This document shows positions 1 to 64,000 of a DNA stretch of 64,000 nt, one piece after another. Under the pieces are notes generated by a model, which was not told where the DNA came from, ran no database searches, and saw nothing but the letters and a program-made list of their open reading frames with translations. Source of the stretch: Streptomyces sp. JB150 (lineage in GTDB: Bacteria > Actinomycetota > Actinomycetes > Streptomycetales > Streptomycetaceae); assembly GCF_011193355.1 (NCBI RefSeq), contig NZ_CP049780.1:6361798-6425797 (forward strand), read 5' to 3'. The stretch's first letter is position 1; each line of letters opens with the position of its first letter. Position numbers and translations under genes: made by a program.

Positions 1-514
1 CAAGTCCCACTTCCTGCGGCTGCTGGCCGGCGAGGACGTGGCGCACACGGGGGAGTGGAAGCTGGGCGCGCGGGTCGTGCCGGGCCACTTCGCGCAGACC
101 CACGCCCGCCCGGAGCTGCTGGGCCGCACCCTGCTCGACATCCTCTGGCGCGAACACGCCCAGGACCGGGGCGCGGCCATGTCCCGGCTGCGCCGCTACG
201 AACTCACGGCCCAGGCCGAGCAGACGTTCGACCGGCTCTCCGGCGGCCAGCAGGCCCGCTTCCAGATCCTCCTGCTGGAGCTGGCCGGCGCCACCGCGCT
301 GCTCCTGGACGAGCCCACCGACAACCTCGACCTGGAATCCGCCGAGGCCCTGCAGGAAGGCCTGGAGTCCTTCGAGGGCACCGTCCTCGCCGTCACCCAC
401 GACCGCTGGTTCGCCCGCTCCTTCGACCGCTTCCTGGTCTTCGGCAGCGACGGCCGCGTGCGCGAGACACCGGAACCGGTGTGGGACGAACGGCGGGTGG
501 AGCGGGCCCGGTAG
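1..514 (+). CDS. ABC-F family ATPase, C-terminal part (cut by window edge)
   Basis: The reading frame is open from base 2 and ends with TAG at 512-514, so the gene starts before the window. The first residues (KSHFLRLLAG) are the end of a second Walker A. The signature LSGGQQARFQ and Walker B ALLLDEPTDNLD follow, then the switch histidine in AVTHDRWF. No membrane segments are visible. The LSGGQ plus DEPTDNLD pattern and a C-terminal cassette without a permease fit ABC-F proteins, which act on the ribosome (translation factors or antibiotic-resistance ribosome protection). Subfamily cannot be told because the first cassette and the linker lie outside. Downstream is a convergent gene 33 bases away. 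Confidence 0.85.
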   Translation, partial: KSHFLRLLAGEDVAHTGEWKLGARVVPGHFAQTHARPELLGRTLLDILWREHAQDRGAAMSRLRRYELTAQAEQTFDRLSGGQQARFQILLLELAGATALLLDEPTDNLDLESAEALQEGLESFEGTVLAVTHDRWFARSFDRFLVFGSDGRVRETPEPVWDERRVERAR

Positions 515-547
515 TCGGCGGGCCGCTCCGGGCGCCGGGCGGCCGGG

Positions 548-1666
548 TCAGCTCCAGCGCAGCAGGGCGCCGAGGCCGCCCACCGGAACGTCCTCCCGCT
601 GCGCCCCGGAGGCCGTGGCCACCGAGACGGCCGGGGCGGCGGTCGCGACCGCCGAGCGGATCAGGGCGTCGTCGGCACGGGCGGGCCAGGAGTTCTGCTC
701 GCCGAGGACCTTCAGGTCCGTACGGCGCACCGCCAGCTGGTCCGGGTCCGCGCCGATCCACACCTCGCGGTGGTTGTCGGGGCCGTCCGGGCGGATCAGC
801 AGCTCGTCGATACGGTGCTCGCGCGCGGCCTCGACCAGCGCCGGAACGCCCTCGGCGGCGATCACCCGGCCCTCGGAGTCCGGTGCGCGGCCCGCCAGGA
901 ACCGCTCCAGCTCGGCGTCGGCGCGGGCGCGCTCGTGCTCGGCCCGGACCTTCTCCACCTCGGCGTCCAGCAGCCGGCTGCCCGCCCCGTGCGAGGCCTC
1001 GACCACCCGGTCGTGCAGTCGCTGCGGCAGCCGGTCGCGCACCGCGTGCCGCTCCCGCTCCTCGCCGACGAGGATGAGCAGGTCCGCCCGGGTCTCCTCC
1101 TCGCAGACGGCGAGCGCGTCCGCGATCTCCGCCGCGTTGTGCTCCCAGGTGTTCTCCACCCGCAGCTGGAAGTGGCGCTCCGACCAGTCCGATGAGCTGG
1201 TGCGGTGCACCGGCCACTGCCGGCCGGCCACCGATCCCGCATCCTCGCGGGTCACCGCGGAGCGCAGCTCGAAGTCGGCGCCCTTGCGGTCGATGTAGGC
1301 CACGACGCACACCGCGTCCTCGCCCTCCAGGTCGAGCAGCGGCGAGGTGCGCGGCAGCGGCGCCCAGGCGGCCCAGCTGCCGCCCTGCGGGGCCCTGGCC
1401 AGGGACGGGTCGAGGACGATCTCACCGGCGCGGGCGAACAGGGCCCGCCCGTACGGCTCGGAGGAGTGCCGCAGTTCCTCGATCGCCTCCCGTACGGCGT
1501 CGCAGGTGGCCTCGTCGGCGCCCTGGTCCCGCAGGTCCCGGGCCATCGCCTCGGCGGTGAGATGCCGCTGGCGGGCGGTGTCCTCCGCGTGTACCGACAG
1601 ATCGACGTACACGGAGGCCCACGGCCCCGGATGTTCGTAAAGTGGATGCAGGAACGCGAGGTCCAT
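548..1666 (-). CDS. Rv2629/Balon-type ribosome hibernation factor (eRF1-like fold)
   Basis: A 372-residue soluble protein beginning MDLAFLHPLYEHPGPWASVYVDLS. This start is preferred over the upstream in-frame start at 1705 because family members begin at this motif. The opening motif, the middle Vms1/eRF1-like region (residues 130-250, with RHFQLRVENTWEHNAAEIADAL) and the C-terminal region ending near DDALIRSAVATAA match the actinobacterial Rv2629 family. Relatives of this family bind the ribosomal A site in dormant cells. The residue pattern at the eRF1 GGQ position is not a GGQ, so a release-factor activity is not expected. It lies near an HRP1-like CBS protein, as in the mycobacterial dormancy regulon. 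Family assignment rests on remembered sequence features; the hibernation role is from homologues. Confidence 0.75.
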   Translation of the reverse strand: MDLAFLHPLYEHPGPWASVYVDLSVHAEDTARQRHLTAEAMARDLRDQGADEATCDAVREAIEELRHSSEPYGRALFARAGEIVLDPSLARAPQGGSWAAWAPLPRTSPLLDLEGEDAVCVVAYIDRKGADFELRSAVTREDAGSVAGRQWPVHRTSSSDWSERHFQLRVENTWEHNAAEIADALAVCEEETRADLLILVGEERERHAVRDRLPQRLHDRVVEASHGAGSRLLDAEVEKVRAEHERARADAELERFLAGRAPDSEGRVIAAEGVPALVEAAREHRIDELLIRPDGPDNHREVWIGADPDQLAVRRTDLKVLGEQNSWPARADDALIRSAVATAAPAVSVATASGAQREDVPVGGLGALLRWS

Positions 1667-1755
1667 GGCTCCCTCCCGGATGCCGTCGGGGATAGTGCTC
1701 AACACCGGGCGGGTACCCGAACCGCATGAACGGACACGACGAGCGGGATACCACG

Positions 1756-2064
1756 ATGACCGGAGTCGACCCGGGCCGGCTGGACGACCAGCAGCTCATG
1801 AAGGAGCTGGAGACGATCCACCGCACGCGCCACGACACGCTGCTCTACGGCTCCAACGACGCGCTGCGGGCGCACAACGACCGCATGGCCCAGCTGGAGG
1901 GCGAGTACCTGCGCCGCAACCCGCGCCGCTTCGTCGCCGCGGGCCGCACCCGTGACGGCGCCCGGGAACGCGCGGGCGGCGACGACGGGGCGGGCGCCGC
2001 GACCCGGGACGAGGGCACGCCGGTCGGCAAGTGGGGGCCGGGCGACAGCGGGGCGTCGGGCTAG
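1756..2064 (+). CDS. Small DUF6158-like actinobacterial protein
   Basis: A 102-residue protein, MTGVDPGRLDDQQL..., with a conserved helical core (residues 8-55, LETIHRTRHDTLLYGSNDAL) and a charged, glycine-rich, apparently disordered tail. The pattern DDQQLMKELETIHRTRHDTLLYGS resembles a small family I know as DUF6158; function is unknown. I chose ATG 1756, which has a weak purine-rich site (gagcggga) upstream. An in-frame ATG at 1726 would add ten residues but has no ribosome site and sits right after a perfect CGGGTACCCG palindrome (1710-1719). It is divergent from the Rv2629-type gene, with about 90 bases between starts, so the two may share control. Confidence 0.7.
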   Translation: MTGVDPGRLDDQQLMKELETIHRTRHDTLLYGSNDALRAHNDRMAQLEGEYLRRNPRRFVAAGRTRDGARERAGGDDGAGAATRDEGTPVGKWGPGDSGASG

Positions 2065-2144
2065 GCGGGGCCGCGCCGGTCGGGGACAGGGCGGCGTGGG
2101 CGTCGGCGTCGGCTCGCGCGGGAACGAGGGCGCTCGTACACGAG

Positions 2145-2175
2145 GACGCCGCCGGACCGTGAGTCCGGCGGCGTC
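2145..2175. terminator. Bidirectional hairpin terminator between convergent genes
   Basis: Perfect 13-bp stem (GACGCCGCCGGAC / GTCCGGCGGCGTC) with a 5-base loop CGTGA. It sits between the end of the + strand gene at 2064 and the end of the - strand gene at 2217, so it can stop transcription from both sides. There is no U run, as is usual in streptomycetes. Confidence 0.8.
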
Positions 2176-2216
2176 GCTCTCGCGGTGCGCGCGTGGTCTC
2201 GCGCCCGCGGCGGCTG

Positions 2217-2759
2217 TCAGGCGGTCTCCTTGGCGAAGACGTCGAGGAACGCCGCGCAGAACGCCTTCAAGTCGTCCGGCTTGCGGCTGGTGACCAGCGT
2301 GCCGGAGCCCCGCTCGCAGACCACCACCTGCTCGTCCACCCACGTACCGCCCGCGTTGCGGATGTCGGTCCGCAGGCTCGGCCAGGAGGTCAGCTCACGG
2401 CCCCGTACGACGTCCGCCTCGACGAGCGTCCACGGCGCGTGGCAGATCGCCGCCACGGGCCGCCCGCGGGTGAAGAAGTCCCGCACGAACGCGACGGCCT
2501 TCTCGTCCATCCGCAGGAAGTCGGGGTTGGCCACCCCGCCCGGCAGCACGAGCGCGTCGAAGGAGCCGGCCGACGTCTCGCCGACGACCTCGTCCACGGG
2601 AAACGTGTCCGCCTTGTCGAGGTGGTGGAACGCCTGGATCTCGCCCGGCTTCGTCGACACGAGCACCGGCTGGTGCCCGGCGTCCTCGGCCGCCTGCCAG
2701 GGATCGGTCAGCTCCACCTGCTCGACGCCCTCGGGCGCGGTCAGGAATGCGATGCGCAT
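2217..2759 (-). CDS. PfpI/DJ-1 superfamily type 1 glutamine amidotransferase-like protein
   Basis: A 180-residue single-domain protein with the usual length of the PfpI/YhbO group. The nucleophile elbow is visible as AAICHAPW (Cys106, His107), preceded by the substrate-side loop VLPGGVANPD at 71-80. An acidic residue is expected near residue 18 (LTDPW). Members act as stress-related proteases, deglycases or glyoxalase-III-like enzymes; which applies cannot be decided from sequence. Start ATG 2759 follows AAGGGACCTCGAATC. Only 21 bases separate it from the CBS gene upstream (2781), so it is probably the last gene of a DUF2795-CBS-PfpI operon. Confidence 0.88.
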   Translation of the reverse strand: MRIAFLTAPEGVEQVELTDPWQAAEDAGHQPVLVSTKPGEIQAFHHLDKADTFPVDEVVGETSAGSFDALVLPGGVANPDFLRMDEKAVAFVRDFFTRGRPVAAICHAPWTLVEADVVRGRELTSWPSLRTDIRNAGGTWVDEQVVVCERGSGTLVTSRKPDDLKAFCAAFLDVFAKETA

Positions 2760-2780
2760 GATGATTCGAGGTCCCTTCGG

Positions 2781-3215
2781 TCAGTGATGGTCGGCGTCGT
2801 CCGGCGCGGCCCGCGAGATGTCCGCGAGCGCGCTGTCCGGCTCCTGCGCCACGGCGAGGTCGCCCAGGCTGACCATGCCGACGGGCAGCCCGTGCTCCAC
2901 GACCGGCAGCCGGCGCACCGCCTTCTGGCGCATCAGCGCCACCGCGGTCGACACCGGATCGTCCGGGGTCACGACCGCCGGATGCGGGGTGCACACCTGC
3001 CCGGCGCTCACCGTGAGCGGATCGCGGCCCTCGGCGACGGCCCGCACGGTGATGTCCCGGTCGGTGAGCACGCCGACGACGTCCTGTCCGTCCGCCACCA
3101 CCACGTCGCCGATGTTCTGGCTGCGCATCAACTGCGCGGCCTCGACGAGCGAGGCGTCGGGGCGGACGGCCACCACGCCCGGGGTCATCACCTCCCTCAC
3201 GTAGTCCGCCGTCAC
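2781..3215 (-). CDS. CBS-domain protein, hypoxic response protein 1-like
   Basis: A 144-residue protein made of two CBS motifs: residues 6-60 (VREVMTPGVVAVRPDASL..DVVGVLTDRDITVRAVAEG) and 70-128 (VCTPHPAVVTPDDPV..GMVSLGDLA). Length and order match mycobacterial HRP1 (Rv2626c), a secreted or cytosolic hypoxia-induced protein. CBS pairs bind adenosyl ligands; no catalytic domain is attached. Start is GTG 3215, with a strong site GGGGAGGAGG just upstream. The GTG overlaps the stop of the DUF2795 gene (GTGA), so translation is coupled. The reading frame stays open upstream but that part overlaps the better-supported DUF2795 gene. Confidence 0.85.
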   Translation of the reverse strand: MTADYVREVMTPGVVAVRPDASLVEAAQLMRSQNIGDVVVADGQDVVGVLTDRDITVRAVAEGRDPLTVSAGQVCTPHPAVVTPDDPVSTAVALMRQKAVRRLPVVEHGLPVGMVSLGDLAVAQEPDSALADISRAAPDDADHH

Positions 3216-3583
3216 GGTGCCTCCTCCCCGCGGGTCAGCGCCTCGGCCAGCTCCTGGACGTTGCCGTAGCGGTCTTCGCGCGGCAGCCGGGTCAGCGGCT
3301 CGATCAGCGCGTCCGGCGCGTTGTGCCGGCGCAGCTCGCCGATCAGCTCGCCCGGTCCGGCCGGGAAGGGCTTGCGGCCGAGCACCCGGGCCAGCTCCAG
3401 CCGGGTCTCCTCCAGGGAACCGAGCCCCGGTCCGCCCGCCACGCGCGGGTCGTCGTCGGCGGAGGGCTCGGGGTCGTGCCACTCCTCGGTCCGTGTGGAG
3501 TGGCCGGACCTCAGCAGGCCCTGCAGTTGGTGCTTCATCTCGTCGTCCCGGTGGACGCTCAGCCGGTCACTGCCTCGCTGCAT
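3212..3583 (-). CDS. DUF2795 domain protein
   Basis: A 123-residue protein. The C-terminal half (residues 60-118, LARVLGRKPFPAGPGELIGELRRHN..NVQELAEAL) is a DUF2795 domain, a short helical module of unknown function common in actinobacteria. The N-terminal half is charged and rich in Asp, Glu and Arg. The start ATG 3583 follows GGAGGGATAT; the frame is open further upstream but without a ribosome site. It is the first gene of a probable three-gene operon (DUF2795-CBS-PfpI) and overlaps the next gene by four bases. The divergent 3714 gene lies 130 bases away. Confidence 0.78.
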   Translation of the reverse strand: MQRGSDRLSVHRDDEMKHQLQGLLRSGHSTRTEEWHDPEPSADDDPRVAGGPGLGSLEETRLELARVLGRKPFPAGPGELIGELRRHNAPDALIEPLTRLPREDRYGNVQELAEALTRGEEAP

Positions 3584-3713
3584 ATCTCCCTCCAGGTCTT
3601 CGGGGGTGGACACCGCGTACCCGAGGGGCGCGGGCCGACACCGGGTTTGTCCGTCCGATCGGGGGAGACCCGGCCCTGGCCCCCCGCGCACACCCCTCTG
3701 GGAAGGACAGGCC

Positions 3714-3884
3714 ATGGCGGTCCTCGCTGTGCTCCTCCCGTTCGTGCTGCTGGGCATGGTGCTGGCGCTCGGGCGTTACGAAGAGAAGGTCCTGCCGGCG
3801 GACCAGGACCCGGACGCGGCCCCCGCCGCCCCCCGGCCCACCGCCCGCCATCGCCGGCCACGCCGGGCACCGCTGGGCGGCTAG
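3714..3884 (+). CDS. Small single-pass membrane protein
   Basis: A 56-residue protein MAVLAVLLPFVLLGMVLALGRYEEKVLP... with one membrane segment (residues 2-20) followed by a short acidic and then Arg/Pro-rich cytosolic tail. Start ATG 3714 is preceded by GGGAAGGACAG at good spacing. Similar small proteins are widespread in streptomycetes; no function is known to me. A short hairpin (CACCCC-CTGG-GGGGTG, 3890-3905) follows the stop and could end the transcript. Confidence 0.7.
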   Translation: MAVLAVLLPFVLLGMVLALGRYEEKVLPADQDPDAAPAAPRPTARHRRPRRAPLGG

Positions 3885-3965
3885 CGAGACACCCCCTGGG
3901 GGGTGGGCTCCGGACGGGGCGCTCGGGGGTCGGCGGATAGGGGCAGGGGCAGACGCGCCACCCGA

Positions 3966-4441
3966 GTGGGCATGGTCGGCGCCGGACCCGCGGGGCTGCT
4001 GCTCGCCCGCCGACTGCACCGGCAGGGCATCGACTGCGCCGTCCTGGAGATCCGGGACCGCGTCTACGTGGAGCAACGCCGGCGCGCCGGAATCCTGGAG
4101 CAGGGCACCGTCGACGCCCTGCGCGAGGCGGGCGCCGCCGACCGCCTGGAACGCGGGGGCCTGCCGCACGACGGCATCGAACTGCGCTTCGCCGACCGCG
4201 CCCACCGCGTCGGCTTCCCGTCCCTGACCGGCGGCCGCCGGGTGTGGGTCCACGCCCAGACCGAGGTCGTCAAGGACCTCATCGCCCCGCAGCTCGAGGA
4301 CGGTCCGCCGCTGCTCTTCGAGGCGCGGGCGCACGCCGTCGAGGGCGCCGGCACCGACTCCAGCTCTCCCCGCTGGACCGGATCACCACGTCCCCGCACG
4401 CGGCGGCGGAGCTGGCCGCCGACTACGCGGGGCGCCGCACC
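3966..4441 (+). pseudogene. pobA: Remnant of 4-hydroxybenzoate 3-monooxygenase (PobA), internal deletion plus frame change
   Basis: The first about 127 codons read as the FAD-binding start of a PobA-type hydroxylase: VGMVGAGPAGLLLARRLHRQGID (GxGxxG), then RVYVEQRRRAGILEQGTVD and RRVWVHAQTEVVKDLI. Around 4345-4360 homology stops. In another frame the next bases (from 4361) read QLSPLDRITTSPHAAAELAADYAG, which resembles the extreme C-terminus of the same enzyme. About 230 codons, including the GD motif and the active site, are missing and the two ends are out of frame. The gene therefore cannot make active enzyme. The start is uncertain (GTG 3966 or ATG 3972). Protocatechuate formation from 4-hydroxybenzoate would have to be encoded elsewhere. 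Confidence 0.8.
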
Positions 4442-4513
4442 GACCGAAGGCACGGGCCGCCCGAAGGGGCAGCCCGAGGTTCAGGGCGCGGTGACGGCTC
4501 GCCTGCCGGGCCG

Positions 4514-6307
4514 TCACGTGCCGCGCCGGCCCGCCAGGAACTCCTGCACCTTCGCCTTGAGGCCCTGCTTCACCACCGAGCCGCGGTCCGCGTCGCCCTT
4601 CAGGATCGCCGCGGCCGTGGCCTCCATCTGCTCCCAGGTGGCGTGCGGCGGGACGGGCGGTACGGCGGGATCGGTCAGGAACTCCACCACCGCCGGCCCG
4701 TCCGCCTCCAGCGCGGCCCGCCAGCCGGCCTCGACGTCCTCCGGCTTCTCCACCCGGATCCCGGTCAGGCCGAGCGAACGGGCGAACGCGGCGTACTGTA
4801 CGTCCGGCAGCTCCTGCGAGGGCAGGAAGGACGGCGCGCCGCCCATCGCCCGCAGCTCCCAGGTGACCTGGTTGAGGTCGCGGTTGTTCCACACGCCGAT
4901 CACCAGCCGCGGATCCTCCCACTGGTGCCGGTACTTCGCCGCCGTGATCAGCTCCGCCATGCCGTTCATCTGCATCGCCCCGTCCCCGACCAGCGCGATC
5001 GCGGGCCGGTCCGGATGCGCGAACTTCGCGCCGATCACGTACGGCACCGCGCAGCCCATCGTGGCCAGCGTCCCCGACAGCGAGCCGCGCATGCCCGGGC
5101 GCATGGTCAGGTGCCGCGCGTACCAGTTCGCCGTCGACCCCGAGTCCGAGGTGACGATCGCGTTGCCGGGCAGCAGCGGGTCCAGCGCGCGGGCCACGTA
5201 CTCCGGGTTGACCGGGTCGGCGCTCAGCGCCGCCCGCCGCTCCATCACCTCACGCCAGTGACGGACGTTGTCGCACACCGTGTCGAACCACTCCCGTCCG
5301 CGCCCCGACTCGATCAGCGGGATCAGCCGCTCCAGCGTCGCCTTCGCGTCACCCACCAGGTTCACCTCGTACGGGTAGCGCATCCCGACCATGTGCGGAT
5401 CGATGTCGATCTGCACGCCCCGCGCCTTGCCGAACTCCGGCAGGAACTGGCTGTACGGGAACGACGAGCCGATGGTCAGCAGCGTGTCGCAGTCCCGCAT
5501 CAGCTCGTACGACGGACGGGTGCCCAGCAGGCCGATCGACCCGGTGACGTACGGCAGTTCGTCGCTCAGCACGTCCTTGCCGAGCAGCGCCTTGGCCACC
5601 CCCGCGCCGAGCAGCTCCGCGATCGTCTCCACCTCGGCCCGCGCCCCCGCCGCGCCCTGGCCGACCAGGATCGCCACCTTGTCGCCGGAGTTCAGGATCT
5701 CCGCGGCCCGCCGCACCGCGTCGTCCGACGGCACCGCCGTCCACGCGCTGCGGTCCAGGCTGGACGGCACCATCTTGAACTCGTGCGTCGGCGGGGTGTA
5801 CTCCAGCTCCTGCACGTCCCCCGGGACGATCACCGCCGTGGGGCAGCGCCGCGCGTAGGCCGTGCGGATCGCGCGGTCCAGCACGTTCGGCAGCTGCTCC
5901 GGCACCGTCACCGTCTCCACGAAGTCCGAGGCGACGTTCTGGAACAGCGTGTGCAGATCGACTTCCTGCTGGTACGAGCCGCCCATGGCGGTGCGGTGCG
6001 TCTGACCGACGATTGCCAGCACCGGCACATGGTCCAGCTTCGCGTCGTACAGCCCGTTGAGCAGGTGGATCGCACCCGGCCCCGACGTGGCCACGCACAC
6101 CCCGAGCCGGCCGCTGAACTTGGCGTAGCCGACCGCCTGGAGCGCGGACATCTCCTCGTGCCGGGACTGGATGAAACGGGGCCGGTTCTCCGCGCGGCCC
6201 CAGGCGGCGAGCAGGCCGTTGATGCCGTCGCCGGGGTAGCCGAAGACGTGCTCCACGTCCCACTCGCGCAGCCGTTCGAGGATGTGGTCGGAGACGAGGG
6301 TGCTCAT
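4514..6307 (-). CDS. Thiamine-diphosphate enzyme, pyruvate oxidase type
   Basis: A 597-residue protein with the three-domain layout of POX/acetolactate synthase enzymes. The N-terminal Pyr domain carries the catalytic Glu (SRHEEMSA, E51). The central domain spans roughly 190-330 (VAILVGQGAAGA..GSIGLLGTRPSYELM). The C-terminal PP domain carries the ThDP/Mg motif GDGAMQMNG (441) to WNN (473-475). Length and the motif WELRAMGG fit bacterial pyruvate oxidase (PoxB-like) more than acetolactate synthase. It probably converts pyruvate to acetate/CO2 or related products. Start ATG 6307 follows GGGAGG at 8 bases. It is a single gene, divergent from the 6565 gene. Confidence 0.85.
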   Translation of the reverse strand: MSTLVSDHILERLREWDVEHVFGYPGDGINGLLAAWGRAENRPRFIQSRHEEMSALQAVGYAKFSGRLGVCVATSGPGAIHLLNGLYDAKLDHVPVLAIVGQTHRTAMGGSYQQEVDLHTLFQNVASDFVETVTVPEQLPNVLDRAIRTAYARRCPTAVIVPGDVQELEYTPPTHEFKMVPSSLDRSAWTAVPSDDAVRRAAEILNSGDKVAILVGQGAAGARAEVETIAELLGAGVAKALLGKDVLSDELPYVTGSIGLLGTRPSYELMRDCDTLLTIGSSFPYSQFLPEFGKARGVQIDIDPHMVGMRYPYEVNLVGDAKATLERLIPLIESGRGREWFDTVCDNVRHWREVMERRAALSADPVNPEYVARALDPLLPGNAIVTSDSGSTANWYARHLTMRPGMRGSLSGTLATMGCAVPYVIGAKFAHPDRPAIALVGDGAMQMNGMAELITAAKYRHQWEDPRLVIGVWNNRDLNQVTWELRAMGGAPSFLPSQELPDVQYAAFARSLGLTGIRVEKPEDVEAGWRAALEADGPAVVEFLTDPAVPPVPPHATWEQMEATAAAILKGDADRGSVVKQGLKAKVQEFLAGRRGT

Positions 6308-6564
6308 CGAGTGGCCTCCCGGGTGACGTGGGCGTTCGGATGCCGAGTCACCTCAGGGGCGGGGGGAAAACTTCACCGAGGCCGGGAGAGGGCCGTAAGC
6401 GGGCTCCTGGGTGGTGCGCTGCTGGGTGGCGGGCTCCTGTGTGGTGGGTGCCTTCACCCCGTTGGCCGCGCGGTTCCCGCGAATGGGGGCCGGCCGCGCG
6501 CGGGCCCGGTGTCCAGCGGTTGTGATGGCTGCGTGTCTGTCGTCACCGTGGTGGGAGTCGAGTC

Positions 6565-7476
6565 GTGCGTCGTGCCGCTCGTGTCGTGTCCGTAGCCGTC
6601 CTGACCGCAACCGCGGCCGGCGGAGCCGCCGCCGGCGCCCTCGCGGAGCCGGCCGCCGAGGTCAGCCCGGGTCAGGCCGCGCCCGGCGCCACCGTCACCG
6701 TCTCGGTGACCTGTGACCCCCTCGACGGCTCGGCGCCCGACGCCATCGACGCCACCTCCATGGCCTTCGAGGACGGGCTGGCCGAGCTGCGGCTGGTCAC
6801 CGGGAAGGACGACAAGGCCATTAAGGCCGTCTACCGGGGCACCGCGCGGATCGTCCTCCCGGAGGACTTCGAGGACGGCAAGCCTCCCGGCGGCCCGCTC
6901 GCCGGGCCGGAGCCCGCCACGGACGGGCCCGCGGCCGCAGAGCCCGTACCGGACGAGCCCGTCGCCGAGGAGCCCGTGCCGGACGAGCCCGTCGCCGAGG
7001 AGCCCGTGCCGGACGAGCCCATCGTGGACGAGCCCGCCACGGGGCAGCTCACCGCCACCGGGCAGGCGGCCGGCGAGGACCCCGCGGGCGGGCACACCAC
7101 CGACAAGGAGGTCACGGACAAGGAGGCCACGGGCGAGGACTCCGCGTGGACCGTCGACGGCACCTGCCCCGCCCCCCACGGTGGCGAGGGCAAGCCCTGG
7201 AGCGCGACCTTCACCGTGCCCGCGAGCACCGACAGCGGCGCCGGCGGCTGGAGCGGAGGTGCGGGCAGTGGCGGCGGCCACAGCGCCACCCCCTGCCCCG
7301 ACCTCAAGGACCCCGGCTGCGGTACGGCGACCGTGCAGCGCGGGGTGCGCGCCGGGGCGGGCGGCGCGTTCGGCGTGTCCGTGCCCGCCCTGGTCCTGGG
7401 CGGACTGCTGATCGTGGGCGCACTCGGCGCCGCCGCGCACCGGCTGTACGGCAGGGCTTCGGGAACCGACGGCTGA
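6565..7476 (+). CDS. Secreted, membrane-anchored protein with Pro/Glu repeat stalk
   Basis: A 303-residue protein. Residues 1-28 form a signal peptide (VVSVAVLTATAAGGAAAGALA). Residues 30-105 are a small domain with one Cys pair candidate (TVSVTCDPLDG). Residues 115-160 are an acidic repeat stalk (PVPDEPVAEE units, 30-bp DNA period, 6941-7020). A Cys-containing patch follows (CPAPHGG..TPCPDLKDPGCG). Residues 270-292 are a membrane helix with a short basic tail (HRLYGRASG). It is likely displayed on the cell surface with the stalk crossing the wall. I do not recognise the N-terminal domain. Start GTG 6565 follows GGGAG at 8 bases. The repeat number is likely to vary among strains. Confidence 0.75.
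   Translation: MRRAARVVSVAVLTATAAGGAAAGALAEPAAEVSPGQAAPGATVTVSVTCDPLDGSAPDAIDATSMAFEDGLAELRLVTGKDDKAIKAVYRGTARIVLPEDFEDGKPPGGPLAGPEPATDGPAAAEPVPDEPVAEEPVPDEPVAEEPVPDEPIVDEPATGQLTATGQAAGEDPAGGHTTDKEVTDKEATGEDSAWTVDGTCPAPHGGEGKPWSATFTVPASTDSGAGGWSGGAGSGGGHSATPCPDLKDPGCGTATVQRGVRAGAGGAFGVSVPALVLGGLLIVGALGAAAHRLYGRASGTDG
6941..7020 (+). repeat. 30-bp coding tandem repeat (2.7 copies)
   Basis: Copies at 6941-6970, 6971-7000 and 7001-7020 differ by one base (gta/gtg) in the complete units. They encode EPVPDEPVAE decapeptides of the surface protein stalk. In-frame unit length means copy changes lengthen or shorten the stalk without breaking the gene. Confidence 0.9.
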
Positions 7477-7878
7477 TCCGGGGGTGCGCTGGGTAACGCA
7501 GTAGCGCGGGTAGACGACACCGACGACACCGACGGCACGGCTGCCGGCGACGACACGGGCGCCGGTGACGCCGACCCGCACCGGCCACGGACCAGGGAGC
7601 GAGCCACGACCGAGAACGACGGAACGGCGGACGAACCCGCGCACCCGAGCGCGCACGGCCCCACGAACGGAAAAGCCGACGGAAAAGCCCCCAGAGCAGC
7701 CGGCGGGGCAGGCAACGGAACGGCCGGCGGGACAGGCGACGGGACCGCGGCCCGACCCGGTGCCCACCGAAGCGCGCAGGACCCCGCGCGGCAGTCGGCC
7801 CCCGAGGACCACGGCCCCGTCCGCTACGGCCCGCCCGCGCCCGACGACGGGCTGCCCGTCCTGCCCGAGCTGGCCGCC
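7477..7878 (+). other. Open but start-less stretch between surface protein and aminotransferase
   Basis: The frame of the aminotransferase is open from just after the TGA at 7474-7476, but has no ATG, GTG or TTG until 7879. CTG 7489 is the only near-start early on. From about 7801 the in-frame translation (EDHGPVRYGPPAPDDGLPVLPELA) looks like real aminotransferase N-terminus, so the true start lies upstream of 7879. A second frame opens with GTG 7565 and reads as Pro/Glu/Lys-rich sequence (EKPTEKPPEQPAGQATERP). This suggests that a frame slip between 7565 and 7800 separated the start from the body. The first 60 bases contain the repeat gacgacaccgacgacaccgacggc. Confidence 0.55.
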
Positions 7879-9033
7879 GTGCTCGCCGCGGCGGCGGACC
7901 GCGGTGGCGCGGAACCGGTCGGCGGCGGCCTTACCCTCCTGGAGGCCGGCTGCGGCTACTGGGCGCGCCGGGGACTCGCCACCGCGCCCGAGCACACGGT
8001 GGCCGCGCCGGGCGCGCCCGCCGTACTGCTCGCGCTGACCGCCGCGCTCGGCGGCGACGTGCTGGTGCCCCGCCCCTGCGCGGCCTGGTGGGCGCCGTAC
8101 GCGCGCCTGCTCGGGCGGCCCGTCTTCCACGTCGCCACCCCCGCCGAGTGCGGCGGCGTACCCGATCCGTACGCCCTGCTGGAGACCGTGCGGCGGGTGC
8201 GCGCCGAGGGCGGCGACCCCCGGCTCCTGGTGCTGTCGGTCGCCGACGACCCGACGGCCACGGTGGTGCCGCCGGAGGTGATGCACGAGGCCGTCGAGGC
8301 CGCCGCGGGGGAGGGGCTGCACCTGGTCAGCGACGAGACCTGGCGCGACACCCTGCACGACCCGCACGACACCGTGCTGTTCAGTCCCGCCGAGATGCTG
8401 CCCGAGCGGGTCACCGTCGTCACCGACCTGGCCGGCGCGCTGCTGCCGTCCGGCTGGCCGGCCGCGCTCGCCCGGTTCCCCGCCGGGGCCGTCGGAGACG
8501 GCCTCCGCGCGCGCGTGCTCGACGTGCTCACCGCGCTCGGCGCGCGGATCGCCGGACCGGTCGCCGCCGCGGCGGCCTACGCCCTCGCCGAGCCGGAACC
8601 GGTCACCGCGCGGACCGCCGCCGCCGTACGCCTGCACGCGCGCGTGGCCGAGGAGATGCACCGCGCGGTCGTCGCCGCCGGCGCGCTCGCGCTGCCGCCG
8701 CGCGCGGGCCGCCACCTGTACGCCGACCTCGGGCCGCTGAAGGCCGGGCTCGCCGCGCACGGCGTGACCGACGCCCAGGAACTGGAGGACTTCCTCTCCG
8801 CCCGGCTCGGTATGCCGGCGCCCGGCGGGCACCGCTTCGGCGACGACCTGGGCGCGCTGCGGGTCCGGCTGTCCACCGGCGCCCTGCTGGGCGGCTCGGA
8901 CGCCGAGCGCCTGCGGTGCCTGCGTTCCGCCATGCCGACGGAACTGTCGCACGTGCGACGGTCGTTGATCACTCTGAGGTCGGTCCTCGACGGCCTCCGT
9001 GACGACGCTCAGCGATGGGAGCATCCTCGATGA
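7879..9033 (+). CDS. PLP-dependent aminotransferase (class I/II fold), start uncertain
   Basis: Residues from GTG 7879 give 384 amino acids. The segment LLVLSVADDPTATVVPPEVMHEAVEAAAGEGLHLVSDETWRDTL matches the aminotransferase region holding the Asp/Tyr that bind the PLP ring. The segment VVTDLAGALLPSGWP occupies the place of the Schiff-base lysine loop, but no lysine is visible there. The protein may therefore be a non-catalytic or atypical member. Sequence before 7879 also looks coding, and GTG 7879 has no ribosome site, so this start is only the first usable codon. The stop overlaps the start of the MBL hydrolase gene (ATGA, 9030-9033), which makes coupled translation likely. Confidence 0.65.
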   Translation: MLAAAADRGGAEPVGGGLTLLEAGCGYWARRGLATAPEHTVAAPGAPAVLLALTAALGGDVLVPRPCAAWWAPYARLLGRPVFHVATPAECGGVPDPYALLETVRRVRAEGGDPRLLVLSVADDPTATVVPPEVMHEAVEAAAGEGLHLVSDETWRDTLHDPHDTVLFSPAEMLPERVTVVTDLAGALLPSGWPAALARFPAGAVGDGLRARVLDVLTALGARIAGPVAAAAAYALAEPEPVTARTAAAVRLHARVAEEMHRAVVAAGALALPPRAGRHLYADLGPLKAGLAAHGVTDAQELEDFLSARLGMPAPGGHRFGDDLGALRVRLSTGALLGGSDAERLRCLRSAMPTELSHVRRSLITLRSVLDGLRDDAQRWEHPR

Positions 9034-10088
9034 CGCAGCAGTCCGAGTCGACCACGAGCCCGACGGCCCGGGAGAGCGCCGACCCGGCCGCTGCCGCGGC
9101 ACCCCTCGCCCCGCCCTTCCCACCGCTCGCCGAACCGCGGCCGCTCGGGGAGCGCAGAGCCTGGCCGCGCGCCTTCCACGACCGGCTGACCGCCCCGCTG
9201 CCCGGCATCAAGGCCCTCGCCCGCTTCGCCCGCGAGGGCGCCGTACGGCCCGGCAGGGAGGGCCTGGCCGACATCCCCCGGCTGCCGTACGAGCCCGCAC
9301 CGCTGCCCCGCGTGGACGCCCGCACCCTCGCCGTCACCTGGGCGGGACACGCCAGCTGGGTCCTGCGGATCGGCGGGCTCACGGTGCTCACCGACCCGGT
9401 CTGGTCCCGGCGCATCATCGGCACCCCCACGCGGATCACCCCCGTCGGCGTGGAGTGGGAGGCGCTGCCCCGCGTGGACGCCGTCGTCATCAGCCACAAC
9501 CACTACGACCACCTGGACGCCCCGACGCTGCGCCGGCTCCCGCGCGAGACCCCGGTGTTCGTCCCGGCCGGCCTCGGCCGCTGGTTCCGCCGCCGCAGGT
9601 TCACCACCGTCACCGAGCTGGACTGGTGGGAGGCGTCCGAACTGGGCGGCGTGCGTTTCGACTTCGTGCCCGCCCACCACTGGTCCAAGCGGACCCTGAC
9701 CGACACCTGCCGCTCCCTGTGGGGCGGCTGGGTGCTCACCGCGCCCGACGGCAAGCGGGTCTACTTCGCGGGCGACACCGGCTACGGCCACTGGTTCTCC
9801 CGCATCGGCCGCCGCTACCCCGGCATCGACCTCGCCCTCCTCCCCATCGGCGCCTACGACCCCCGCTGGTGGCTCAGCGACGTCCACTGCGACCCCGAGG
9901 AAGCCGTCCGCGCCGCCCAGGACCTCGGCGCCGCCCGGATGGCCCCCATGCACTGGGCGACCTTCGTCCTGTCCGCCGAACCGGTCCTCGAACCCCTGTC
10001 CCGCGTCCGCGCGGCCTGGGAACAGGCGGGCCTGGACCGCGCGGACCTGTGGGACCTGCCGGTGGGCGGCTCACGGCTGCTGGAGTAG
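9030..10088 (+). CDS. MBL-fold metallohydrolase, NAPE-PLD/UlaG-like
   Basis: A 352-residue protein. The metal-binding motif HxHxDH is HNHYDH (residues 156-161). Other ligands appear in VPAHHWSKRT, FAGDTGYGH (Asp) and PMHWATF (His). The fold and the AGHASWVLRIGGLTVLTDPVW start match the branch containing NAPE-PLD-like and UlaG-like hydrolases. Substrate is unknown; phospholipid or lactone hydrolysis is possible. ATG 9030 overlaps the aminotransferase stop and has GGGAG 8 bases upstream, so I prefer it to ATG 9015. The first 35 residues are Ala/Pro/Ser-rich and probably disordered. Confidence 0.87.
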   Translation: MTQQSESTTSPTARESADPAAAAAPLAPPFPPLAEPRPLGERRAWPRAFHDRLTAPLPGIKALARFAREGAVRPGREGLADIPRLPYEPAPLPRVDARTLAVTWAGHASWVLRIGGLTVLTDPVWSRRIIGTPTRITPVGVEWEALPRVDAVVISHNHYDHLDAPTLRRLPRETPVFVPAGLGRWFRRRRFTTVTELDWWEASELGGVRFDFVPAHHWSKRTLTDTCRSLWGGWVLTAPDGKRVYFAGDTGYGHWFSRIGRRYPGIDLALLPIGAYDPRWWLSDVHCDPEEAVRAAQDLGAARMAPMHWATFVLSAEPVLEPLSRVRAAWEQAGLDRADLWDLPVGGSRLLE

Positions 10089-10126
10089 CCCGCCCGCGAA
10101 GGCCGTAGCCGTGAGCCGCACGCCCC

Positions 10127-10753
10127 TCAGGCCGCCCCCGGCCTGCGCAACCGCCTCCACACGCCGGGGGCCACGCTGATCAGCAGGGTCAGGACGACCG
10201 CCGCCACCACGCCCTCCCAGGGCTCGGGGAAGAGGGAGCCGCCGAGGATGCCGATGAGCTGGTAGGTCACCGCCCAGGCCAGGCACGCCGGGAGGTTGCC
10301 GCGGGCGAAGCGGCGCAGCGGCCACTCGGCGACCAGGCAGGCCAGCATCACCGGCAGCCGGCCGGCCGGCATCAGGCGGGACAGCACGAGCACGGCCACA
10401 CCGTGCGCGGCCAGCTTCTCCTGGGCCTGCGCCAGCCGGTCCTCCGGCGCGCGCGCCCGGATCGCGCCGAGCCAGCGCGAGCCGTTGCGCGACCGCATCC
10501 CGCGCCGCCCCAGCCAGTACAGCGCGATGTCCCCGCAGAACGCGGCCAGCGCGGCGGTCACGAACACCAGCGCCAGCGCGAACGGCGCGGTCTGATGGAA
10601 CGCCACCACCGCGGCCCCGCTGACCAGCGCCCCCGTCGGCACCACCGGCACCAGCGCCCCGATCAGCACCAGCAGGAACAGCGTGGGATAGCCGATCGCC
10701 TGCTGGGCGGTCTCGGGCGGCACCGTCGCCGGCGCGGCCGCCAGCCAGTTCAC
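10127..10753 (-). CDS. DedA/SNARE-associated family membrane protein
   Basis: A 208-residue membrane protein with about five hydrophobic segments. The DedA signature region is visible: VTAALAAFCGDIALYWLGRRG, then SRLMPAGRLPVMLACLVAEWPLRRFARGN. The arginine and proline in SRLMPAGR are typical of this transporter family, now linked to undecaprenyl-phosphate or phospholipid flipping. Start is GTG 10753; its GTG overlaps the TGA of the upstream MBL gene (GTGA), so the pair is translationally coupled. It is convergent with the 9030 gene. Confidence 0.83.
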   Translation of the reverse strand: MNWLAAAPATVPPETAQQAIGYPTLFLLVLIGALVPVVPTGALVSGAAVVAFHQTAPFALALVFVTAALAAFCGDIALYWLGRRGMRSRNGSRWLGAIRARAPEDRLAQAQEKLAAHGVAVLVLSRLMPAGRLPVMLACLVAEWPLRRFARGNLPACLAWAVTYQLIGILGGSLFPEPWEGVVAAVVLTLLISVAPGVWRRLRRPGAA

Positions 10754-11523
10754 CGCGCGACCTCCGGGCGGACGCTCTCCCCGTGCCCCAGCCGGTGCAC
10801 CACCACCCCGGGCGCCCACCGGGCCGCCAGCCGGACGAACTCGTCGCCGGGCGCGTGGAACTCGTGCGGGCGCACCGCGTCCATGCCGATCGGCCAGTAC
10901 GTGCCGTAGTGCACCGGCACCGCGCTGCGCGGCGCCAGCCGGGCCAGTGCCTGCGCCGCCCGCCCCGCGTCCAGGTGGCCCTCGCCGAGATACGGGCCCC
11001 AGCCGCCGACCGGCAGCAGCGCCACGTCGACCGGCCCGACCTCCTCGGCCATCGAGTCGAACAGTCCGGTGTCCCCCGCGAAGTAGGTGCGCGCCTCGCC
11101 CTCGACGACGTACCCCAGCGCGGGGGAGCGGTGCCGGCCGAGCGGCAGCCGCCGTCCGTCGTGCAGCGCCGGGACGGCCCGGATCACGAGGTCACCCACC
11201 GTCACCCGGTCGCCGGGCGCCACTTCCGTCATGCGCAGCCCCGTGAGCCGGCGCAGACCGGGCACCGCACGGGGTGCGCCCCGGGGCACGAGCAGGCGCG
11301 TGCCCGGCGCGAGCCGCGCGAGCGACGGCACATGCAGATGGTCGGCGTGCAGATGCGACACCACGGCGACGTCCGCGCGCCACGCGCCGTGCGGTGGCGG
11401 CGCCCCGCACCGGCGCCTGAGGTGCGCCAGCCGACGTGCGAACAGAGGATCGGTCAGCACGCGCACGTCCGAGTCCTCGACCGTGCAGGTGGCGTGACCC
11501 CACCAGGTGATCTCCACCGGCAC
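10750..11523 (-). CDS. MBL-fold metallohydrolase (UlaG-like)
   Basis: A 257-residue protein MPVEITWWGHATCTVEDSDVRVLTDP. Metal motif HLHADH lies near residue 76, with FAGDTGLFD (Asp) and PVHYGTYWP (His) as later ligands. It is a compact member of the same superfamily as the 9030 gene but only distantly similar, so not a recent duplicate. Start GTG 11523 sits 7 bases after AGGAGG; a second GTG (11517) is less well placed. It is coupled to the DedA gene downstream, which hints that the hydrolase acts on a lipid-linked or membrane-derived substrate. That is inference only. Confidence 0.82.
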   Translation of the reverse strand: MPVEITWWGHATCTVEDSDVRVLTDPLFARRLAHLRRRCGAPPPHGAWRADVAVVSHLHADHLHVPSLARLAPGTRLLVPRGAPRAVPGLRRLTGLRMTEVAPGDRVTVGDLVIRAVPALHDGRRLPLGRHRSPALGYVVEGEARTYFAGDTGLFDSMAEEVGPVDVALLPVGGWGPYLGEGHLDAGRAAQALARLAPRSAVPVHYGTYWPIGMDAVRPHEFHAPGDEFVRLAARWAPGVVVHRLGHGESVRPEVAR

Positions 11524-11606
11524 CCCTTTGCCTCCTTCACGCGACTCCCCGAAGCCTACGGGCAGGAGTAGGGTCGGCGGCGAAACCCTGAGGTGAGGGG
11601 GACGCC

Positions 11607-12023
11607 ATGGGAGAAGCACGCCCCGGGCCGGTCCGCGTCACGGCGATCGCCAGTCTGACGCCGTTGCGGGAGCTGGAGATCGACCCCTTCCTGGTGGACT
11701 CCCGCGGCCAGCACGCGATGTGCGCGCGCTGGGCCGCCGAGCACGGGTACGTCGTCACCCGCGAGCTCCTGGTGCACAGACTGCGCCCCGACCACTGCCT
11801 GCTGTGGGACGGGGTGCGGCCCGGCCGCGACGTGTTCGTCGCCCCCAGCCGCCGCGTCCTGGAGTCCGCCCTCGCCGACGTCGAGGAGTTCACCGCCGAG
11901 TGCGTCCGGCGCGGGGTGCGCGTCGAGACGGTGGGCCGGGCGGAGCCCTTCTACGACGCCCAGATGAAGGCCCGCGTCCACCGCAGACTCTCCATGCCGA
12001 CGGCGGGCTACGACGGGCGGTAG
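11607..12023 (+). CDS. Conserved hypothetical streptomycete protein
   Basis: A 138-residue protein with no signal or membrane segment. Visible features are VTAIASLTPLRELEIDPFLVDSRGQHAMCARWAAEHGYVVTRELL, a pattern reminiscent of resolvase-like or serine-recombinase N-termini (AxxYxR..), followed by WDGVRPGRDVFVAPSRRVLESALADVEEF. The catalytic serine of resolvases is not obvious, so I do not call it one. Start ATG 11607 follows GAGGTGAGGGGG. Codon use is normal for the region. Confidence 0.7.
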   Translation: MGEARPGPVRVTAIASLTPLRELEIDPFLVDSRGQHAMCARWAAEHGYVVTRELLVHRLRPDHCLLWDGVRPGRDVFVAPSRRVLESALADVEEFTAECVRRGVRVETVGRAEPFYDAQMKARVHRRLSMPTAGYDGR

Positions 12024-12062
12024 CCGCGGGGCCCGCAACACCGGCCGGCCGACCCGGCCGCC

Positions 12063-12110
12063 GCGACGTACCGCCCGCGACGTACCGCCCGCGACGTACC
12101 GCCCGCGACG
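12063..12110. repeat. 14-bp tandem repeat, three copies plus a partial one
   Basis: Unit gcgacgtaccgccc at 12063-12076, 12077-12090 and 12091-12104, with gcgacg beginning a fourth. It lies in the 314-bp gap after the 11607 gene, next to a second, different tandem repeat. No gene is seen in this gap. Confidence 0.9.
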
Positions 12111-12164
12111 GTGCGGCCGGCCCCACGCGTCGCCCCCGGACAACGGGCCGCCGACCGCCACGAG

Positions 12165-12260
12165 CCGGGCACGCCGCGGACCGGGCGCCGCGCGAGCCGG
12201 GCGCCGCACGGAGCGGGCACCGCAGGATTCGGGCACCGCACGAGCCGAACGCCGCGCCCC
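12165..12260. repeat. 16-bp degenerate tandem repeat, six copies
   Basis: Copies at 12165, 12181, 12197, 12213, 12229 and 12245 follow the pattern (c/g/t)cgggc(g/a)ccgc(a/g)cgag with drift. It occupies most of the rest of the gap before the 12338 gene, leaving about 75 bases for a promoter. No coding function is apparent. Confidence 0.8.
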
Positions 12261-12337
12261 CGGGCCGTGGCGGGCGGTATGACACGCTGGGGACGGGCCC
12301 GTGCCGACCGCGGGCCGGGACGTGAGGTGTACGGGGA

Positions 12338-14575
12338 GTGCGTGCGGGGCGTTGGCGGCAGGTGGCGAGCCAAGTCGGGCGGAGCGTCGCCGTCTGGGCG
12401 GTCAGTACGGTCACCATGCTGGCGCTCGCCGGGATCCTCCCGGACTTCCGGCTGCGGTCGGCGGACGGCGACAGCGCCACCGACATCGCCGTGACCGCCG
12501 CGTTCGGCGCGGGCGCCTTCGGCCTGCTGTCGGCGCTCGTGTGGCCGCTGCTCGTACGGCTGCTGCTGCTGGTGCCCGCGCTGGTCCTCGGGCTGCTGGT
12601 GTTCGCCCTCAACGGGGCGCTGCTGCTGCTCGCGCTGCGGCTGAACCCGGGGGAGCGGGGCGCCGCCGCGCCGGAGACCGCGGTGGTGGTGGCCGCCGTG
12701 ATGTCCGCCGTCGCCTCCGCCACGGGCGCCGCGCTCGCGGTGCGCGACGACGACGCCTACCGGCGCCGGCTGTACCGCCTCGCCGACCGCCGCCGCCGCG
12801 AGCTGCCGCCCGGTCCCGCCACCCCCGGCACCCTCTTCCTGCAGCTCGACGGCGTCGGCCACGACGTGCTCGTCGACGCGGTCGGCAAGGGCCTGATGCC
12901 GACCGTCGCCCGCTGGCTCGGCACCGGCACCGATACCGGGACCGGCACGGGCACGGGCGCCACCGGCACCCGCGACGCGCCGCCCACCGCCCGCCCCGCC
13001 GCCCGTCCCACCCACCGCCTCACCCCCTGGCGCACCGACTGGTCCAGCCAGACCGGCGCCAGCCAGCTCGGCATCCTGCACGGCAGCACCTTCGACGTGC
13101 CCGCCTTCCGCTGGTACGAGAAGGACACCCAGGAGGTGATGGTCAGCAACCGCCCCACCAGCGCCGCCGAACTCCAGCGCCGCGCCGTCCGGCGCACCGG
13201 CGACGGCGGGCTGCTCACCGTGGACGGCGCGAGCCGCGGCAACCTCTTCGGCGGCGGCGCCGACGAGCAGGCCCTGGTGCTGTCCATCGCCACCCGGCGC
13301 CGCAGCCGCGAGAACCGCTCCCGCGCCGGCTACTTCGCGTACTTCTCCGACCCGGCCAACGCCGTACGCACCGCCCTCTCCTTCGTCGCCGAGGTCGGCC
13401 GCGAGATCGGCCAGTCCACCCGCTCCCGGCTGCGCAAGGAGCGCCCGCGCGTCTCCCGCGGCGGCCTCTACCCGTTCGTCCGGGCCTTCGCCACCGTCGT
13501 CGAGCGGGACGTCGTCGTCGCCGCCGTCATGGGCGACCTGCTCGCCGGGCGCACCGCGATCTACGCCGACCTGGTCGCCTACGACGAGGTCGCCCACCAC
13601 TCGGGGCCGTTCAGCCGGGACGCCGAGCGGGTGCTGCAGCGCCTCGACCGGGCGCTCGCGCTGATCGAGAAGGTCGCCGAGCACGCTCCGCGCCCGTACC
13701 GGATCGTCGTCCTGTCCGACCACGGGCAGAGCCCCGGCGAGACCTTCCGCGCCCGCTACGGCCTCACCCTCGGCGACCTGGTGCGGGCCGGCTGCGGCCT
13801 GCCCGTGCCGCGCCGGGCCGAGCGCACGCACAGCGGCGCGGAGGCGCGCGCGGCGGTCCGGGCCGCGCTGCGCATCCCGGTCGAGGAGGGCGCCGACGAA
13901 CGCCGCCCGGCCCGCCGCTCCGAGCCGGTCGTGCTGGCCTCGGGCAACCTCGGCCTGGTCTCGTTCCCGGACGTGCCGCACCGGATGAGCAAGGAGGAGA
14001 TCGACGAACGCCACCCGGCGCTGCTGCCGACCCTCGCCAACCACCCCGGCATCGGCTTCCTGCTGGTGCGCAGCGAGGAGCACGGCGGGGTGGTGCTCGG
14101 CGCGCACGGCGTGGAGGTCCCGGTGGACCGGCTCGACGACGACCACCCCGGCCCGCTCGCGCCGTTCGGTCCGGGCGCCGCGGCGGCGGTCCGCCGCACC
14201 CACTCCTTCCCGCACGCCGCCGACATCATGATCAACTCCGCCTGTGACCCGGCCGACGCCGAGGTCCTCGCCTTCGAGGAGCAGATCGGCTCCCACGGCG
14301 GCCTCGGCGGCGCCCAGAACACGGCGTTCCTGCTGTCCCCGCTCGTCCTGTCCGCGCCCGCCCCGGACGGCGCCGCGATCACCGGCGCCGAGCACGTCCA
14401 CCGGGTGCTGCGCCGCTGGCTGCGGGAGGCGGACGGCCCTCAGGTGCCGGTGGACCGCAGGGCGGAAGGGGAGATTCCGGGGGGTCCGGAGCCGGTGGAC
14501 GATTCCCGGTCCGAAGTCCCCGACGACGCACCTTTTGCGGCGCCGGACCCCACCGTGCAGGACAAAACCGCGTGA
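12338..14575 (+). CDS. Membrane protein with phage-holin-like N-terminus and alkaline-phosphatase-like domain
   Basis: A 745-residue protein. Residues 10-130 contain four membrane segments (annotated as 'phage holin family' in relatives). A basic linker (YRRRLYRLADRRRREL) follows. From residue 165 there is a type I phosphodiesterase/alkaline phosphatase fold. The entry motif is TLFLQLDGVGHD, where phosphatases have the metal Asp. Further ligands are YDEVAHHSGPFS (His) and VLSDHGQSPG (Asp-His). A Gly/Thr repeat (TGTDTGTGTGTGATGT) interrupts the loop near residue 200. It probably removes a phosphate or phosphodiester group from a membrane-bound substrate. Start GTG 12338 follows TACGGGGA. It is not a phage remnant. 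Confidence 0.78.
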   Translation: MRAGRWRQVASQVGRSVAVWAVSTVTMLALAGILPDFRLRSADGDSATDIAVTAAFGAGAFGLLSALVWPLLVRLLLLVPALVLGLLVFALNGALLLLALRLNPGERGAAAPETAVVVAAVMSAVASATGAALAVRDDDAYRRRLYRLADRRRRELPPGPATPGTLFLQLDGVGHDVLVDAVGKGLMPTVARWLGTGTDTGTGTGTGATGTRDAPPTARPAARPTHRLTPWRTDWSSQTGASQLGILHGSTFDVPAFRWYEKDTQEVMVSNRPTSAAELQRRAVRRTGDGGLLTVDGASRGNLFGGGADEQALVLSIATRRRSRENRSRAGYFAYFSDPANAVRTALSFVAEVGREIGQSTRSRLRKERPRVSRGGLYPFVRAFATVVERDVVVAAVMGDLLAGRTAIYADLVAYDEVAHHSGPFSRDAERVLQRLDRALALIEKVAEHAPRPYRIVVLSDHGQSPGETFRARYGLTLGDLVRAGCGLPVPRRAERTHSGAEARAAVRAALRIPVEEGADERRPARRSEPVVLASGNLGLVSFPDVPHRMSKEEIDERHPALLPTLANHPGIGFLLVRSEEHGGVVLGAHGVEVPVDRLDDDHPGPLAPFGPGAAAAVRRTHSFPHAADIMINSACDPADAEVLAFEEQIGSHGGLGGAQNTAFLLSPLVLSAPAPDGAAITGAEHVHRVLRRWLREADGPQVPVDRRAEGEIPGGPEPVDDSRSEVPDDAPFAAPDPTVQDKTA

Positions 14576-14658
14576 TTTGGCACCTCTCGAACCGGTGACC
14601 GAACATGACGGTCGTCCGGCGATCCCGGGCACCGGCACGACGAGAGGCGCACCACCCC

Positions 14659-16041
14659 ATGCACGACACCGGGACCGTCCAGGCTCCGGCCCCGCAGGCT
14701 GCCGCACCCGAGGCCGCCGCGGCCCCCGACAAGCACACCCGGCGCTTCGGGCTCCCCGTCGCCACCGCCCTGGTCATGGGCAACATCATCGGCGGCGGCA
14801 TCTTCCTGCTCCCGGCCGCCGTGGCCCCCTTCGGCACCGTCAGCCTGGCCGCCTTCGCCGTCCTGACCGCCGGCGCCGTCGCCCTGGCCCTGGTCTTCGG
14901 CCGGCTCGCCCGGCGCGACCCGCGCACCGGCGGCCCGTACGTCTACGCCCGCGAGGCCTTCGGCGACTTCGCCGGCTTCCTCGCCGCCTGGGCGTACTGG
15001 ATCACCACCTGGGTCTCCAACGCGGCGCTCGCCGTGGCCGCCGTCGGCTACCTCGACGTGCTGATCCCGGTCAACGACCACCAGTGGACCGCGTGCCTGG
15101 CCGCGCTCGTCATCCAGTGGCTGCCCGCCCTGGCCAACTTCGCCGGCTCCCGCTACGTCGGCGCCGTCCAGCTGGTCTCCACCGTGCTGAAGTTCGCGCC
15201 GCTGCTGCTCGTCGCGGTCGGCGGACTGTTCTTCTTCGACGCCGGCAACCTCGGCCCGTTCAACGCGAGCGGCGACAGCGCGCTCGGCGCGCTCTCCGCG
15301 TCCGCCGCGATCCTGCTCTTCTCCTACCTGGGCGTGGAGTCGGCCGCGGTCAGCGCCGGCGAGGTCCGCGACCCGCGCCGCAACGTCGGCCGCGCCACCG
15401 TCATCGGCACCCTCGGCGCCGCCCTCGTCTACCTGCTCGGCACCCTCTCCGTCTTCGGCACCGTCGCCCACGACGAACTCGTCGCCTCCACGGCACCCTT
15501 CTCGGACGCGGTGAACGCCATGTTCGGCGGCTCCTGGGGCGGCTGGGCCGTCGCGCTCGCCGCACTGGTGTCGATGACCGGCTGCCTCAACGGCTGGACC
15601 CTGCTCAGCGCGCAGACCCCGTACGCGGCCGCCCGCGACGGCCTGTTCCCCGCCGTGTTCACCCGCAAGCGGCGCGGCGTGCCCACGGTCGGCGTCGGCG
15701 TGACCGTCGTCCTGGCCTCCCTGCTGACCGTGTACAACTACACGGCGGGCTCCGCGCGGGTCTTCGAGATCCTGGTCCTGGTCACCACGTTCACCGCGAC
15801 CGTGCCGTACCTGCTGGCGACCGCCGCGCAGATCTTCCACCTGGTGCGCGGCGAGCACGAGAAGGTGAACCGGGCCCGCCTGGTGCGCGACGCGGTGCTC
15901 GCCGCGCTCGCCTTCGGCTTCTCCCTGTGGCTGGTCGCGGGCGCCGGATACGCGGCCGTCTACCAGGGCGTGCTGTTCCTCTTCGCCGGCGTGCCCGTCT
16001 ACGCCTGGCTGGCGGCCCGCCGGCAGCGCGCCACCGCCTGA
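14659..16041 (+). CDS. APC family amino acid permease
   Basis: A 460-residue integral membrane protein with about twelve hydrophobic helices. The APC signature is in the first helix (ATALVMGNIIGGGIFLLPAA, residues 34-53), with GxG unwinding. The segments GGPYVYAREAFGDFAGFLAAWAYW and FSYLGVESAAVSAGEVRDPRRNV are typical of the AdiC/CadB-like branch (arginine/agmatine or lysine/cadaverine exchange). Substrate cannot be fixed. Start ATG 14659 follows GAGAGG; an upstream in-frame ATG would add basic residues without a ribosome site. Single gene with its own promoter region (14576-14658). Confidence 0.88.
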   Translation: MHDTGTVQAPAPQAAAPEAAAAPDKHTRRFGLPVATALVMGNIIGGGIFLLPAAVAPFGTVSLAAFAVLTAGAVALALVFGRLARRDPRTGGPYVYAREAFGDFAGFLAAWAYWITTWVSNAALAVAAVGYLDVLIPVNDHQWTACLAALVIQWLPALANFAGSRYVGAVQLVSTVLKFAPLLLVAVGGLFFFDAGNLGPFNASGDSALGALSASAAILLFSYLGVESAAVSAGEVRDPRRNVGRATVIGTLGAALVYLLGTLSVFGTVAHDELVASTAPFSDAVNAMFGGSWGGWAVALAALVSMTGCLNGWTLLSAQTPYAAARDGLFPAVFTRKRRGVPTVGVGVTVVLASLLTVYNYTAGSARVFEILVLVTTFTATVPYLLATAAQIFHLVRGEHEKVNRARLVRDAVLAALAFGFSLWLVAGAGYAAVYQGVLFLFAGVPVYAWLAARRQRATA

Positions 16042-16148
16042 GCGCGGCGCCGGTGGCCGGTCTTCCTCGTGCGGTGCGCCGGAGTGTGATCGGATGGTGT
16101 CCGTCAACCCGGATCCGTCCGAACCGGGACCGTACGAAAGGAATGAAC

Positions 16149-16577
16149 GTGGCCACCACGCGCTCCGCACACACTGTCTGGGAAGGCAACCTGCTCGAGG
16201 GCAACGGGGTCGTCACCTTCGACTCCTCCGGCGCGATCAACGAGCAGCCGGTGACCTGGGCCGCCCGCACCCAGGAGCCGGGCGGCAAGACCAGCCCGGA
16301 GGAGCTGATCGCCGCCGCCCACTCCAGCTGCTTCTCCATGGCGTTCTCGCACGCCCTCGCCCAGGCCGGCACCCCGCCGACCAAGCTCGTCACCTCCGCC
16401 GACGTCACCTTCCAGCCGGGTGAGGGCATCACCGGCATCCACCTCACCGTCGAGGGCACGGTCCCCGGCCTGGACAACGAGGCGTTCGTCGCCGAGGCCG
16501 AGAAGGCCAAGGTCAACTGCCCGGTCAGCCAGGCCCTGAAGGCCGTCCCGATCACGCTGACGGCGAAGCTCGCCTGA
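16149..16577 (+). CDS. OsmC family peroxiredoxin
   Basis: A 142-residue protein, MATTRSAHTVWEGNLLEGNG... The peroxidatic Cys is in AAAHSSCFSMAFSHAL (about residue 56), and the resolving Cys in KVNCPVSQALKAV (about residue 121); the Glu-Arg partner region is PEELIAAAHSS. It reduces organic hydroperoxides using these two cysteines. Start GTG 16149 lies 6 bases after AAAGGA; ATG 16143 lies too close to that site. A strong hairpin follows the gene. Length is standard for the family. Confidence 0.93.
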   Translation: MATTRSAHTVWEGNLLEGNGVVTFDSSGAINEQPVTWAARTQEPGGKTSPEELIAAAHSSCFSMAFSHALAQAGTPPTKLVTSADVTFQPGEGITGIHLTVEGTVPGLDNEAFVAEAEKAKVNCPVSQALKAVPITLTAKLA

Positions 16578-16606
16578 CCGCGCCCGCCCCGGCTCCACGC
16601 CGACCC

Positions 16607-16636
16607 GGGCCGCCCCTCCCCGGCGAGGGGCGGCCC
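16607..16636 (+). terminator. Hairpin terminator after the OsmC gene
   Basis: Perfect 12-bp stem GGGCCGCCCCTC / GAGGGGCGGCCC with a 6-base loop CCCGGC, starting 30 bases after the OsmC stop. Confidence 0.8.
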
Positions 16637-16703
16637 GCGCGGTTCACCGGGACGGGACGGGGGGTATCAACGCCCTGCGCCGAATGGGGAGGGGATCTTT
16701 TCG

Positions 16704-18089
16704 ATGGCGGCGGGAACGTCCGGCGGTGCGGGACCATCCAGCGGTACGGCGGTGCTCGACTCCGCCACCCGCGAACACACCCGCATCCTCATGCTGTTCA
16801 GCCTGGCGGGCCGCATCCGCCCGCGCGACGGCGAACTGGGCCCCCTCGTCGACCGCTTCGACTTCGGCCGCTTCGCCCCGCACCTGGTGTCCGGCGCCGC
16901 GTTACTGCCCGTACCGGTGCTGACCCAGCGCCTGGAACCGGGCGAGCTGGGCCTGCCCGCCGGCGACCACGGACTCGCCCTGGACACCGCCGGCATCCTC
17001 GTCGTCACCACCCCGCGCGGCGACGCCACCCTGCTCCTGGACTGCGAGTTCGCCGGACACACCCCGGCCGGCGCCATCGCCGCCTGGCTCGCCGACACCT
17101 GCTTCGACCGCGGGGACATCACCCTCGGCGGCCGTCCCCTGCTCGACGTGCTCACCGACCGGCTGGGCCTGGACAGTCCCCTCGTCTACGGGCAGAACGT
17201 CCACCAACTCGTCTTCCCGGGCGGCCGGTTGCTCGCCGACCTGATCACCGCCGCCGCCGAGGGCGGCCCCGGCCTGTTCGGCCCGCTCAACGAGATCGTC
17301 TACCGCGGCAAGATGGCGCACGGCCCCAGCCTGCCGCCCAACCTGAAGAACCAGGGCGCGACGGTCTCCGCGCACGGCCGCGGCGTCTCCGTCCAGGCCG
17401 GCTGGGCCCCGCACGTGGAGAACGGCCTCGCCCTGGTCGCCACCGGCATGATCTCCGCGCTCGCCGTGCTGCAGCGCACCCGGCTGGCCGCGTTCACGAT
17501 GATGCGCGCCAACGAACAGGCCGCCGCCGACTCCCCGCAGAACATCCGCGCCCTGATCTCCCGGCTCTCCGCCGGCGTCAACGAACTGCAGCTCGACCTC
17601 GCCTTCGGCGTGGAGGCCTACGTCGACAGCCTGCTGATCCCGGAGATGCTGATGGAGGGCTTCCAGTCCTCCCTGCGGGACACCCTCGGCATCCGCGACA
17701 GCCTGGACAACTCGGCCCGCATGGTGGAGCGCCTCACCTCCGTCATCAACGCCCGCTCCGCCGCCCTCGACGCCGCCCTCGCCGAACGCGACGAGGCCCG
17801 CGACCGCACCATCTCCGGCCTGGTCGCCGCCGCCACCCTGATCGCCCTGCCGCCGACCCTGCTGCTCGCGTTCTTCGGGGTGAACGGCACCGACGTCGAC
17901 GAGCACCGCTCCATCCTCGACCTCGGCCGGTACGGCGTGGCCTATCTGCTGGCCTGGCTGCCGTTCATCATCCTGGTGCTGATCGGCTATCTGCTGCTGA
18001 GACGGGCCGGCCGCTCCGGAGAGCTGCTCACCCCGCCCGACGACGGACCCCCGCCCCTCCCCGCACCACGCACCACCTCCGGGAGCTGA
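16704..18089 (+). CDS. CorA-like divalent cation transport protein (atypical)
   Basis: A 461-residue protein with a large soluble N-terminal part and two C-terminal membrane helices (about residues 370-392 and 408-430). Before the helices is a long amphipathic helix (NARSAALDAALAERDEARDRTISG) as in CorA. At the end of the first helix, FFGVNGTDVDE replaces the usual GMN with GVN. The second helix ends in a basic RRAGRSG. The topology says CorA superfamily; the variant motif leaves Mg2+ selectivity open. The next gene, GDPD, begins 6 bases after the stop, so the two probably form an operon. Start ATG 16704 follows AGGGGATC. Confidence 0.72.
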   Translation: MAAGTSGGAGPSSGTAVLDSATREHTRILMLFSLAGRIRPRDGELGPLVDRFDFGRFAPHLVSGAALLPVPVLTQRLEPGELGLPAGDHGLALDTAGILVVTTPRGDATLLLDCEFAGHTPAGAIAAWLADTCFDRGDITLGGRPLLDVLTDRLGLDSPLVYGQNVHQLVFPGGRLLADLITAAAEGGPGLFGPLNEIVYRGKMAHGPSLPPNLKNQGATVSAHGRGVSVQAGWAPHVENGLALVATGMISALAVLQRTRLAAFTMMRANEQAAADSPQNIRALISRLSAGVNELQLDLAFGVEAYVDSLLIPEMLMEGFQSSLRDTLGIRDSLDNSARMVERLTSVINARSAALDAALAERDEARDRTISGLVAAATLIALPPTLLLAFFGVNGTDVDEHRSILDLGRYGVAYLLAWLPFIILVLIGYLLLRRAGRSGELLTPPDDGPPPLPAPRTTSGS

Positions 18090-18094
18090 CCGCC

Positions 18095-18868
18095 ATGACC
18101 CGACGCCCCGCCGTCTCCGCCCACCGCGGCGGATCCGAGACCTTCGGCCCCGCCACCTGGCAGGCGTACGAGGACGCGCTGCGCACCGGTGCCGAGTACG
18201 CCGAGTTCGACATCCGCCGCACCGCCGACGGCGTCCTCGTCGTCTACCACGACCCCCGCGTCCGGCACACCGGCCCGCTGCTCACCGAGCTGACCCACGC
18301 CGAGCTGAGCGAACGCGCCGGCTACCCGGTGCCCGTGGTCGACGAGGTGATGGAGCTGATCGCCGGGAAGCTGATCGGGCACCTGGACCTGAAGGAGACC
18401 GGCTACGAGAAGGACGTGATCGACCGGGCGATCGCCCTGCTCGGCGGGGACGGCTTCGTCGCCACCACCCTGGAGGACCGTTCCGTCGCCGCGATCACCC
18501 GCGCCTACCCCGGCGTGCGGACCGCGCTGTCCCTCGGCCGGGACCGCAAGGAGATCGGCGCGGCCCGGTTCACCGCGACCCGGCTCAGCGAGCTGTTCCC
18601 GATGCGCCGAATCCGCGCGTGCGGCGCGCACGGCGTCGCCGTCCACCAGCGGCTCGCCCGCGCGAACGTGCTGCGGGAGGCCGCCCGCAACGGCCTGTTC
18701 ACCATGGTGTGGACCGTCAACGACGACATCGCCCTGCGCGGCTTCCTCGCCGACCCGCGCGTGGACGTGCTGATCACCGACCGGCCCCGCCGCGCCCTGG
18801 AACTGCGCGGCGAGCCCCCGGAGGCGGACGGCCGCGGCACCCCCGCCGCCGAGTCCTCCCGGCCGTGA
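18095..18868 (+). CDS. Glycerophosphodiester phosphodiesterase
   Basis: A 257-residue GDPD with a TIM-barrel. The catalytic motifs are HRGGSETFGPAT (His-Arg near residue 10), EFDIRRTADGVLVVYHDP (Glu, Asp and the second His) and LDLKE (Glu-x-Lys). No signal peptide is visible, so it should act in the cytosol on deacylated phospholipids to release glycerol-3-phosphate. Start ATG 18095 follows GGGAGCTGACC. It lies 6 bases after the CorA-like gene and ends 18 bases from the convergent helR gene. Confidence 0.9.
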   Translation: MTRRPAVSAHRGGSETFGPATWQAYEDALRTGAEYAEFDIRRTADGVLVVYHDPRVRHTGPLLTELTHAELSERAGYPVPVVDEVMELIAGKLIGHLDLKETGYEKDVIDRAIALLGGDGFVATTLEDRSVAAITRAYPGVRTALSLGRDRKEIGAARFTATRLSELFPMRRIRACGAHGVAVHQRLARANVLREAARNGLFTMVWTVNDDIALRGFLADPRVDVLITDRPRRALELRGEPPEADGRGTPAAESSRP

Positions 18869-18886
18869 CGCGTCACCGGGAGCCGG

Positions 18887-21061
18887 TCAGCCGGTCAGGA
18901 CGACGAGCCGCCCCGTCGCGCGCGTCATCGCCACATAGCGGTCGACCGCCCCGGTGACACCCGTGCCGAAGGCCTCCGGTTCGGCCAGCACCACAAGGTC
19001 GAACTCCAGCCCCTTCGACAGCTGAGGGGTCAGCGAGCGCACGCGGGGCCGCTCCCGGAACGCGGGAGCGCCGATGACACAGGCGGTGCCCTCGGCGTGC
19101 TCCGCCAGCCACGTGGCGACGACCGCCTCCAGCTCGGCGACGGACCCGTGGACGACGGGGACACCACTGCCGCGCACCGACACCGGCACGTTCGCGTCCG
19201 GGAGCGCGGCCCGGATCACCCGCTCGGCCTCCGTCATCACCTCGCGCGGCGTGCGGTAGTTGATGCCGAGCGAGGCCGTCTCGATCCGGTCGAACCCGAC
19301 CCGTTCGAGCCGCTCGCGCCACGACTCGGTGAACCCGTGCCGGGCCTGGGCGCGGTCCCCGACGACGGTGAAACTCCTGGACGGACAGCGCGCCAGCAGC
19401 ATCTGCCACTCCGCGTCGGTCAGTTCCTGCGCTTCGTCCACGACGACGTGCGCGAACGGACCGGACAGCGGGTCGCGCGCGGCGGCGGGCAGCTCCGACT
19501 CGTCGACCAGGCTGACCCGGGCGTCCTCACCCCGCAACATGGTCACCAGGCCCTCCCCGTCGTCCCCGTCGGCGCCGGACGCGGACGCGGCCTCGATCAG
19601 GGTGTCCACGACCTGCGTCATCCGCTCCCGCTGGGCGGCCAGGGCGGCCTCCTCCCGGCGCCGGTGCCGGGCCGCCGCCGGGTCCCCGAGCCGCTGCCGC
19701 GCCGCGTCCAGCAGCGGTAGGTCGGACACCGTCCAGGCGTGCGGCTCGGCGCGTTGCAGCCTGCGCACCTCCTCGCGGCCGAGCCAGGGAGCGCACAGCC
19801 GCAGATAGGCGGGGACCGACCACAGGTCGCCGACCAGGTCGGCCGCCTCGATCAGCGGCCACGCCCCGTGCAGGGCGGCGACCAGCTCCCGGTCGCGCAG
19901 CAGCGCGGCGCGGAACACGCCGGGCTCCACGTCGGCGCGGATCCTGTCCCGCAGGATCGCGGCCAGCTCGTCCCAGATCTGCTCGCGCGCCTCGTTGTGC
20001 GGGGTGCCGGGCGCGGGCGCGTCGAACGCGTCCGCCCAGTCGTCCGCGCTCACCCGGACCTCGCCCCAGTCGGTGGTGACGGTCACCGCCTCGCCGGGCG
20101 GCTCCTCATAGAACCGGACGGCCTTCTCGATCGCCCGCACCATATCCGCGGACGCCTTCAGCCGGGCCACCTCCGGATCGCTCTCCACCCCCGCCGTGGC
20201 GCCCTCGGCGACGAGGTCGCGCAGCGTGCAGGTCCGCACGCCCTCCTCGCCGAGGCTGGGCAGCACGTCGGCGACGTACGCCAGATAGGGCTGGTGCGGG
20301 CCGACGAACAGCACACCGCCCCGGCGGCGACCGAGGCGCGGGTCGGAGTACAGCAGGTAGGCGGAGCGGTGCAGGGCGACGACGGTCTTGCCCGTGCCCG
20401 GCCCGCCGTCGACCACCAGCGCCCCACGGGAGTCCGCCCGGATGACGGCGTCCTGGTCGGCCTGGATGGTGGCGAGCACGTCCCGCATCCGGGCCGAGCG
20501 ACTGGCACCGAGGGAGGCGATGAACGCGGACTGGTCGTCGAGCGCGGCGTGCCCCTCCAGCCCGTCAGCGGCGAACACCTCGTCCCAGTAGTCGCTCACC
20601 CGGCCGCCGGTCCAGCGGTACCGGCGGCGGCTGACCAGGCCCATCGGGTCCGCGTGGGTCGCCGCGAAGAACGGCTCGGCGGCGGGGGAACGCCAGTCGA
20701 CCAGCAGCCGGCGTCCCGCCGGGTCGGTGAGGCCGAGCCGCCCGATGTAGACCGGCTCGGGGTCGTCCGCGCGGACGATGTGCCCGAGGCACAGGTCCAG
20801 GCCGAACCTGCGCAGGGCGCGCAGGCGGCCCGTCAGCCGGTGGACCTCCACGTCCCGGTCCAGCGCCTGCCGGCCCAGTCCGCCGGGCGACCGGCGCACC
20901 TCGTCGAGACGGCCGGACAGTTCGGCGATCGCCTGCTCCAGGGCCGCCGCGACGGCCGCGAAGTGCCGCTCGTCGCGGGCGATCAGCGCCGGGTCGGCCT
21001 TCGCGGCCAGACGCTCGGGAAGGTCGAACGCGCTCGAGGACGTCGACAAAGAGGTACGCAC
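18887..21061 (-). CDS. helR: HelR, RNA polymerase recycling ATPase linked to rifamycin resistance
   Basis: A 724-residue superfamily 1 protein. An N-terminal coiled coil covers about residues 25-85 (ERHFAAVAAALEQAIAELSGRLDEVRR). The HelD-type segment LLVDWRSPAAEPFFAATHADPMG starts at about 119. Walker A GPGTGKT is at 220-226. Late motifs are VVDEAQELTDAEWQML (DEAQ), YRTPREVM and QLSKGLEFDLVVL. HelD proteins enter stalled RNA polymerase and release it from nucleic acids. The HelR branch also displaces rifamycin and is known to carry a rifamycin-associated element upstream, as here at 21122-21140. Start GTG 21061 follows GGGAG. Convergent with GDPD. Confidence 0.9.
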   Translation of the reverse strand: MRTSLSTSSSAFDLPERLAAKADPALIARDERHFAAVAAALEQAIAELSGRLDEVRRSPGGLGRQALDRDVEVHRLTGRLRALRRFGLDLCLGHIVRADDPEPVYIGRLGLTDPAGRRLLVDWRSPAAEPFFAATHADPMGLVSRRRYRWTGGRVSDYWDEVFAADGLEGHAALDDQSAFIASLGASRSARMRDVLATIQADQDAVIRADSRGALVVDGGPGTGKTVVALHRSAYLLYSDPRLGRRRGGVLFVGPHQPYLAYVADVLPSLGEEGVRTCTLRDLVAEGATAGVESDPEVARLKASADMVRAIEKAVRFYEEPPGEAVTVTTDWGEVRVSADDWADAFDAPAPGTPHNEAREQIWDELAAILRDRIRADVEPGVFRAALLRDRELVAALHGAWPLIEAADLVGDLWSVPAYLRLCAPWLGREEVRRLQRAEPHAWTVSDLPLLDAARQRLGDPAAARHRRREEAALAAQRERMTQVVDTLIEAASASGADGDDGEGLVTMLRGEDARVSLVDESELPAAARDPLSGPFAHVVVDEAQELTDAEWQMLLARCPSRSFTVVGDRAQARHGFTESWRERLERVGFDRIETASLGINYRTPREVMTEAERVIRAALPDANVPVSVRGSGVPVVHGSVAELEAVVATWLAEHAEGTACVIGAPAFRERPRVRSLTPQLSKGLEFDLVVLAEPEAFGTGVTGAVDRYVAMTRATGRLVVLTG

Positions 21062-21121
21062 TTCGTGAAGCTCCCATTCCCGCAGGTTCCGGCTGAGGCC
21101 AGCGATTGTGCGGGACGGAGG

Positions 21122-21140
21122 GGGTCTTGCGGCAAGCCCC
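21122..21140 (-). promoter_or_regulatory. Rifamycin-associated element (RAE) upstream of helR
   Basis: The 19-base imperfect palindrome GGGTCTTGCGGCAAGCCCC matches my recollection of the RAE consensus GGGGCTTGCGGCAAGGCCC at 17 of 19 positions; the two differences fall at matching arms. It is about 60 bases before the helR start. On the helR strand the TTGCCG inside it lies 19 bases before CACAAT, so it could overlap the -35 region. The rest of 21062-21417 holds no gene that I can see. Confidence 0.85.
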
Positions 21141-21417
21141 CGGGTGCGCTATAGGTTGAGAGTGGCAAGGGGCGGGGGTCTTCGTGTGCCGTGCCCCTCA
21201 CGGCTCTCCCCTCACCTCTCTCCGCTGGACACCGTCGGCACAGAGCCCGGCAGCTCCTCACGGCTGAACCGCAGCCCCTGCGCGCGGTAGACGTCTCCGG
21301 AACGCACCAGCGGCATCCCGCGCCGCCCCGCCTTCCGGACGGACGACGCGGCTCCGCGGGCACCCCGCAGGGGCGGGCAGGGGAGCGCGCCCGCCCACGC
21401 TGGCCGTACCGCTGACG

Positions 21418-22239
21418 TCAGGGCTTGCGGGCCACCCCCGCGTACACCGGCACGATGCCCTCCGCCTGCGCCGCCACGTCCTCCGCCTCCGGACGCCAGC
21501 CGTGCACCGGGATCAGGCCCGGACCCAGCAGCTCCAGACCGTCGAAGAACCGCGCGAACTCGGCCAGCGAGCGGGGGTGGAAGGGCGTGCCGGTACGGTG
21601 GAAGTTCTCGGCCGCCTTCCCGATCGCCTCCGGGTTCAGATCCGGGGTGACCTGCGACAGGATCAGGTAACTGCCCGGGGCCAGCGCGTCGACGTACCGC
21701 GCGACCAGCCCGTACACGTCGTCGCCGGCCGGGTCGGCGTCCAGGTAGTGGGTGAGCGCCACCAGCGACAGCGCCACCGGACTGGTCAGGTCAAGGGTCT
21801 CGGCGGCCCGCTCCAGCAGGGCGTCCACGTCCCGCACGTCGGCGTGCACGTACGCGGTGCGGCCCTCCGGCGAGCCGTACAGCAGCGCCTCGGCGTGCCG
21901 CAGCACGATCGGGTCGTGGTCCGCGTACACCACCCGGCTCTCCGGCGCGGTCGCCTGCGCCACCTGGTGCAGGTTCGGCTCGGTGGGGATGCCCGTGCCG
22001 ATGTCCAGGAACTGGCGGATCCCCGCCTCCGCGACCGTGCGCACCGCGCGGTGCATGAACCGCCGGTTGGCGCGCGCCCCGCGCACCACCGTGCCGTCCA
22101 CGGCGAGGATCCGGCGGGCCAGCTCCTCGTCCACCGGGTAGTTGTCCTTGCCGCCCAGCCACCAGTCGTACACCCGCGCCGGATGCGGCCGGCCGGTGTC
22201 GATGCGGGCGTTTCGCTCGTCCTGCTCAGTAATCCCCAC
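21418..22239 (-). CDS. S-adenosyl methyltransferase family protein (DUF574/PF04672 type)
   Basis: A 273-residue protein. Family landmarks are DTGRPHPARVYDWWLGGKDNYPVDEE (residues 14-39), QFLDIGTGIPTEPNLHQVAQ (SAM motif I, about 76-95) and VVYADHDPIVLRHAEALL (motif II). This family is greatly expanded in Streptomyces and usually sits beside a DUF5753 HTH regulator, as here; substrates are unknown. The gene overlaps the end of that regulator by 14 bases, so the two are co-transcribed. Start ATG 22239. Confidence 0.9.
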   Translation of the reverse strand: MGITEQDERNARIDTGRPHPARVYDWWLGGKDNYPVDEELARRILAVDGTVVRGARANRRFMHRAVRTVAEAGIRQFLDIGTGIPTEPNLHQVAQATAPESRVVYADHDPIVLRHAEALLYGSPEGRTAYVHADVRDVDALLERAAETLDLTSPVALSLVALTHYLDADPAGDDVYGLVARYVDALAPGSYLILSQVTPDLNPEAIGKAAENFHRTGTPFHPRSLAEFARFFDGLELLGPGLIPVHGWRPEAEDVAAQAEGIVPVYAGVARKP

Positions 22240-23089
22240 GGCACTCCTGAAGGATCTTCTTCGTACGCCGCGCCGACGCGGCGTGCGCGGTCATGTGGTC
22301 CAGCACCTCCAGGTGCGCCGAGACCTCCGCACGGGAGTCCAGATACAGCGCGCCCGTCAGATACTCGGTGAACACCATGTCCGGCAGCTCCGGCTCGGCG
22401 AACCGGAACAGCGCGAACGGCGCGTACGTCCCCGGATGCGGGCCGGAGGCGAACTCCGCGACCTGGAGGGTGATCCGGTCGCTCTCGACGGCCTCCAGCA
22501 GCCGGTCCAGCTGGCCGCGCATCACCTCGGGCCGGGTGGACACCGGGCGTCGCAGCGCCGTCTCGTCCATGATCACCCACAGGTGGGGCGGGTTCGGGCG
22601 GCGCAGCAGCTCCTGCCGGGCCATCCGCAGCGACACGTGCCGCTCCAGCGACGGCCGGTCCGTCTGCCCGATCGTGCCAGCCTCCAGCACAGCCCGCGCG
22701 TACTCCTCGGTCTGCAGCAGGCCGGGCACGAAGTGCGGCTCGTAGGAGCGGATCAGCCGGGCCGCGCCCTCCAGGGACACGAACAGGCTGAACCAGTCCG
22801 GCAACACGTCGTGGAACCGCTGCCACCAGCCCGGCTGGTTGGCCTCCTCGGCCAGGGTGACGAACGCGGCGGCGTCGTCCTCCGGCACCCCGTACGCGTC
22901 GAGCAGCAGCTGCACGTACGGAATCTTCAGCGCGACCTCGGCCGTCTCCATCCGGCGCACCGTCGCCGGGGCCACCCGCAGCACCCGCGCGGCGTCCTCG
23001 CGGCTCAGTCCGGCCGCCTCCCGCAGCTCCTGCAACCGTTTGCCCAGCACCACCTGGCCCACGGTGGGCGCCGGCCGCCGCTCACTCAC
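22226..23089 (-). CDS. XRE-family HTH regulator with DUF5753 (Scr1-type)
   Basis: A 287-residue protein. An HTH lies at residues 15-70 (LGKRLQELREAAGLSREDAARVLRVAPATVRRMETAEV). A DUF5753 domain follows (EPHFVPGLLQTEEYARAVLEAG..LWVIMDETALRRPV..VFTEYLTGALYLD). Such proteins are linked in streptomycetes to development (BldB-type partners) and Scr1-type toxin-antitoxin pairs. No small DUF397 partner gene is seen beside it; instead a methyltransferase overlaps its end. Start ATG 23089 or nearby; the ribosome site GGGGAGGC is upstream. Confidence 0.88.
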   Translation of the reverse strand: MSERRPAPTVGQVVLGKRLQELREAAGLSREDAARVLRVAPATVRRMETAEVALKIPYVQLLLDAYGVPEDDAAAFVTLAEEANQPGWWQRFHDVLPDWFSLFVSLEGAARLIRSYEPHFVPGLLQTEEYARAVLEAGTIGQTDRPSLERHVSLRMARQELLRRPNPPHLWVIMDETALRRPVSTRPEVMRGQLDRLLEAVESDRITLQVAEFASGPHPGTYAPFALFRFAEPELPDMVFTEYLTGALYLDSRAEVSAHLEVLDHMTAHAASARRTKKILQECRGDY

Positions 23090-23265
23090 GCCACGCCTCC
23101 CCTACGCGCCGGAAGTCCGCCAGCAGTGTGTCATGTTCCCGGCGCACTCTCACGGGTTCGGCGTGCGGAGCCCGGCATCCGGGACAGGCGGCCACTGCCC
23201 CCCCCACCGCCCCCTTACCTCGCGGGTAATCGACCCGGACCACGCCCCGCGGGATGGTTGGCGTA

Positions 23266-23305
23266 CCGGGTGAACGGGGCGGCGCACTCCGCCCCGTTCA
23301 CCCGG
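23266..23305. repeat. Perfect 17-bp inverted repeat in a divergent promoter region
   Basis: Arms 23266-23282 (CCGGGTGAACGGGGCGG) and 23289-23305 are exact reverse complements with a 6-base loop CGCACT. It lies 38 bases before the ATG of the 23344 gene and 176 bases before the divergent HTH gene, so it follows neither gene's end. It may be an operator, a 5'-UTR hairpin or an attenuator. Confidence 0.85.
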
Positions 23306-23343
23306 GTCCCCGCACCGACGACCTCGCCGGAGGATGATCCGCC

Positions 23344-23769
23344 ATGTCCGCCACCCAGCTCGCCGCCCTCGCCCGCACCTCCGACCCGCGCACCATGCTC
23401 CGGCGCTTCCTCGCCCTCGACGCGGTCGTCACCGGCGCCAACGGCGTCGCCTACCTCGCCGCCTCCGGCCCGCTCGGCGACCTGTTCGGCGTCGACGCGA
23501 CCCTGCTGCTGATCCTCGGCGCGTTCCTCGCCGCGTTCGCCGCCGGGGTCGGCCTGCTGGCCGCCCGCCCGCACCCCGCGGCCCTGCCCGTACGCCTGGT
23601 CGTGGAGGCCAACCTCGCCTGGGCGGCGCTCAGTCTGCTCGCCCTCGCGCTGTGGCTGACCCCGAGCACCGCAGGCGCGGTGTGGACGGTGCTCCAGGCG
23701 CTCACCGTCGCCGGCTTCGCCGGCCTCCAGCACATGTCGCTGAGAGCCCGTCAGGACATCAGCTCCTGA
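23344..23769 (+). CDS. Small four-helix integral membrane protein
   Basis: A 141-residue protein with four hydrophobic segments at about 22-42 (FLALDAVVTGANGVAYLAA), 52-75, 83-105 and 110-130. No catalytic motif or known domain is apparent. It starts at ATG 23344 after GGAGGATGATCCGCC, downstream of a long perfect hairpin. Its end overlaps the end of the MmyB-type regulator gene by 19 bases. Convergent small membrane protein plus MmyB regulator is a pairing I have seen in streptomycetes, but a functional link is inference. Confidence 0.75.
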   Translation: MSATQLAALARTSDPRTMLRRFLALDAVVTGANGVAYLAASGPLGDLFGVDATLLLILGAFLAAFAAGVGLLAARPHPAALPVRLVVEANLAWAALSLLALALWLTPSTAGAVWTVLQALTVAGFAGLQHMSLRARQDISS

Positions 23770-24581
23770 AGGTGTTTCACCGTCGCCGGGTCGGCCGGGA
23801 GGAACGTCTCGATGGCCAGCTCGGCGACGGTCACGTCCATCGGCGTGTTGAACGTGGAGATCGACGAGATGAACGACAGGATCCGGCCCTCGTACTCGAC
23901 CTGCATCGGCAGCGCGAAGTACGGGACTGGCTCCTCCGGTTCGGCGTCCGGCGCGGTCCGCGGCACCGGGTACGCCGCCACCTCCTCGTACAGCGCGCGC
24001 AGCGGCGCCGAGCGGTGCAGCGCGATCTGCCGCTCCATCTGCGCCAGCAGATGCCCCCGCCACTCGCGCAGATTGCGGATCCGTGGCGCCAGCCCCCGCG
24101 GGTGCAGCGTCAGCCGCATCGCGTTCAGCGGCGGCACCAGCAGCTCCTCGGGCACCCCCTCCAGCAGCATGGCGATGCCCCGGTTCGCGGCCACCACGTC
24201 GTACCTCGCGTCCACGACCAGCGCCGGATACGGCTCGTAGCCGCGGATCAGCCGCTCCATGCCCGCCCGCAGCGCGCCCATCGACGGATCGTCCAGCGGG
24301 GTCTCCGGATAGCGCGGGGCGTAACCGGCCGCCAGCAGCAGCGCGTTGCGCTCCCGCACCGGCACCTCCAGATGCTCCGCCAGCCGCAGCACCATCTCCT
24401 CGCTCGGCCGGGAGCGGCCCGTCTCGACGAAGCTGATGTGCCGGGCGGACGAGCCGGCGCGCAGCGCCAGCTCCAGCTGACTGATCCGCCGCCGTTCCCG
24501 CCAGGCCCGCAGCAGCGGGCCGACGCCCTGCTCGGCGGGGGCGGCGACCGGCGCGGACGGTCCGGGCGTGAGAATGCTCAT
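23751..24581 (-). CDS. XRE-family regulator with MmyB-like ligand-binding domain
   Basis: A 276-residue protein. The HTH is at residues 18-75 (LLRAWRERRRISQLELALRAGSSARHISFVETGRSRPS). An MmyB-like domain (PF17765 type) follows: NALLLAAGYAPRYPETPLDDPSM..VVDARYDVVAANRG. In this group the second domain is thought to bind fatty-acid-like ligands. ATG 24581 (MSILTPGPSAP) is preferred; the in-frame extension to 24665 would overlap the divergent gene's start at 24611. Only 29 bases separate the two divergent start codons, so it may regulate the ADP-ribosylglycohydrolase. Confidence 0.85.
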   Translation of the reverse strand: MSILTPGPSAPVAAPAEQGVGPLLRAWRERRRISQLELALRAGSSARHISFVETGRSRPSEEMVLRLAEHLEVPVRERNALLLAAGYAPRYPETPLDDPSMGALRAGMERLIRGYEPYPALVVDARYDVVAANRGIAMLLEGVPEELLVPPLNAMRLTLHPRGLAPRIRNLREWRGHLLAQMERQIALHRSAPLRALYEEVAAYPVPRTAPDAEPEEPVPYFALPMQVEYEGRILSFISSISTFNTPMDVTVAELAIETFLPADPATVKHLQELMS

Positions 24582-24610
24582 GCGTACGACCGTAGTCGAG
24601 GAGGCACCGC

Positions 24611-25702
24611 GTGAACGAGCTGTCGCAGCAAGGAGACCAGCAGGCACGGGCGGTGTACCGGTCACGGGTGCGCGGCTGTCTGCTCGGCGGGGCGCTCGGC
24701 GACGCCCTCGGCTACCCGGTCGAGTTCAGCTCCCTCGACGCGATCCGCGCCGCCCACGGACCGCGCGGCGTCACCACCCTCGTCGCCGACGCCGGCGGCG
24801 TGGCCGGCCGGATCAGCGACGACACCCAGATGACCCTGTTCACCGTCGAGGGCATCCTCGTCGCCAGCCGCCGCGAACGCGAGAAGGGCATCGGCGGCGC
24901 CGCCCACCAGCTGATGTACGAGGCCTACCAGCGCTGGCTCGTCACCCAGGAACGGCCCGGCCCCGAGGGCCCCTACGCCGCGTACACGGGCAACGACCGG
25001 CCGCTGCTCGCCGAGCCCTGGCTGTACGCCCGCCGCGCCCCCGGCAACGCCTGCCTGTCCGGCCTCCACCAGCCCTACGTCCCCGACCAGGGCGCCCCGC
25101 TCGGCGGCTTCGGTCCCGTCAACCCCAACTCCAAGGGCTGCGGCGGCGTGATGCGCTCCGCGCCCTTCGGGCTCACCGGTGCCCCCGCCGACCGCGCCTT
25201 CGACCTCGCCGCCCGCTGCGCCCGGCTCACCCACGGCCACCCCACCGGATACCTCGCGGCCGGTGCGCTCGCCGCCATCACCGCGTACCTGGTCACCGGG
25301 GACTCCCTGGAGGGCGCCGTCCTGCGGACCCTGCGGCTGCTCGCCGGCCGGCCCGGCCACGAGGAGACCACCGCGGCCCTGCGGCGGGCCCTCGACGCGG
25401 CAGCCGAGGGCACCCCGAGCGCGGACCGGGTGGAGAAGCTGGGCGCCGGCTGGATCGCCGAGGAAGCCCTCGCCCTCGGCGTCTACGCCGCGCTCGCCGA
25501 ACCGCACCGGCCCGCCCACGCCCTGCTGCTCGCCGTCAACCACTCCGGCGACAGCGACTCCACCGGCTCCGTCTGCGGCAACCTCCTCGGCGCCCGCCTC
25601 GGCGACGTGGGGCTGCCGCAGGAGTGGGTGCGGCAGGTGGAGGGGCGAGAGCGGATCGCGGCGCTGGCCGACGACCTGGCGGCGGAGTGCGCGGCGGGCT
25701 GA
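24611..25702 (+). CDS. ADP-ribosylglycohydrolase family protein
   Basis: A 363-residue protein of the DraG/ARH fold. Metal and substrate motifs are LGGALGDALGYPVEF (residues 24-38), ISDDTQMTLFTVEG (Asp-Asp-Thr, near 74) and AVNHSGDSDSTGSVCGNLLGA (HSGDSDSTG, near 312). These two acidic clusters bind the two Mg2+ ions needed to remove ADP-ribose from proteins, nucleic acids or small molecules. The target here is unknown; no ADP-ribosyltransferase is nearby. Start ATG/GTG 24611, only 29 bases from the divergent MmyB-type gene. Confidence 0.9.
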   Translation: MNELSQQGDQQARAVYRSRVRGCLLGGALGDALGYPVEFSSLDAIRAAHGPRGVTTLVADAGGVAGRISDDTQMTLFTVEGILVASRREREKGIGGAAHQLMYEAYQRWLVTQERPGPEGPYAAYTGNDRPLLAEPWLYARRAPGNACLSGLHQPYVPDQGAPLGGFGPVNPNSKGCGGVMRSAPFGLTGAPADRAFDLAARCARLTHGHPTGYLAAGALAAITAYLVTGDSLEGAVLRTLRLLAGRPGHEETTAALRRALDAAAEGTPSADRVEKLGAGWIAEEALALGVYAALAEPHRPAHALLLAVNHSGDSDSTGSVCGNLLGARLGDVGLPQEWVRQVEGRERIAALADDLAAECAAG

Positions 25703-25890
25703 CGGGCGCCGAAGGGAGCCATCGGCTGACAGGTGCCGAAAGGGGCCGTGGCCGGCCGGTGGCGCATATGCCGATGGCCCGTACCCGGCGGCCGAATGCC
25801 GCCGCAGCCGCTCCCCGGCGGCCCCTCTGACCAGGACCGGACCCCGTCCCTGTGGCAGGCTGGACGGGGACCCCCGGAAGGAGCGAGGTC

Positions 25891-26196
25891 ATGGCCGTCG
25901 AACCGCTGTCGCCCCAGGAGATCGAGGACCGGCTGGCCGAACTGCCGGGCTGGTCCCTCGACGAGGACCGGCTCACCCGCACCTACCGGCTCGGCTCGCA
26001 CATCGCCGCCGCCGCGCTGGTCATGCACATCGCCCGGGTGCAGGACGAGCTGGACCACCACTCCGACCTCACCCTCGGCTACCACGACGTGACCGTCTCG
26101 GTGCACACCCACAGCGTCGGCGGCAAGGTCACCGAGCTGGACATCGAGCTGGCCCGCCGCGTGTCCGCCCTCGCACCGGCCCACGGCCCGGACTGA
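25891..26196 (+). CDS. 4a-hydroxytetrahydrobiopterin dehydratase (PCD/DCoH)
   Basis: A 101-residue protein of standard length. The signature ELDHHSDLTLGYHDVTVSVHTHSVGG (residues 52-77) holds the catalytic histidines, and LPGWSLDEDRLTRTYRL gives the family's first strand. It dehydrates 4a-hydroxy-pterin formed by aromatic amino acid hydroxylases. No such hydroxylase is in the window. Start ATG 25891 follows GGAAGGAGCGAGGTC. The next gene starts 7 bases after its stop, so they form an operon. Confidence 0.92.
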   Translation: MAVEPLSPQEIEDRLAELPGWSLDEDRLTRTYRLGSHIAAAALVMHIARVQDELDHHSDLTLGYHDVTVSVHTHSVGGKVTELDIELARRVSALAPAHGPD

Positions 26197-26203
26197 GCCG
26201 GCG

Positions 26204-27007
26204 GTGCTCGACTACGACAAGGAGGCCGAACGCTACGACGCCTCCCGAGGCGGCGAGCCCCGGGCGCGAGCCGCCGCCGAGGGGGTCCTCGGCCTGGTCC
26301 CCGACACCGCGCGCAGCCTGCTCGACCTCGCCTGCGGCACCGGCATCGTCACCCGTCGGCTGGCCGCCGCCCGCAGCGGGTTACGGGTGACCGGCGTCGA
26401 CCTCACCACCGAGATGGTCCGCCGCGCCGCCGCCCGCCTCCCGGGCGCCGTGGTGCGCGCCGACGCCCGCCGACTCCCGTTCCCCGACGGCACGTTCGAC
26501 GCGGTGACCAGCGTATGGCTGCTGCATCTGCTGCCGGGCCCGGAGGGCGTGCGCGCCGTCGTCGCCGAGTGCGCGCGCGTGCTGCGCCCCGGCGGCGTGT
26601 ACGTCACCACCGTCGACAAGGCCGCCGCCCACAACGTGGGCAGCGACATCGACGCCGTCCTCGCGGCCCGCCCCCGCATCCGCGCCGTCGACGAGTCGGC
26701 GGCCGTCGAGGCGTACGCCGCCGCCCACGGCCTGGTCCCGGCCGGCCGCGCCCGCTTCCGTGGCCGCGGCCAGGGCCGCAGCCCCCGCCGCACCATCGCC
26801 GACCTGCGCCGCGGCTGGTTCGTCACCCTGCCGCCCGGCGACCCCCGCGCCGACGTCTTCGCCGAACGCCTGGCCGCCCTGCCCGACCAGGACCGGCCGC
26901 GCCCCGATCCGTGGTTCACCCTGCGCGCGTTCAGAAAGCCGGGGGAGGCGGCGGCGGGGCGCCGCGCCGGGGCTACGGGCAGGTCTCGCCGAACTTCACC
27001 GCGGTGA
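26204..27007 (+). CDS. Class I SAM-dependent methyltransferase
   Basis: A 267-residue protein. SAM motif I is LLDLACGTGIVTRRLA (residues 38-53), motif II VTGVDLTTEMVRRA, and motif post-I ADARRLPFPDGTFDAVTSVWLLHLL, as in UbiE/COQ5-like enzymes. Substrate is unknown. GTG 26204 lies 7 bases after the pterin dehydratase stop, so the two are probably co-expressed. The C-terminal tail (GEAAAGRRAGATGRSRR) overlaps the end of the convergent PASTA gene by 35 bases and looks non-conserved. Confidence 0.85.
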   Translation: MLDYDKEAERYDASRGGEPRARAAAEGVLGLVPDTARSLLDLACGTGIVTRRLAAARSGLRVTGVDLTTEMVRRAAARLPGAVVRADARRLPFPDGTFDAVTSVWLLHLLPGPEGVRAVVAECARVLRPGGVYVTTVDKAAAHNVGSDIDAVLAARPRIRAVDESAAVEAYAAAHGLVPAGRARFRGRGQGRSPRRTIADLRRGWFVTLPPGDPRADVFAERLAALPDQDRPRPDPWFTLRAFRKPGEAAAGRRAGATGRSRRTSPR

Positions 27008-27749
27008 AGGTGACGGGCCGGCCGTTCAGGGTCACACCGGCGGCCGGTTGCTGGGTGCAGACCTGCCAGTTCGACTCGACCAGCACCCAGCGTCCCTCCG
27101 GCGAGGCGTCCTCGACGGTGAGCGAGGTGCCCGAGTCGAGTGCGCCGCGGGCCGACTTCACCGACGTGCCGGTGAAGTCGGGCATCTTCCCGTCCCGTGC
27201 GGCCGGCGGCTTCTCGTCCTTCGCCGGGCAGTCCTCCGCCAACTTGACGGCGCCGAAGTCGAGTTCGGTGTCGGTCGACGCCGACGTGCCGGCCTTCACG
27301 TTCTGGCCGCACACCTTCCAGTTGCGGTCGAAGGCCTGCATGCGGTCCCGGCCGAGCGCGTCGTGCGAGGTGAGGTGGAAGAAGCCGAGTTCCTGGGCCT
27401 TGTCCTGCGCGGACTGCAGGCCCATGCCCACGAAGTCGGGGACGGTCGCCTTCTCGGCGGCGGCGGGCCGCTCGTCGTCGGTGGCGGGCTTCGCGTCGTC
27501 GGCCTTGGCCGGCTCGGCCCCGACCGTCTCCGTGACGGTGACGGTGGGCCGCGGCTCGGCCTTGGCGTCGGTGCTCGTCTTCTCCTGGCCGTTGTCGCCG
27601 GAGGAGCCGATGCCGACGCCGACGAAGAAGATCAGGAGCGCGGCCGGGACGGCGATCCGCTTGCGCGCCCATCCCGGCTTGCCGGCCGGCTGCCCAGCCG
27701 GTGGTGCGATGAACGTGGGCTGTTCGGCCGGTGGCTCGTTGTGCGACAT
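26973..27749 (-). CDS. Membrane-anchored PASTA-domain protein
   Basis: A 258-residue protein. A short cytosolic Pro-rich start (residues 1-27) leads to one membrane helix (KRIAVPAALLIFFVGVGIG, 30-48). An acidic Lys/Ala/Asp stalk follows (55-98). Two PASTA-like modules come next: PDFVGMGLQSAQDKAQELGF..WKVCGQNVKAG and PDFTGTSVKSARGAL..WQVCTQQPAAG. Single cysteines in each (WKVC, WQVC) plus CP endings may form disulfides. PASTA modules bind peptidoglycan or beta-lactam-like ligands; no kinase or transpeptidase domain is attached. Start ATG 27749. Confidence 0.85.
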   Translation of the reverse strand: MSHNEPPAEQPTFIAPPAGQPAGKPGWARKRIAVPAALLIFFVGVGIGSSGDNGQEKTSTDAKAEPRPTVTVTETVGAEPAKADDAKPATDDERPAAAEKATVPDFVGMGLQSAQDKAQELGFFHLTSHDALGRDRMQAFDRNWKVCGQNVKAGTSASTDTELDFGAVKLAEDCPAKDEKPPAARDGKMPDFTGTSVKSARGALDSGTSLTVEDASPEGRWVLVESNWQVCTQQPAAGVTLNGRPVTFTAVKFGETCP

Positions 27750-27815
27750 GTGTACCCCATAGGTCAGTTGGTGCCAGATGACCGTATGGGGTGGGACGCC
27801 CCGGAGGGGCGCTCA

Positions 27816-27877
27816 GGGCGGTCCGGTGACGCAACCGTGATGGAAGCGTGAACGTTCAACGTTCTTCCGGACCGCCC
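27816..27877 (-). terminator. Inverted repeat downstream of the GH74 gene
   Basis: Eleven-base perfect arms GGGCGGTCCGG (27816-27826) and CCGGACCGCCC (27867-27877). The 40-base loop contains a smaller AACGTT...AACGTT dyad. It lies just after the GH74 stop on the minus strand, so transcription end is the likeliest role. It is also near the PASTA gene's promoter. Confidence 0.55.
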
Positions 27878-27892
27878 CTTCTCGCTTCCCGC

Positions 27893-30595
27893 TCAGTTCA
27901 CCGCGCAGGCCTGGTCACCCAGCTTGAACGCGGTCGGTTTCCCGTTCGCGCCCAACGAGTTGCCGGTGAAGCCGAAGCTCACCGACGAACCCGCGGCCAC
28001 GCTCGCGTTCCAGCCGACGTTCCTCGCCGTCACCGTCCCGCCCGACGAGGAATGTTCGGCGTTCCACATCTGGGACACCGTCTGCCCGTCGGGGAAGGTC
28101 CAGCTCAGCGACCAGCCGTTCCAGGCGCCGCTCCCGGTGTTGGCCAGCCGCACCTCCGCCTGGAAGCCGCCCGACCACTGGTTGGTGACCTTGTACGTCA
28201 CCGCGCAGGCACCCGTCGGCGTCGGCGTCGGCGTCGGTGTGGGTGTCGGCTCCGTGCCGCCACCGCCACCGCCGCCCCCTCCCGTGTCGGAGCTGTCGCC
28301 GTAGATCACGCCGCGCCCGTTGGTCGCGACGTACACCCGCCCGTACACCCGCGGGTCGCCGGTGATCGCGGCGCCCGTCCAGCCCCACTGGTGGGCGTCG
28401 TCGTTGATCCGGGTCCAGGTCGCGCCCTGGTCGGTGGAACGGAAGATGCCGCGCACGCCCCCGATCTTGGCGCTGGTGTAGAGCGTCTGGTACGAGGCGC
28501 CGGGCGCCGCCTTGCCGAAGCCGATGGTGTCGGCCTCCTGCACGTTCGACAGCCTGGTGAAGCTCGCGCCGCCGTCCGTGGAGTGCCACAGCCCGTACGC
28601 CCCGTCGCTCGCGCCACCCGCCAGCCAGATGTCGCCCTTGCCGCCGGGCAGCGCCTTGAAGCGGACGCTGTCGCCGCTCGGCAGGTTGGCCGCCGGGGAC
28701 GCGGTGAAGGTCGCGCCGCCGTCCGTGCTGACGTAGAACTTCCCGGACTTGAAGCCGTAGAAGGTCTTCGGGTCCACCCGGTCCGACTCGACGATCGCGC
28801 CCTCGGGGATGCCGGTGGAGGCCTTCCAGGACGAGCCGAAGCCGGTCGTGTGGTGCACGCCCGCGCCCTGCGGGCTCCAGACGAACCGGCTGCCGTCGGC
28901 CGCCGCCGCGACCGTCCCGCCGCCGCTCACCCCGGACGGGTCGGTCCCGGCGAACCAGTTCGCGCCGTTGTCCGTGGAGAACGCGATGTGCGGACCGGAG
29001 TCGAGGTTGCCGGCCCGGACCACCGTGTTGGGGTTCGACTCGGCGAAGTCGAGGCTGGTGGTGGAGGTGAAGTTGGGGGAGGTGTACATCATCGGCGGGA
29101 CCTTCGTCAGGTCCGTGTGCCGGAAGCCGCCGATGTCACCGAGCGCGCTCAGCAGCGGCGCGCCGGACGGGGGAGAGGCGAGGTCGAGGACCGCGGTCTC
29201 CTCCAGGCCCTGCACCATCGGCTTGATGGTGACCTTGGTTCCCGTGTCCCAGTTCGTGAGGTTCTCGGTGCCGTAGACCGTCGCGCCGGTGCCGTACATC
29301 ATCCGGTCGGAGTCGAACGGGTCGATCTCCAGCGCCTCCGTCATCCAGCCCAGCTTCGGGGTCTGCTCGGGCGGGGAGGGGTGGGCGCCCCAGGTCAGCC
29401 ACGGCGAGGACGAGACGTCGATCGTGTACCGGTTCTCGCGGTTGGGATACGACGTGTAGTCCCATGCCTTGGTCCAGGTGGCGCCGCTGTCGGTGGAGCG
29501 GAAGATCTGGGTGTCCGGCCACCAGGAGCTGTAGGCGGTGGCCATCACGGTGCCCGGCTTCTGCCGGTCCACTGTCAGTCCGCTGAAGCCGAAGTACGTG
29601 TCGGCCTCCGCGACCGGGCTGATGTCCGTCCAGGTGCCGGTCGCCGTCGTGTACCGGTACAGCCGGCCCTTGCCGCCGTCGTACGGCCCGCCCTTGTCGC
29701 TGTAGGCCAGGTACAGATGACCCTTGGCCGTGTCCAGGACGCCCTTGTGGGCGAGGTAGCCCGTCGGCTGCCCGGCCAGCCGCTGCCAGGTCGCGCCCGC
29801 GTCGGTCGAGCGGTAGACGGCGTTGTCCTTGTCGGCGACCCCGACGTAGATGGTCTTCGTGGCGCTGCCGGACGTGCCGGTGGACTCGTCGAAGGCGACC
29901 CAGACGATGCCCTGGTTGTCACTGGCGTAGCCGGAGGTGTCGCTCGGGTCCTGCGCGTAGTTTCCCGGGTTGGGGAAGCTCGTCACCTGCGACCAGGTGA
30001 CCCCCGAGTCCGTCGACCGCCACAGGCCCTTGCCGCTGGGCGCGCCCAGGTAGAGCACGCTGTTGCGGTTCGGGTCGACGGCGAGGCGCTCGCCCATGCC
30101 GCGGCCCGGCATGTTGCCGCCCAGCTTGAACGGCAGGTCGGTCTTCTGCCAGCTCGCGCCCCGGTTCGCGGAGCGCAGCACGGCTCCCTTGCCCGGGTCC
30201 CAGTCGTTGGTGTATGTGCCGACGGCCGCGTACACCTTGTCCGGTTCCACGGGGTCGGAGGCGAGGCTCACCACGCCCGTGTGGCCCCAGTCGTCCCAGC
30301 CGACGTGGTCGAGCAGGGGCGTCCAGGTCTTCGTCGACTGCTGCCAGCGGTAGGCGCCGCCGATGTCGGTGCGGGCGTAGGCGAGGTTCTTCTCCTTGCG
30401 GTTGAAGACGATGCCGGGGACGAAGCCGCCGCCGTCGATCCGGGCGTTCTTCCAGGTGTAGGTGTCGGCGGCGATCGACACCTCCCGCTCGACGGGTTCG
30501 GCCGCCGGCGCGGGCGGGGCGCCCGCGAGCAGACCGCCCGCGAGCAGGCCGGCCAGGAGCGCCGGCACGGCCGTGAGGGTGCGGGTTCTTCGCAC
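27893..30595 (-). CDS. Secreted GH74 xyloglucanase with CBM2
   Basis: A 900-residue enzyme. It has a signal peptide at 1-32 (ending PPAPAAEP). A two-lobed GH74 beta-propeller domain spans about 37-770, with repeated Asp-box-like turns (STDSGVTWSQV, STDAGATWQRL, STDGGASFTRL). The expected catalytic Asp of GH74 starts is in YARTDIGGAYRW. A Gly and Pro-Thr linker follows (GGGGG, PTPTPTPTPT), then a C-terminal cellulose-binding CBM2 (ACAVTYKVTNQWSGGFQ to the end). It hydrolyses xyloglucan outside the cell. Start GTG 30595 follows AGGAAGGAC. It lies 166 bases after the GH48 gene, with strong hairpins between, so its expression may be partly uncoupled. Confidence 0.92.
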   Translation of the reverse strand: MRRTRTLTAVPALLAGLLAGGLLAGAPPAPAAEPVEREVSIAADTYTWKNARIDGGGFVPGIVFNRKEKNLAYARTDIGGAYRWQQSTKTWTPLLDHVGWDDWGHTGVVSLASDPVEPDKVYAAVGTYTNDWDPGKGAVLRSANRGASWQKTDLPFKLGGNMPGRGMGERLAVDPNRNSVLYLGAPSGKGLWRSTDSGVTWSQVTSFPNPGNYAQDPSDTSGYASDNQGIVWVAFDESTGTSGSATKTIYVGVADKDNAVYRSTDAGATWQRLAGQPTGYLAHKGVLDTAKGHLYLAYSDKGGPYDGGKGRLYRYTTATGTWTDISPVAEADTYFGFSGLTVDRQKPGTVMATAYSSWWPDTQIFRSTDSGATWTKAWDYTSYPNRENRYTIDVSSSPWLTWGAHPSPPEQTPKLGWMTEALEIDPFDSDRMMYGTGATVYGTENLTNWDTGTKVTIKPMVQGLEETAVLDLASPPSGAPLLSALGDIGGFRHTDLTKVPPMMYTSPNFTSTTSLDFAESNPNTVVRAGNLDSGPHIAFSTDNGANWFAGTDPSGVSGGGTVAAAADGSRFVWSPQGAGVHHTTGFGSSWKASTGIPEGAIVESDRVDPKTFYGFKSGKFYVSTDGGATFTASPAANLPSGDSVRFKALPGGKGDIWLAGGASDGAYGLWHSTDGGASFTRLSNVQEADTIGFGKAAPGASYQTLYTSAKIGGVRGIFRSTDQGATWTRINDDAHQWGWTGAAITGDPRVYGRVYVATNGRGVIYGDSSDTGGGGGGGGGTEPTPTPTPTPTPTGACAVTYKVTNQWSGGFQAEVRLANTGSGAWNGWSLSWTFPDGQTVSQMWNAEHSSSGGTVTARNVGWNASVAAGSSVSFGFTGNSLGANGKPTAFKLGDQACAVN

Positions 30596-30664
30596 GGTGG
30601 GGATGTCCTTCCTGCTGCGAGAGCCGGGGGAGGGGCTGCGGGTGCTGCGAGGGGGACGTGCGAC

Positions 30665-30703
30665 GGCCGGGCGGTCCCCCGTGCGGGTGGGGACCGCCCG
30701 GCC
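30665..30703 (-). terminator. Strong hairpin between GH48 and GH74 genes
   Basis: Perfect 15-bp stem (GGCCGGGCGGTCCCC at 30665-30679, GGGGACCGCCCGGCC at 30689-30703) with a 9-base loop. A second GC hairpin (GGGCCCCG..CGGGGCCC, 30709-30735) precedes it in transcription order. These could end or attenuate the GH48 message, or protect its 3' end after cleavage. Confidence 0.75.
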
Positions 30704-30761
30704 GGACGGGGCCCCGCCGTCAGGTGACGGGGCCCGTGCACGCGGAGCGTTCAGCGGGGAC

Positions 30762-33677
30762 TTATTCGAGGAGCTCCGCGTACGAACCCATGGCGGTGGC
30801 GATGTCCACCTGAGCCCAGAACCGGTGGTACGTGAAGGTGGGCGCGGCACCGCCCGCCAGGTAGGACTCGATCTTCGACCAGGCCGGGTCGTCCTTGTAG
30901 AAGGACCGGATCGAGGCGAAGGTCGAGGAGGAGTTGATGGTGTCGCCGTTCGGCATGGTGCCGGTCCAGCCGCTCGGGACGTAGACCTTCTCGTTGAAGC
31001 GGCTGTAGTCGGTGCGGGTCTCCGGGACGGCGATGCCGAGCGCGTCCTGGTTGTTCTCCCACATGCCGTCCAGCAGGGCCTTCGCCACCCGTGCCGCGTC
31101 CGTGTCACCGGAGCGGTCGGCGTAGTACGTCAGGGTCTTGGCGTACGAGGCGGCCACGCCGACGTCGTTGGTGTAGTCGACGACGGTGACGTGCAGCCCG
31201 GTGTTGGCGCCGGGGCTCGACGGGTTCCAGGTGTCGGGCTTGCCCGACCACTGGAGGGTGGACGGGATCCGGAAGGAGCCGTCCGGGTTGACGGTGGTCT
31301 TGGACAGCGCCCAGTCCACCCACTTGTCGAGGACGACCTTGGCGTCCGCGTCACCCGTCTGCTGGTAGTACTCGGCGACCCGCTCCATCGACCACGCCTG
31401 GAAGCCGAACCACTGGTTGGACGGCGGGTCGTGGTAGACGGGCTTCTCGTCGTAGTACATGCCGTAGAAGGTCGGGGTGCCGGCCGGCGGGGTCGCGTAG
31501 CGGCCCGCCCAGCTGTTGGTGGCGCCGCCCGCGATGGCGCCCTCGGCCGACTGCAGCCAGCGGTAGAACTCCAGCTGCCGGTCGAGAGACTTCGCCCAGT
31601 CGGCCTGGCCCGTCGCCGACTTCGGCTTCAGGTCCGGGTAGTTGGCCAGGGCGTGCGCGGCGAGCGGGTTCTGGTAGCCGCCGTGCGCGTGGGAGGAGCC
31701 GATGCGCCAGGCCCAGCCCGCCGAGGTGTCGACGGCGCCGCCCCAGGCGTAGTACCAGGACAGCAGGTAGTGCGAGGAGTCCTTGCCGCTGCCCGCCGGG
31801 CAGGTGGCCGGGCCCACGCAGTTGCCCACCTTCTTGAAGTACTTGTCGTACATCGCGTACCGCAGGTAGTCACCCATCTTCGCCGCCTTGGCGACGGTGG
31901 CCGCGACCTGCGAGCCCTTGCCCTGCTGCTCGGCCCAGATGTCCGCCCAGTAGGCGGCCTGCACCGCGCGCGCGTCGGCGTCGGGGGCGTTGGTGAACTT
32001 CCACTGCTTGGCGTAGGAGGAGTCACCGGTGAACAGGTCCAGGTAGCCGTTCTTGCCGCCGTACTTGAAGGCGTCGCAGGTCGGCTGCGGGACCGTCTCC
32101 CAGACCGACTCCTGGGGGCCGCGCTGGAAGGTGTTGATGTACGACGGGCCGGTGTCGGTGGGGCCCGCCTCGCACTTGCCGGGCGAGTTGCCGTAGCCGT
32201 AGACGTTGTCGACGTCCTGGATCCAGTGCATGCCGTAGATCTCGTCCGTGCCGTACGCGGACTTCAGCTCACCGGCGATCGGGTCCGGGCCGACCGAGAC
32301 GCCCGTGTCCAGCTTGGACGGGTACTCGTTCGGGGTGTCCAGCTCCGGCGCGTAGGTCGCCGGCTTGGAGGCGTTGTAGTACGAGTTCGTCGGCTGGTCG
32401 GCCTTGGTGGGGATCATGTACTTCTCCATGATCTCCCAGGCGCCGTTGAACTTGGACCAGTCGCCCGTCACCTTGCCGTACATGGCCTGGAGCCACAGCA
32501 GGTAGCTGTACGCCTCCGACGTGGTCTCGTGGCCGTGGTCCGGCGCCTCGACGATCAGCGTCTCCACCGAGTGGTAGGGGATCCCCTCGGGGGAGAAGTA
32601 GCCGTTCGCCGGGTTGGTGATCTTCCCGTACAGCTCCAGGAAGCGGGCGTCGTACTCCTTGGTCGCGCCGATCTGGGTGACCGTCACCGACGCCTTGCCG
32701 TGTCCGGGCGCCGTCGACTCGAAGACGGCCGCGCCGGTCCCGGAGGAGTCGGCGGTGATCGTCACCTTCTGCGGGGTGTTCCAGTTCGACGGGGTGAAGG
32801 TCAGCGAGGCGCCGCCGGTCACCGTCAGGCCCGTGTTGCCGGAGGCGCGGGCGGTGGTGACCGTGACGTTCGAGGACGGCTGGGTGGACAGCCGCACCTC
32901 GTAGCTGCCCGTCTTGCCCTGCTGGACGGGCAGTTGGGTCGGCGAGGCGACAACGGCGGGGCCCGAGGCGACCGTGATGCCGACCGGCGTCGAGGACCCC
33001 GAGGCCCCCAGGCTGTCGTACGCCTTCGCCACCAGCGAGTGGCTGCCCACGGACAGTCCGGTCGCCGAGAAGGTGTACGGCGCGGTGGTGTCCGTGCCCA
33101 GCAGCGTGGTGTCGTCGTAGAACTCGACCTTGGTGACGCTCGCGTTGTCCGCCGCCGCCGCGGTGGCCGCCAGCGGCACCGGGTCGCCCTGTGAGTAGAC
33201 CGCGCCCGGCTTGGGGCTGGTCAGCACGGTGATCGGCGGCTGATGGGCACCGGCACACGTGGTGCCGTTCACCGCGAAGGAGGTGGGGGCGGTGTTGGTG
33301 CCGCTGTAGGTGAACTGGGCGCCGGTCGACACCGCCGCGCCGGCCGCGATCCGCCCGTTGTACGAGGCGTTCTTCACGGTGATCGCCTGGCCCGATTGCG
33401 ACCAGGTGCCGTTCCAGCCGTTCGTCAGCTTCTGGTTGCCGCTGTAGGAGTACGTCAGCGTCCAGCCGTCGATCGGATCGGTACCGCGGTTGGTGAGCGT
33501 CAGATCCGCGGTGAAGCCGGAACCCCAGTCATTGGTCTTGTAGTCGACGCTGCACTGGAGCGCCGCCGCGTGCGCGGGGCTCGGGTTCGCGGCCAGCATC
33601 GACAGGGGTACCGCGAGGGCCGCCACCACGGCGGTCCACAACCGCCGCGCGGTGCGGCGTCTGGTTCTGGGGGGCAT
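30762..33677 (-). CDS. Secreted GH48 cellobiohydrolase (reducing end) with CBM2
   Basis: A 971-residue enzyme. Signal peptide 1-37 (ANPSPAHA). N-terminal CBM2 at about 40-140 ([21 protein letters not shown]). An Ig-like module spans about 145-240 ([22 protein letters not shown]), and another beta module about 240-335 ([19 protein letters not shown]). The GH48 catalytic domain runs from about 338 ([21 protein letters not shown]). The conserved acid region is [23 protein letters not shown], with the catalytic Glu in HETTSEAY. It releases cellobiose from reducing ends. Start ATG 33677 is 9 bases after AAGGAGG. A perfect CebR operator overlaps its promoter, so cellobiose should induce it. Confidence 0.95.
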
Positions 33678-33758
33678 GAGCTGGTTCCTCCTTGCGGCAG
33701 TTGCGACAGGTGCGGCTGTTGCGGCTGTGCGGCTCGGAAATGTCAAGGCTTGAACCAG

Positions 33759-33772
33759 TGGGAGCGCTCCCA
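33759..33772 (-). promoter_or_regulatory. CebR operator (perfect palindrome) at the GH48 promoter
   Basis: TGGGAGCGCTCCCA is identical to the published CebR-binding palindrome. It starts immediately after the predicted -10 of the GH48 promoter, so repressor binding should block transcription start until cellobiose releases it. The whole 33678-34150 gap is otherwise regulatory; I see no gene in it. Confidence 0.92.
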
Positions 33773-33800
33773 TAGTGAGGACGGGGCATGTTCCGGTCAA
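33772..33800 (-). promoter_or_regulatory. Predicted sigma-70-type promoter of the GH48 gene
   Basis: On the minus strand: TTGACC (33795-33800), 17-base spacer, CACTAT (33772-33777), one base overlapping the CebR operator. The first hexamer and spacing are good; the -10 is weak. Confidence 0.55.
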
Positions 33801-33903
33801 GATGCTCGAAGAGTCGAAAAGATTCGATGAACGTGCCGGCGGAAAAGTCAAGCGACTCCTCTGTTCTTTGCCGTCACTTGGCGCTACCTTCGACCCTCAC
33901 CAG

Positions 33904-33917
33904 TGGGAGCGATTCCG
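33904..33917 (+). promoter_or_regulatory. Degenerate second CebR box before the GH6 gene
   Basis: TGGGAGCGATTCCG matches the CebR palindrome at 11 of 14 positions, with an intact left half. It lies 13 bases after TACCTT (33885-33890), a possible -10, and 234 bases before the GH6 start. Weaker repression of GH6 than of GH48 is a reasonable expectation. Confidence 0.6.
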
Positions 33918-34150
33918 CCAGTCGACGGGCCGTCAGGACCCGTCCGAGCTGCAAGGAGTCGCTCATGCGACACCCCCCGCGTTCAGGTCTTTTACGTGCC
34001 GGCGCCGCCGTGCCCACCCCCGTGGGACCCCCGCCGCGCCCGCTTCTCGCTCACTCGCGCTGACGTGCTTCGGCCAACGCGCCCCCATCGCGCCCTCCTT
34101 GAGGGACGGGCCGTCCTGTCACAGAAGACGCACGAAGAGGAACCCCACCG

Positions 34151-35878
34151 ATGAGCCGTACCCGCACGAGAACCGCACTGCTGGCCGCACTCACGCTCGT
34201 GGGCGGTGTGACCGGCACCGCCATGGCGGCGATCCCCGACGACACCGGCGCCGCCGCCATCCCCTGCACCGTCGACTACAAGGTGCAGAACCAGTGGAGC
34301 ACCGGTTTCACCGCCTCCGTCACCGTCACCAACCACGGCGCCGCCAAGTCCGCCTGGTCGGTGAAGTGGTCGTACGCCGGCAACCAGAAGGTCACCAGCG
34401 CCTGGAACGCCAAGGTCACCCAGAGCGGGACCGCCGTCACCGCCGCCAACGAGAGCTACAACGGCCAGCTCGGCACCGGCGGCTCGGTCAACTTCGGCTT
34501 CCAGGGCACCTACAGCGGCACCAACGCGATCCCCGCCACCTTCACCCTGGACGGCGTCACCTGCAACGTCGACGACGGCAGCGGAGGACCCGGCGGCCCC
34601 ACCGACCCGCCGCCGAACCCGTCGGGCAAGGCCGACAACCCGTACGCCGGAGCCAAGGTGTACGTGAACCCCGAGTGGTCGCGGAAGGCCGCCGCCGAGC
34701 CGGGCGGCAGCCGCATCGCCAACCAGCCCACCGGCGTCTGGCTGGACCGCATCGCCGCGATCAACGGCGTCAACGGCGGCATGGGCCTGCGCGCCCACCT
34801 CGACGAGGCGCTGAAGCAGAAGGGCTCCGACCAGCTGGTCGTCCAGCTGGTCATCTACAACCTGCCCGGCCGGGACTGCGCCGCCCTCGCCTCCAACGGC
34901 GAGCTGGGCCCGACCGAGATCGACAAGTACAAGACGCAGTACATCGACCCGATCGCCGCGATCCTCGCCGACCCGAAGTACAAGGACCTCAGGATCGTCA
35001 CCACGGTCGAGATCGACTCGCTGCCGAACCTCGTCACCAACGTCACGCCGCGGCCCACCGCCACGCCGAACTGCGACGTGATGAAGGCCAACGGCAACTA
35101 CCAGAAGGGCGTCGGCTACGCCCTGAACAAGCTCGGCGACATCCCCAACGTCTACAACTACATCGACGCCGGCCACCACGGCTGGCTCGGCTGGGACGAC
35201 AACTTCGGCGCCTCTGCCGAGATGTTCAAGTCCGCCGCCACCACCGAGGGCGCGACCGTCGCCGACGTGCACGGCTTCATCGTCAACACCGCCAACTACA
35301 GCGCCCTGAAGGAGGACCACTTCAAGATCACGGACACCGTGAACGGCACGTCCGTGCGCCAGTCCAAGTGGGTCGACTGGAACCGCTACACCGACGAGCT
35401 GTCCTACGCCCAGGCGATGCGCGACAAGCTGGTCTCGATCGGCTTCGACTCGAAGATCGGCATGCTCATCGACACCTCCCGCAACGGCTGGGGCGGCACC
35501 AAGCGGCCCGCCGGGCCCGGCCCGACTACCGACGTCAACGCCTACGTCGACGGCGGCCGCTACGACCGCCGCATCCACCTCGGCAACTGGTGCAACCAGG
35601 ACGGGGCGGGACTCGGTGAGCGGCCCCGCGCCAACCCCGAGCCGGGCATCGACGCCTACGTCTGGATGAAGCCGCCGGGGGAGTCCGACGGTGCCAGCAA
35701 GGAGATCCCGAACGACGAGGGCAAGGGCTTCGACCGGATGTGCGACCCCACGTACACCGGCAACCCGCGGAACAACAACAACATGTCCGGCGCCCTGCCG
35801 AACGCCCCGCTCTCCGGCCACTGGTTCTCCGCGCAGTTCCAGCAGCTGATGCAGAACGCCTACCCGCCGCTGAGCTGA
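34151..35878 (+). CDS. Secreted GH6 cellulase (cellobiohydrolase type) with CBM2
   Basis: A 575-residue enzyme. Signal peptide 1-27 (GGVTGTAMA). N-terminal CBM2 at about 36-137 (IPCTVDYKVQNQWSTGFTASVTV). Gly/Pro linker at 140-160. GH6 domain from about 162 (ADNPYAGAKVYVNPEWSRKAA). Catalytic-region motifs are LVIYNLPGRDCAALASNGEL, VHGFIVNTANY, GMLIDTSRNGWGG and EPGIDAYVWMKPPGESDG. The long loops and NPEW start favour an exo-acting enzyme releasing cellobiose from non-reducing ends, complementing GH48. Start ATG 34151 follows GAAGAGGAA. Divergent from GH48 and probably under CebR. Confidence 0.93.
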   Translation: MSRTRTRTALLAALTLVGGVTGTAMAAIPDDTGAAAIPCTVDYKVQNQWSTGFTASVTVTNHGAAKSAWSVKWSYAGNQKVTSAWNAKVTQSGTAVTAANESYNGQLGTGGSVNFGFQGTYSGTNAIPATFTLDGVTCNVDDGSGGPGGPTDPPPNPSGKADNPYAGAKVYVNPEWSRKAAAEPGGSRIANQPTGVWLDRIAAINGVNGGMGLRAHLDEALKQKGSDQLVVQLVIYNLPGRDCAALASNGELGPTEIDKYKTQYIDPIAAILADPKYKDLRIVTTVEIDSLPNLVTNVTPRPTATPNCDVMKANGNYQKGVGYALNKLGDIPNVYNYIDAGHHGWLGWDDNFGASAEMFKSAATTEGATVADVHGFIVNTANYSALKEDHFKITDTVNGTSVRQSKWVDWNRYTDELSYAQAMRDKLVSIGFDSKIGMLIDTSRNGWGGTKRPAGPGPTTDVNAYVDGGRYDRRIHLGNWCNQDGAGLGERPRANPEPGIDAYVWMKPPGESDGASKEIPNDEGKGFDRMCDPTYTGNPRNNNNMSGALPNAPLSGHWFSAQFQQLMQNAYPPLS

Positions 35879-35932
35879 CGGGTGCGGGCCACCGCGGCGT
35901 CCGGCGACCGCGGTGAGCCAGGAATCCGGCCG

Positions 35933-35959
35933 GCCGTGTTGCCGTTCCGGCAACACGGC
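35933..35959 (+). terminator. Hairpin terminator after the GH6 gene
   Basis: Perfect 11-bp stem GCCGTGTTGCC / GGCAACACGGC with a 5-base loop GTTCC, 55 bases after the GH6 stop. Confidence 0.8.
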
Positions 35960-36019
35960 TGGCTCCTTCGCGGTGCGTCGGCGCACGCTGTCCGCACCCC
36001 GGAGGAGAGGCTGAGCACC

Positions 36020-36985
36020 ATGCCGCACGACCACCACGACCACCCCGACCCCGCACCCGGCCACGAGCACCGCGACGAGCACCGGCACGAGCACGGCCAC
36101 CGGCATCAGCACGGCCACGGCCAGGGCCATGACCACGGCGACGGCGACGTCGACTGGGCCGGGATGGCCCCGCTGCTGGAGGCCCAGGCCGAGCTGTTCA
36201 CCCCGCTGTACGAGCGGGCCCTGGCCTGGCTGGCCAAGCAGCAGACCGACCCCGGCCTGGTGGTGGACGCCGGCAGCGGACCCGGCGTCGTCTCCTGTCT
36301 GCTCGCCGAGACCTTCCCCGGCGCCCGCGTGGTCGCCGTCGACGCCACCGAGCCCTTGCTGGAACGGGCCCGCGCCCGCGCCGAGCGGCTCGGCGTCGCC
36401 GACCGGTTCGGCACCCTCGCCGGGGACCTGCCCGGCGTCCTCGGCGACCTCGACTACCCCGCCGACCTGCTGTGGGCGGGTCGCAGCCTGCACCACCTCG
36501 GCGACCAGCGCGCCGCGCTCGCCGCCTTCGCCGAGCGGCTCGCACCGGGCGGCACCCTCGCCATCCTGGAGGGCGGCCTGCCCGCCCGGTTCCTCCCCCG
36601 CGACCTCGGCTTCGGCCGCCCCGGCCTCCAGGCCCGGCTGGACGCGCTCCAGGAGGAGTGGTTCGAGCGGATGCGCGCGGACCTGCCCGGCAGCGTCGCC
36701 GAGACGGAGGACTGGCCGGCGCTGCTCGCCGCCGCGGGCCTCGGCCACCCGCACACCCGCAGCTTCCTGCTGGACCTGCCCGCCCCGGCCACCGACCGGG
36801 CCCGCGCCTATGTCGCCGCCACGCTCTCCCGGATGCGGGACGGCTTCGGCGACCGCCTCGACGCGACCGACCGCGCCACCCTCGACCGGCTGCTCGACCC
36901 CGACGACGAGGCGAGCGTGCACCACCGCCCGGACGTGTTCGTGCTGGCGGCGCACACCGTGTACACGGCGACCAAGTCCCTGTGA
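36020..36985 (+). CDS. Class I methyltransferase with histidine-rich N-terminal tail
   Basis: A 321-residue protein. Residues 1-40 contain 15 histidines (HDHHDH.., HRHEHGHRHQHGHG), the kind of tail that binds nickel, zinc or cobalt. The methyltransferase core follows: VVDAGSGPGVVSCLLAETF (SAM motif I, near 77), VVAVDATEPLLERARARAERLG and PADLLWAGRSLHHLGDQ. Substrate is unknown. ATG 36020 follows GGAGGAGAGG. No metal transporter or metallochaperone gene is adjacent, so the tail may serve storage, regulation or metal-dependent folding of the enzyme itself. Confidence 0.83.
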   Translation: MPHDHHDHPDPAPGHEHRDEHRHEHGHRHQHGHGQGHDHGDGDVDWAGMAPLLEAQAELFTPLYERALAWLAKQQTDPGLVVDAGSGPGVVSCLLAETFPGARVVAVDATEPLLERARARAERLGVADRFGTLAGDLPGVLGDLDYPADLLWAGRSLHHLGDQRAALAAFAERLAPGGTLAILEGGLPARFLPRDLGFGRPGLQARLDALQEEWFERMRADLPGSVAETEDWPALLAAAGLGHPHTRSFLLDLPAPATDRARAYVAATLSRMRDGFGDRLDATDRATLDRLLDPDDEASVHHRPDVFVLAAHTVYTATKSL

Positions 36986-37137
36986 CGGATCCGCCGCCCT
37001 GCCCGCCGACGCCGACCGGTCCGTCGGCCGGTCCACCGACCGATCCGCGCGGGGCGGGCCCCGGCCGCACGACCGCGCCCCGGAACCCGGGCGGTCCCGG
37101 GGCGCGGTCACGACGGCTGTGCCGTGGCGGTCGGTCC

Positions 37138-37189
37138 GTACGGCCAGGCAGTACGGCCAGGCCGTGCGGTCAGGCCGTGCGGTCAGGCC
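37138..37189. repeat. 13-bp tandem repeat, four copies, running into a stop codon
   Basis: Units gtacggccaggca (37138), gtacggccaggcc (37151), gtgcggtcaggcc (37164) and gtgcggtcaggcc (37177). The last copy supplies the stop codon and last codon of the aldo/keto reductase gene on the minus strand. Nearby, 37011-37046 has looser repeats of ccgaccggtccg type. Confidence 0.88.
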
Positions 37190-38019
37190 ATGTCGAACTC
37201 GGCGGGGTCCGGGCCGATGCGCCGGTCCTCGTTCAGGGCGCTGATCGCCGCCAGGTCCTCGTCGTCCAGGGTGAAGTCGAAGACGTCGATGTTCTCCTTG
37301 ATGCGCGACGGGGTCACCGACTTGGGGATGACCACGTTGCCCAGCTGGAGGTGCCAGCGCAGCACGACCTGGGCCGGGGTGCGGCCGTGCTTGCGCGCGA
37401 TGGCGACGATCGCCGGCACCTCGAGCAGGCCCTTGCCCTGGCCGAGCGGCGACCAGGCCTCGGTGGCGATGCCGTGCTCCGCGTGGTACTCGCGGGCCGC
37501 CTGCTGCTGCAGGTGCGGGTGCAGCTCGATCTGGTTGACGGCCGGGACGACCGAGGTCTCACCGATCAGCCGCTCCAGGTGCTCCGGCAGGAAGTTGGAG
37601 ACGCCGATGGCCTTGATCCGGCCGTCCGCGTGGAGCTTCTCCATCGCCTTGTACGTGTCGACGTACGTGTCCCGGGCCGGCAGCGGCCAGTGGATCAGGT
37701 ACAGATCCACGTAGTCCAGGCCGAGCTTGGACAGCGAGAGGTCGAACGCGCGCAGCGTGGAGTCGTACCCCTGGTCGCTGTTCCAGAGCTTGGTGGTGAC
37801 GAAGATCTCCTCGCGGGGGATGCCGCAGGAGGCGATCGCCTTGCCCGTGCCCTCTTCGTTGCCGTAGATCGCCGCTGTGTCGATGCTGCGGTACCCGGCC
37901 TCCAGCGCGGTGGTGACCGCCTGCTCCGCCTCGTCGTCCGGCACCTGCCAGACGCCGAAGCCCAGCTGGGGCATCTCGACGCCGTTGTTGAGGATGATCG
38001 GGGGGACCTTGCTGCTCAC
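37183..38019 (-). CDS. Aldo/keto reductase
   Basis: A 278-residue NADPH-dependent oxidoreductase of the AKR5-like group. Catalytic tetrad: Asp and Tyr in SIDTAAIYGNEEG (about 46-58), Lys in FVTTKLWNSDQG (about 77), His in LYLIHWPLP (about 110). The cofactor end has VIPKSVTPSRIKEN. It reduces aldehydes or ketones such as 2,5-diketo-gluconate or methylglyoxal in relatives; the true substrate is unknown. GTG 38019 follows GGATCAAGAGCT. Its last codons and stop lie inside the 13-bp tandem repeat, so its exact end could vary among strains. Confidence 0.93.
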   Translation of the reverse strand: MSSKVPPIILNNGVEMPQLGFGVWQVPDDEAEQAVTTALEAGYRSIDTAAIYGNEEGTGKAIASCGIPREEIFVTTKLWNSDQGYDSTLRAFDLSLSKLGLDYVDLYLIHWPLPARDTYVDTYKAMEKLHADGRIKAIGVSNFLPEHLERLIGETSVVPAVNQIELHPHLQQQAAREYHAEHGIATEAWSPLGQGKGLLEVPAIVAIARKHGRTPAQVVLRWHLQLGNVVIPKSVTPSRIKENIDVFDFTLDDEDLAAISALNEDRRIGPDPAEFDMA

Positions 38020-38150
38020 GAGCTCTTGATCCTTCGGTTGTCGTCAGGTGGTACTCACATCGTCAACGATCACGGGCCGCGTCGCATTCCTGACGGGAGA
38101 ATCCGTAGGTGCGTCCGGAATGTCCCACATCCGGTACGGCACAGCAGGTC

Positions 38151-39977
38151 TCACGTCTCGTACAGCGCCTCCACCTCGTTCGCGTACGCCTTCTCGATGG
38201 CCTTGCGCTTCAGCTTCAGCGACGGGGTGAGCAGCCCGTGCTCCTCCGTGAACGGCTGGGCGAGGATGCGGAACGTGCGGATCGACTCGGCCTGCGACAC
38301 CAGGGTGTTCGCGGTGACCACCGCGCGCCGGATCTCGGTCTCGAGATCCGGGTCGCGCACGAGTTCGGCGGGGGTGAGCGAGGGCTTGTTGCGCATCTTC
38401 AGCCAGTGGTCCACGGCTTCCCGGTCGAGGGTGATCAGCGCGGCGACGAACGGGCGGTCGTTGCCGACGACGACGCACTGCGCGACCAGGGGGTGGTCCC
38501 GGACACGTTCCTCCAGCGGCCCCGGTGAAACGCTCTTGCCGCCGGATGTGACCAGGATCTCCTTCTTGCGGCCGGTGATGGTGAGGTAGCCGTCCTCGTC
38601 CAGGGCGCCGAGGTCGCCGGTGGCCAGCCAGCCGTCGTGCAGGGCCGCGTCGGTCGCCTTGGCGTTGTTCAGATAGCCCTGGAAGACGTTGGGGCCGCGC
38701 AGCCAGATTTCGCCGTCGTCGGCGATGTGCACGGTGACGCCCGGGATGGGCTGCCCGACCGTGCCGTAGCGGGTGCGCTCGGGCGGGTTGGCGGTGGCGG
38801 CGGCCGTGGTCTCGGTGAGTCCGTACCCCTCGTAGACGCGCACGCCCGCGCCCGCGAAGAACAGGCCGAGCCGCCGGTCCATCGCCGAGCCGCCGGACAT
38901 CGCGTGCCGCACCCTGCCGCCCATGGCCTCGCGCAGCCTGGCGTAGACGAGCTTGTCGAAGAACTGGTGCTGCATCCGCAGCCCCGCCGACGGGCCGGGG
39001 CCGGTGCCCCAGGCCTTCTCCTCCAGCGCCTCCGCGTACCGCACGGCGACGTCGACGGCCTTCTCGAACGGCCCCGAGCGGCCCTCCAGCTCCGCCTTGC
39101 GGCGGGCGGAGTGGAAGACCTTCTCGAAGATGTACGGCACCGCGAGGAAGAAGGTCGGCCGGAACGCGGCCAGGTCGGGCAGCAGGGCGGCGGCGTTCAG
39201 CTGCGGCTGGTGGCCGAAGCGGACCCGGCCGCGGACCGCCGCGACCTGCACCATCCGGCCGAACACGTGCGCGAGCGGCAGGAAGAGCAGGGTGGCCGCC
39301 TCGTCGCCCCTGCCGGAGCGGAACACCGGCTCCCAGCGCTCGACGACCGTGTCCGCCTCGTACATGAAGTTGCCGTGCGAGAGCACACAGCCCTTGGGGC
39401 GGCCGGTGGTGCCCGAGGTGTAGATGACCGTCGCGACCGTGTCCGGGGTGACCGCGGTGCGGTGCCGGTGCACCACCTCGTCGTCCAGGTGGGCGCCCGC
39501 GTCGTACAGCTCGCCCACCGCGCCCGCGTCCAGCTGCCACAGCTGCTTGAGCCGGGGCAGCCGGTCGATGACGGTGGCGATCGTCATCGCGTGGTCCTCG
39601 TGCTCCACGACCGCGGCGGTCACCTCCGCGTCGTACAGCATCCAGAAGCACTGGTCGGCCGACGAGGTCGGGTACACCGGCACGACCTGCGCCCCGATCG
39701 ACCACAGCGCGAAGTCGAACAGCGTCCACTCGTAGCGGGTGCGGGACATGATCGCGACCCGGTCGCCGAACCGGACGCCCTGCGCGAGCAGCCCCTTCGC
39801 GAGGGCCAGCACCTCGTCGCGGAACTCCGCGGCGGTCACGTCCCGCCACCGCCCGGTCTCGTCCTTGCGGCCCAGCGCGATGCGGTGCGGGTCCTCGTCG
39901 GCGTTGCGGTAGACCGCGTCGGCCAGACCGCCCACGGGGGGCGCCAAGGCCGGCGGAGGGTTGGTGAACTCGCGCAA
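38151..39977 (-). CDS. Long-chain fatty-acid-CoA ligase (AMP-binding, FadD15-like)
   Basis: A 608-residue adenylate-forming enzyme. P-loop motif TVIYTSGTTGRPKGCVLSHGN is near residue 195. A5 motif is YEGYGLTETTAAATANPP, A7 motif TGDLGALDEDGYLTITGRKKE, and the A10 lysine is in SLKLKRKAIEKAY. The extended linker (FRPTFFLAVPYIFEKVFHSARRKAE) is typical of long-chain acyl-CoA synthetases. It activates fatty acids as acyl-AMP and then acyl-CoA. The start is TTG 39977, 5-6 bases after GGGGGAG. The 39978-40266 gap holds its promoter region; I see no gene there. Confidence 0.93.
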   Translation of the reverse strand: MREFTNPPPALAPPVGGLADAVYRNADEDPHRIALGRKDETGRWRDVTAAEFRDEVLALAKGLLAQGVRFGDRVAIMSRTRYEWTLFDFALWSIGAQVVPVYPTSSADQCFWMLYDAEVTAAVVEHEDHAMTIATVIDRLPRLKQLWQLDAGAVGELYDAGAHLDDEVVHRHRTAVTPDTVATVIYTSGTTGRPKGCVLSHGNFMYEADTVVERWEPVFRSGRGDEAATLLFLPLAHVFGRMVQVAAVRGRVRFGHQPQLNAAALLPDLAAFRPTFFLAVPYIFEKVFHSARRKAELEGRSGPFEKAVDVAVRYAEALEEKAWGTGPGPSAGLRMQHQFFDKLVYARLREAMGGRVRHAMSGGSAMDRRLGLFFAGAGVRVYEGYGLTETTAAATANPPERTRYGTVGQPIPGVTVHIADDGEIWLRGPNVFQGYLNNAKATDAALHDGWLATGDLGALDEDGYLTITGRKKEILVTSGGKSVSPGPLEERVRDHPLVAQCVVVGNDRPFVAALITLDREAVDHWLKMRNKPSLTPAELVRDPDLETEIRRAVVTANTLVSQAESIRTFRILAQPFTEEHGLLTPSLKLKRKAIEKAYANEVEALYET

Positions 39978-40266
39978 ACCCGCTCCCCCGATCTCCGTGA
40001 CGGTTCCCGGTGACGCCTGGCGCCCCGCACAGGCGGTGAAAGGTACCTCACGCGGAGTCGGGACGGGAGGGGCGCCGAAGGCGAGCGGTGCTCACGTTCG
40101 CGCTGGTCAGCGGGGGACAAAGCGCGTAGACCGGGAGGGGCCGGGCGCATTCCTGACGGTGGAGTAAGTTTCGGTGCCGTAATCTCCACGGAATCTGTAC
40201 GACCCGCTTACCGGGCCGCCGGTGCGCGCGCCGTCACCTCTCTCAGCGCGGAAGCGGAGGATTTCG

Positions 40267-41172
40267 TCACTCCCGCTCCCCGCCCGGCCGCTCCCGCGCG
40301 GCCGGGCTTGCGCCCCGGTGCAGCCGGTCCCCGCCCGCGAGGATCGCCGCCGCCAGCGCGTCGGCCGCCTCCTGCGCCGGCGTACGCCGTCGGCCGTGCA
40401 CCAGCACGAAGTCGACCCGGCCCAGCTCCGGCAGCCCGAACCGGTCGGGGACGCGGACCAGACCCGGCGGGACCAGCCCCCGGGAGTGCGCCATCACCCC
40501 GAGCCCGGCGCGGGCCGCCGCGATCAGCCCGTTCAGGCTGCCGCTGGTGCACACGATCCGCCAGGCGCGCCCCTGCCGCTCCAGCGCCTCCAGCGCCAGC
40601 GCCCGGGTGATGCCCGGCGGGGGATAGACGATCAGCGGCACCGGGCGCTCCGGGTCGAGGCGCAGCCGGTCGGCGCCGATCCAGACCAGCCGGTCGTGCC
40701 AGACCAGCTCGCCGCGCGGGTCCTCCGGCCGCCGCTTGGCCAGCACCAGGTCCAGCTTCCCGGCCGCCAGCTGCTCGTGCAGGGTGCCCGACAGCTCGAC
40801 CGTCAGCTCCAGGTCCACCTCCGGATGGTCGTGCCGGAAGCCCTCCAGGATCTCCGGCAGCCGGGTCAGCACGAAGTCCTCCGACGCACCGAACCGCAGC
40901 CGGCCCCGCAGCCGGGTGCCGGTGAAGAACGCGGTCGCCTGCTCGTGCACCTCCAGGATCCGCCGGGCGAAGCCGAGCATCGCCTCGCCGTCCTCGGTCA
41001 GCTCCACCGAGTGGGTGTCGCGGGAGAACAGCGTCCGCCCGGTGGCGTCCTCCAGCCGCCGCACATGCTGGCTGACGGTCGACTGTCGCAGCCCGAGCCG
41101 CCGCGCGGCCTGCGTGAAGCTCAGCGTCTGCGCGACCGCCAGGAAGGTGCGCAGGTGAGAGGGGTCGTACAC
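40267..41172 (-). CDS. LysR-family transcriptional regulator
   Basis: A 301-residue protein. The winged HTH is at residues 4-62 (SHLRTFLAVAQTLSFTQAARRLGLRQSTVSQHVRRLEDATG). The effector domain follows (RLRFGASEDFVLTRLPEILEGFRHDHPEVDLEL and later ICTSGSLNGLIAAARAGLGVM-type pocket residues). Divergent from the SBF symporter, with a clear dyad between them, so it probably controls that gene and itself. Start GTG 41172. The C-terminus is Arg/Gly-rich and non-conserved. Confidence 0.9.
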   Translation of the reverse strand: MYDPSHLRTFLAVAQTLSFTQAARRLGLRQSTVSQHVRRLEDATGRTLFSRDTHSVELTEDGEAMLGFARRILEVHEQATAFFTGTRLRGRLRFGASEDFVLTRLPEILEGFRHDHPEVDLELTVELSGTLHEQLAAGKLDLVLAKRRPEDPRGELVWHDRLVWIGADRLRLDPERPVPLIVYPPPGITRALALEALERQGRAWRIVCTSGSLNGLIAAARAGLGVMAHSRGLVPPGLVRVPDRFGLPELGRVDFVLVHGRRRTPAQEAADALAAAILAGGDRLHRGASPAARERPGGERE

Positions 41173-41188
41173 GGTGCGAGCATAGCGG

Positions 41189-41211
41189 TGTCATCACGGG
41201 TCGCGATGACA
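41189..41211. promoter_or_regulatory. LysR-type operator dyad
   Basis: TGTCATC (41189-41195), 9-base spacer, GATGACA (41205-41211): a perfect 7-bp inverted repeat. It is 17 bases before the LysR start and 116 bases before the symporter start. Position and shape fit a LysR recognition site used for autoregulation and divergent control. Confidence 0.75.
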
Positions 41212-41326
41212 GTCAGAGTGGTATGCCGGATTCCCGATCGGCGGGCCGGGGAGCACGATGGAGAGGGCGGCCGGGCCCTGTTGCCTGACCCCCTGACCCT
41301 CTGTCCGCAGAACTGTGTGGAGCACC

Positions 41327-42379
41327 GTGAAACGCCTGCGACGGCCGAGCCGGCTGCCGATCGACCCGTACATCCTGCTGCTGCTCGGGACGGTGGGCCT
41401 CGCGGCGCTGCTCCCGGCCCGCGGCACCGCCGCCGACGTGGTCTCCGGCGCCTCCACCGCTGCCATCGCGTTCCTCTTCTTCCTCTACGGCGCCCGCCTG
41501 TCCACCCGTGAGGCGCTGGACGGACTGCGCCACTGGCGGCTCCACGTCACCGTCCTCGCCTGCACCTTCGTCGTCTTCCCGGTGCTCGGGCTGGCCGCCC
41601 GCGGACTGGTGCCGGTGGTGCTCACCCACTCCCTGTGGCAGGGCCTGCTCTTCCTCACCCTCGTCCCGTCGACGATCCAGTCCTCCATCGCCTTCACCTC
41701 GATCGCCCGCGGCAACGTGCCCGCCGCGATCTGCGCCGGCTCCTTCTCCTCCCTCGCGGGCATCGTCGTCACCCCGCTGCTGGCCGCGTTTCTGCTCGGC
41801 GGCACCGCCGGCGGGTTCTCCGCCGACTCGCTGGTGAGGATCGTGCTCCAGCTGCTCGTGCCGTTCCTCGCCGGGCAGGTGCTGCGCCGCTGGATCGGCG
41901 GGTTCGTCACCCGCCACAAGAAGGTCCTCGGCCACGTCGACCGCGGCTCCATCCTGCTCGTCGTCTACGCCGCGTTCAGCGAGGGCGTCGTCCAGGGCAT
42001 CTGGCACCAGGTCAGCCCCGCCCGGCTCGCCGGACTGCTCGCCGTGGAGGCCGTGCTGCTGGCCGTGATGCTCGCCCTGACCTGGTACGGCGCCAGGGCG
42101 CTCGGCTTCGGCCGCGCCGACCGGATCACCATCCAGTTCGCCGGCTCCAAGAAGTCCCTCGCCGCCGGACTGCCCATGGCGAGCGTCCTGTTCGGCGCCC
42201 ACGCCGCGCTGGCCGTGCTGCCGCTGATGCTCTTCCACCAGATGCAGCTCATGGTGTGCGCGGTCATCGCCAGACGCCGCTCCCGCGACCCGGAGGCAGA
42301 GCCCGGACCGGTCAGCGGTCCGCCGCCCGCAGCCGCAGCGTCACGAACCGCGGCCGGTACAGACCGGCGTTCCCGCTGA
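41327..42379 (+). CDS. SBF-like (bile acid:sodium symporter) family transporter
   Basis: A 350-residue integral membrane protein with about ten helices. Landmarks are IDPYILLLLGTVGLAALLPARG, the first inverted half with FLFFLYGARLSTREAL, and VPSTIQSSIAFTSIARGNVPAAICAG. The crossing motif of the second half is IQFAGSKKSLAAGLPMASVLFG. It belongs to the PF13593 SBF-like group, organic-acid or sterol-like anion symporters. I prefer GTG 41327 (MKRLRRPSRL) with GGAG upstream, over GTG 41315. The last about 20 residues overlap the end of the convergent broken gene and are low complexity. Confidence 0.85.
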   Translation: MKRLRRPSRLPIDPYILLLLGTVGLAALLPARGTAADVVSGASTAAIAFLFFLYGARLSTREALDGLRHWRLHVTVLACTFVVFPVLGLAARGLVPVVLTHSLWQGLLFLTLVPSTIQSSIAFTSIARGNVPAAICAGSFSSLAGIVVTPLLAAFLLGGTAGGFSADSLVRIVLQLLVPFLAGQVLRRWIGGFVTRHKKVLGHVDRGSILLVVYAAFSEGVVQGIWHQVSPARLAGLLAVEAVLLAVMLALTWYGARALGFGRADRITIQFAGSKKSLAAGLPMASVLFGAHAALAVLPLMLFHQMQLMVCAVIARRRSRDPEAEPGPVSGPPPAAAASRTAAGTDRRSR

Positions 42380-43610
42380 GCTGCGCCGAGGCGTCCGTCG
42401 TCCGCAGCCAGTTGACGTCGTAGCTGAGCACCAGCCGTCCGTCGTCGCCGCCCAGTCCCGGATGCGCCTGCGGGTTGTACGCGGCGACCTCGCCCGGCGG
42501 GAGCGGCGCGGTCAGGACGCGGGCCGGGCCGTGCCACGGGCCGGTGGGGGAGCAGGCCCAGTACGACGTCACGTCGGCCGGCCCGCGGGTGCCCGCCGCC
42601 ATGGTGAACAGCACTTACGTGCCGCCCCGTCGCACCAGCGAGAACGCGCTGCCCACCCCTGTGCGCCGCTCGTCGCCGAGCACCGCAGCGGGCCGCGCCC
42701 CGGCCGCCCACCCGGAACCCGTCCAGAACTCCCAGGCGGCCGCCTCGGCGAGGGAACCCGCCCGGACCCGGGCGACGAAGGCGGAGGAGACCGGCCGGGC
42801 GGCGGCCTGCCCGTCGTCGCCGCCGAAGACGTAGCTGAAGCCGTCCCGCGCGACCAGCGTGGTTCCGAACAGCACCCGACGCGAGGGGTCCGCGACCGCG
42901 CGCTCGTCCCGCACCACGGCGATGCTCTCGACGCGCAGTTCCGGCAGCGACAGCGTGGCGACCTCGGTGGCCAGCGGCACTCCGTAGAACCACGGCGCCC
43001 GGCCCGCCTCGCGCGTCCACAGCACCACCCGGACCACCTGCTCGGCGGCGCCCGGCGAGCGGGGTTCGACGCGGGCGGCGACGGGCCAGCGCCACTGCCC
43101 GGGGGCCGGGTCGGGAAAGAGCGGGGCGGGCAGGGTCGCGGTCAGCCGGCCGCCCGCCGTCATCACCACCGCGGAGTTGCGCACCAGCGGGGCGCCGGCG
43201 TCGCGCCACGGGTGGGACTCGCCGGCCGGGTTGGGCGGGGCGTGCACCGGGCCGAGGTAGGTGTCGCAGAAGAGCCACAGCAGACGGCCGTCGGGCAGGC
43301 GCACGGAGTGGGTGCCGTCGCCCCCCGTCCAGTCGTCGGTGCGGGCGGGGTCGTCGCCGTAGCGGGCGAACTCGGCGGTGAGGCGGTCGGCGGCGGACCA
43401 GGCGGCGACGGTGTGCGGCACGCAGCCGGCCCCCGGCCGTGCCCGGTCGCGGGAGTCCCGCCCGCCGCCCAGCAGCAGGGCCGCGAGCGCCAAGGCCAGC
43501 AGCACGGCCGTGAGCGCGGGCACCAGCGGCGGCCCGCCTCCGGCCCGGACCCGGCGCCGCGCATCCGGCGCCTTGCGTACGTCTCGTCGCGCGCGTCCGT
43601 CCTCGGGCAC
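42312..43610 (-). pseudogene. DUF5005/DUF4185-like beta-propeller gene broken by an in-frame TAA
   Basis: Read as one frame this gives about 431 residues. A basic start and one membrane helix (PLVPALTAVLLALALAALLLGGG) lead to an extracytoplasmic domain: DWTGGDGTHSVRLPDGRLLWLFCDTYLGPV, then RVLFGTTLVARDGFSYVFGGDD. The frame is cut by TAA at 42615-42617 (T-stop-VLFTMAAG) and continues for 100 more residues that clearly belong to the same fold (YWACSPTGPWHGPARVL, YNPQAHPGLGGDDGRLVLSYDVNW). A TAC-to-TAA change explains it. GTG 43610 begins 11 bases after the sialidase stop, so they were an operon. The fragment may be inactive or made full length by readthrough. Confidence 0.8.
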
Positions 43611-43621
43611 GCTCCGGGACG

Positions 43622-45505
43622 TTAGCGGCTGCGGTCCACCCGGTCCATGGGCAGCCACAGCACGGTGCCCGCGAGGGAGGCGCCGTCCGGCTCGCCGTCG
43701 GCCAGTGCCCGGTTCCACAGCCGGACCTCGTCGATCGCACCGGCGAAGAACGCCCGCGCGTCCATGCGCTGCCCGATGTGCACCCCGAACGGCGCGTTGC
43801 GGCTGAGCGAGCCGGGCACGTCCGCCGTTTCGGCGGCCGCCGCGCCGTCGACGGACAGGGTCAGCCGCCCGTTCCCGCGCCGCAGCACCAGGCGGTGCCA
43901 GCGGCCGTCGTCGCGGGCGCCCGCCGCGCTCACCTCGGCCGTGCGCACCGCCCTGGCGCCCTCCCGCACGGTGATCAGCCCGCGCAGCCGGTCGTGCGCG
44001 GGCTCCGCCCACAGCCGCAGCCCCGGCTGCGAGCCGCCGGCGCCGCCGACCGACAGCAGCGGCTGTTCGCCAGAGCCCGCGGTGTACCGGAACCACAAGG
44101 ACGCCGTGAACTCGCCTGTCCCCAGTGCCAGTTGGGCGCGGTGGGGCAGTCGTACGGCGTCGTCGGCGCCGTCCAGGGCCAGCGCGCCGCCCAGGGCGCC
44201 GTCGGGGACGGGCGCGGCGCCGCCGAGGACGGCCGCCCGCTCGCCGTACGGGCCGACGTCGGGGGTGACCGGGTCGGGGCCGCGGGGCGGCACCAGCCAG
44301 TCCTCGGTGAAGCGGGCGAAGCGGATCTCGTCGCGGGCGTCGGCGGCCCCGGCCTCGTAGAGCAGGCCGACGGTGTCCGGGGTGATCTCCGCCATGTCGG
44401 AGTAGCCCGCCCAGTCACGGGTGACGACCGTGCCCCGGTCCACGCTGTCCCAGGTGCGGCCGCCGTCGGGGGAGGAGCGGATCATCATGGTCCGGCGGCG
44501 GTCGGGATCGGCGGGCGCGGACAGCAGCAGCCGCGAGCCCAGCCGGAGGACCGCGCCCTGCACCTGCGGGGTGTACAGGTCCGGCAGGGCCTCGAACGGC
44601 GCGTCGAAGGTGTCGCCGCCGTCGCCGCTGACGGCCTGGGTGCGGTGGCCGAGGTCGGTGCCGTCCTGTTCCCGGCCGCTCACCAGGATCGCGCCGTCGG
44701 CGAGTTCGGTCACCGTCAGCTCGGAGGGCTTCTGGCGGAAGACGCCGTCGTCCGCGACCGGCCAGGAGTCCGTCGCCCCGATCCGCCAGTGGTCGCCGCC
44801 GTCGTCGCTGACGACCAGCGCGGCGTGGTTCTCGGTGACCCGGCCGCCGTCCCACGTCTCGGCGTTGACACCGAACACCAGCCGTCCGGCGTGGGTCCCG
44901 TGGGCGAGCTGGACGCCGTGCCCGGGCCCGGTGGCGTACCAGGCGTTCCAGTGCGGGGGCGCGATCTCCCCGCTCAGCTCGCGCGGCGCGGACCAGGTCC
45001 GCCCGTCGTCGTCGCTGTGCTGCAGGTGCGGGGTGCGGTCGCAGGGCACCCCGCAGCCCGCCGCGTCCGTACGGCCCGTGTTGTGCGTCTGCGCCAGCAG
45101 GACGCGGCCCGTCTCGCGGTCCACCACCGGGGCCGGGTTGCCGTGGGTGTCACCGGCGCCCTCGGTCACCACCTGGAGCGCGCCCCAGGTGCGGCCGCCG
45201 TCCGTGGAGCGCTTGACGACGATGTCGATGTCGGCCGCGTCCCCGCAGTTCAGCACCCGTCCCTCGGCGAACGCGAGCAGGGTGCCCGCGGTGGTCCGCA
45301 CCAGGGCGGGGATGCGGAAGCAGGCGTAACCGGGCTCCTGCGAGGCCTCGAAGAGCACCTGCTGCTCGAACGGGGCGATGCCCGCCGGGGATGCGGCCCG
45401 CGCGGCTTCCGGGAAGACGCCGGCTGCCGGAAGGACGGCGGTCGCCGTGAGGACGGCGGCCGTGGTGACGGTGGATCTCGTGCGTGCGAGAAGGCCTGAC
45501 GGCAC
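43622..45505 (-). CDS. Secreted exo-alpha-sialidase with LamG-like domain
   Basis: A 627-residue protein with a signal peptide (1-38, FPEAARA). The sialidase propeller (about 45-390) shows the FRIP-type motif YACFRIPALVRT. Four Asp boxes are visible: STDGGRTW, SDDDGRTW, SGDGGDTF and SPDGGRTW. The Glu/Tyr nucleophile region is likely around TVGLLYEAG. A LamG/concanavalin-like module follows (about 430-627, LALDGADDAVRLPHRAQLALG..AIDEVRLWNRALADGE). It should remove terminal sialic or related acids from host or environmental glycans. Start GTG 45505. The downstream DUF5005-like gene was probably its partner. Confidence 0.9.
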   Translation of the reverse strand: MPSGLLARTRSTVTTAAVLTATAVLPAAGVFPEAARAASPAGIAPFEQQVLFEASQEPGYACFRIPALVRTTAGTLLAFAEGRVLNCGDAADIDIVVKRSTDGGRTWGALQVVTEGAGDTHGNPAPVVDRETGRVLLAQTHNTGRTDAAGCGVPCDRTPHLQHSDDDGRTWSAPRELSGEIAPPHWNAWYATGPGHGVQLAHGTHAGRLVFGVNAETWDGGRVTENHAALVVSDDGGDHWRIGATDSWPVADDGVFRQKPSELTVTELADGAILVSGREQDGTDLGHRTQAVSGDGGDTFDAPFEALPDLYTPQVQGAVLRLGSRLLLSAPADPDRRRTMMIRSSPDGGRTWDSVDRGTVVTRDWAGYSDMAEITPDTVGLLYEAGAADARDEIRFARFTEDWLVPPRGPDPVTPDVGPYGERAAVLGGAAPVPDGALGGALALDGADDAVRLPHRAQLALGTGEFTASLWFRYTAGSGEQPLLSVGGAGGSQPGLRLWAEPAHDRLRGLITVREGARAVRTAEVSAAGARDDGRWHRLVLRRGNGRLTLSVDGAAAAETADVPGSLSRNAPFGVHIGQRMDARAFFAGAIDEVRLWNRALADGEPDGASLAGTVLWLPMDRVDRSR

Positions 45506-45759
45506 AGTGGGACTGCCCTTCGGCTGGGACGGACTTGCGGACCTCCCGCGTCAACCTAGGGAGCCGCGGACGGCCGCCGCCGTCACCGACACCCGCGCGC
45601 GGGCACACCGTCACCGGGCCGGGTGTACGCCGCCCCTGACGCCCCGTCAGACTTGCGGCACCACCTTGCAGAGACCGCCCGCCCCTCGATCACCTCGTGC
45701 GCACACCCGGCTTGCTTCGAGGTGAACTCCCGGTGAACGACGGGCCGTAGCGCACCGTC

Positions 45760-45807
45760 GTCGCTGTCGCTGTCGCAGTCGCAGTCGCTGTCGCTGTCGC
45801 TGTCGCA
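45760..45807. repeat. Hexanucleotide microsatellite, eight copies
   Basis: Eight gtcgc(t/a) units in a row: five end in t, three in a. It sits in the 326-base gap 45506-45831 between the sialidase start and the fdhD end. I see no gene or strong hairpin in that gap. Length changes by slippage are likely. Confidence 0.92.
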
Positions 45808-45831
45808 CGGCGCCGGGTCGCGGCGCGCCGG

Positions 45832-46680
45832 TCAGTCGCGGGTGGCCGGGGTGCGCAGCGCGAGGCGGTGTTCGCCCGCGTACACGTTCATGGAGCTGCC
45901 GCGCAGGAAGCCCACCAGCGTCAGCCCCGTCTCCGCGGCCAGGTCGACGGCGAGCGAGGACGGCGCCGACACCGCCGCCAGCATCGGAATGCCCGCCATC
46001 ACCGCCTTCTGCGCCAGCTCGAAGGAGGCCCGGCCGGACACCAGGAGGATCGCCCGGGACAGCGGCAGGCCGCCGCTCTGCAGGGCGCGGCCGACCAGCT
46101 TGTCGACCGCGTTGTGCCGGCCCACGTCCTCCCGTACGTCCAGCAGCTCGCCGTCCTCGTCGAACAGGGCCGCCGCGTGCAGTCCGCCGGTGCGGTCGAA
46201 GACCCGCTGGGCGGCGCGCAGCCGGTCGGGGAGGGTCGCCAGCAGCTCCGGGTCCACGCGCAGCGGGGGCTCGTCGGCGACCGGGAAGCGGGCGGTCGTC
46301 CGCACCGCGTCCAGGCTGGCCTTGCCGCACAGGCCGCAGGAGGAGGTGGTGTAGACGTTGCGTTCGAGGGTGATGTCCGGGAGGGCCACCGTGGGGGCGG
46401 TCTGCACGTCGACGACGTTGTACGTGTTGGAGCCGTCCGCCGTCGCCCCGGCGCAGTACACGATGTTGCGCAGATCGTCCGCCGTCGCGAGGACGCCCTC
46501 GCTCACCAGGAAGCCGGCGGCCAGCGCGAAGTCGTCGCCCGGTGTCCGCATGGTGATCGCCAGCGGCTTGCCGTTCAGCCGGATCTCCAGCGGCTCCTCG
46601 GCGACGAGCGTGTCGGGGCGGGACGTGACCGCCCCGTCGCGGATGCGGATCACCTTGCGTCGTTCCGTGACTCGTCCCAT
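45832..46680 (-). CDS. fdhD: Formate dehydrogenase sulfurtransferase FdhD
   Basis: A 282-residue protein. The two cysteines that carry sulfur from IscS to the Mo-bis-PGD cofactor are in YTTSSCGLCGKAS (C115, C118). Other family marks are NTYNVVDVQ, REDVGRHNAVDKLVG (about 180-195) and LLVSGRASFELAQKAVMAGIP. Start ATG 46680 fits family length; the frame is open upstream without a good site. No formate dehydrogenase gene is adjacent, so its client must be elsewhere in the genome. Confidence 0.94.
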   Translation of the reverse strand: MGRVTERRKVIRIRDGAVTSRPDTLVAEEPLEIRLNGKPLAITMRTPGDDFALAAGFLVSEGVLATADDLRNIVYCAGATADGSNTYNVVDVQTAPTVALPDITLERNVYTTSSCGLCGKASLDAVRTTARFPVADEPPLRVDPELLATLPDRLRAAQRVFDRTGGLHAAALFDEDGELLDVREDVGRHNAVDKLVGRALQSGGLPLSRAILLVSGRASFELAQKAVMAGIPMLAAVSAPSSLAVDLAAETGLTLVGFLRGSSMNVYAGEHRLALRTPATRD

Positions 46681-46931
46681 GTCCCGATCAGTCCCGTCCG
46701 TCCCGGTACCGTACGGGCCGGCGGCCGACGCGGCCCGTACGCCCTCATTGTCCTGCACGCGCCGGGACGGGTCGCGGCCACACCGCGGGACGCGCGGCTC
46801 CCGGCGGCCGGTCTGATGGAAGCCGACAATCCGGGCGCCCGTTTCCTGTGGCATCACCTGCCGTGCTACCCGTCAGTCACTGATCAGACTGGTGAACCCC
46901 GCTACCCGAGGCCCGAGGGGGAACACCATCC

Positions 46932-47879
46932 ATGAACGGCTCGCGCATCACCGCCGTCGGCCACTACCAGCCCGCCAGGGTCCTCACCAACGAGGACCTG
47001 GCGGGCATGGTCGACACGAGTGACGAGTGGATCACGTCCCGGGTCGGCATCCGTACGCGGCACATCGCCGGCCCCGACGAGCCCGTGGACGAGCTGGCCG
47101 CGCACGCCGCCGCCAAGGCGCTCGCGGCGGCGGGACTCACCCCCGGCGACATCGACCTGGTGCTCGTCGCCACGTCGACGGCCGTCGACCGCTCCCCGAA
47201 CACGGCCGCCCGGGTCGCCGCCCGCCTCGGCATCCCCCGGCCCGCCGCGATGGACCTGAACGTGGTGTGCGCCGGCTTCACCCACGCCCTGGCGACCGCC
47301 GACCACACCGTGCGGGCCGGGGCGGCGCGGCGGGCCCTGGTCATCGGCGCCGACAAGATGTCCGACGTCACCGACTGGACCGACCGCACCACCTGCGTGC
47401 TCGTCGGCGACGGGGCGGGCGCCGCGGTCGTGGAGGCCTGCGGCTCCGGCGAGGAGGCGGGCATCGGTCCGGTGCTGTGGGGATCGGTGCCCGAGATGGG
47501 GCACGCGGTGCGCATCGAGGGCACGCCCGCGCGGTTCGCGCAGGAGGGCCAGAGCGTCTACCGCTGGGCGACGACCCAGCTGCCGCCGCTCGCCCGCGCG
47601 GCCTGCGAACGGGCCGGGCTCGCCCCCGAGGACCTGGCCGCGGTGGTGCTGCACCAGGCCAACCTGCGCATCATCGAACCCCTCGCCGAACGGCTCGGCG
47701 CCGTCAACGCGGTGGTCGCGCGCGACGTGACCGAATCGGGCAACACCTCGGCCGCCAGCATCCCGCTCGCCTTCTCGAAGCTGGTGGAGAAGGGCGCCGT
47801 GACGAGCGGCGACCCGGTGCTGCTGTTCGGTTTCGGCGGCAACCTGTCGTACGCCGGGCAGGTCGTCCGCTGCCCGTGA
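46932..47879 (+). CDS. 3-oxoacyl-ACP synthase III family protein (FabH-like)
   Basis: A 315-residue thiolase-fold enzyme with complete KAS III triad: Cys113 (DLNVVCAGFTHAL), His241 (VLHQANLRI) and Asn271 (ESGNTSAASIP). The end GDPVLLFGFGGNLSYAGQVV is typical. It condenses an acyl-CoA starter with malonyl-ACP or transfers an acyl group. It stands alone, away from a fab operon, so a specialised starter or secondary metabolite role is possible. ATG 46932 follows GAGGGGGAA. The upstream dyad CAGTC-ACTGATCA-GACTG (46874-46891) may be an operator. Confidence 0.92.
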   Translation: MNGSRITAVGHYQPARVLTNEDLAGMVDTSDEWITSRVGIRTRHIAGPDEPVDELAAHAAAKALAAAGLTPGDIDLVLVATSTAVDRSPNTAARVAARLGIPRPAAMDLNVVCAGFTHALATADHTVRAGAARRALVIGADKMSDVTDWTDRTTCVLVGDGAGAAVVEACGSGEEAGIGPVLWGSVPEMGHAVRIEGTPARFAQEGQSVYRWATTQLPPLARAACERAGLAPEDLAAVVLHQANLRIIEPLAERLGAVNAVVARDVTESGNTSAASIPLAFSKLVEKGAVTSGDPVLLFGFGGNLSYAGQVVRCP

Positions 47880-47910
47880 CACCGCGTTGACGACTCGCCG
47901 GGCCCGTCGT

Positions 47911-48000
47911 CACGCCTTGCCGTGTCGCGGGCCCGTGGTCACCGCCTTGCCGTGTCGCGGGCCCGTGGTCACCGCCTTGCCGTGTCGCGGGCCCGTCGTC
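47911..48000. repeat. 30-bp minisatellite, three near-identical copies
   Basis: Copies at 47911-47940, 47941-47970 and 47971-48000 (accgccttgccgtgtcgcgg start) differ at only two positions. Partial copies flank them (from about 47897 and at 48001). It fills the gap between the KAS III stop and the convergent NmrA gene's stop. There are no spacers, so it is not a CRISPR. Confidence 0.93.
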
Positions 48001-48029
48001 ACCGCCTCGTCGCCGGCGGGGTGCGGGGC

Positions 48030-48872
48030 TCAGAAGGCGTCGGCGTGCGCCCGGGCCCACTGCTCGAAGGTGCGCGGGTCCCGTCCCGTCACCTCCCGCA
48101 CCGTCGGCCGCACCACGGACTCGTCCAGGGTGCCGTCGACGAAGAAGCTGACGATCGCGTCCGCGAACGACTTCGGCATCGCCGCCTCCAGCTCGGCACG
48201 CGCCTCCGCGGGCCCGAGCCCCACGGCGCGCAGATCCCGGCCCAGCACCTCACCGAGGACGCGGACCCGATCGGCCGGCAATAGGGCCTGCGGGCCGGTC
48301 AGTTCCAGGGCGCGGCCGGTGTGCGCGTCGGTGAGCAGGGCGTGCAGGGCGCACTGGGCGATGTCGTAGGGGTCGATGTCGGTGGTGTACACGTCCGGGA
48401 ACGGCACCCGTACGGTGTCGCCCGCGCGGATCTGGTCCACCAGGCGCAGCGCGTTCGACATGAAGCTGGTCGGCCGCAGGAAGGTCCAGGCAAGCCCGGA
48501 CTCGCGCACCGACTCCTCGGCGTCGATCAGATACGCGGAGACGGCGTTGGTGCGGTCGCCGGTGGCCGCGGACCCGCCGGACAGCATCACCACCCGCTCC
48601 ACCCCGGCGTCCCGCGCGTCCGCGAGGATCTGCCGTTGCCCGCCGTAGCCCGGCATCAGGAACATCGCGCGGACGCCCTTCAGCGCGTCCCGCACCGTCT
48701 CCGCCCGGTCCAGGTCACCCGCGACGCCCTCGACCCCGGCCGGTAACGCCTCGCCCGCCCGGCCGCCCAGCCGCCCCGAACGACTCAACGCCCGCACCGG
48801 CTCACCCGCCTGTGCGAGCCCCCGCACCAGTTCGGCACCGACGTTCCCCGTCGCACCCGTCACCAGGATCAC
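48030..48872 (-). CDS. NAD(P)-binding NmrA-type reductase
   Basis: A 280-residue atypical short-chain dehydrogenase. Nucleotide motif ILVTGATGNVGAELVRGLAQ at residues 2-21, VVMLSGGSAATGD at about 93-105, then AWTFLRPTSFMSNALRL. The usual YxxxK is replaced (DAEESVRESG region), as in NmrA/azoreductase-like sensors. It could reduce a small molecule or sense redox state. Start GTG 48872. Single gene, divergent from the ROK regulator (289 bases between starts). Confidence 0.88.
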   Translation of the reverse strand: MILVTGATGNVGAELVRGLAQAGEPVRALSRSGRLGGRAGEALPAGVEGVAGDLDRAETVRDALKGVRAMFLMPGYGGQRQILADARDAGVERVVMLSGGSAATGDRTNAVSAYLIDAEESVRESGLAWTFLRPTSFMSNALRLVDQIRAGDTVRVPFPDVYTTDIDPYDIAQCALHALLTDAHTGRALELTGPQALLPADRVRVLGEVLGRDLRAVGLGPAEARAELEAAMPKSFADAIVSFFVDGTLDESVVRPTVREVTGRDPRTFEQWARAHADAF

Positions 48873-49036
48873 AGCCCCGTCCTCTCCCCACCCCCGGACC
48901 GCTCCCCGCCCCGGGTCGTGCGTTCATCCTGGGCTGCGCGGTGCGGTCGCGCCAGAGTGGGGGAGGGCCGGGCTCTCCCGGCGCCGCTCCTTCGGTGGCC
49001 GTACCGAGCCCGTCCCCGCGCGGCTTTGTCCTGTGA

Positions 49037-49078
49037 GTGGAAAAAGTAGGGGCCAATTCCTGCGCGACTTCTTCCCAC
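49037..49078. promoter_or_regulatory. Dyad upstream of the ROK regulator, possible ROK operator
   Basis: Near-inverted arms GTGGAAAAAGT (49037-49047) and ACTTCTTCCCAC (49067-49078) are about 20 bases apart, in an A/T-rich island unusual for this DNA. TACGTT at about 49094 could be a -10. Autoregulation by the ROK protein is an inference. Confidence 0.45.
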
Positions 49079-49161
49079 CTCCGGCAGCCGCTGCTACGTT
49101 CCCCCTCGAAAGCCGGACGCACCGGTGACCGCGATGGCCGGACATGAGGCGGGAGGGGTAC

Positions 49162-50352
49162 GTGAGACGCATGACCGCGCGACCCGCGAACGCCCATCAG
49201 GCCAGACTGCTGAAGCTGTTGCGGGACGGCGGGCCCAACTCGCGGGCCCAGCTCGGCGACCAGGTCGATCTGTCGCGGTCCAAACTGGCCGTGGAGGTCG
49301 ACCGGCTGCTGGAGACGGGCCTGGTCGTGGCCGACGGACTCGCCGCCTCGCGCGGCGGCCGGCGCTCCCACAACATCCGGCTCGCCCCCGGCCTGCGTTT
49401 CCTCGGCGTCGACATCGGTGCCACCTCCATCGACGTCGCCGTCACCAACGCGGAGCTCGAGATCCTGGGCCACATCACCCAGCCCATGGAGGTCCGCGAG
49501 GGGCCCGTCGCGGTTTTCGAGCAAGTCCTCGCGATGGCGGGCAAGTTGAAGGCCTCGGGGCTCGCCGAGGGGTTCGACGGCGCCGGCATCGGCGTGCCCG
49601 GCCCGGTGCGCTTCCCCGAGGGCATCCCGGTCGCGCCCCCGATCATGCCCGGCTGGGACGGCTTCCCGGTCCGGGAGGCGCTCAGCCAGGAACTCGGCTG
49701 CCCCGTCATGGTCGACAACGACGTGAACCTGATGGCCATGGGGGAGCAGCACGCCGGCGTCGCCCGCTCCGTCGGCGACTTCCTCTGCGTCAAGATCGGC
49801 ACCGGCATCGGCTGCGGCATCGTCGCCGGCGGGACGGTCCACCGCGGTACGACGGGCAGCGCCGGCGACATCGGCCACATCCAGGCCGTACCCGACGGCC
49901 GCCCCTGCGCCTGCGGCAACCGGGGCTGCCTGGAGGCCCACTTCAGCGGCGCCGCCCTCGCCCGCGACGCCCTGGAGGCCGCCCAGCAGGGGCAGTCCGC
50001 CGAACTCGCCGCGCGCCTGGAGGTGAACGGCACCCTCACCGCCGCCGACGTCGCCGCCGCGGCCGCCGCGGGCGACGCCGTCTCGCTCGACCTGATCCGC
50101 GAGGGAGGCACCCGTACCGGCCAGGTCATCGCCGGCCTGGTCAGCTTCTTCAACCCCGGCCTGGTGGTGATCGGCGGCGGGGTGACCGGCCTCGGCCACA
50201 CCCTGCTCGCCGCGATCCGCACCCAGGTCTACCGCCAGTCGCTGCCGCTCGCGACCGGCAACCTGCCCATCGTGCTGGGGGAGTTGGGCCCCACCGCCGG
50301 TGTCATCGGCGCGGCCCGGCTCATCAGCGACCACCTGTTCTCACCCGCGTAG
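49162..50352 (+). CDS. ROK-family transcriptional regulator of the sugar cluster
   Basis: A 396-residue protein. Winged HTH at residues 8-60 (NAHQARLLKLLRDGGPNSRAQLGDQVDLSRSKLAVEVDRLL). Sugar-kinase-like ROK domain follows, with FLGVDIGATSIDVAV (phosphate loop), VMVDNDVNLMAMGE and the zinc site CACGNRGCLEA. Such proteins repress sugar operons and release DNA on binding a sugar. GTG 49162 lies 5 bases after GGAGG; ATG 49144 and 49171 are alternatives. It precedes the ABC importer genes by 184 bases and is probably their regulator. Confidence 0.9.
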   Translation: MRRMTARPANAHQARLLKLLRDGGPNSRAQLGDQVDLSRSKLAVEVDRLLETGLVVADGLAASRGGRRSHNIRLAPGLRFLGVDIGATSIDVAVTNAELEILGHITQPMEVREGPVAVFEQVLAMAGKLKASGLAEGFDGAGIGVPGPVRFPEGIPVAPPIMPGWDGFPVREALSQELGCPVMVDNDVNLMAMGEQHAGVARSVGDFLCVKIGTGIGCGIVAGGTVHRGTTGSAGDIGHIQAVPDGRPCACGNRGCLEAHFSGAALARDALEAAQQGQSAELAARLEVNGTLTAADVAAAAAAGDAVSLDLIREGGTRTGQVIAGLVSFFNPGLVVIGGGVTGLGHTLLAAIRTQVYRQSLPLATGNLPIVLGELGPTAGVIGAARLISDHLFSPA

Positions 50353-50536
50353 GCACAGCCCCGTACGACCGCACGACCGTACGACCCCGAGTTCGACCGC
50401 GTCAGTTCGGCACACATACCCGGCTCAGCGCTCCGCCCTGCCCTGCCCCGTTTCGCCCAGCCCTTCCTCCCCCCCGCCCCCCGCTCCACCCTCGCCCTGA
50501 ACCGGCCCGCACCCACGCCCGCCGAGGGGAACCCAC

Positions 50537-52060
50537 ATGGCACCAGAACCACCGCTGCTCAGCATGTCCGGCATCACCAAGTCGTTCCCCGGAGTCCGCG
50601 CCCTGGACGGTGTCGACCTCGACGTCCAGGCCGGTGAAGTGCACTGCCTGCTCGGCCAGAACGGGGCCGGCAAGTCCACCCTCATCAAGGTTCTCGCCGG
50701 CGCCCACCAGCCCGACGACGGCACCATCCGCTGGCGCGGCGAGCCGGTCACCCTGCGCTCCCCGGTCGCCGCCATGCGCCTCGGCATCGCCACCATCTAC
50801 CAGGAACTCGACCTGGTGGAACACCTGTCGGTGGCCGAGAACGTCCACCTCGGCCACGAACCCACGGCCGCCGGCTTCGTCGTACGGCGCGGAGCGGCCC
50901 GCGCCTCGACGGCCGCGCTGCTCAAGCGGCTCGGGCACCCCGAGATCGATCCGGCGCGCCTGGTGGGCGAGTTGTCGGCGGCGCAGCAGCAGATCGTCTC
51001 CATGGCGCGGGCGCTCTCCCACGACGTACGGCTGATCGTGATGGACGAGCCGTCCGCCGCGCTCGACCCGGACGAGGTCGACAACCTGTTCCGAATCGTC
51101 GGCGACCTCACCGCCGACGGCGTCGCGGTCGTCTACATCTCGCACCGGCTGGAGGAGATCCGCCGGATCGGCGACCGGGTCACCGTGCTGAAGGACGGGC
51201 GGGCGGTGGCCGGCGGGCTGCCCGCGCAGACGACACCGACGCGCGACGTCGTGGCCCTGATGACCGGCCGGAACGTGGAGTACGTCTTCCCCGAGCGGCC
51301 GGCCGCGCCGGCACCGGGGACGCGGCGCCCCGTGCTGGAGGTGCGGGGACTGGCGCGCACGGGCGAGTTCGCGCCGCTGGACCTCACGGTGCACGCGGGC
51401 GAGATCGTGGGGCTGGCCGGGCTGGTCGGGTCGGGACGGTCCGAGATTCTGGAGACGGTGTACGGCGCCCGTAAGCCGACGGCCGGTCAGGTCCTGGTCG
51501 AGGGACGGCCGTTGAAGACCGGCAGCGTACGGGCCGCCGTCCGCGCCGGCCTCGGCCTCGCCCCCGAGGAACGCAAGGCGCAGGCCCTGCTCATGCTGGA
51601 GTCCGTCACCCGCAACGTCTCCGTCTCCTCGCTGTCCCGCTTCTCCCGCGGCGGCTGGATCGACCGGGGTGCCGAACTCGGTGCCGCCCGGGCCGCCACC
51701 CACGAGCTGTCACTGCGGCCCGACAACCCCGCCGTCCCCGTGCGCACCCTCTCCGGCGGCAACCAGCAGAAGGCCGTCCTGGCGCGCTGGCTGCTGCGCG
51801 GCTGCAAGGTGCTGCTGCTCGACGAGCCCACCCGCGGTGTCGACGTCGGCGCCCGCGCCGAGCTGTACGCGGTCGTCCGCCGGCTGGCGGACGAAGGCCT
51901 CGCGGTGCTCCTCGTCTCCAGCGAGGTGCCCGAGGTGCTGGGCCTCGCCGACCGTGTGCTGGTGCTGCGCGAGGGCCGCGTCGTCCACACCGCGCCGGCC
52001 GGCGAACTCGACGAACACCGCGTACTCGACCTCGTGATGGAAGGAAGCCCGGCGTCATGA
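50537..52060 (+). CDS. Sugar ABC importer ATPase (RbsA/MglA type)
   Basis: A 507-residue protein with two ATPase cassettes. First: Walker A GQNGAGKST (40-48), Walker B LIVMDEPSAALD, with signature ELSAAQQQ (weak). Second: degenerate Walker A GLVGSGRSE, signature TLSGGNQQK, Walker B VLLLDEPTRGVD. Loss of the second Walker A lysine is normal in the CUT2 class. It powers uptake with the permease at 52057 and lipoprotein at 53094. ATG 50537 follows GAGGGGAA; the stop overlaps the permease start (ATGA). Confidence 0.94.
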   Translation: MAPEPPLLSMSGITKSFPGVRALDGVDLDVQAGEVHCLLGQNGAGKSTLIKVLAGAHQPDDGTIRWRGEPVTLRSPVAAMRLGIATIYQELDLVEHLSVAENVHLGHEPTAAGFVVRRGAARASTAALLKRLGHPEIDPARLVGELSAAQQQIVSMARALSHDVRLIVMDEPSAALDPDEVDNLFRIVGDLTADGVAVVYISHRLEEIRRIGDRVTVLKDGRAVAGGLPAQTTPTRDVVALMTGRNVEYVFPERPAAPAPGTRRPVLEVRGLARTGEFAPLDLTVHAGEIVGLAGLVGSGRSEILETVYGARKPTAGQVLVEGRPLKTGSVRAAVRAGLGLAPEERKAQALLMLESVTRNVSVSSLSRFSRGGWIDRGAELGAARAATHELSLRPDNPAVPVRTLSGGNQQKAVLARWLLRGCKVLLLDEPTRGVDVGARAELYAVVRRLADEGLAVLLVSSEVPEVLGLADRVLVLREGRVVHTAPAGELDEHRVLDLVMEGSPAS

Positions 52061-53076
52061 CGCAACCCGTCTCCCCGCCGCGGGGCGCCACCGACAAGGC
52101 GCCGCCGGCCGACCCCCGCCCCGCCTGGAGCACCCTGGTGTTCCGCGCCGACGTGCGCACCCTGTCCCTGCTGGGCGTGCTGGCCGCGCTCGTCGTCATC
52201 GGCGGCATCACCAAGCCCGACGAGTTCCTGGACACCCGCAACCTCCAGCTCGTCCTCACCCAGGCCTCGGTCATCGGTGTCGTCACCGTCGGCATGACCT
52301 TCGTGATCACCTCCGGCGGCATCGACCTGTCCGTCGGCGCGATCGTCGCCCTCGCCTCGGTGTGGGCGACCACGGTCGCCACCCAGGAGTACGGCTTCGC
52401 CGGCATCCTGTTCACCGCGGTTCTCGTCGGCGTCGGCTGCGGACTGGTCAACGGACTGCTGATCGCCTACGGCGGGATGGTCCCGTTCATCGCCACGCTC
52501 GCCATGCTGGCGTCCGCCCGCGGCCTGGCGCTCCAGATCACCGACGGCAAGACGCAGATCGTCACCGTCGACGGCATCCTCGACCTCGGCGAACGCGACG
52601 CGTACGTCCTCGGCGTCCCGCCGCTCGTCCTCGTCTTCGCCGCCGTCACGGTCATCGGATGGCTGGTGCTGAACCGCACCACCTTCGGCCGCCGCACGGT
52701 CGCCGTCGGCGGCAACGCGGAGGCCGCACGGCTCGCCGGCATCGACGTCCGCCGCCAGCGCCTCTACCTCTACCTGCTGTCCGGGCTGTGCTGCGGCATC
52801 GCCGCCTTCCTGCTGATCGTCCTGTCCGGCTCCGGCCAGAACACCAACGGCAACCTCTACGAACTCGACGCCATCGCCGCCGCGATCATCGGCGGCACCC
52901 TGCTCAGCGGCGGCCGCGGCACCATCACCGGCTCCGTGCTCGGCGTCCTGATCTTCACCACGATCACCAACATCTTCGCCCTGAACAACCTGCAGAGCGA
53001 CGTCCAGCAGATCGCCAAGGGCGCGATCATCGTCGCCGCCGTGCTGGTCCAGCGCCGTACCGCAAGCACGACCTGA
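52057..53076 (+). CDS. Sugar ABC importer permease (RbsC type)
   Basis: A 339-residue membrane protein with about nine or ten helices. CUT2 permease marks are VITSGGIDLSVGAIVALASVWA (the EAA-like coupling region is later), GGMVPFIATLAMLASARGLALQI and LYELDAIAAAIIGGTLLSGGRGT. It forms the channel for the RbsA-type ATPase and overlaps its gene by four bases. The N-terminal about 25 residues are Pro/Ala-rich. Confidence 0.93.
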   Translation: MTQPVSPPRGATDKAPPADPRPAWSTLVFRADVRTLSLLGVLAALVVIGGITKPDEFLDTRNLQLVLTQASVIGVVTVGMTFVITSGGIDLSVGAIVALASVWATTVATQEYGFAGILFTAVLVGVGCGLVNGLLIAYGGMVPFIATLAMLASARGLALQITDGKTQIVTVDGILDLGERDAYVLGVPPLVLVFAAVTVIGWLVLNRTTFGRRTVAVGGNAEAARLAGIDVRRQRLYLYLLSGLCCGIAAFLLIVLSGSGQNTNGNLYELDAIAAAIIGGTLLSGGRGTITGSVLGVLIFTTITNIFALNNLQSDVQQIAKGAIIVAAVLVQRRTASTT

Positions 53077-53093
53077 GGAAAGGGTTCACCACC

Positions 53094-54134
53094 ATGTCGC
53101 ACCTCCCCAGTCGCAGAGGACTGCTCTTCGGGACCGCCGCCGTCTCCGCCGGTGCCCTCCTCGCAGGTTGCACGAGTAACGAGAAGGACGACGACAAGCC
53201 CGCCGCGAACGACCAGCCGGCCGCCGACGACAAGCCGGGCAAGCAGGTCACCATCGGCTTCGCCGGACCGCAGGCCGACCACGGCTGGCTCAACGCGATC
53301 AACGAGAACGCCAAGAGCCGCGCCGAGAAGTACCAGGACGTCACGCTGGAGATCACCGAGGGCTCCAACGACACCGCCCAGCAGATCGGGCAGATCGAGA
53401 CCCTGATCAACAAGAAGGTCGACGTCCTGGTCGTCCTGCCCGCCGACGGCAAGGCCCTCACCCAGGTCGGCCTGAAGGCGATGCGCGCCGGCATCCCCGT
53501 CGTCAACCTCGACCGCATCTTCAACACCCCGCAGGCCTACCGCTGCTGGATCGGCGGCGACAACTACGGCATGGGCCTGAACGCCGGCCACTACATCGGC
53601 GAGAAGCTCAAGGACAAGCCGGACGCCCGCGTCATCGAACTCGCCGGACTGGACAACCTGGAGCTGACCAAGCAGCGCACCCAGGGCTTCGACGACGCCC
53701 TCAAGAACTACCCGAACATCAAGAAGGTCGCCCGCCAGGCCGCCGAGTTCACCGTCGAGTCCGGGCAGGCCAAGATGGCGCAACTGCTCCAGGCCCAGTC
53801 CCGGTTCGACGCCCTGTGGAACCACGACGACGACCAGGGCGTGGGCGCGCTGCGCGCCATCGAACAGGCCGGACGCGACGACTTCCTGATGGTCGGCGGA
53901 GCCGGTGCGCTCTCCGCCTTCCAGGCCATCAAGCAGGACGACGGCGTCCTCAAGGCGACCGTCCTCTACCCGCCCACCATGGCCGCGTCCGCGATCGACC
54001 TCGCCCGCGCCCTCGGCCAGGGCAAGGGCGTCGGCGGTCTCGCCGAGTTCGAGATCCCGGCGTCCCTCACCCTCTACTCGGCCGTGGTCGACAAGACCAA
54101 CGTCGACCAGTACATGCCCACCGGCTTCGAGTGA
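53094..54134 (+). CDS. Sugar ABC importer substrate-binding lipoprotein
   Basis: A 346-residue lipoprotein. The start has a twin-arginine-like SRRGLLFG and a lipobox LLAGC (Cys26), so it is likely Tat-exported and lipid-anchored. A charged disordered stretch (EKDDDKPAANDQPAADDKPGKQ) links it to a periplasmic-binding-protein type I fold (VTIGFAGPQADHGWLNAINENAKSRAEKYQDVTLEI..). The binding cleft has DVLVVLPADGKALTQ and WNHDDDQGVGALRA. It delivers the sugar to the permease; the sugar is unknown. Start ATG 53094 follows GGAAAGGG. Confidence 0.93.
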   Translation: MSHLPSRRGLLFGTAAVSAGALLAGCTSNEKDDDKPAANDQPAADDKPGKQVTIGFAGPQADHGWLNAINENAKSRAEKYQDVTLEITEGSNDTAQQIGQIETLINKKVDVLVVLPADGKALTQVGLKAMRAGIPVVNLDRIFNTPQAYRCWIGGDNYGMGLNAGHYIGEKLKDKPDARVIELAGLDNLELTKQRTQGFDDALKNYPNIKKVARQAAEFTVESGQAKMAQLLQAQSRFDALWNHDDDQGVGALRAIEQAGRDDFLMVGGAGALSAFQAIKQDDGVLKATVLYPPTMAASAIDLARALGQGKGVGGLAEFEIPASLTLYSAVVDKTNVDQYMPTGFE

Positions 54135-54207
54135 GGCGTCCTGCCGCACCCCCCACCGCGCACGGCCCGGGCCGCCCCGGCGGCCCACTGACGAGGAGGA
54201 CATCTGC

Positions 54208-55797
54208 ATGGAAGAGCCGGAGCAGTCCGCGGCACCGGAGCGTTCCGTGACGCCGGATCGGTCCGCGGTACCGGACCGGCCCGCGGACCCGGAGCGGTCG
54301 GTGACACCGGAGCAGTCCGCGGCATCCGAGCGGCCCGCGACGGCGGAGCCGTCCGTGGCGGCCGGGCAGACCGTGGTGGCCGGGCCGTCCGCGGCGGTAC
54401 CGGGGCAGTCCGCGGTGGCCCCCGTGGCACCGGGGCAGTCCCTGACGTCGGAGCAGCCCATCGCACCGGAGGAGCCCAGCGCACCGGAGCAGCCCAGCGC
54501 ACCGGGGCAGGCCGCGGCACCGCTGCCGACCGCGGTGGCGGAACTGTCCGTAACAGCAGAGCGACCCGTCGCGGCGAAGTCACCCGTCACGGCGGAGCGG
54601 CCCGCCGCACCGCCGCCGGGAACGGGCAAGCCCCCGCTGCGGATCGGCATGGTCGGCTATGCCTTCATGGGCGCCGCCCACTCGCAGGGCTGGCGCACCG
54701 CGGGCCGTGTCTTCGACCTGCCCCGGCGCCCGGTGCTGGCCGCGATCTGCGGCCGGGACGCGGACGCCGTGCGCGCGGCGGCCGACCGGCACGGCTGGGC
54801 CGCCGCCGAGACCGACTGGCGGGCGCTGATCGCCCGCGACGACGTCGACCTCGTCGACATCTGCACCCCCGGCGACAGCCACGCCGAGATCGCGCTCGCC
54901 GCCCTCGCCGCCGGCAAGCACGTCCTGTGCGAGAAGCCCCTCGCGAACACCGTCGAGGAGGCCGAGGCGATGACCGAGGCCGCCGAAACCGCGTACCGCA
55001 ACGGCCAGTTGGCGATGGTCGGGTTCAACTACCGCCGCGTCCCCGCCACCGCGCTCGCCCGCCGGATGGTCGCCGAAGGCCGCCTCGGCACCCTGCGGCA
55101 CGTACGGGTGGCGTACCTCCAGGACTGGCTGGTCGACCCCGAGTTCCCGCTCACCTGGCGGCTGCGCAAGGAACAGGCCGGCTCCGGCTCGCTCGGCGAC
55201 CTCGGCGCGCACATCGTCGACCTCGCCCAGTACCTGGCGGGGGAGCCGCTGGCGGGGGTGTCCGCCCTGACCGAGACCTTCGTACGGCAGCGGCCGCTGC
55301 CCGGCGGGCCGACGAGCGGTCTCGCCGCGGTCTCCGCGAACGGCACCGGGACCGTCACCGTCGACGACGCCGCCCTGTTCACCGGCCGCTTCGCGTCCGG
55401 CGCCCTCGCCTCCTTCGAGGCCACCCGCTACGCCACCGGCCGCAAGAACGCCCTGCGCATCGAACTCAACGGCGAACGCGGCTCGCTCGCCTTCGACCTG
55501 GAGCGGCTGAACGAGCTGTGGTACCACGACGCCACCGAGCCCGGCACGCACGCGGGCTTCCGCCGCATCCTCGTCACCGAGCCCGAGCACCCCTACCTGG
55601 ACGCCTGGTGGCCGCCCGGCCACGGTCTCGGCTACGAGCACACCTTCGTCCACCAGGCCCGCGACCTGGTGCACGCCGTCGCCGAGGGCCGCCGCCCCGA
55701 ACCCTCCTTCGCCGACGGGCTCCAGGTGCAGCGCGTCCTCGCCGCGGTGGAGGAGAGCGCCGGGAAGAACTCCGTCTACACGCCGATCGCCGCCTGA
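54208..55797 (+). CDS. Gfo/Idh/MocA dehydrogenase with hexapeptide-repeat N-terminal extension
   Basis: A 529-residue protein. Residues 4-134 are about twenty degenerate six-residue repeats of the form P/A-E-R/Q-S/P-V/A-T/A ([30 protein letters not shown]). The usual enzyme starts only at residue 141 ([12 protein letters not shown]). NAD motif GMVGYAFMG is at 147-155, EKP at 242-244, and the substrate motif [18 protein letters not shown] near residue 330. The catalytic part is normal length, so the tail is an addition. ATG 54208 follows GAGGAGGA. The enzyme probably oxidises a sugar hydroxyl (for example C3). It is in one transcript with the ABC genes. Confidence 0.88.
54217..54609 (+). repeat. 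18-bp degenerate coding repeat (hexapeptides) in the Gfo/Idh gene
   Basis: About twenty 18-base units, each encoding one hexapeptide, with one 33-base irregular unit ([11 protein letters not shown]). Codon choice is similar among units, which points to expansion by slippage followed by drift. Confidence 0.85.
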
Positions 55798-55810
55798 GGG
55801 GACACGCCGT

Positions 55811-56809
<999 letters not shown>

Positions 56810-56945
56810 ACCGCCCCGGTGCCGGCCGGCGGCCCCACCGCCGGCCCGCACCGGACCAGCACCGCAACGGCACGACTCTCCGGGATGACGGCGCATCCCG
56901 GCGCAGGCACCCGCCCGTACAACCCGCCCCTTTCTGGAGGCATTC

Positions 56946-59477
56946 GTGCACGGGAACGACCGGAACCACCCCACGACCGGCACCGGAAGAACCGACACCC
57001 CCGGACGACCGCGCCAGACCCTGCGCAGAACCGTCGCCCTGCTCGGCGGGGCGCTGTTGGCCGGCGCCTCTCTCACCTTCGTGGCGCCCCAGGCCGGCGC
57101 GGCCGTGCCCGGCCGGGACGCCGCCGACGGCCGGAGCGCCGTGGCCGCCGAGGACTTCCAGCAGGTCACCCTCGCGAAGGGCGAGGCGGAGGTGGGCGAG
57201 CCCATGTCGCTCGCCGTCCTCCCGGACCGCTCCGTCCTGCACACCTCGCGCGACGGCGAACTGCGCCTGACGGACGCCGCGGGCAACACCAGGCTCGCCG
57301 GGAAGATCGACGTCTACAGCCACGACGAGGAGGGCCTCCAGGGCGTCGGCGTCGACCCCGGCTTCGCGGAGAACCGTTTCATCTACCTCTACTACGCGCC
57401 CCCGCTGAACACCCCCGCGGGCGACGCGCCCGAGACCGGCACCGCCGCCGACTTCGCCCCCTTCGACGGCGTCAACCGCCTCTCCCGTTTCGTGCTGCGG
57501 ACGGACGGCACCCTCGACACCGCCAGCGAGAAGAAGATCCTCGACGTCCCCGCCAGCCGCGGCATCTGCTGCCACGTCGGCGGCGACATCGACTTCGACG
57601 CCGCCGGCAACCTGTACCTGTCGACGGGCGACGACTCCAACCCGTTCCAGTCGGACGGCTTCACCCCGATCGACGAGCGCGCGAACCGCAACCCCGCCTT
57701 CGACGCCCAGCGCACCTCCGGCAACACCAACGACCTGCGCGGCAAGATCCTGCGGATCAAGGTGAACGCCGACGGCTCCTACTCCGTCCCCGACGGCAAC
57801 CTCTTCCCGCCCGGTACCGACAAGACGCGGCCCGAGATCTACGCGATGGGCTTCCGCAACCCGTTCCGCTTCAGCGTCGACAAGGAGACCGGCATCCTCT
57901 ACGTCGGCGACTACGGCCCCGACGCCGGTGCCGCCGACCCGGCCCGCGGTCCGGCCGGCCAGGTCGAGTTCGCCCGCGTCACCGGCCCCGGCAACTTCGG
58001 CTGGCCGTACTGCACCGGCGACAACGACGCCTACGTCGACTACGACTTCGCGACGAAGACGTCCGGCGCGCCCTTCGACTGCGCCGCCCCGAGGAACACC
58101 TCGCCGAACAACACCGGCCTGACCGAGCTGCCCCCGGCCCAGCCCGCCTGGATCCCGTACGACGGCGGCTCGCTGCCCGAGTTCGGCAGCGGCTCCGAGT
58201 CCCCGATGGGCGGGCCGGTCTACCGCTACGACCCGGCCCTCGACTCGCCGGTGAAGTTCCCCGAGGCGTACGACGGCGACTTCTTCGCCGGGGAGTTCGG
58301 GCGGCGCTGGATCAAGCGGATCGAGCACGGCGGCGACGGCACGGTGCAGGCGATCTCCGACATCCCGTGGACCGGCACCCAGGTCATGGACATGGCCTTC
58401 GGCCCGGACGGCGCGCTGTACGTCCTCGACTACGGCACCGCCTGGTTCGGCGGCGACGAGCACTCGGCCCTGTACCGCATCGAGAACGCCACCGACGGCC
58501 ACTCCCCGGTCGCCCAGGCGAGCGCGAGCCGCACGTCCGGCAAGGCCCCGCTGTGGGTCCGCTTCTCCTCCGAGGGCTCCACCGACCAGGACGGCGACGC
58601 CCTGACCTACCGCTGGGACTTCGGCGACGGCACCAGCTCCACCCAGCCCGACCCCGCCCACCGCTACCGCAAGAACGGCACCTACACGGCGACCGTGACC
58701 GCCAAGGACCCCTCGGGCCGCACCGGCAGCGCCAGTGTGCGGATCGTCGTCGGCAACACCGCGCCCACCGTGGTGCTGGAGACACCGCGCGACGGACAGC
58801 TGTTCAGCTTCGGTGACGCCATCCCGTTCAAGGTGCGCGTCACCGACCCCGAGGACGGCACCGCGATCGACTGCGCCAAGGTCAAGGTCACCTTCATCCT
58901 CGGCCACGACTCCCACGGCCACCCGCTCACCTCGGCCAACGGCTGCACCGGCACCCTGCAGACCAGCGCCGACGGCGGCCACGACGAGGACGCCAACATC
59001 TTCGGCGTGATCGACGCCGAGTACACCGACGGCGGAGGCGGCGGCCAGGCCCCGCTCACCACCCACGACCAGAACGTCGCCCAGCCCAAGCACCGCCAGG
59101 CCGAGCACTTCGGCAACGGCTCCGGCGTCTCGGTCATCACCAAGGACACCGCGCACGGCGGCCGCACCGTCGGCAACGTCCACAACGGCGACTGGATCTC
59201 CTTCACGCCGTACCTCCTGACCAACGCCGAGAGCGTCACCGCGCGCGTCTCCTCCGGCGGTGCGGGCGGCACCCTGGAGATCCGCGCGGGCTCCTCCACC
59301 GGCACCCTCCTCGGCAAGGCCACCGTCCCGGTGACCGGCGGCTGGGACGTCTTCCAGGACGTCAGCGCCGACCTCTCCCGCGCCCCGCGCGGCACCACCA
59401 CCCTGTACCTGGTCTTCAAGGGCAGCGGCACCGGCGCGCTGTTCGACGTCGACGACTTCACCTTCACCACCGGCTGA
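56946..59477 (+). CDS. Secreted PQQ-type sugar dehydrogenase with PKD and CBM6 modules
   Basis: An 843-residue protein. A signal peptide is at about 22-53 (TVALLGGALLAGASLTFVAPQAGAA). A soluble glucose/sorbosone dehydrogenase-like beta-propeller spans about 70-520 (LQGVGVDPGFAENRFIYLYY, CCHVGGDIDFDAAGNLYLSTGDD, PEIYAMGFRNPFRFSVD). A PKD module follows (LTYRWDFGDGTSSTQPD, about 545-600), then an inserted beta domain with CAKVKV and NGCTG. The C-terminus is CBM6-like (EHFGNGSGVSVITKDTAHGGRTVGNVHNGDW). It may oxidise sugars in polysaccharides outside the cell. Start GTG 56946 follows GGAGG. It lies 136 bases after the isomerase gene. Confidence 0.9.
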   Translation: MHGNDRNHPTTGTGRTDTPGRPRQTLRRTVALLGGALLAGASLTFVAPQAGAAVPGRDAADGRSAVAAEDFQQVTLAKGEAEVGEPMSLAVLPDRSVLHTSRDGELRLTDAAGNTRLAGKIDVYSHDEEGLQGVGVDPGFAENRFIYLYYAPPLNTPAGDAPETGTAADFAPFDGVNRLSRFVLRTDGTLDTASEKKILDVPASRGICCHVGGDIDFDAAGNLYLSTGDDSNPFQSDGFTPIDERANRNPAFDAQRTSGNTNDLRGKILRIKVNADGSYSVPDGNLFPPGTDKTRPEIYAMGFRNPFRFSVDKETGILYVGDYGPDAGAADPARGPAGQVEFARVTGPGNFGWPYCTGDNDAYVDYDFATKTSGAPFDCAAPRNTSPNNTGLTELPPAQPAWIPYDGGSLPEFGSGSESPMGGPVYRYDPALDSPVKFPEAYDGDFFAGEFGRRWIKRIEHGGDGTVQAISDIPWTGTQVMDMAFGPDGALYVLDYGTAWFGGDEHSALYRIENATDGHSPVAQASASRTSGKAPLWVRFSSEGSTDQDGDALTYRWDFGDGTSSTQPDPAHRYRKNGTYTATVTAKDPSGRTGSASVRIVVGNTAPTVVLETPRDGQLFSFGDAIPFKVRVTDPEDGTAIDCAKVKVTFILGHDSHGHPLTSANGCTGTLQTSADGGHDEDANIFGVIDAEYTDGGGGGQAPLTTHDQNVAQPKHRQAEHFGNGSGVSVITKDTAHGGRTVGNVHNGDWISFTPYLLTNAESVTARVSSGGAGGTLEIRAGSSTGTLLGKATVPVTGGWDVFQDVSADLSRAPRGTTTLYLVFKGSGTGALFDVDDFTFTTG

Positions 59478-59489
59478 GAGGAGGCCGCG

Positions 59490-60917
59490 ATGCGATCCAC
59501 CGCACGACTGACCACCGCGGTCACCGCTACGGCGCTGCTGCTCGGCGGCCTCGCCGCGCAGCCGGCGCTCTCGGCCGCGGAGGGCGCGCACGACGGCAAG
59601 CGCGTACTGGTCTTCTCCAAGACGGCCGGCTTCCGCCACGACTCCATCCCCGAGGGCGTCGCCACCGTGCGCGCGCTCGGCGAGCGGGGCGGCTTCACGG
59701 TCGACGCCACCGAGGACGCGGCCGCGTTCACCCCGGCCACCCTGCGCCGCTACGACGCGGTCGTCTTCCTCTCCACGACCGGCGACGTCCTGAACGCCAC
59801 CCAGCAGTCCGCCTTCGAGGGCTACATCCGCCGCGGCGGCGGCTACGTCGGCATCCACGCGGCCGCCGACACCGAGTACGACTGGGCGTTCTACGGCGGC
59901 CTCGCCGGCGCCTACTTCCGGTCGCACCCGGCGATCCAGCCGGCCGACGTCCACGTCGAGGACCGCGCCCACCCGGCCACCTCCGGGCTGGCCCGCACCT
60001 GGCACCGCACCGACGAGTGGTACGACTACCGCTCCAACCCGCGCGAGCGCGCCCATGTCCTCGCCTCGCTCGACGAGTCCTCGTACACCGGCGGCACCAT
60101 GCACGGCGACCACCCGATCGCCTGGTGCCAGACCTACCAGGGCGGCCGCGCCTTCTACACCGGCGGCGGCCACACCAAGGAGTCCTTCGCCGAACCCGCC
60201 TTCCGCGAGCACCTGCTCGGCGGAATCCGGTACGCCATCGGCGCCGCCCAGGCCGACTGCCGCCCGGAGAACGGCTACCGTCCGCTCTTCGACGGCACCC
60301 GGGCCTCGCTGGACGGCTGGCGCCAGGCCGGCCCCGGCTCCTTCACCCTCTCCGACGACGGCACGCTCACCTCGTCCGGCGGCATGGGGATGCTCTGGTA
60401 CGCCGCGTCCGGCTTCTCCTCCTACTCGCTGAAGCTGGACTGGCGCACGGCCGGCGACGACAACTCCGGGGTGTTCGTCGGCTTCCCGCCGTCGGACGAC
60501 CCCTGGTCGGCGGTGAACCAGGGCTACGAGATCCAGATCGACGCCACCGACGTACCGGAGAAGACCACCGGTTCCGTCTACGGCTTCCGCTCCGCCGACC
60601 TGAAGAAGCGCGACCGGGCGCTCAACCCGCCGGGGGAGTGGAACACGTACGAGATCCGCGTGGAGGGCGAACGCCTCCGCGTCTGGCTCAACGGCGTGAA
60701 GATCAACGATTTCACCAGCACGGACCCGGCGCGGAGCCTTCGGGACGGACACATCGGCATCCAGAACCACGGAGCCGAGGACCAGGTGTCCTTCCGCGAC
60801 ATCCGGATCAAGGAACTGCCCGCGACCGCCTCCCGGGACCCGCAGGGTTCCCACGGCGCCCAAGGAAGCCAGGGCTCTCAGGGCTCTCAGGGCTCCCAGG
60901 GCTCGCAGGGCGACTGA
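59490..60917 (+). CDS. Secreted ThuA plus DUF1080 (3-keto-glycoside hydrolase-like) protein
   Basis: A 475-residue protein. Signal peptide 1-29. ThuA domain at about 38-255 (VLVFSKTAGFRHDSIPEGVATVRALGE, VGIHAAADTEYDW, MHGDHPIAWCQ). DUF1080/LamG-like domain at about 265-445 (YRPLFDGTRASLDGWRQAGPGSF, YEIQIDATDVPEKTTGSVYG, WNTYEIRVEGERLRVWLNG). A low-complexity tail ends the protein (five GSQ). DUF1080 proteins include 3-keto-disaccharide hydrolases; ThuA occurs in trehalose utilisation. It starts 12 bases after the dehydrogenase stop. Together they suggest extracellular oxidation and cleavage of a glycoside. Confidence 0.88.
   Translation: MRSTARLTTAVTATALLLGGLAAQPALSAAEGAHDGKRVLVFSKTAGFRHDSIPEGVATVRALGERGGFTVDATEDAAAFTPATLRRYDAVVFLSTTGDVLNATQQSAFEGYIRRGGGYVGIHAAADTEYDWAFYGGLAGAYFRSHPAIQPADVHVEDRAHPATSGLARTWHRTDEWYDYRSNPRERAHVLASLDESSYTGGTMHGDHPIAWCQTYQGGRAFYTGGGHTKESFAEPAFREHLLGGIRYAIGAAQADCRPENGYRPLFDGTRASLDGWRQAGPGSFTLSDDGTLTSSGGMGMLWYAASGFSSYSLKLDWRTAGDDNSGVFVGFPPSDDPWSAVNQGYEIQIDATDVPEKTTGSVYGFRSADLKKRDRALNPPGEWNTYEIRVEGERLRVWLNGVKINDFTSTDPARSLRDGHIGIQNHGAEDQVSFRDIRIKELPATASRDPQGSHGAQGSQGSQGSQGSQGSQGD
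60864..60908 (+). repeat. 9-bp coding tandem repeat (GSQ/GSx tail)
   Basis: Five units (ggaagccag, ggctctcag, ggctctcag, ggctcccag, ggctcgcag) encode a Gly-Ser-Gln tail just before the stop codon of the ThuA-DUF1080 gene. The change in serine codons shows partial decay. Confidence 0.9.
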
Positions 60918-61015
60918 ACGGCGGCGGGCGGGGGACGCCGGACCCCCGCCCGCCGTCCTCCGCCACCGCTACGGGGACGACATCCGGCCACATCGTGGGC
61001 ACAAGGAGGCCGCTC

Positions 61016-62335
61016 ATGTCCGCGTCCGTTTCCCGGCCACGCGTCGGCGTCTGGCTGATCGGGGCCCGCGGGTCCGTCGCCACCACCGTCGTCGCCGGCT
61101 GCGCCGCCGTCACGGCGGGACTGCACCCACCCACCGGCATGGTCACCGAGACCCCGCCCTTCGCGGACTGCGGGCTGCCGCCCCTGTCCTCCCTCGTCTT
61201 CGGCGGCCACGACGTCGTCGACTGCCCCCTGCCCAAACGCGCCGAGGCGCTCGCCGCGGGCGGCGTCCTGCCGCCCGGCCTGCCGGCCGCCGTCGCCGCC
61301 GAACTCGCCGCCGCCGACCGGGAGATCCGGCCCGGCGGTCCGGTCCCGGGCGGCGCCGCCGCCGGGGACACCCGTGACGCGGAGGACCTCATCACCGTCT
61401 TCACCTCCGACATACGGGACTTCGTACGGCGGCACGGGCTGCAGCGGGCCGTCGTGGTGAACGTGGCCTCGACGGAACCCGCGCCGGCCGGCGAGGAGCT
61501 GCCCGCCAGCTCCCTGTACGCGGCGGCGGCCCTGCGCGCCGGCTGCCCCTACGCCAACTTCACCCCCTCCACAGGCCTGCACCACCCGGCGCTCGCCGCG
61601 GCGACGGCCGCCTCCGGACTGCCGTACGCGGGCCGCGACGGCAAGACCGGGCAGACGCTGCTGCGCTCCGTGCTGGGGCCGATGTTCGCCCAGCGGGCGC
61701 TCACCGTACGCGCCTGGTCCGGCACCAACCTGCTGGGCGGCGGGGACGGCGCCGCCCTCGCCGACCCGGCCGCCGCCGCGGCGAAGAACGCCGGCAAGGA
61801 ACGCGTCCTCGCCGACACCCTCGGCACCGTCCCCGAGGGCGAGGTCCACATCGACGACGTGCCCGCCCTCGGCGACTGGAAGACCGCCTGGGACCACATC
61901 GCCTTCGACGGCTTCCTCGGCACCCGCATGATCCTCCAGACCATCTGGCAGGGCTGCGACTCCGCCCTCGCCGCGCCCCTCGTCCTCGACCTGGCCCGCC
62001 TCCTCGCCCGCGCCCACGAGCAGGGCCTCGCCGGCCCCCTCGCCGAACTGGCCTTCTACTTCAAGGACCCGGTGGGCACCGCCCCGTCGTCCCTCGGCGA
62101 GCAGTACACGGCCCTGCTGGACCTCGCGGAACGGCTACGGGGCGAGGGGCGGCCGCAGCCGCCCGGGACGGAGCCGTTCGGAGCCTCGGGGGCGGAGGCC
62201 GCCGGGGCGACGGAGGAGCGTTCCGGGGGCGCCGGGGCGGGGCGCCGTCACGCAGCGACGGCGGAGCGTCCCGGGGCCGCCGGGGCGCAGACGCCCCGTG
62301 CCGCCCGCGCCGAGTCGTCCGGGGAGCGCCGATGA
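61016..62335 (+). CDS. Inositol-3-phosphate synthase-like enzyme (ebo-type cluster)
   Basis: A 439-residue protein. NAD motif VWLIGARGSVATTVVAGCA (residues 12-30). Further marks are DLITVFTSDIRDFVRRHG, GRDGKTGQTLLRSVLGPMF, KNAGKERVLADTLG and YFKDPVGTAPSSLGEQY, which are catalytic-domain signatures of myo-inositol-phosphate synthases. The last about 55 residues (GASGAEAAGATEERSGG..) are low complexity. Its position next to a UbiA-type prenyltransferase and an EboE-like isomerase marks the ebo-like group rather than primary inositol synthesis. ATG 61016 follows AAGGAGG; the stop overlaps the next start (ATGA). Confidence 0.88.
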   Translation: MSASVSRPRVGVWLIGARGSVATTVVAGCAAVTAGLHPPTGMVTETPPFADCGLPPLSSLVFGGHDVVDCPLPKRAEALAAGGVLPPGLPAAVAAELAAADREIRPGGPVPGGAAAGDTRDAEDLITVFTSDIRDFVRRHGLQRAVVVNVASTEPAPAGEELPASSLYAAAALRAGCPYANFTPSTGLHHPALAAATAASGLPYAGRDGKTGQTLLRSVLGPMFAQRALTVRAWSGTNLLGGGDGAALADPAAAAAKNAGKERVLADTLGTVPEGEVHIDDVPALGDWKTAWDHIAFDGFLGTRMILQTIWQGCDSALAAPLVLDLARLLARAHEQGLAGPLAELAFYFKDPVGTAPSSLGEQYTALLDLAERLRGEGRPQPPGTEPFGASGAEAAGATEERSGGAGAGRRHAATAERPGAAGAQTPRAARAESSGERR

Positions 62336-63501
62336 GTGAGCGACACGTCGACGGGCAGGGACCGTCGGGCGAGAGAGGCGGCGGGGCGCTGCGCGACGGG
62401 ACCGGCCGCCGCACAGGCAGGCTCGCGCACCCCGTGTCCGGCGACGCCGGCCGCACCAGCGCCCCGCTCGCCACCGGCACAGGCGGTGCCCCGGAGGCCT
62501 CCGACGGCCCCGACGCCCCCGACGTCTCCGACACGGGGACCGCGCGGGCCGCGCGGGCCGCGCGGCGCGGCGGCCGGGGCCGGGCCCGCGCCTGGGCGGA
62601 ACTGCTGCGTGTGCCCGCCCTGTTCACCGTCCCCGGCGACGCCCTCGCGGGCACCGCGGCGACGGGGACGCGCCCCGGCACCCGCACGCTGCTCGCCATC
62701 GGTTCCTCCCTGTGCCTGTACGAGGCCGGCATGGCCCTCAACGACTGGGCGGACCGGGCGGAGGACGCCCGGGACCGCCCGCACCGGCCGCTGCCCTCCG
62801 GCCGGGTCCGCCCGGCGGCGGCCCTGACCGCGGCCTGTGCGCTGACCGGCGCGGGGCTCGCCCTCGCCGCCCGCGCCGGGCGCCCCGCGCTGGCCGTCGC
62901 CGCTCCCCTCGCGGCCACGGTCTGGTCGTACGACCTCGGCCTGAAGCACACCCCGGCCGGGCCGGCCGCCATGGCCGCCGCCCGCGGCCTCGACCTGCTC
63001 CTGGGTGCCGCGGCCGGCGGCGGCCGCACCCGCGCGGCCCTCCCGTCCGCGGCGCTGCTGGCCGGCCACACTCTCGCGGTGACGACGGTGTCCCGCCGGG
63101 AGGCGCAGGGCGGCTCGTCCGCCGGCCCGCTCGCCGCGCTCGCCGCCTCCGCCCTGCTGACCGCCCTGCTGACCCGCCGGCCCGCCCCGCCACTGTCCCG
63201 GCAGGCCGCCGAGTCGTGGCAGACCGCCGCACCCCGGCAGGCTGCCGAGTCCCGGCAGACCGCCGCCCTGCGGACCGCCCTCGGCGCCGCGTACGCCGCG
63301 ACGGTCGCCCGCCCCTACCTGCACGCCGCCCTCAATCCCTCACCCCCGCTCACCCAGCGGGCCGTCGGCGGCGGCATCCGCGCCACCATCCCGCTGCAGG
63401 CCGCGCTCTGCGCCCGCGCCGGAGCCCGCGTCACCGCCCTGGCCGTCGCCGCCCTCGCCCCCGTCGGCCGGGCCTGCGCGAGGAAGGTGAGCATCACATG
63501 A
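62332..63501 (+). CDS. UbiA-type prenyltransferase (SCO3242/EboC-like)
   Basis: A 389-residue protein with a disordered 85-residue N-terminus (repeats of ARAARAARR) followed by about eight or nine membrane helices. Prenyl-diphosphate motif NDWADRAEDARDRPHRPLPSGR, with N137, D138, D141 and D145, is intact. The second Asp-rich motif is less clear (SYDLGLKHTPAGP region). Loop 63199-63270 holds a near-repeat (RQAAESWQTAAP / RQAAESRQTAAL). It probably attaches a prenyl chain to a sugar or aromatic head. ATG overlaps the upstream stop and its own stop overlaps the next start (ATGA). Confidence 0.9.
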   Translation: MSERHVDGQGPSGERGGGALRDGTGRRTGRLAHPVSGDAGRTSAPLATGTGGAPEASDGPDAPDVSDTGTARAARAARRGGRGRARAWAELLRVPALFTVPGDALAGTAATGTRPGTRTLLAIGSSLCLYEAGMALNDWADRAEDARDRPHRPLPSGRVRPAAALTAACALTGAGLALAARAGRPALAVAAPLAATVWSYDLGLKHTPAGPAAMAAARGLDLLLGAAAGGGRTRAALPSAALLAGHTLAVTTVSRREAQGGSSAGPLAALAASALLTALLTRRPAPPLSRQAAESWQTAAPRQAAESRQTAALRTALGAAYAATVARPYLHAALNPSPPLTQRAVGGGIRATIPLQAALCARAGARVTALAVAALAPVGRACARKVSIT

Positions 63502-64000
63502 CCACCCGCCCCGCGACCGCCGGCACCCGCTCCTGCCTCCGCTTCGGCTACGGCACCAACGGCCTCGCCGACCTGCGCCTCGACGACGCCCTCGCCCTGC
63601 TCGCCGACCTCGGCTACGACGGCGTCGGACTGACCCTCGACCACATGCACCTCGACCCGTACGCACCCCTCCTCTCCGCCCGCACCCGCCGCGTCGCCCG
63701 CCGCCTGCACGCGCTCGGCCTGTCCGTCACCGTGGAGACCGGCGCCCGCTACGTCCTCGACCCGCGCCGCAAGCACGGCCCCTCCCTGCTGGACCCGGAC
63801 CCGCGGGACCGGGCCCGCCGCACCGACCTGCTGCTGCGCGCCGTGCGGATCGCCGCCGACCTCGGCGCCCACGCCGTGCACTGCTTCAGCGGCATCACCC
63901 CCGCCGGGACGGACCCGGACACGGCGTGGAAACGCCTCGCCGACAGCCTCGCCCCCGTCCTGGACGCCGCCGCCACCGCCGGCGTCCCCCTCGCCGTCGA
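63498..64000 (+). CDS. EboE-like sugar phosphate isomerase/epimerase (cut by window edge)
   Basis: The first 167 residues of a TIM-barrel xylose-isomerase-like protein. Start ATG 63498 overlaps the prenyltransferase stop (ATGA). Visible marks are CLRFGYGTNGLADLRLDDALALL (barrel entry), YDGVGLTLDHMHLDPYAPLL, VTVETGARYVLDPRRKHGPSLL and GAHAVHCFSGITPAG. The pattern fits EboE-type members, which sit with inositol synthase and UbiA genes in ebo clusters. The metal-site C-terminal half is outside the window. Confidence 0.85.
   Translation, partial: MTTRPATAGTRSCLRFGYGTNGLADLRLDDALALLADLGYDGVGLTLDHMHLDPYAPLLSARTRRVARRLHALGLSVTVETGARYVLDPRRKHGPSLLDPDPRDRARRTDLLLRAVRIAADLGAHAVHCFSGITPAGTDPDTAWKRLADSLAPVLDAAATAGVPLAV

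Follow-up and report, generated by a model that had tools for sequence, protein, structure and literature searches.

Breakdown of glycosides through oxidation, elimination, hydration, and reduction has been described in bacteria other than the one studied here (PMC7676230, PMC10628242). In Bacillus smithii, the Lgd pathway follows this order of steps and, as far as the cited account goes, involves four enzymes (lgdA, B1, B2, and C), a LacI regulator, and a sugar ABC importer, with two permeases (PMC7676230). The Agrobacterium AtOGE/AtHYD O-glycoside eliminase operon is described with two oxidoreductases and two isomerase-like enzymes (PMC10628242). In the lactose route of Caulobacter, an exported DUF1080 protein stands beside an extracytoplasmic system that oxidizes sugars at position 3, the oxidant being membrane-bound LacABC (PMC9007349). 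The natural role of the small laccase SLAC, a much-used enzyme, is not stated in the cited part of the literature (PMC3918160), and SCO6566 is named just as a conserved ROK protein in the cited part of PMC4856308.

Here we describe a locus in a 64,000-nucleotide stretch of Streptomyces sp. JB150 DNA (the window), which we read, at a rough probability of 0.55, as the core operon of a regulon that breaks down glycosides by an oxidative (3-keto) route, with its steps divided between the two sides of the membrane. One conserved DNA site at a fixed promoter spacing joins SLAC, putative secreted sugar dehydrogenases, DUF1080 enzymes, and a cytoplasmic salvage operon, which suggests that a recently recognized non-hydrolytic glycoside pathway of soil bacteria also has an extracellular version.

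Organization of the Locus

The unit consists of eight coding sequences, all on the plus strand between 49144 and 60917, three of which form the importer. In a profile search of the translations each gene scored above its own Pfam cut-off, which bears out the gene list that an earlier, sequence-only reading had given in one direction. The features (window positions) are:

49024..49046, plus strand: operator-like palindrome, CTTTGTCCTGTGAGTGGAAAAAG (48.9 bits with the PWM)
49095..49100, plus strand: probable -10 hexamer, TACGTT (71 bases from where the palindrome starts)
49144..50352, plus strand: ROK-family regulator (ROK), 402 aa (PF00480, 196.6 bits, cut-off 22.9)
50537..52060, plus strand: CUT2 sugar ABC transporter ATPase (two ABC_tran stretches; AraG/XylG-like, below the equivalog cut-offs)
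52057..53076, plus strand: CUT2 permease (BPD_transp_2, 125.9 bits), 4-base overlap with the ATPase frame
53094..54134, plus strand: sugar-binding protein (SBP; Peripla_BP_4, 163.3 bits)
54208..55797, plus strand: Gfo/Idh oxidoreductase (Gfo), levoglucosan-dehydrogenase-like subfamily (4h3v, 560.6 bits; 6a3f, 317.8 bits)
55811..56809, plus strand: AP_endonuc_2 TIM barrel, 2-hydroxy-3-keto-glucal-hydratase-like (HYD; 2zds, 737.8 bits; 8ro4, 132.3 bits)
56946..59477, plus strand: putatively secreted GSDH beta-propeller with PKD and CBM6 (Pfam domains)
59490..60917, plus strand: putatively secreted ThuA-DUF1080 protein, 3-keto-disaccharide hydrolase family (ThuA and 3keto-disac_hyd)
61016..62335, plus strand: inositol-phosphate-synthase-like gene (InoS), first of an ebo-like cluster, regular neighbor (PF07994/PF01658)
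62332..63501, plus strand: UbiA-family gene (EboC-like), regular neighbor (PF01040)

The double ABC ATPase, the BPD_transp_2 permease, and the Peripla_BP_4 protein together identify a CUT2 importer. Judged by eye, the SBP leader contains LAGC, which resembles a lipobox, together with a twin-arginine-like stretch, and both GSDH and ThuA-DUF1080 have hydrophobic N-termini. The Gfo frame from 54208 carries a low-complexity N-terminal extension of ~135 residues. NagC/Mlc models align with the ROK protein from residue 21–22, below cut-off; we take SCO6566 to be the ortholog of this regulator.

A Common Palindrome and Its Distribution

The palindrome upstream of ROK has the consensus CTTTGTCC-N7-GGAnAAAG. 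All 60 ROK upstream regions examined, 53 of which were the training set of the PWM, contain a site of at least 12 bits, and in 60/60 a TAnnnT lies at an offset of 70 or 71 from it. Of 135 ROK and GSDH promoters taken together, 134 have a -10-like hexamer that begins 70–71 bases from the palindrome; these sequences are related and not independent. In four promoter classes the palindrome precedes the probable start by ~71 bases, a distance that is usual for activators. This position makes the "ROK repressor" of the sequence-only reading doubtful. The ROK protein is probably the binder of the palindrome and, judged from where the palindrome lies, probably an activator.

In the 7.3 Mb genome, the palindrome (at most one mismatch) occurs at three places, each at a cluster of GSDH, ThuA, and DUF1080 genes; the two places besides the window are the only two other such clusters in the genome. 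Of 129 matches of at least 12 bits within 1.54 Mb of sequence, 127 fell either in the ROK upstream region or in the interval from HYD to the next GSDH, which covers a long distance in a few loci (L053, L056, and L064); the remaining two preceded PA14-DUF7133 genes. The ROK-trained PWM detected a site in 36 of 51 HYD–GSDH gaps, whereas 100 column-shuffled PWMs detected none. The window's own gap has no palindrome (best PWM score -31.8 bits), and neither do the gaps of 12 other loci whose GSDH is at least 88.5% identical to that of the window. Expression of the secreted pair in the window would therefore need read-through past an inverted repeat.

A search of 61 Streptomyces genomes (chosen thresholds: ROK, E 1e-120; ThuA-GSDH, E 1e-200) placed the site, among the matches listed, in 43/43 ROK-positive and 1/18 ROK-negative genomes. 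Among the same listed matches, 102 distinct sites were classified (regions retrieved for 40), and 99 lay at ROK, ahead of genes for secreted propellers, or in a gap between the small laccase and ThuA-GSDH. The proposed tie between the secreted and cytoplasmic halves is supported by this common palindrome. The system extends beyond the window: laccase and cupredoxin-DUF1080 genes elsewhere carry the same palindrome.

At one such locus (L096), the palindrome lies between a small laccase gene and ThuA-GSDH, with a cupredoxin-DUF1080 gene under the same palindrome. The laccase has multicopper oxidase domains and is SLAC-like (636.4 bits to PDB 3cg8, which we take to be SLAC of Streptomyces coelicolor). 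The ThuA-GSDH of the laccase locus was detected in 36 genomes, all ROK-positive (36/43; Fisher 3.7e-10, relatedness ignored). This common DNA switch suggests a natural job for the small laccase, whose purpose becomes testable through a single regulator. Tentatively, and with more doubt than confidence, SLAC might be a terminal oxidase, with electrons passing from the GSDH propeller through cupredoxin-DUF1080 and laccase to oxygen, and be co-activated with the keto-sugar operon by ROK. If true, SLAC would have a physiological role, and non-hydrolytic glycoside breakdown outside a Gram-positive cell would be driven by oxygen.

Conservation of the Gene Neighborhood

The neighborhood on which the sequence-only reading had built its pathway is kept in Streptomyces-type loci and, compared with control regions, in other genera. 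We analyzed 80 loci of the closest HYD relatives, 65 of which (L015–L079) were taken as Streptomyces type by list position, including one titled Kitasatospora and one Actinobacteria bacterium. ROK, importer, and Gfo were present in 59/59 Streptomyces-type loci with room. Both secreted genes were found in 40 of 51 loci and neither of them in seven; L064 has a distant GSDH only, and the palindrome site there is followed by InoS. InoS, which lies past the end of the unit, is retained in 44/51.

Outside the genus, in other genera of the class, 55 of 57 HYD regions were taken (G204 and G145, at contig ends, were left out; six of the 55 are shorter than 15 kb), together with 40 control regions from the same genomes where the contig had room. 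Gfo (at least 50%) was found in 28/55 HYD regions, the CUT2 permease in 21/55, DUF1080 in 12/55, and InoS-like and UbiA-family (EboC-like) genes in 17/55 each, compared with 0/40 controls in every case. A loose ATPase search was uninformative (21/55 vs. 17/40; 16 vs. 0 at 50% identity). Enrichment was not significant for GSDH (8/55 vs. 1/40, p 0.07) or ThuA (6/55 vs. 1/40, p 0.23; both Fisher, relatedness ignored), and no laccase was found in the 55 regions. The core is present without secreted genes in other genera. Amycolatopsis coloradensis (L092) has, in one run, ThuA-GSDH-PKD-CBM6, HYD, a TIM barrel with an export-type leader, a two-domain laccase, and ThuA-GSDH-PKD-DUF1080. The ebo-like cluster is a regular neighbor of the system. 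Beyond the ebo-like genes lies another TIM barrel, whose leader is of the export type (L174:8389-9438).

Predicted Functions of the Enzymes

Of the relatives whose activity is known or named, levoglucosan dehydrogenase is closest to Gfo; its model NF052479 (364.8 bits) outscores the other NCBIfam models but does not reach the curated cut-off of 650. HYD aligned over residues 17–311, most of the barrel, with 8ro4 (deposited as 2-hydroxy-3-keto-glucal hydratase), its one named-activity relative at E < 1e-5. The alignment matched EvHP, DPSHF, and EWE-type stretches, which may hold a metal. For the "isomerase/epimerase" proposed earlier, "hydratase-like" is the better term, given this solved relative. 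A chain named as an eliminase of the Agrobacterium operon was not among the 13 structure matches of HYD.

GSDH has the propeller fold of soluble PQQ sugar dehydrogenase. The active-site H, R, and N, presumably equivalent to sGDH H144 and R228-N229, are present in 30 of 30 family members at the alignment positions where the canonical paralogue L005 has them. We take the GRxR arginines that hold PQQ to be R406/R408 of sGDH. By eye, GTQVMD precedes GPDGALYVLD in GSDH, and automatic alignments place the GRLR of L005 elsewhere; the first place of GRLR is Arg in 21/30 by automatic alignment, and hhalign ends before it. No pqqC match was detected in the genome (G000), compared with matches above cut-off in 12 of 61 genomes, and no pqqE above cut-off in G000; the cell may take up PQQ. 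The label "PQQ-type" thus agrees with the fold and three active-site residues and not with PQQ synthesis, and because the genome lacks pqqC, PQQ as the cofactor and even the name "dehydrogenase" stay putative. The DUF1080 domain of ThuA-DUF1080 (PF06439) scored 154.2 bits (gathering score 26.8), and its model matches, among others, 3-keto-glycoside eliminase/hydratase structures; the keto-glycoside enzymes compared were PDB 8rr2, 9fbe, 8v31, and 8tda. CBM6 and RicinB modules occur among the secreted proteins.

Proposed Pathway and Alternative Explanations

For HYD, Gfo, and DUF1080 alike, the closest relatives of named activity act on keto-sugars, which we counted in favor of a keto-glycoside pathway. 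Together with the palindrome, they make this earlier suggestion the best reading, but as a variant of a route known elsewhere. Outside the cell, secreted GSDH propellers with binding modules would oxidize the sugar ring of a glycoside, and secreted ThuA-DUF1080 would cleave the keto-glycoside by elimination or hydrolysis. Cupredoxin-DUF1080 and the small laccase would probably accept the electrons (or oxidize released phenols). The keto-monosaccharide or glucal would then enter through the CUT2 importer, be hydrated inside by HYD, and be reduced to the plain sugar by Gfo, with ROK probably binding the palindrome and probably activating. Several observations speak against this reading: the missing palindrome in the window's own HYD–GSDH gap, the loci and other genera in which the core lacks the secreted genes, the non-significant enrichment of GSDH and ThuA and the lack of a laccase in the 55 regions, the Gfo score below cut-off, and the lack of pqqC.

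All keto-glycoside chemistry might instead take place inside, Gfo oxidizing an imported glycoside or anhydrosugar at C3 like levoglucosan dehydrogenase, HYD (perhaps bifunctional) eliminating and hydrating, Gfo or another enzyme reducing, and the secreted proteins merely freeing the substrate. This is unlikely, though it deserves serious consideration: the best NCBIfam model of Gfo, the existence of the core without secreted genes, and the suggestion that B. smithii LgdB2 both eliminates and hydrates (cited part of PMC7676230) agree with it. Against it, the Bacillus and Agrobacterium clusters contain two oxidoreductases and two isomerase-like enzymes, whereas this operon has a single enzyme of either kind, and the palindrome links the secreted enzymes with the core. 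We regard as quite improbable that the secreted arm is an oxidative biomass/phenol arsenal, in which GSDH electrons would go to LPMO or quinones, laccase would act on phenolic aglycones, DUF1080/ThuA would be binding or hydrolytic modules, and the importer would collect freed sugar. Oxidation of flavonoid aglycones by SLAC (PMC3918160) and one DUF1080 protein reported as an endo-xanthanase/lichenase (PMC9007349), both from the cited parts of these sources, as well as the CBM6 and RicinB modules, would fit; but the HYD-like and Gfo genes suit keto-sugar products, and keto-glycoside eliminase/hydratase structures match the DUF1080 model.

Gfo/Idh, an IolE-like TIM barrel, and a CUT2 importer could also mean inositol-type catabolism, which the adjoining InoS and low-scoring matches to IolE (37.1 bits) and IolG (112.8 bits) would fit; however, these scores are far under the cut-offs (290 and 355) and the levoglucosan-dehydrogenase and glucal-hydratase relatives score better, so that we give this very little weight. 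That the genes are neighbors through a conserved chromosome region alone, with joint function absent, is hardly credible: InoS is kept as often as the secreted genes, but the enrichment over controls in other genera argues against it, as do the unlinked loci that carry the same palindrome.

Comparison with Known Systems

Like the Lgd pathway of B. smithii, the system proposed here has Gfo/Idh and sugar-isomerase-like enzymes, a regulator, and an ABC importer for sugars; on the other hand, the cited part of PMC7676230 mentions no secreted GSDH, ThuA-DUF1080, or laccase. The Agrobacterium operon (cited part of PMC10628242) was compared together with 8ro4, the deposited hydratase that is related to the window TIM barrel. 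GSDH propellers would be the Streptomyces counterpart of Caulobacter LacABC, and DUF1080 is, unlike in the cited Caulobacter account (PMC9007349), fused to ThuA or placed after a cupredoxin domain. RokB, CsnR, and Rok7B7 of Streptomyces belong to the same family as the window regulator, but the CsnR binding site quoted in PMC4856308 differs from the palindrome. The cited part of PMC3918160 mentions no sugar role for SLAC of S. coelicolor, which is here placed in a putative keto-glycoside regulon. As oxidation, elimination, hydration, and reduction of glycosides are known in other bacteria, the Streptomyces system would be a variant of that route.

Gene Cluster and Its Conservation

Coordinates and domains confirm the eight genes in one direction described by the sequence-only reading. 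The genome measures 7.32 Mb and has Streptomyces as its close relatives; the window occupies 6.36–6.43 Mb.

Genes of the cluster (window coordinates, all on the + strand)
49144–50352, +, ROK regulator
50537–52060, +, CUT2 ATPase
52057–53076, +, CUT2 permease
53094–54134, +, binding protein
54208–55797, +, Gfo/Idh
55811–56809, +, TIM barrel resembling 2-hydroxy-3-keto-glucal hydratase (HYD)
56946–59477, +, secreted beta-propeller, GSDH-PKD-CBM6
59490–60917, +, ThuA-DUF1080

Gfo has a low-complexity, repeat-like N-terminal extension of ~135 residues (54208–54630), with a good ribosome-binding site ahead of the gene; the extensions of its relatives are shorter and variable. A GSQGSQ-type repeat forms the C-terminal end of ThuA-DUF1080 (3' end of 59490–60917).

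Conservation was counted in the 65 Streptomyces-type loci among 80 named loci holding the closest HYD relatives. The synteny that had been proposed as a check was found: ROK, ATPase, permease, binding protein, and Gfo occur together in all 59 Streptomyces-type loci with 8 kb to the left, and both GSDH and ThuA in 40 of the 51 with 9 kb to the right. Seven of these 51 have neither, three have ThuA only, and one (L064) has only a distant GSDH; 44 contain an inositol-phosphate-synthase-like gene (InoS).

In other genera of the class, 55 HYD regions were compared with 40 control regions. Gfo (at least 50%) was present in 28 HYD regions, CUT2 permease and binding protein in 21 each, DUF1080 in 12, and InoS and UbiA in 17 each, all of which were absent from the controls, and ROK was found in 27/55 versus 4/40. 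The differences for GSDH (8/55 versus 1/40) and ThuA (6/55 versus 1/40) were not significant; the ATPase occurred in 21/55 versus 17/40. No laccase was found in these 55 regions.

In Amycolatopsis coloradensis (L092), ThuA-GSDH-PKD-CBM6, HYD (overlap of 4 bases), a TIM barrel carrying an export-type leader, laccase, ThuA-GSDH-PKD-DUF1080, and another protein whose N-terminus is signal-like stand in one run, which supports a joint function independently of the palindrome described below. This laccase and the one in L096, a region of the JB150 genome, are 52% identical.

An ebo-like cluster (InoS-like, UbiA, TIM barrels, TatD) follows the unit (window 61016–64000 and region L174). The ebo genes of a cyanobacterium are described as implicated in metabolite export (PMC6282210). 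A TIM barrel whose leader is twin-arginine-like is encoded past the ebo-like genes in JB150 (L174:8389–9438) and directly after HYD elsewhere (L092:11016–11891, L180:10550–11509). It may serve as an eliminase or hydratase outside the cell.

A Palindrome Shared by ROK and GSDH Genes

The palindrome CTTTGTCC-N7-GGAnAAAG emerged from words that the gaps upstream of ROK and of GSDH share. A PWM trained before ROK found the site in 36 of 51 HYD-GSDH gaps, where 100 column-shuffled PWMs found none. With matches on both strands included, 1.54 Mb gave 129 of at least 12 bits. Of these, 76 precede ROK, 51 fall in the span from HYD to the next GSDH, and the remaining two stand before PA14-DUF7133-RicinB genes (L071, L079). 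In L064 the site follows HYD, and InoS comes next instead of GSDH.

Palindrome in the whole JB150 genome (at most one mismatch)
Before ROK
155 kb (L095), before GSDH-PKD-CBM6-RicinB, then ThuA-DUF1080-RicinB
6.555 Mb (L096), between an SLAC-like two-domain laccase and ThuA-GSDH, then cupredoxin-DUF1080

The L096 cupredoxin was recognized by eye from its copper-site motif. At a fourth place, with two mismatches (4.86 Mb, L102), no GSDH-, ThuA-, or DUF1080-type frame was found by eye; in the whole genome, the reversed control pattern gave three matches at two mismatches.

Among 61 Streptomyces genomes, the site (at most one mismatch) was detected in 43 of 43 with a ROK ortholog and 1 of 18 without; the reversed pattern matched 11 times. 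Among the matches listed, 102 distinct sites were classified: 38 before ROK, 21 in the HYD-GSDH gap (~7–8 kb downstream of the ROK start), 28 before ThuA-GSDH/laccase, and 15 others. These 15 comprise ten before GSDH genes, two at PA14-DUF7133 5' ends (L167 and L171, the latter also holding DUF1080, with its site just inside the longest frame), and three unexplained. A nitrite/sulphite reductase frame carries a perfect operator-type palindrome at its 5' end (L160:3384), which is unexplained. All 27 laccase-type regions fetched have the order laccase, site, ThuA-GSDH, cupredoxin, DUF1080.

The PWM scan found no palindrome in the window's own HYD-GSDH gap or in that of 12 other loci, whose GSDH is at least 88.5% identical to the window's; the best gap scores in L038 and L078 were only 10.0 and 9.5 bits. 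Where the gap lacks the palindrome, the secreted pair would depend on read-through. Between HYD and GSDH, the window has a perfect 8-base inverted repeat, CCGGGATG-N6-CATCCCGG (56880–56901); 22 of 51 HYD-GSDH gaps contain a related word.

Role of ROK

The distance from the start of the palindrome to that of TAnnnT is 70 or 71 bases in 60/60 ROK promoters, 38/38 HYD-GSDH gaps with the site, 26/27 ThuA-GSDH promoters, and 10/10 other GSDH promoters; in the laccase direction it is 37 in 26/27. If TAnnnT is the -10 hexamer, the palindrome would be centered near -71, a usual place for an activator, and on the laccase side would overlap the -35 region. Thus, ROK, the putative binder, is more likely an activator than the repressor previously proposed, given the predicted position. 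CysR, a ROK-type regulator of Corynebacterium, is described as dual.

GSDH and PQQ

The label "PQQ-type" holds for the fold and for three active-site residues, with PQQ a possible cofactor. All 30 aligned family members retain the active-site His and Arg-Asn, but the JB150 genome has no pqqC and no pqqE over the cut-off; the cell could take up PQQ from outside. Two further PQQ arginines look replaced by eye, which the automatic alignments, unstable there, do not bear out. An invariant Cys-Cys directly precedes the active-site His (Cys-Cys-His at A1 positions 138–140), to our knowledge an unusual arrangement for this fold. pqqC is over the cut-off in 12 of 61 Streptomyces genomes; among the matches listed, four of them (G006, G030, G032, G040) carry it ~11–43 kb away from a palindrome site, both on one contig.

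Possible Pathway

The CUT2 importer suits monosaccharide-sized cargo, and ThuA in rhizobia is part of keto-sugar metabolism. Electrons would pass via cupredoxin and laccase; alternatively, the laccase may act on freed phenols. The gene numbering suggests that SCO6710 corresponds to the cupredoxin-DUF1080 neighbor of SLAC (SCO6712).

The known glycoside route, as outlined in PMC7676230 and PMC10628242, proceeds by C3 oxidation, elimination, hydration, and reduction. By comparison, the operon, with one Gfo and one hydratase-like barrel, matches only the last two steps of that outline, hydration and reduction, for which these two are the predicted enzymes; oxidation and cleavage would fall to the secreted GSDH and ThuA-DUF1080.
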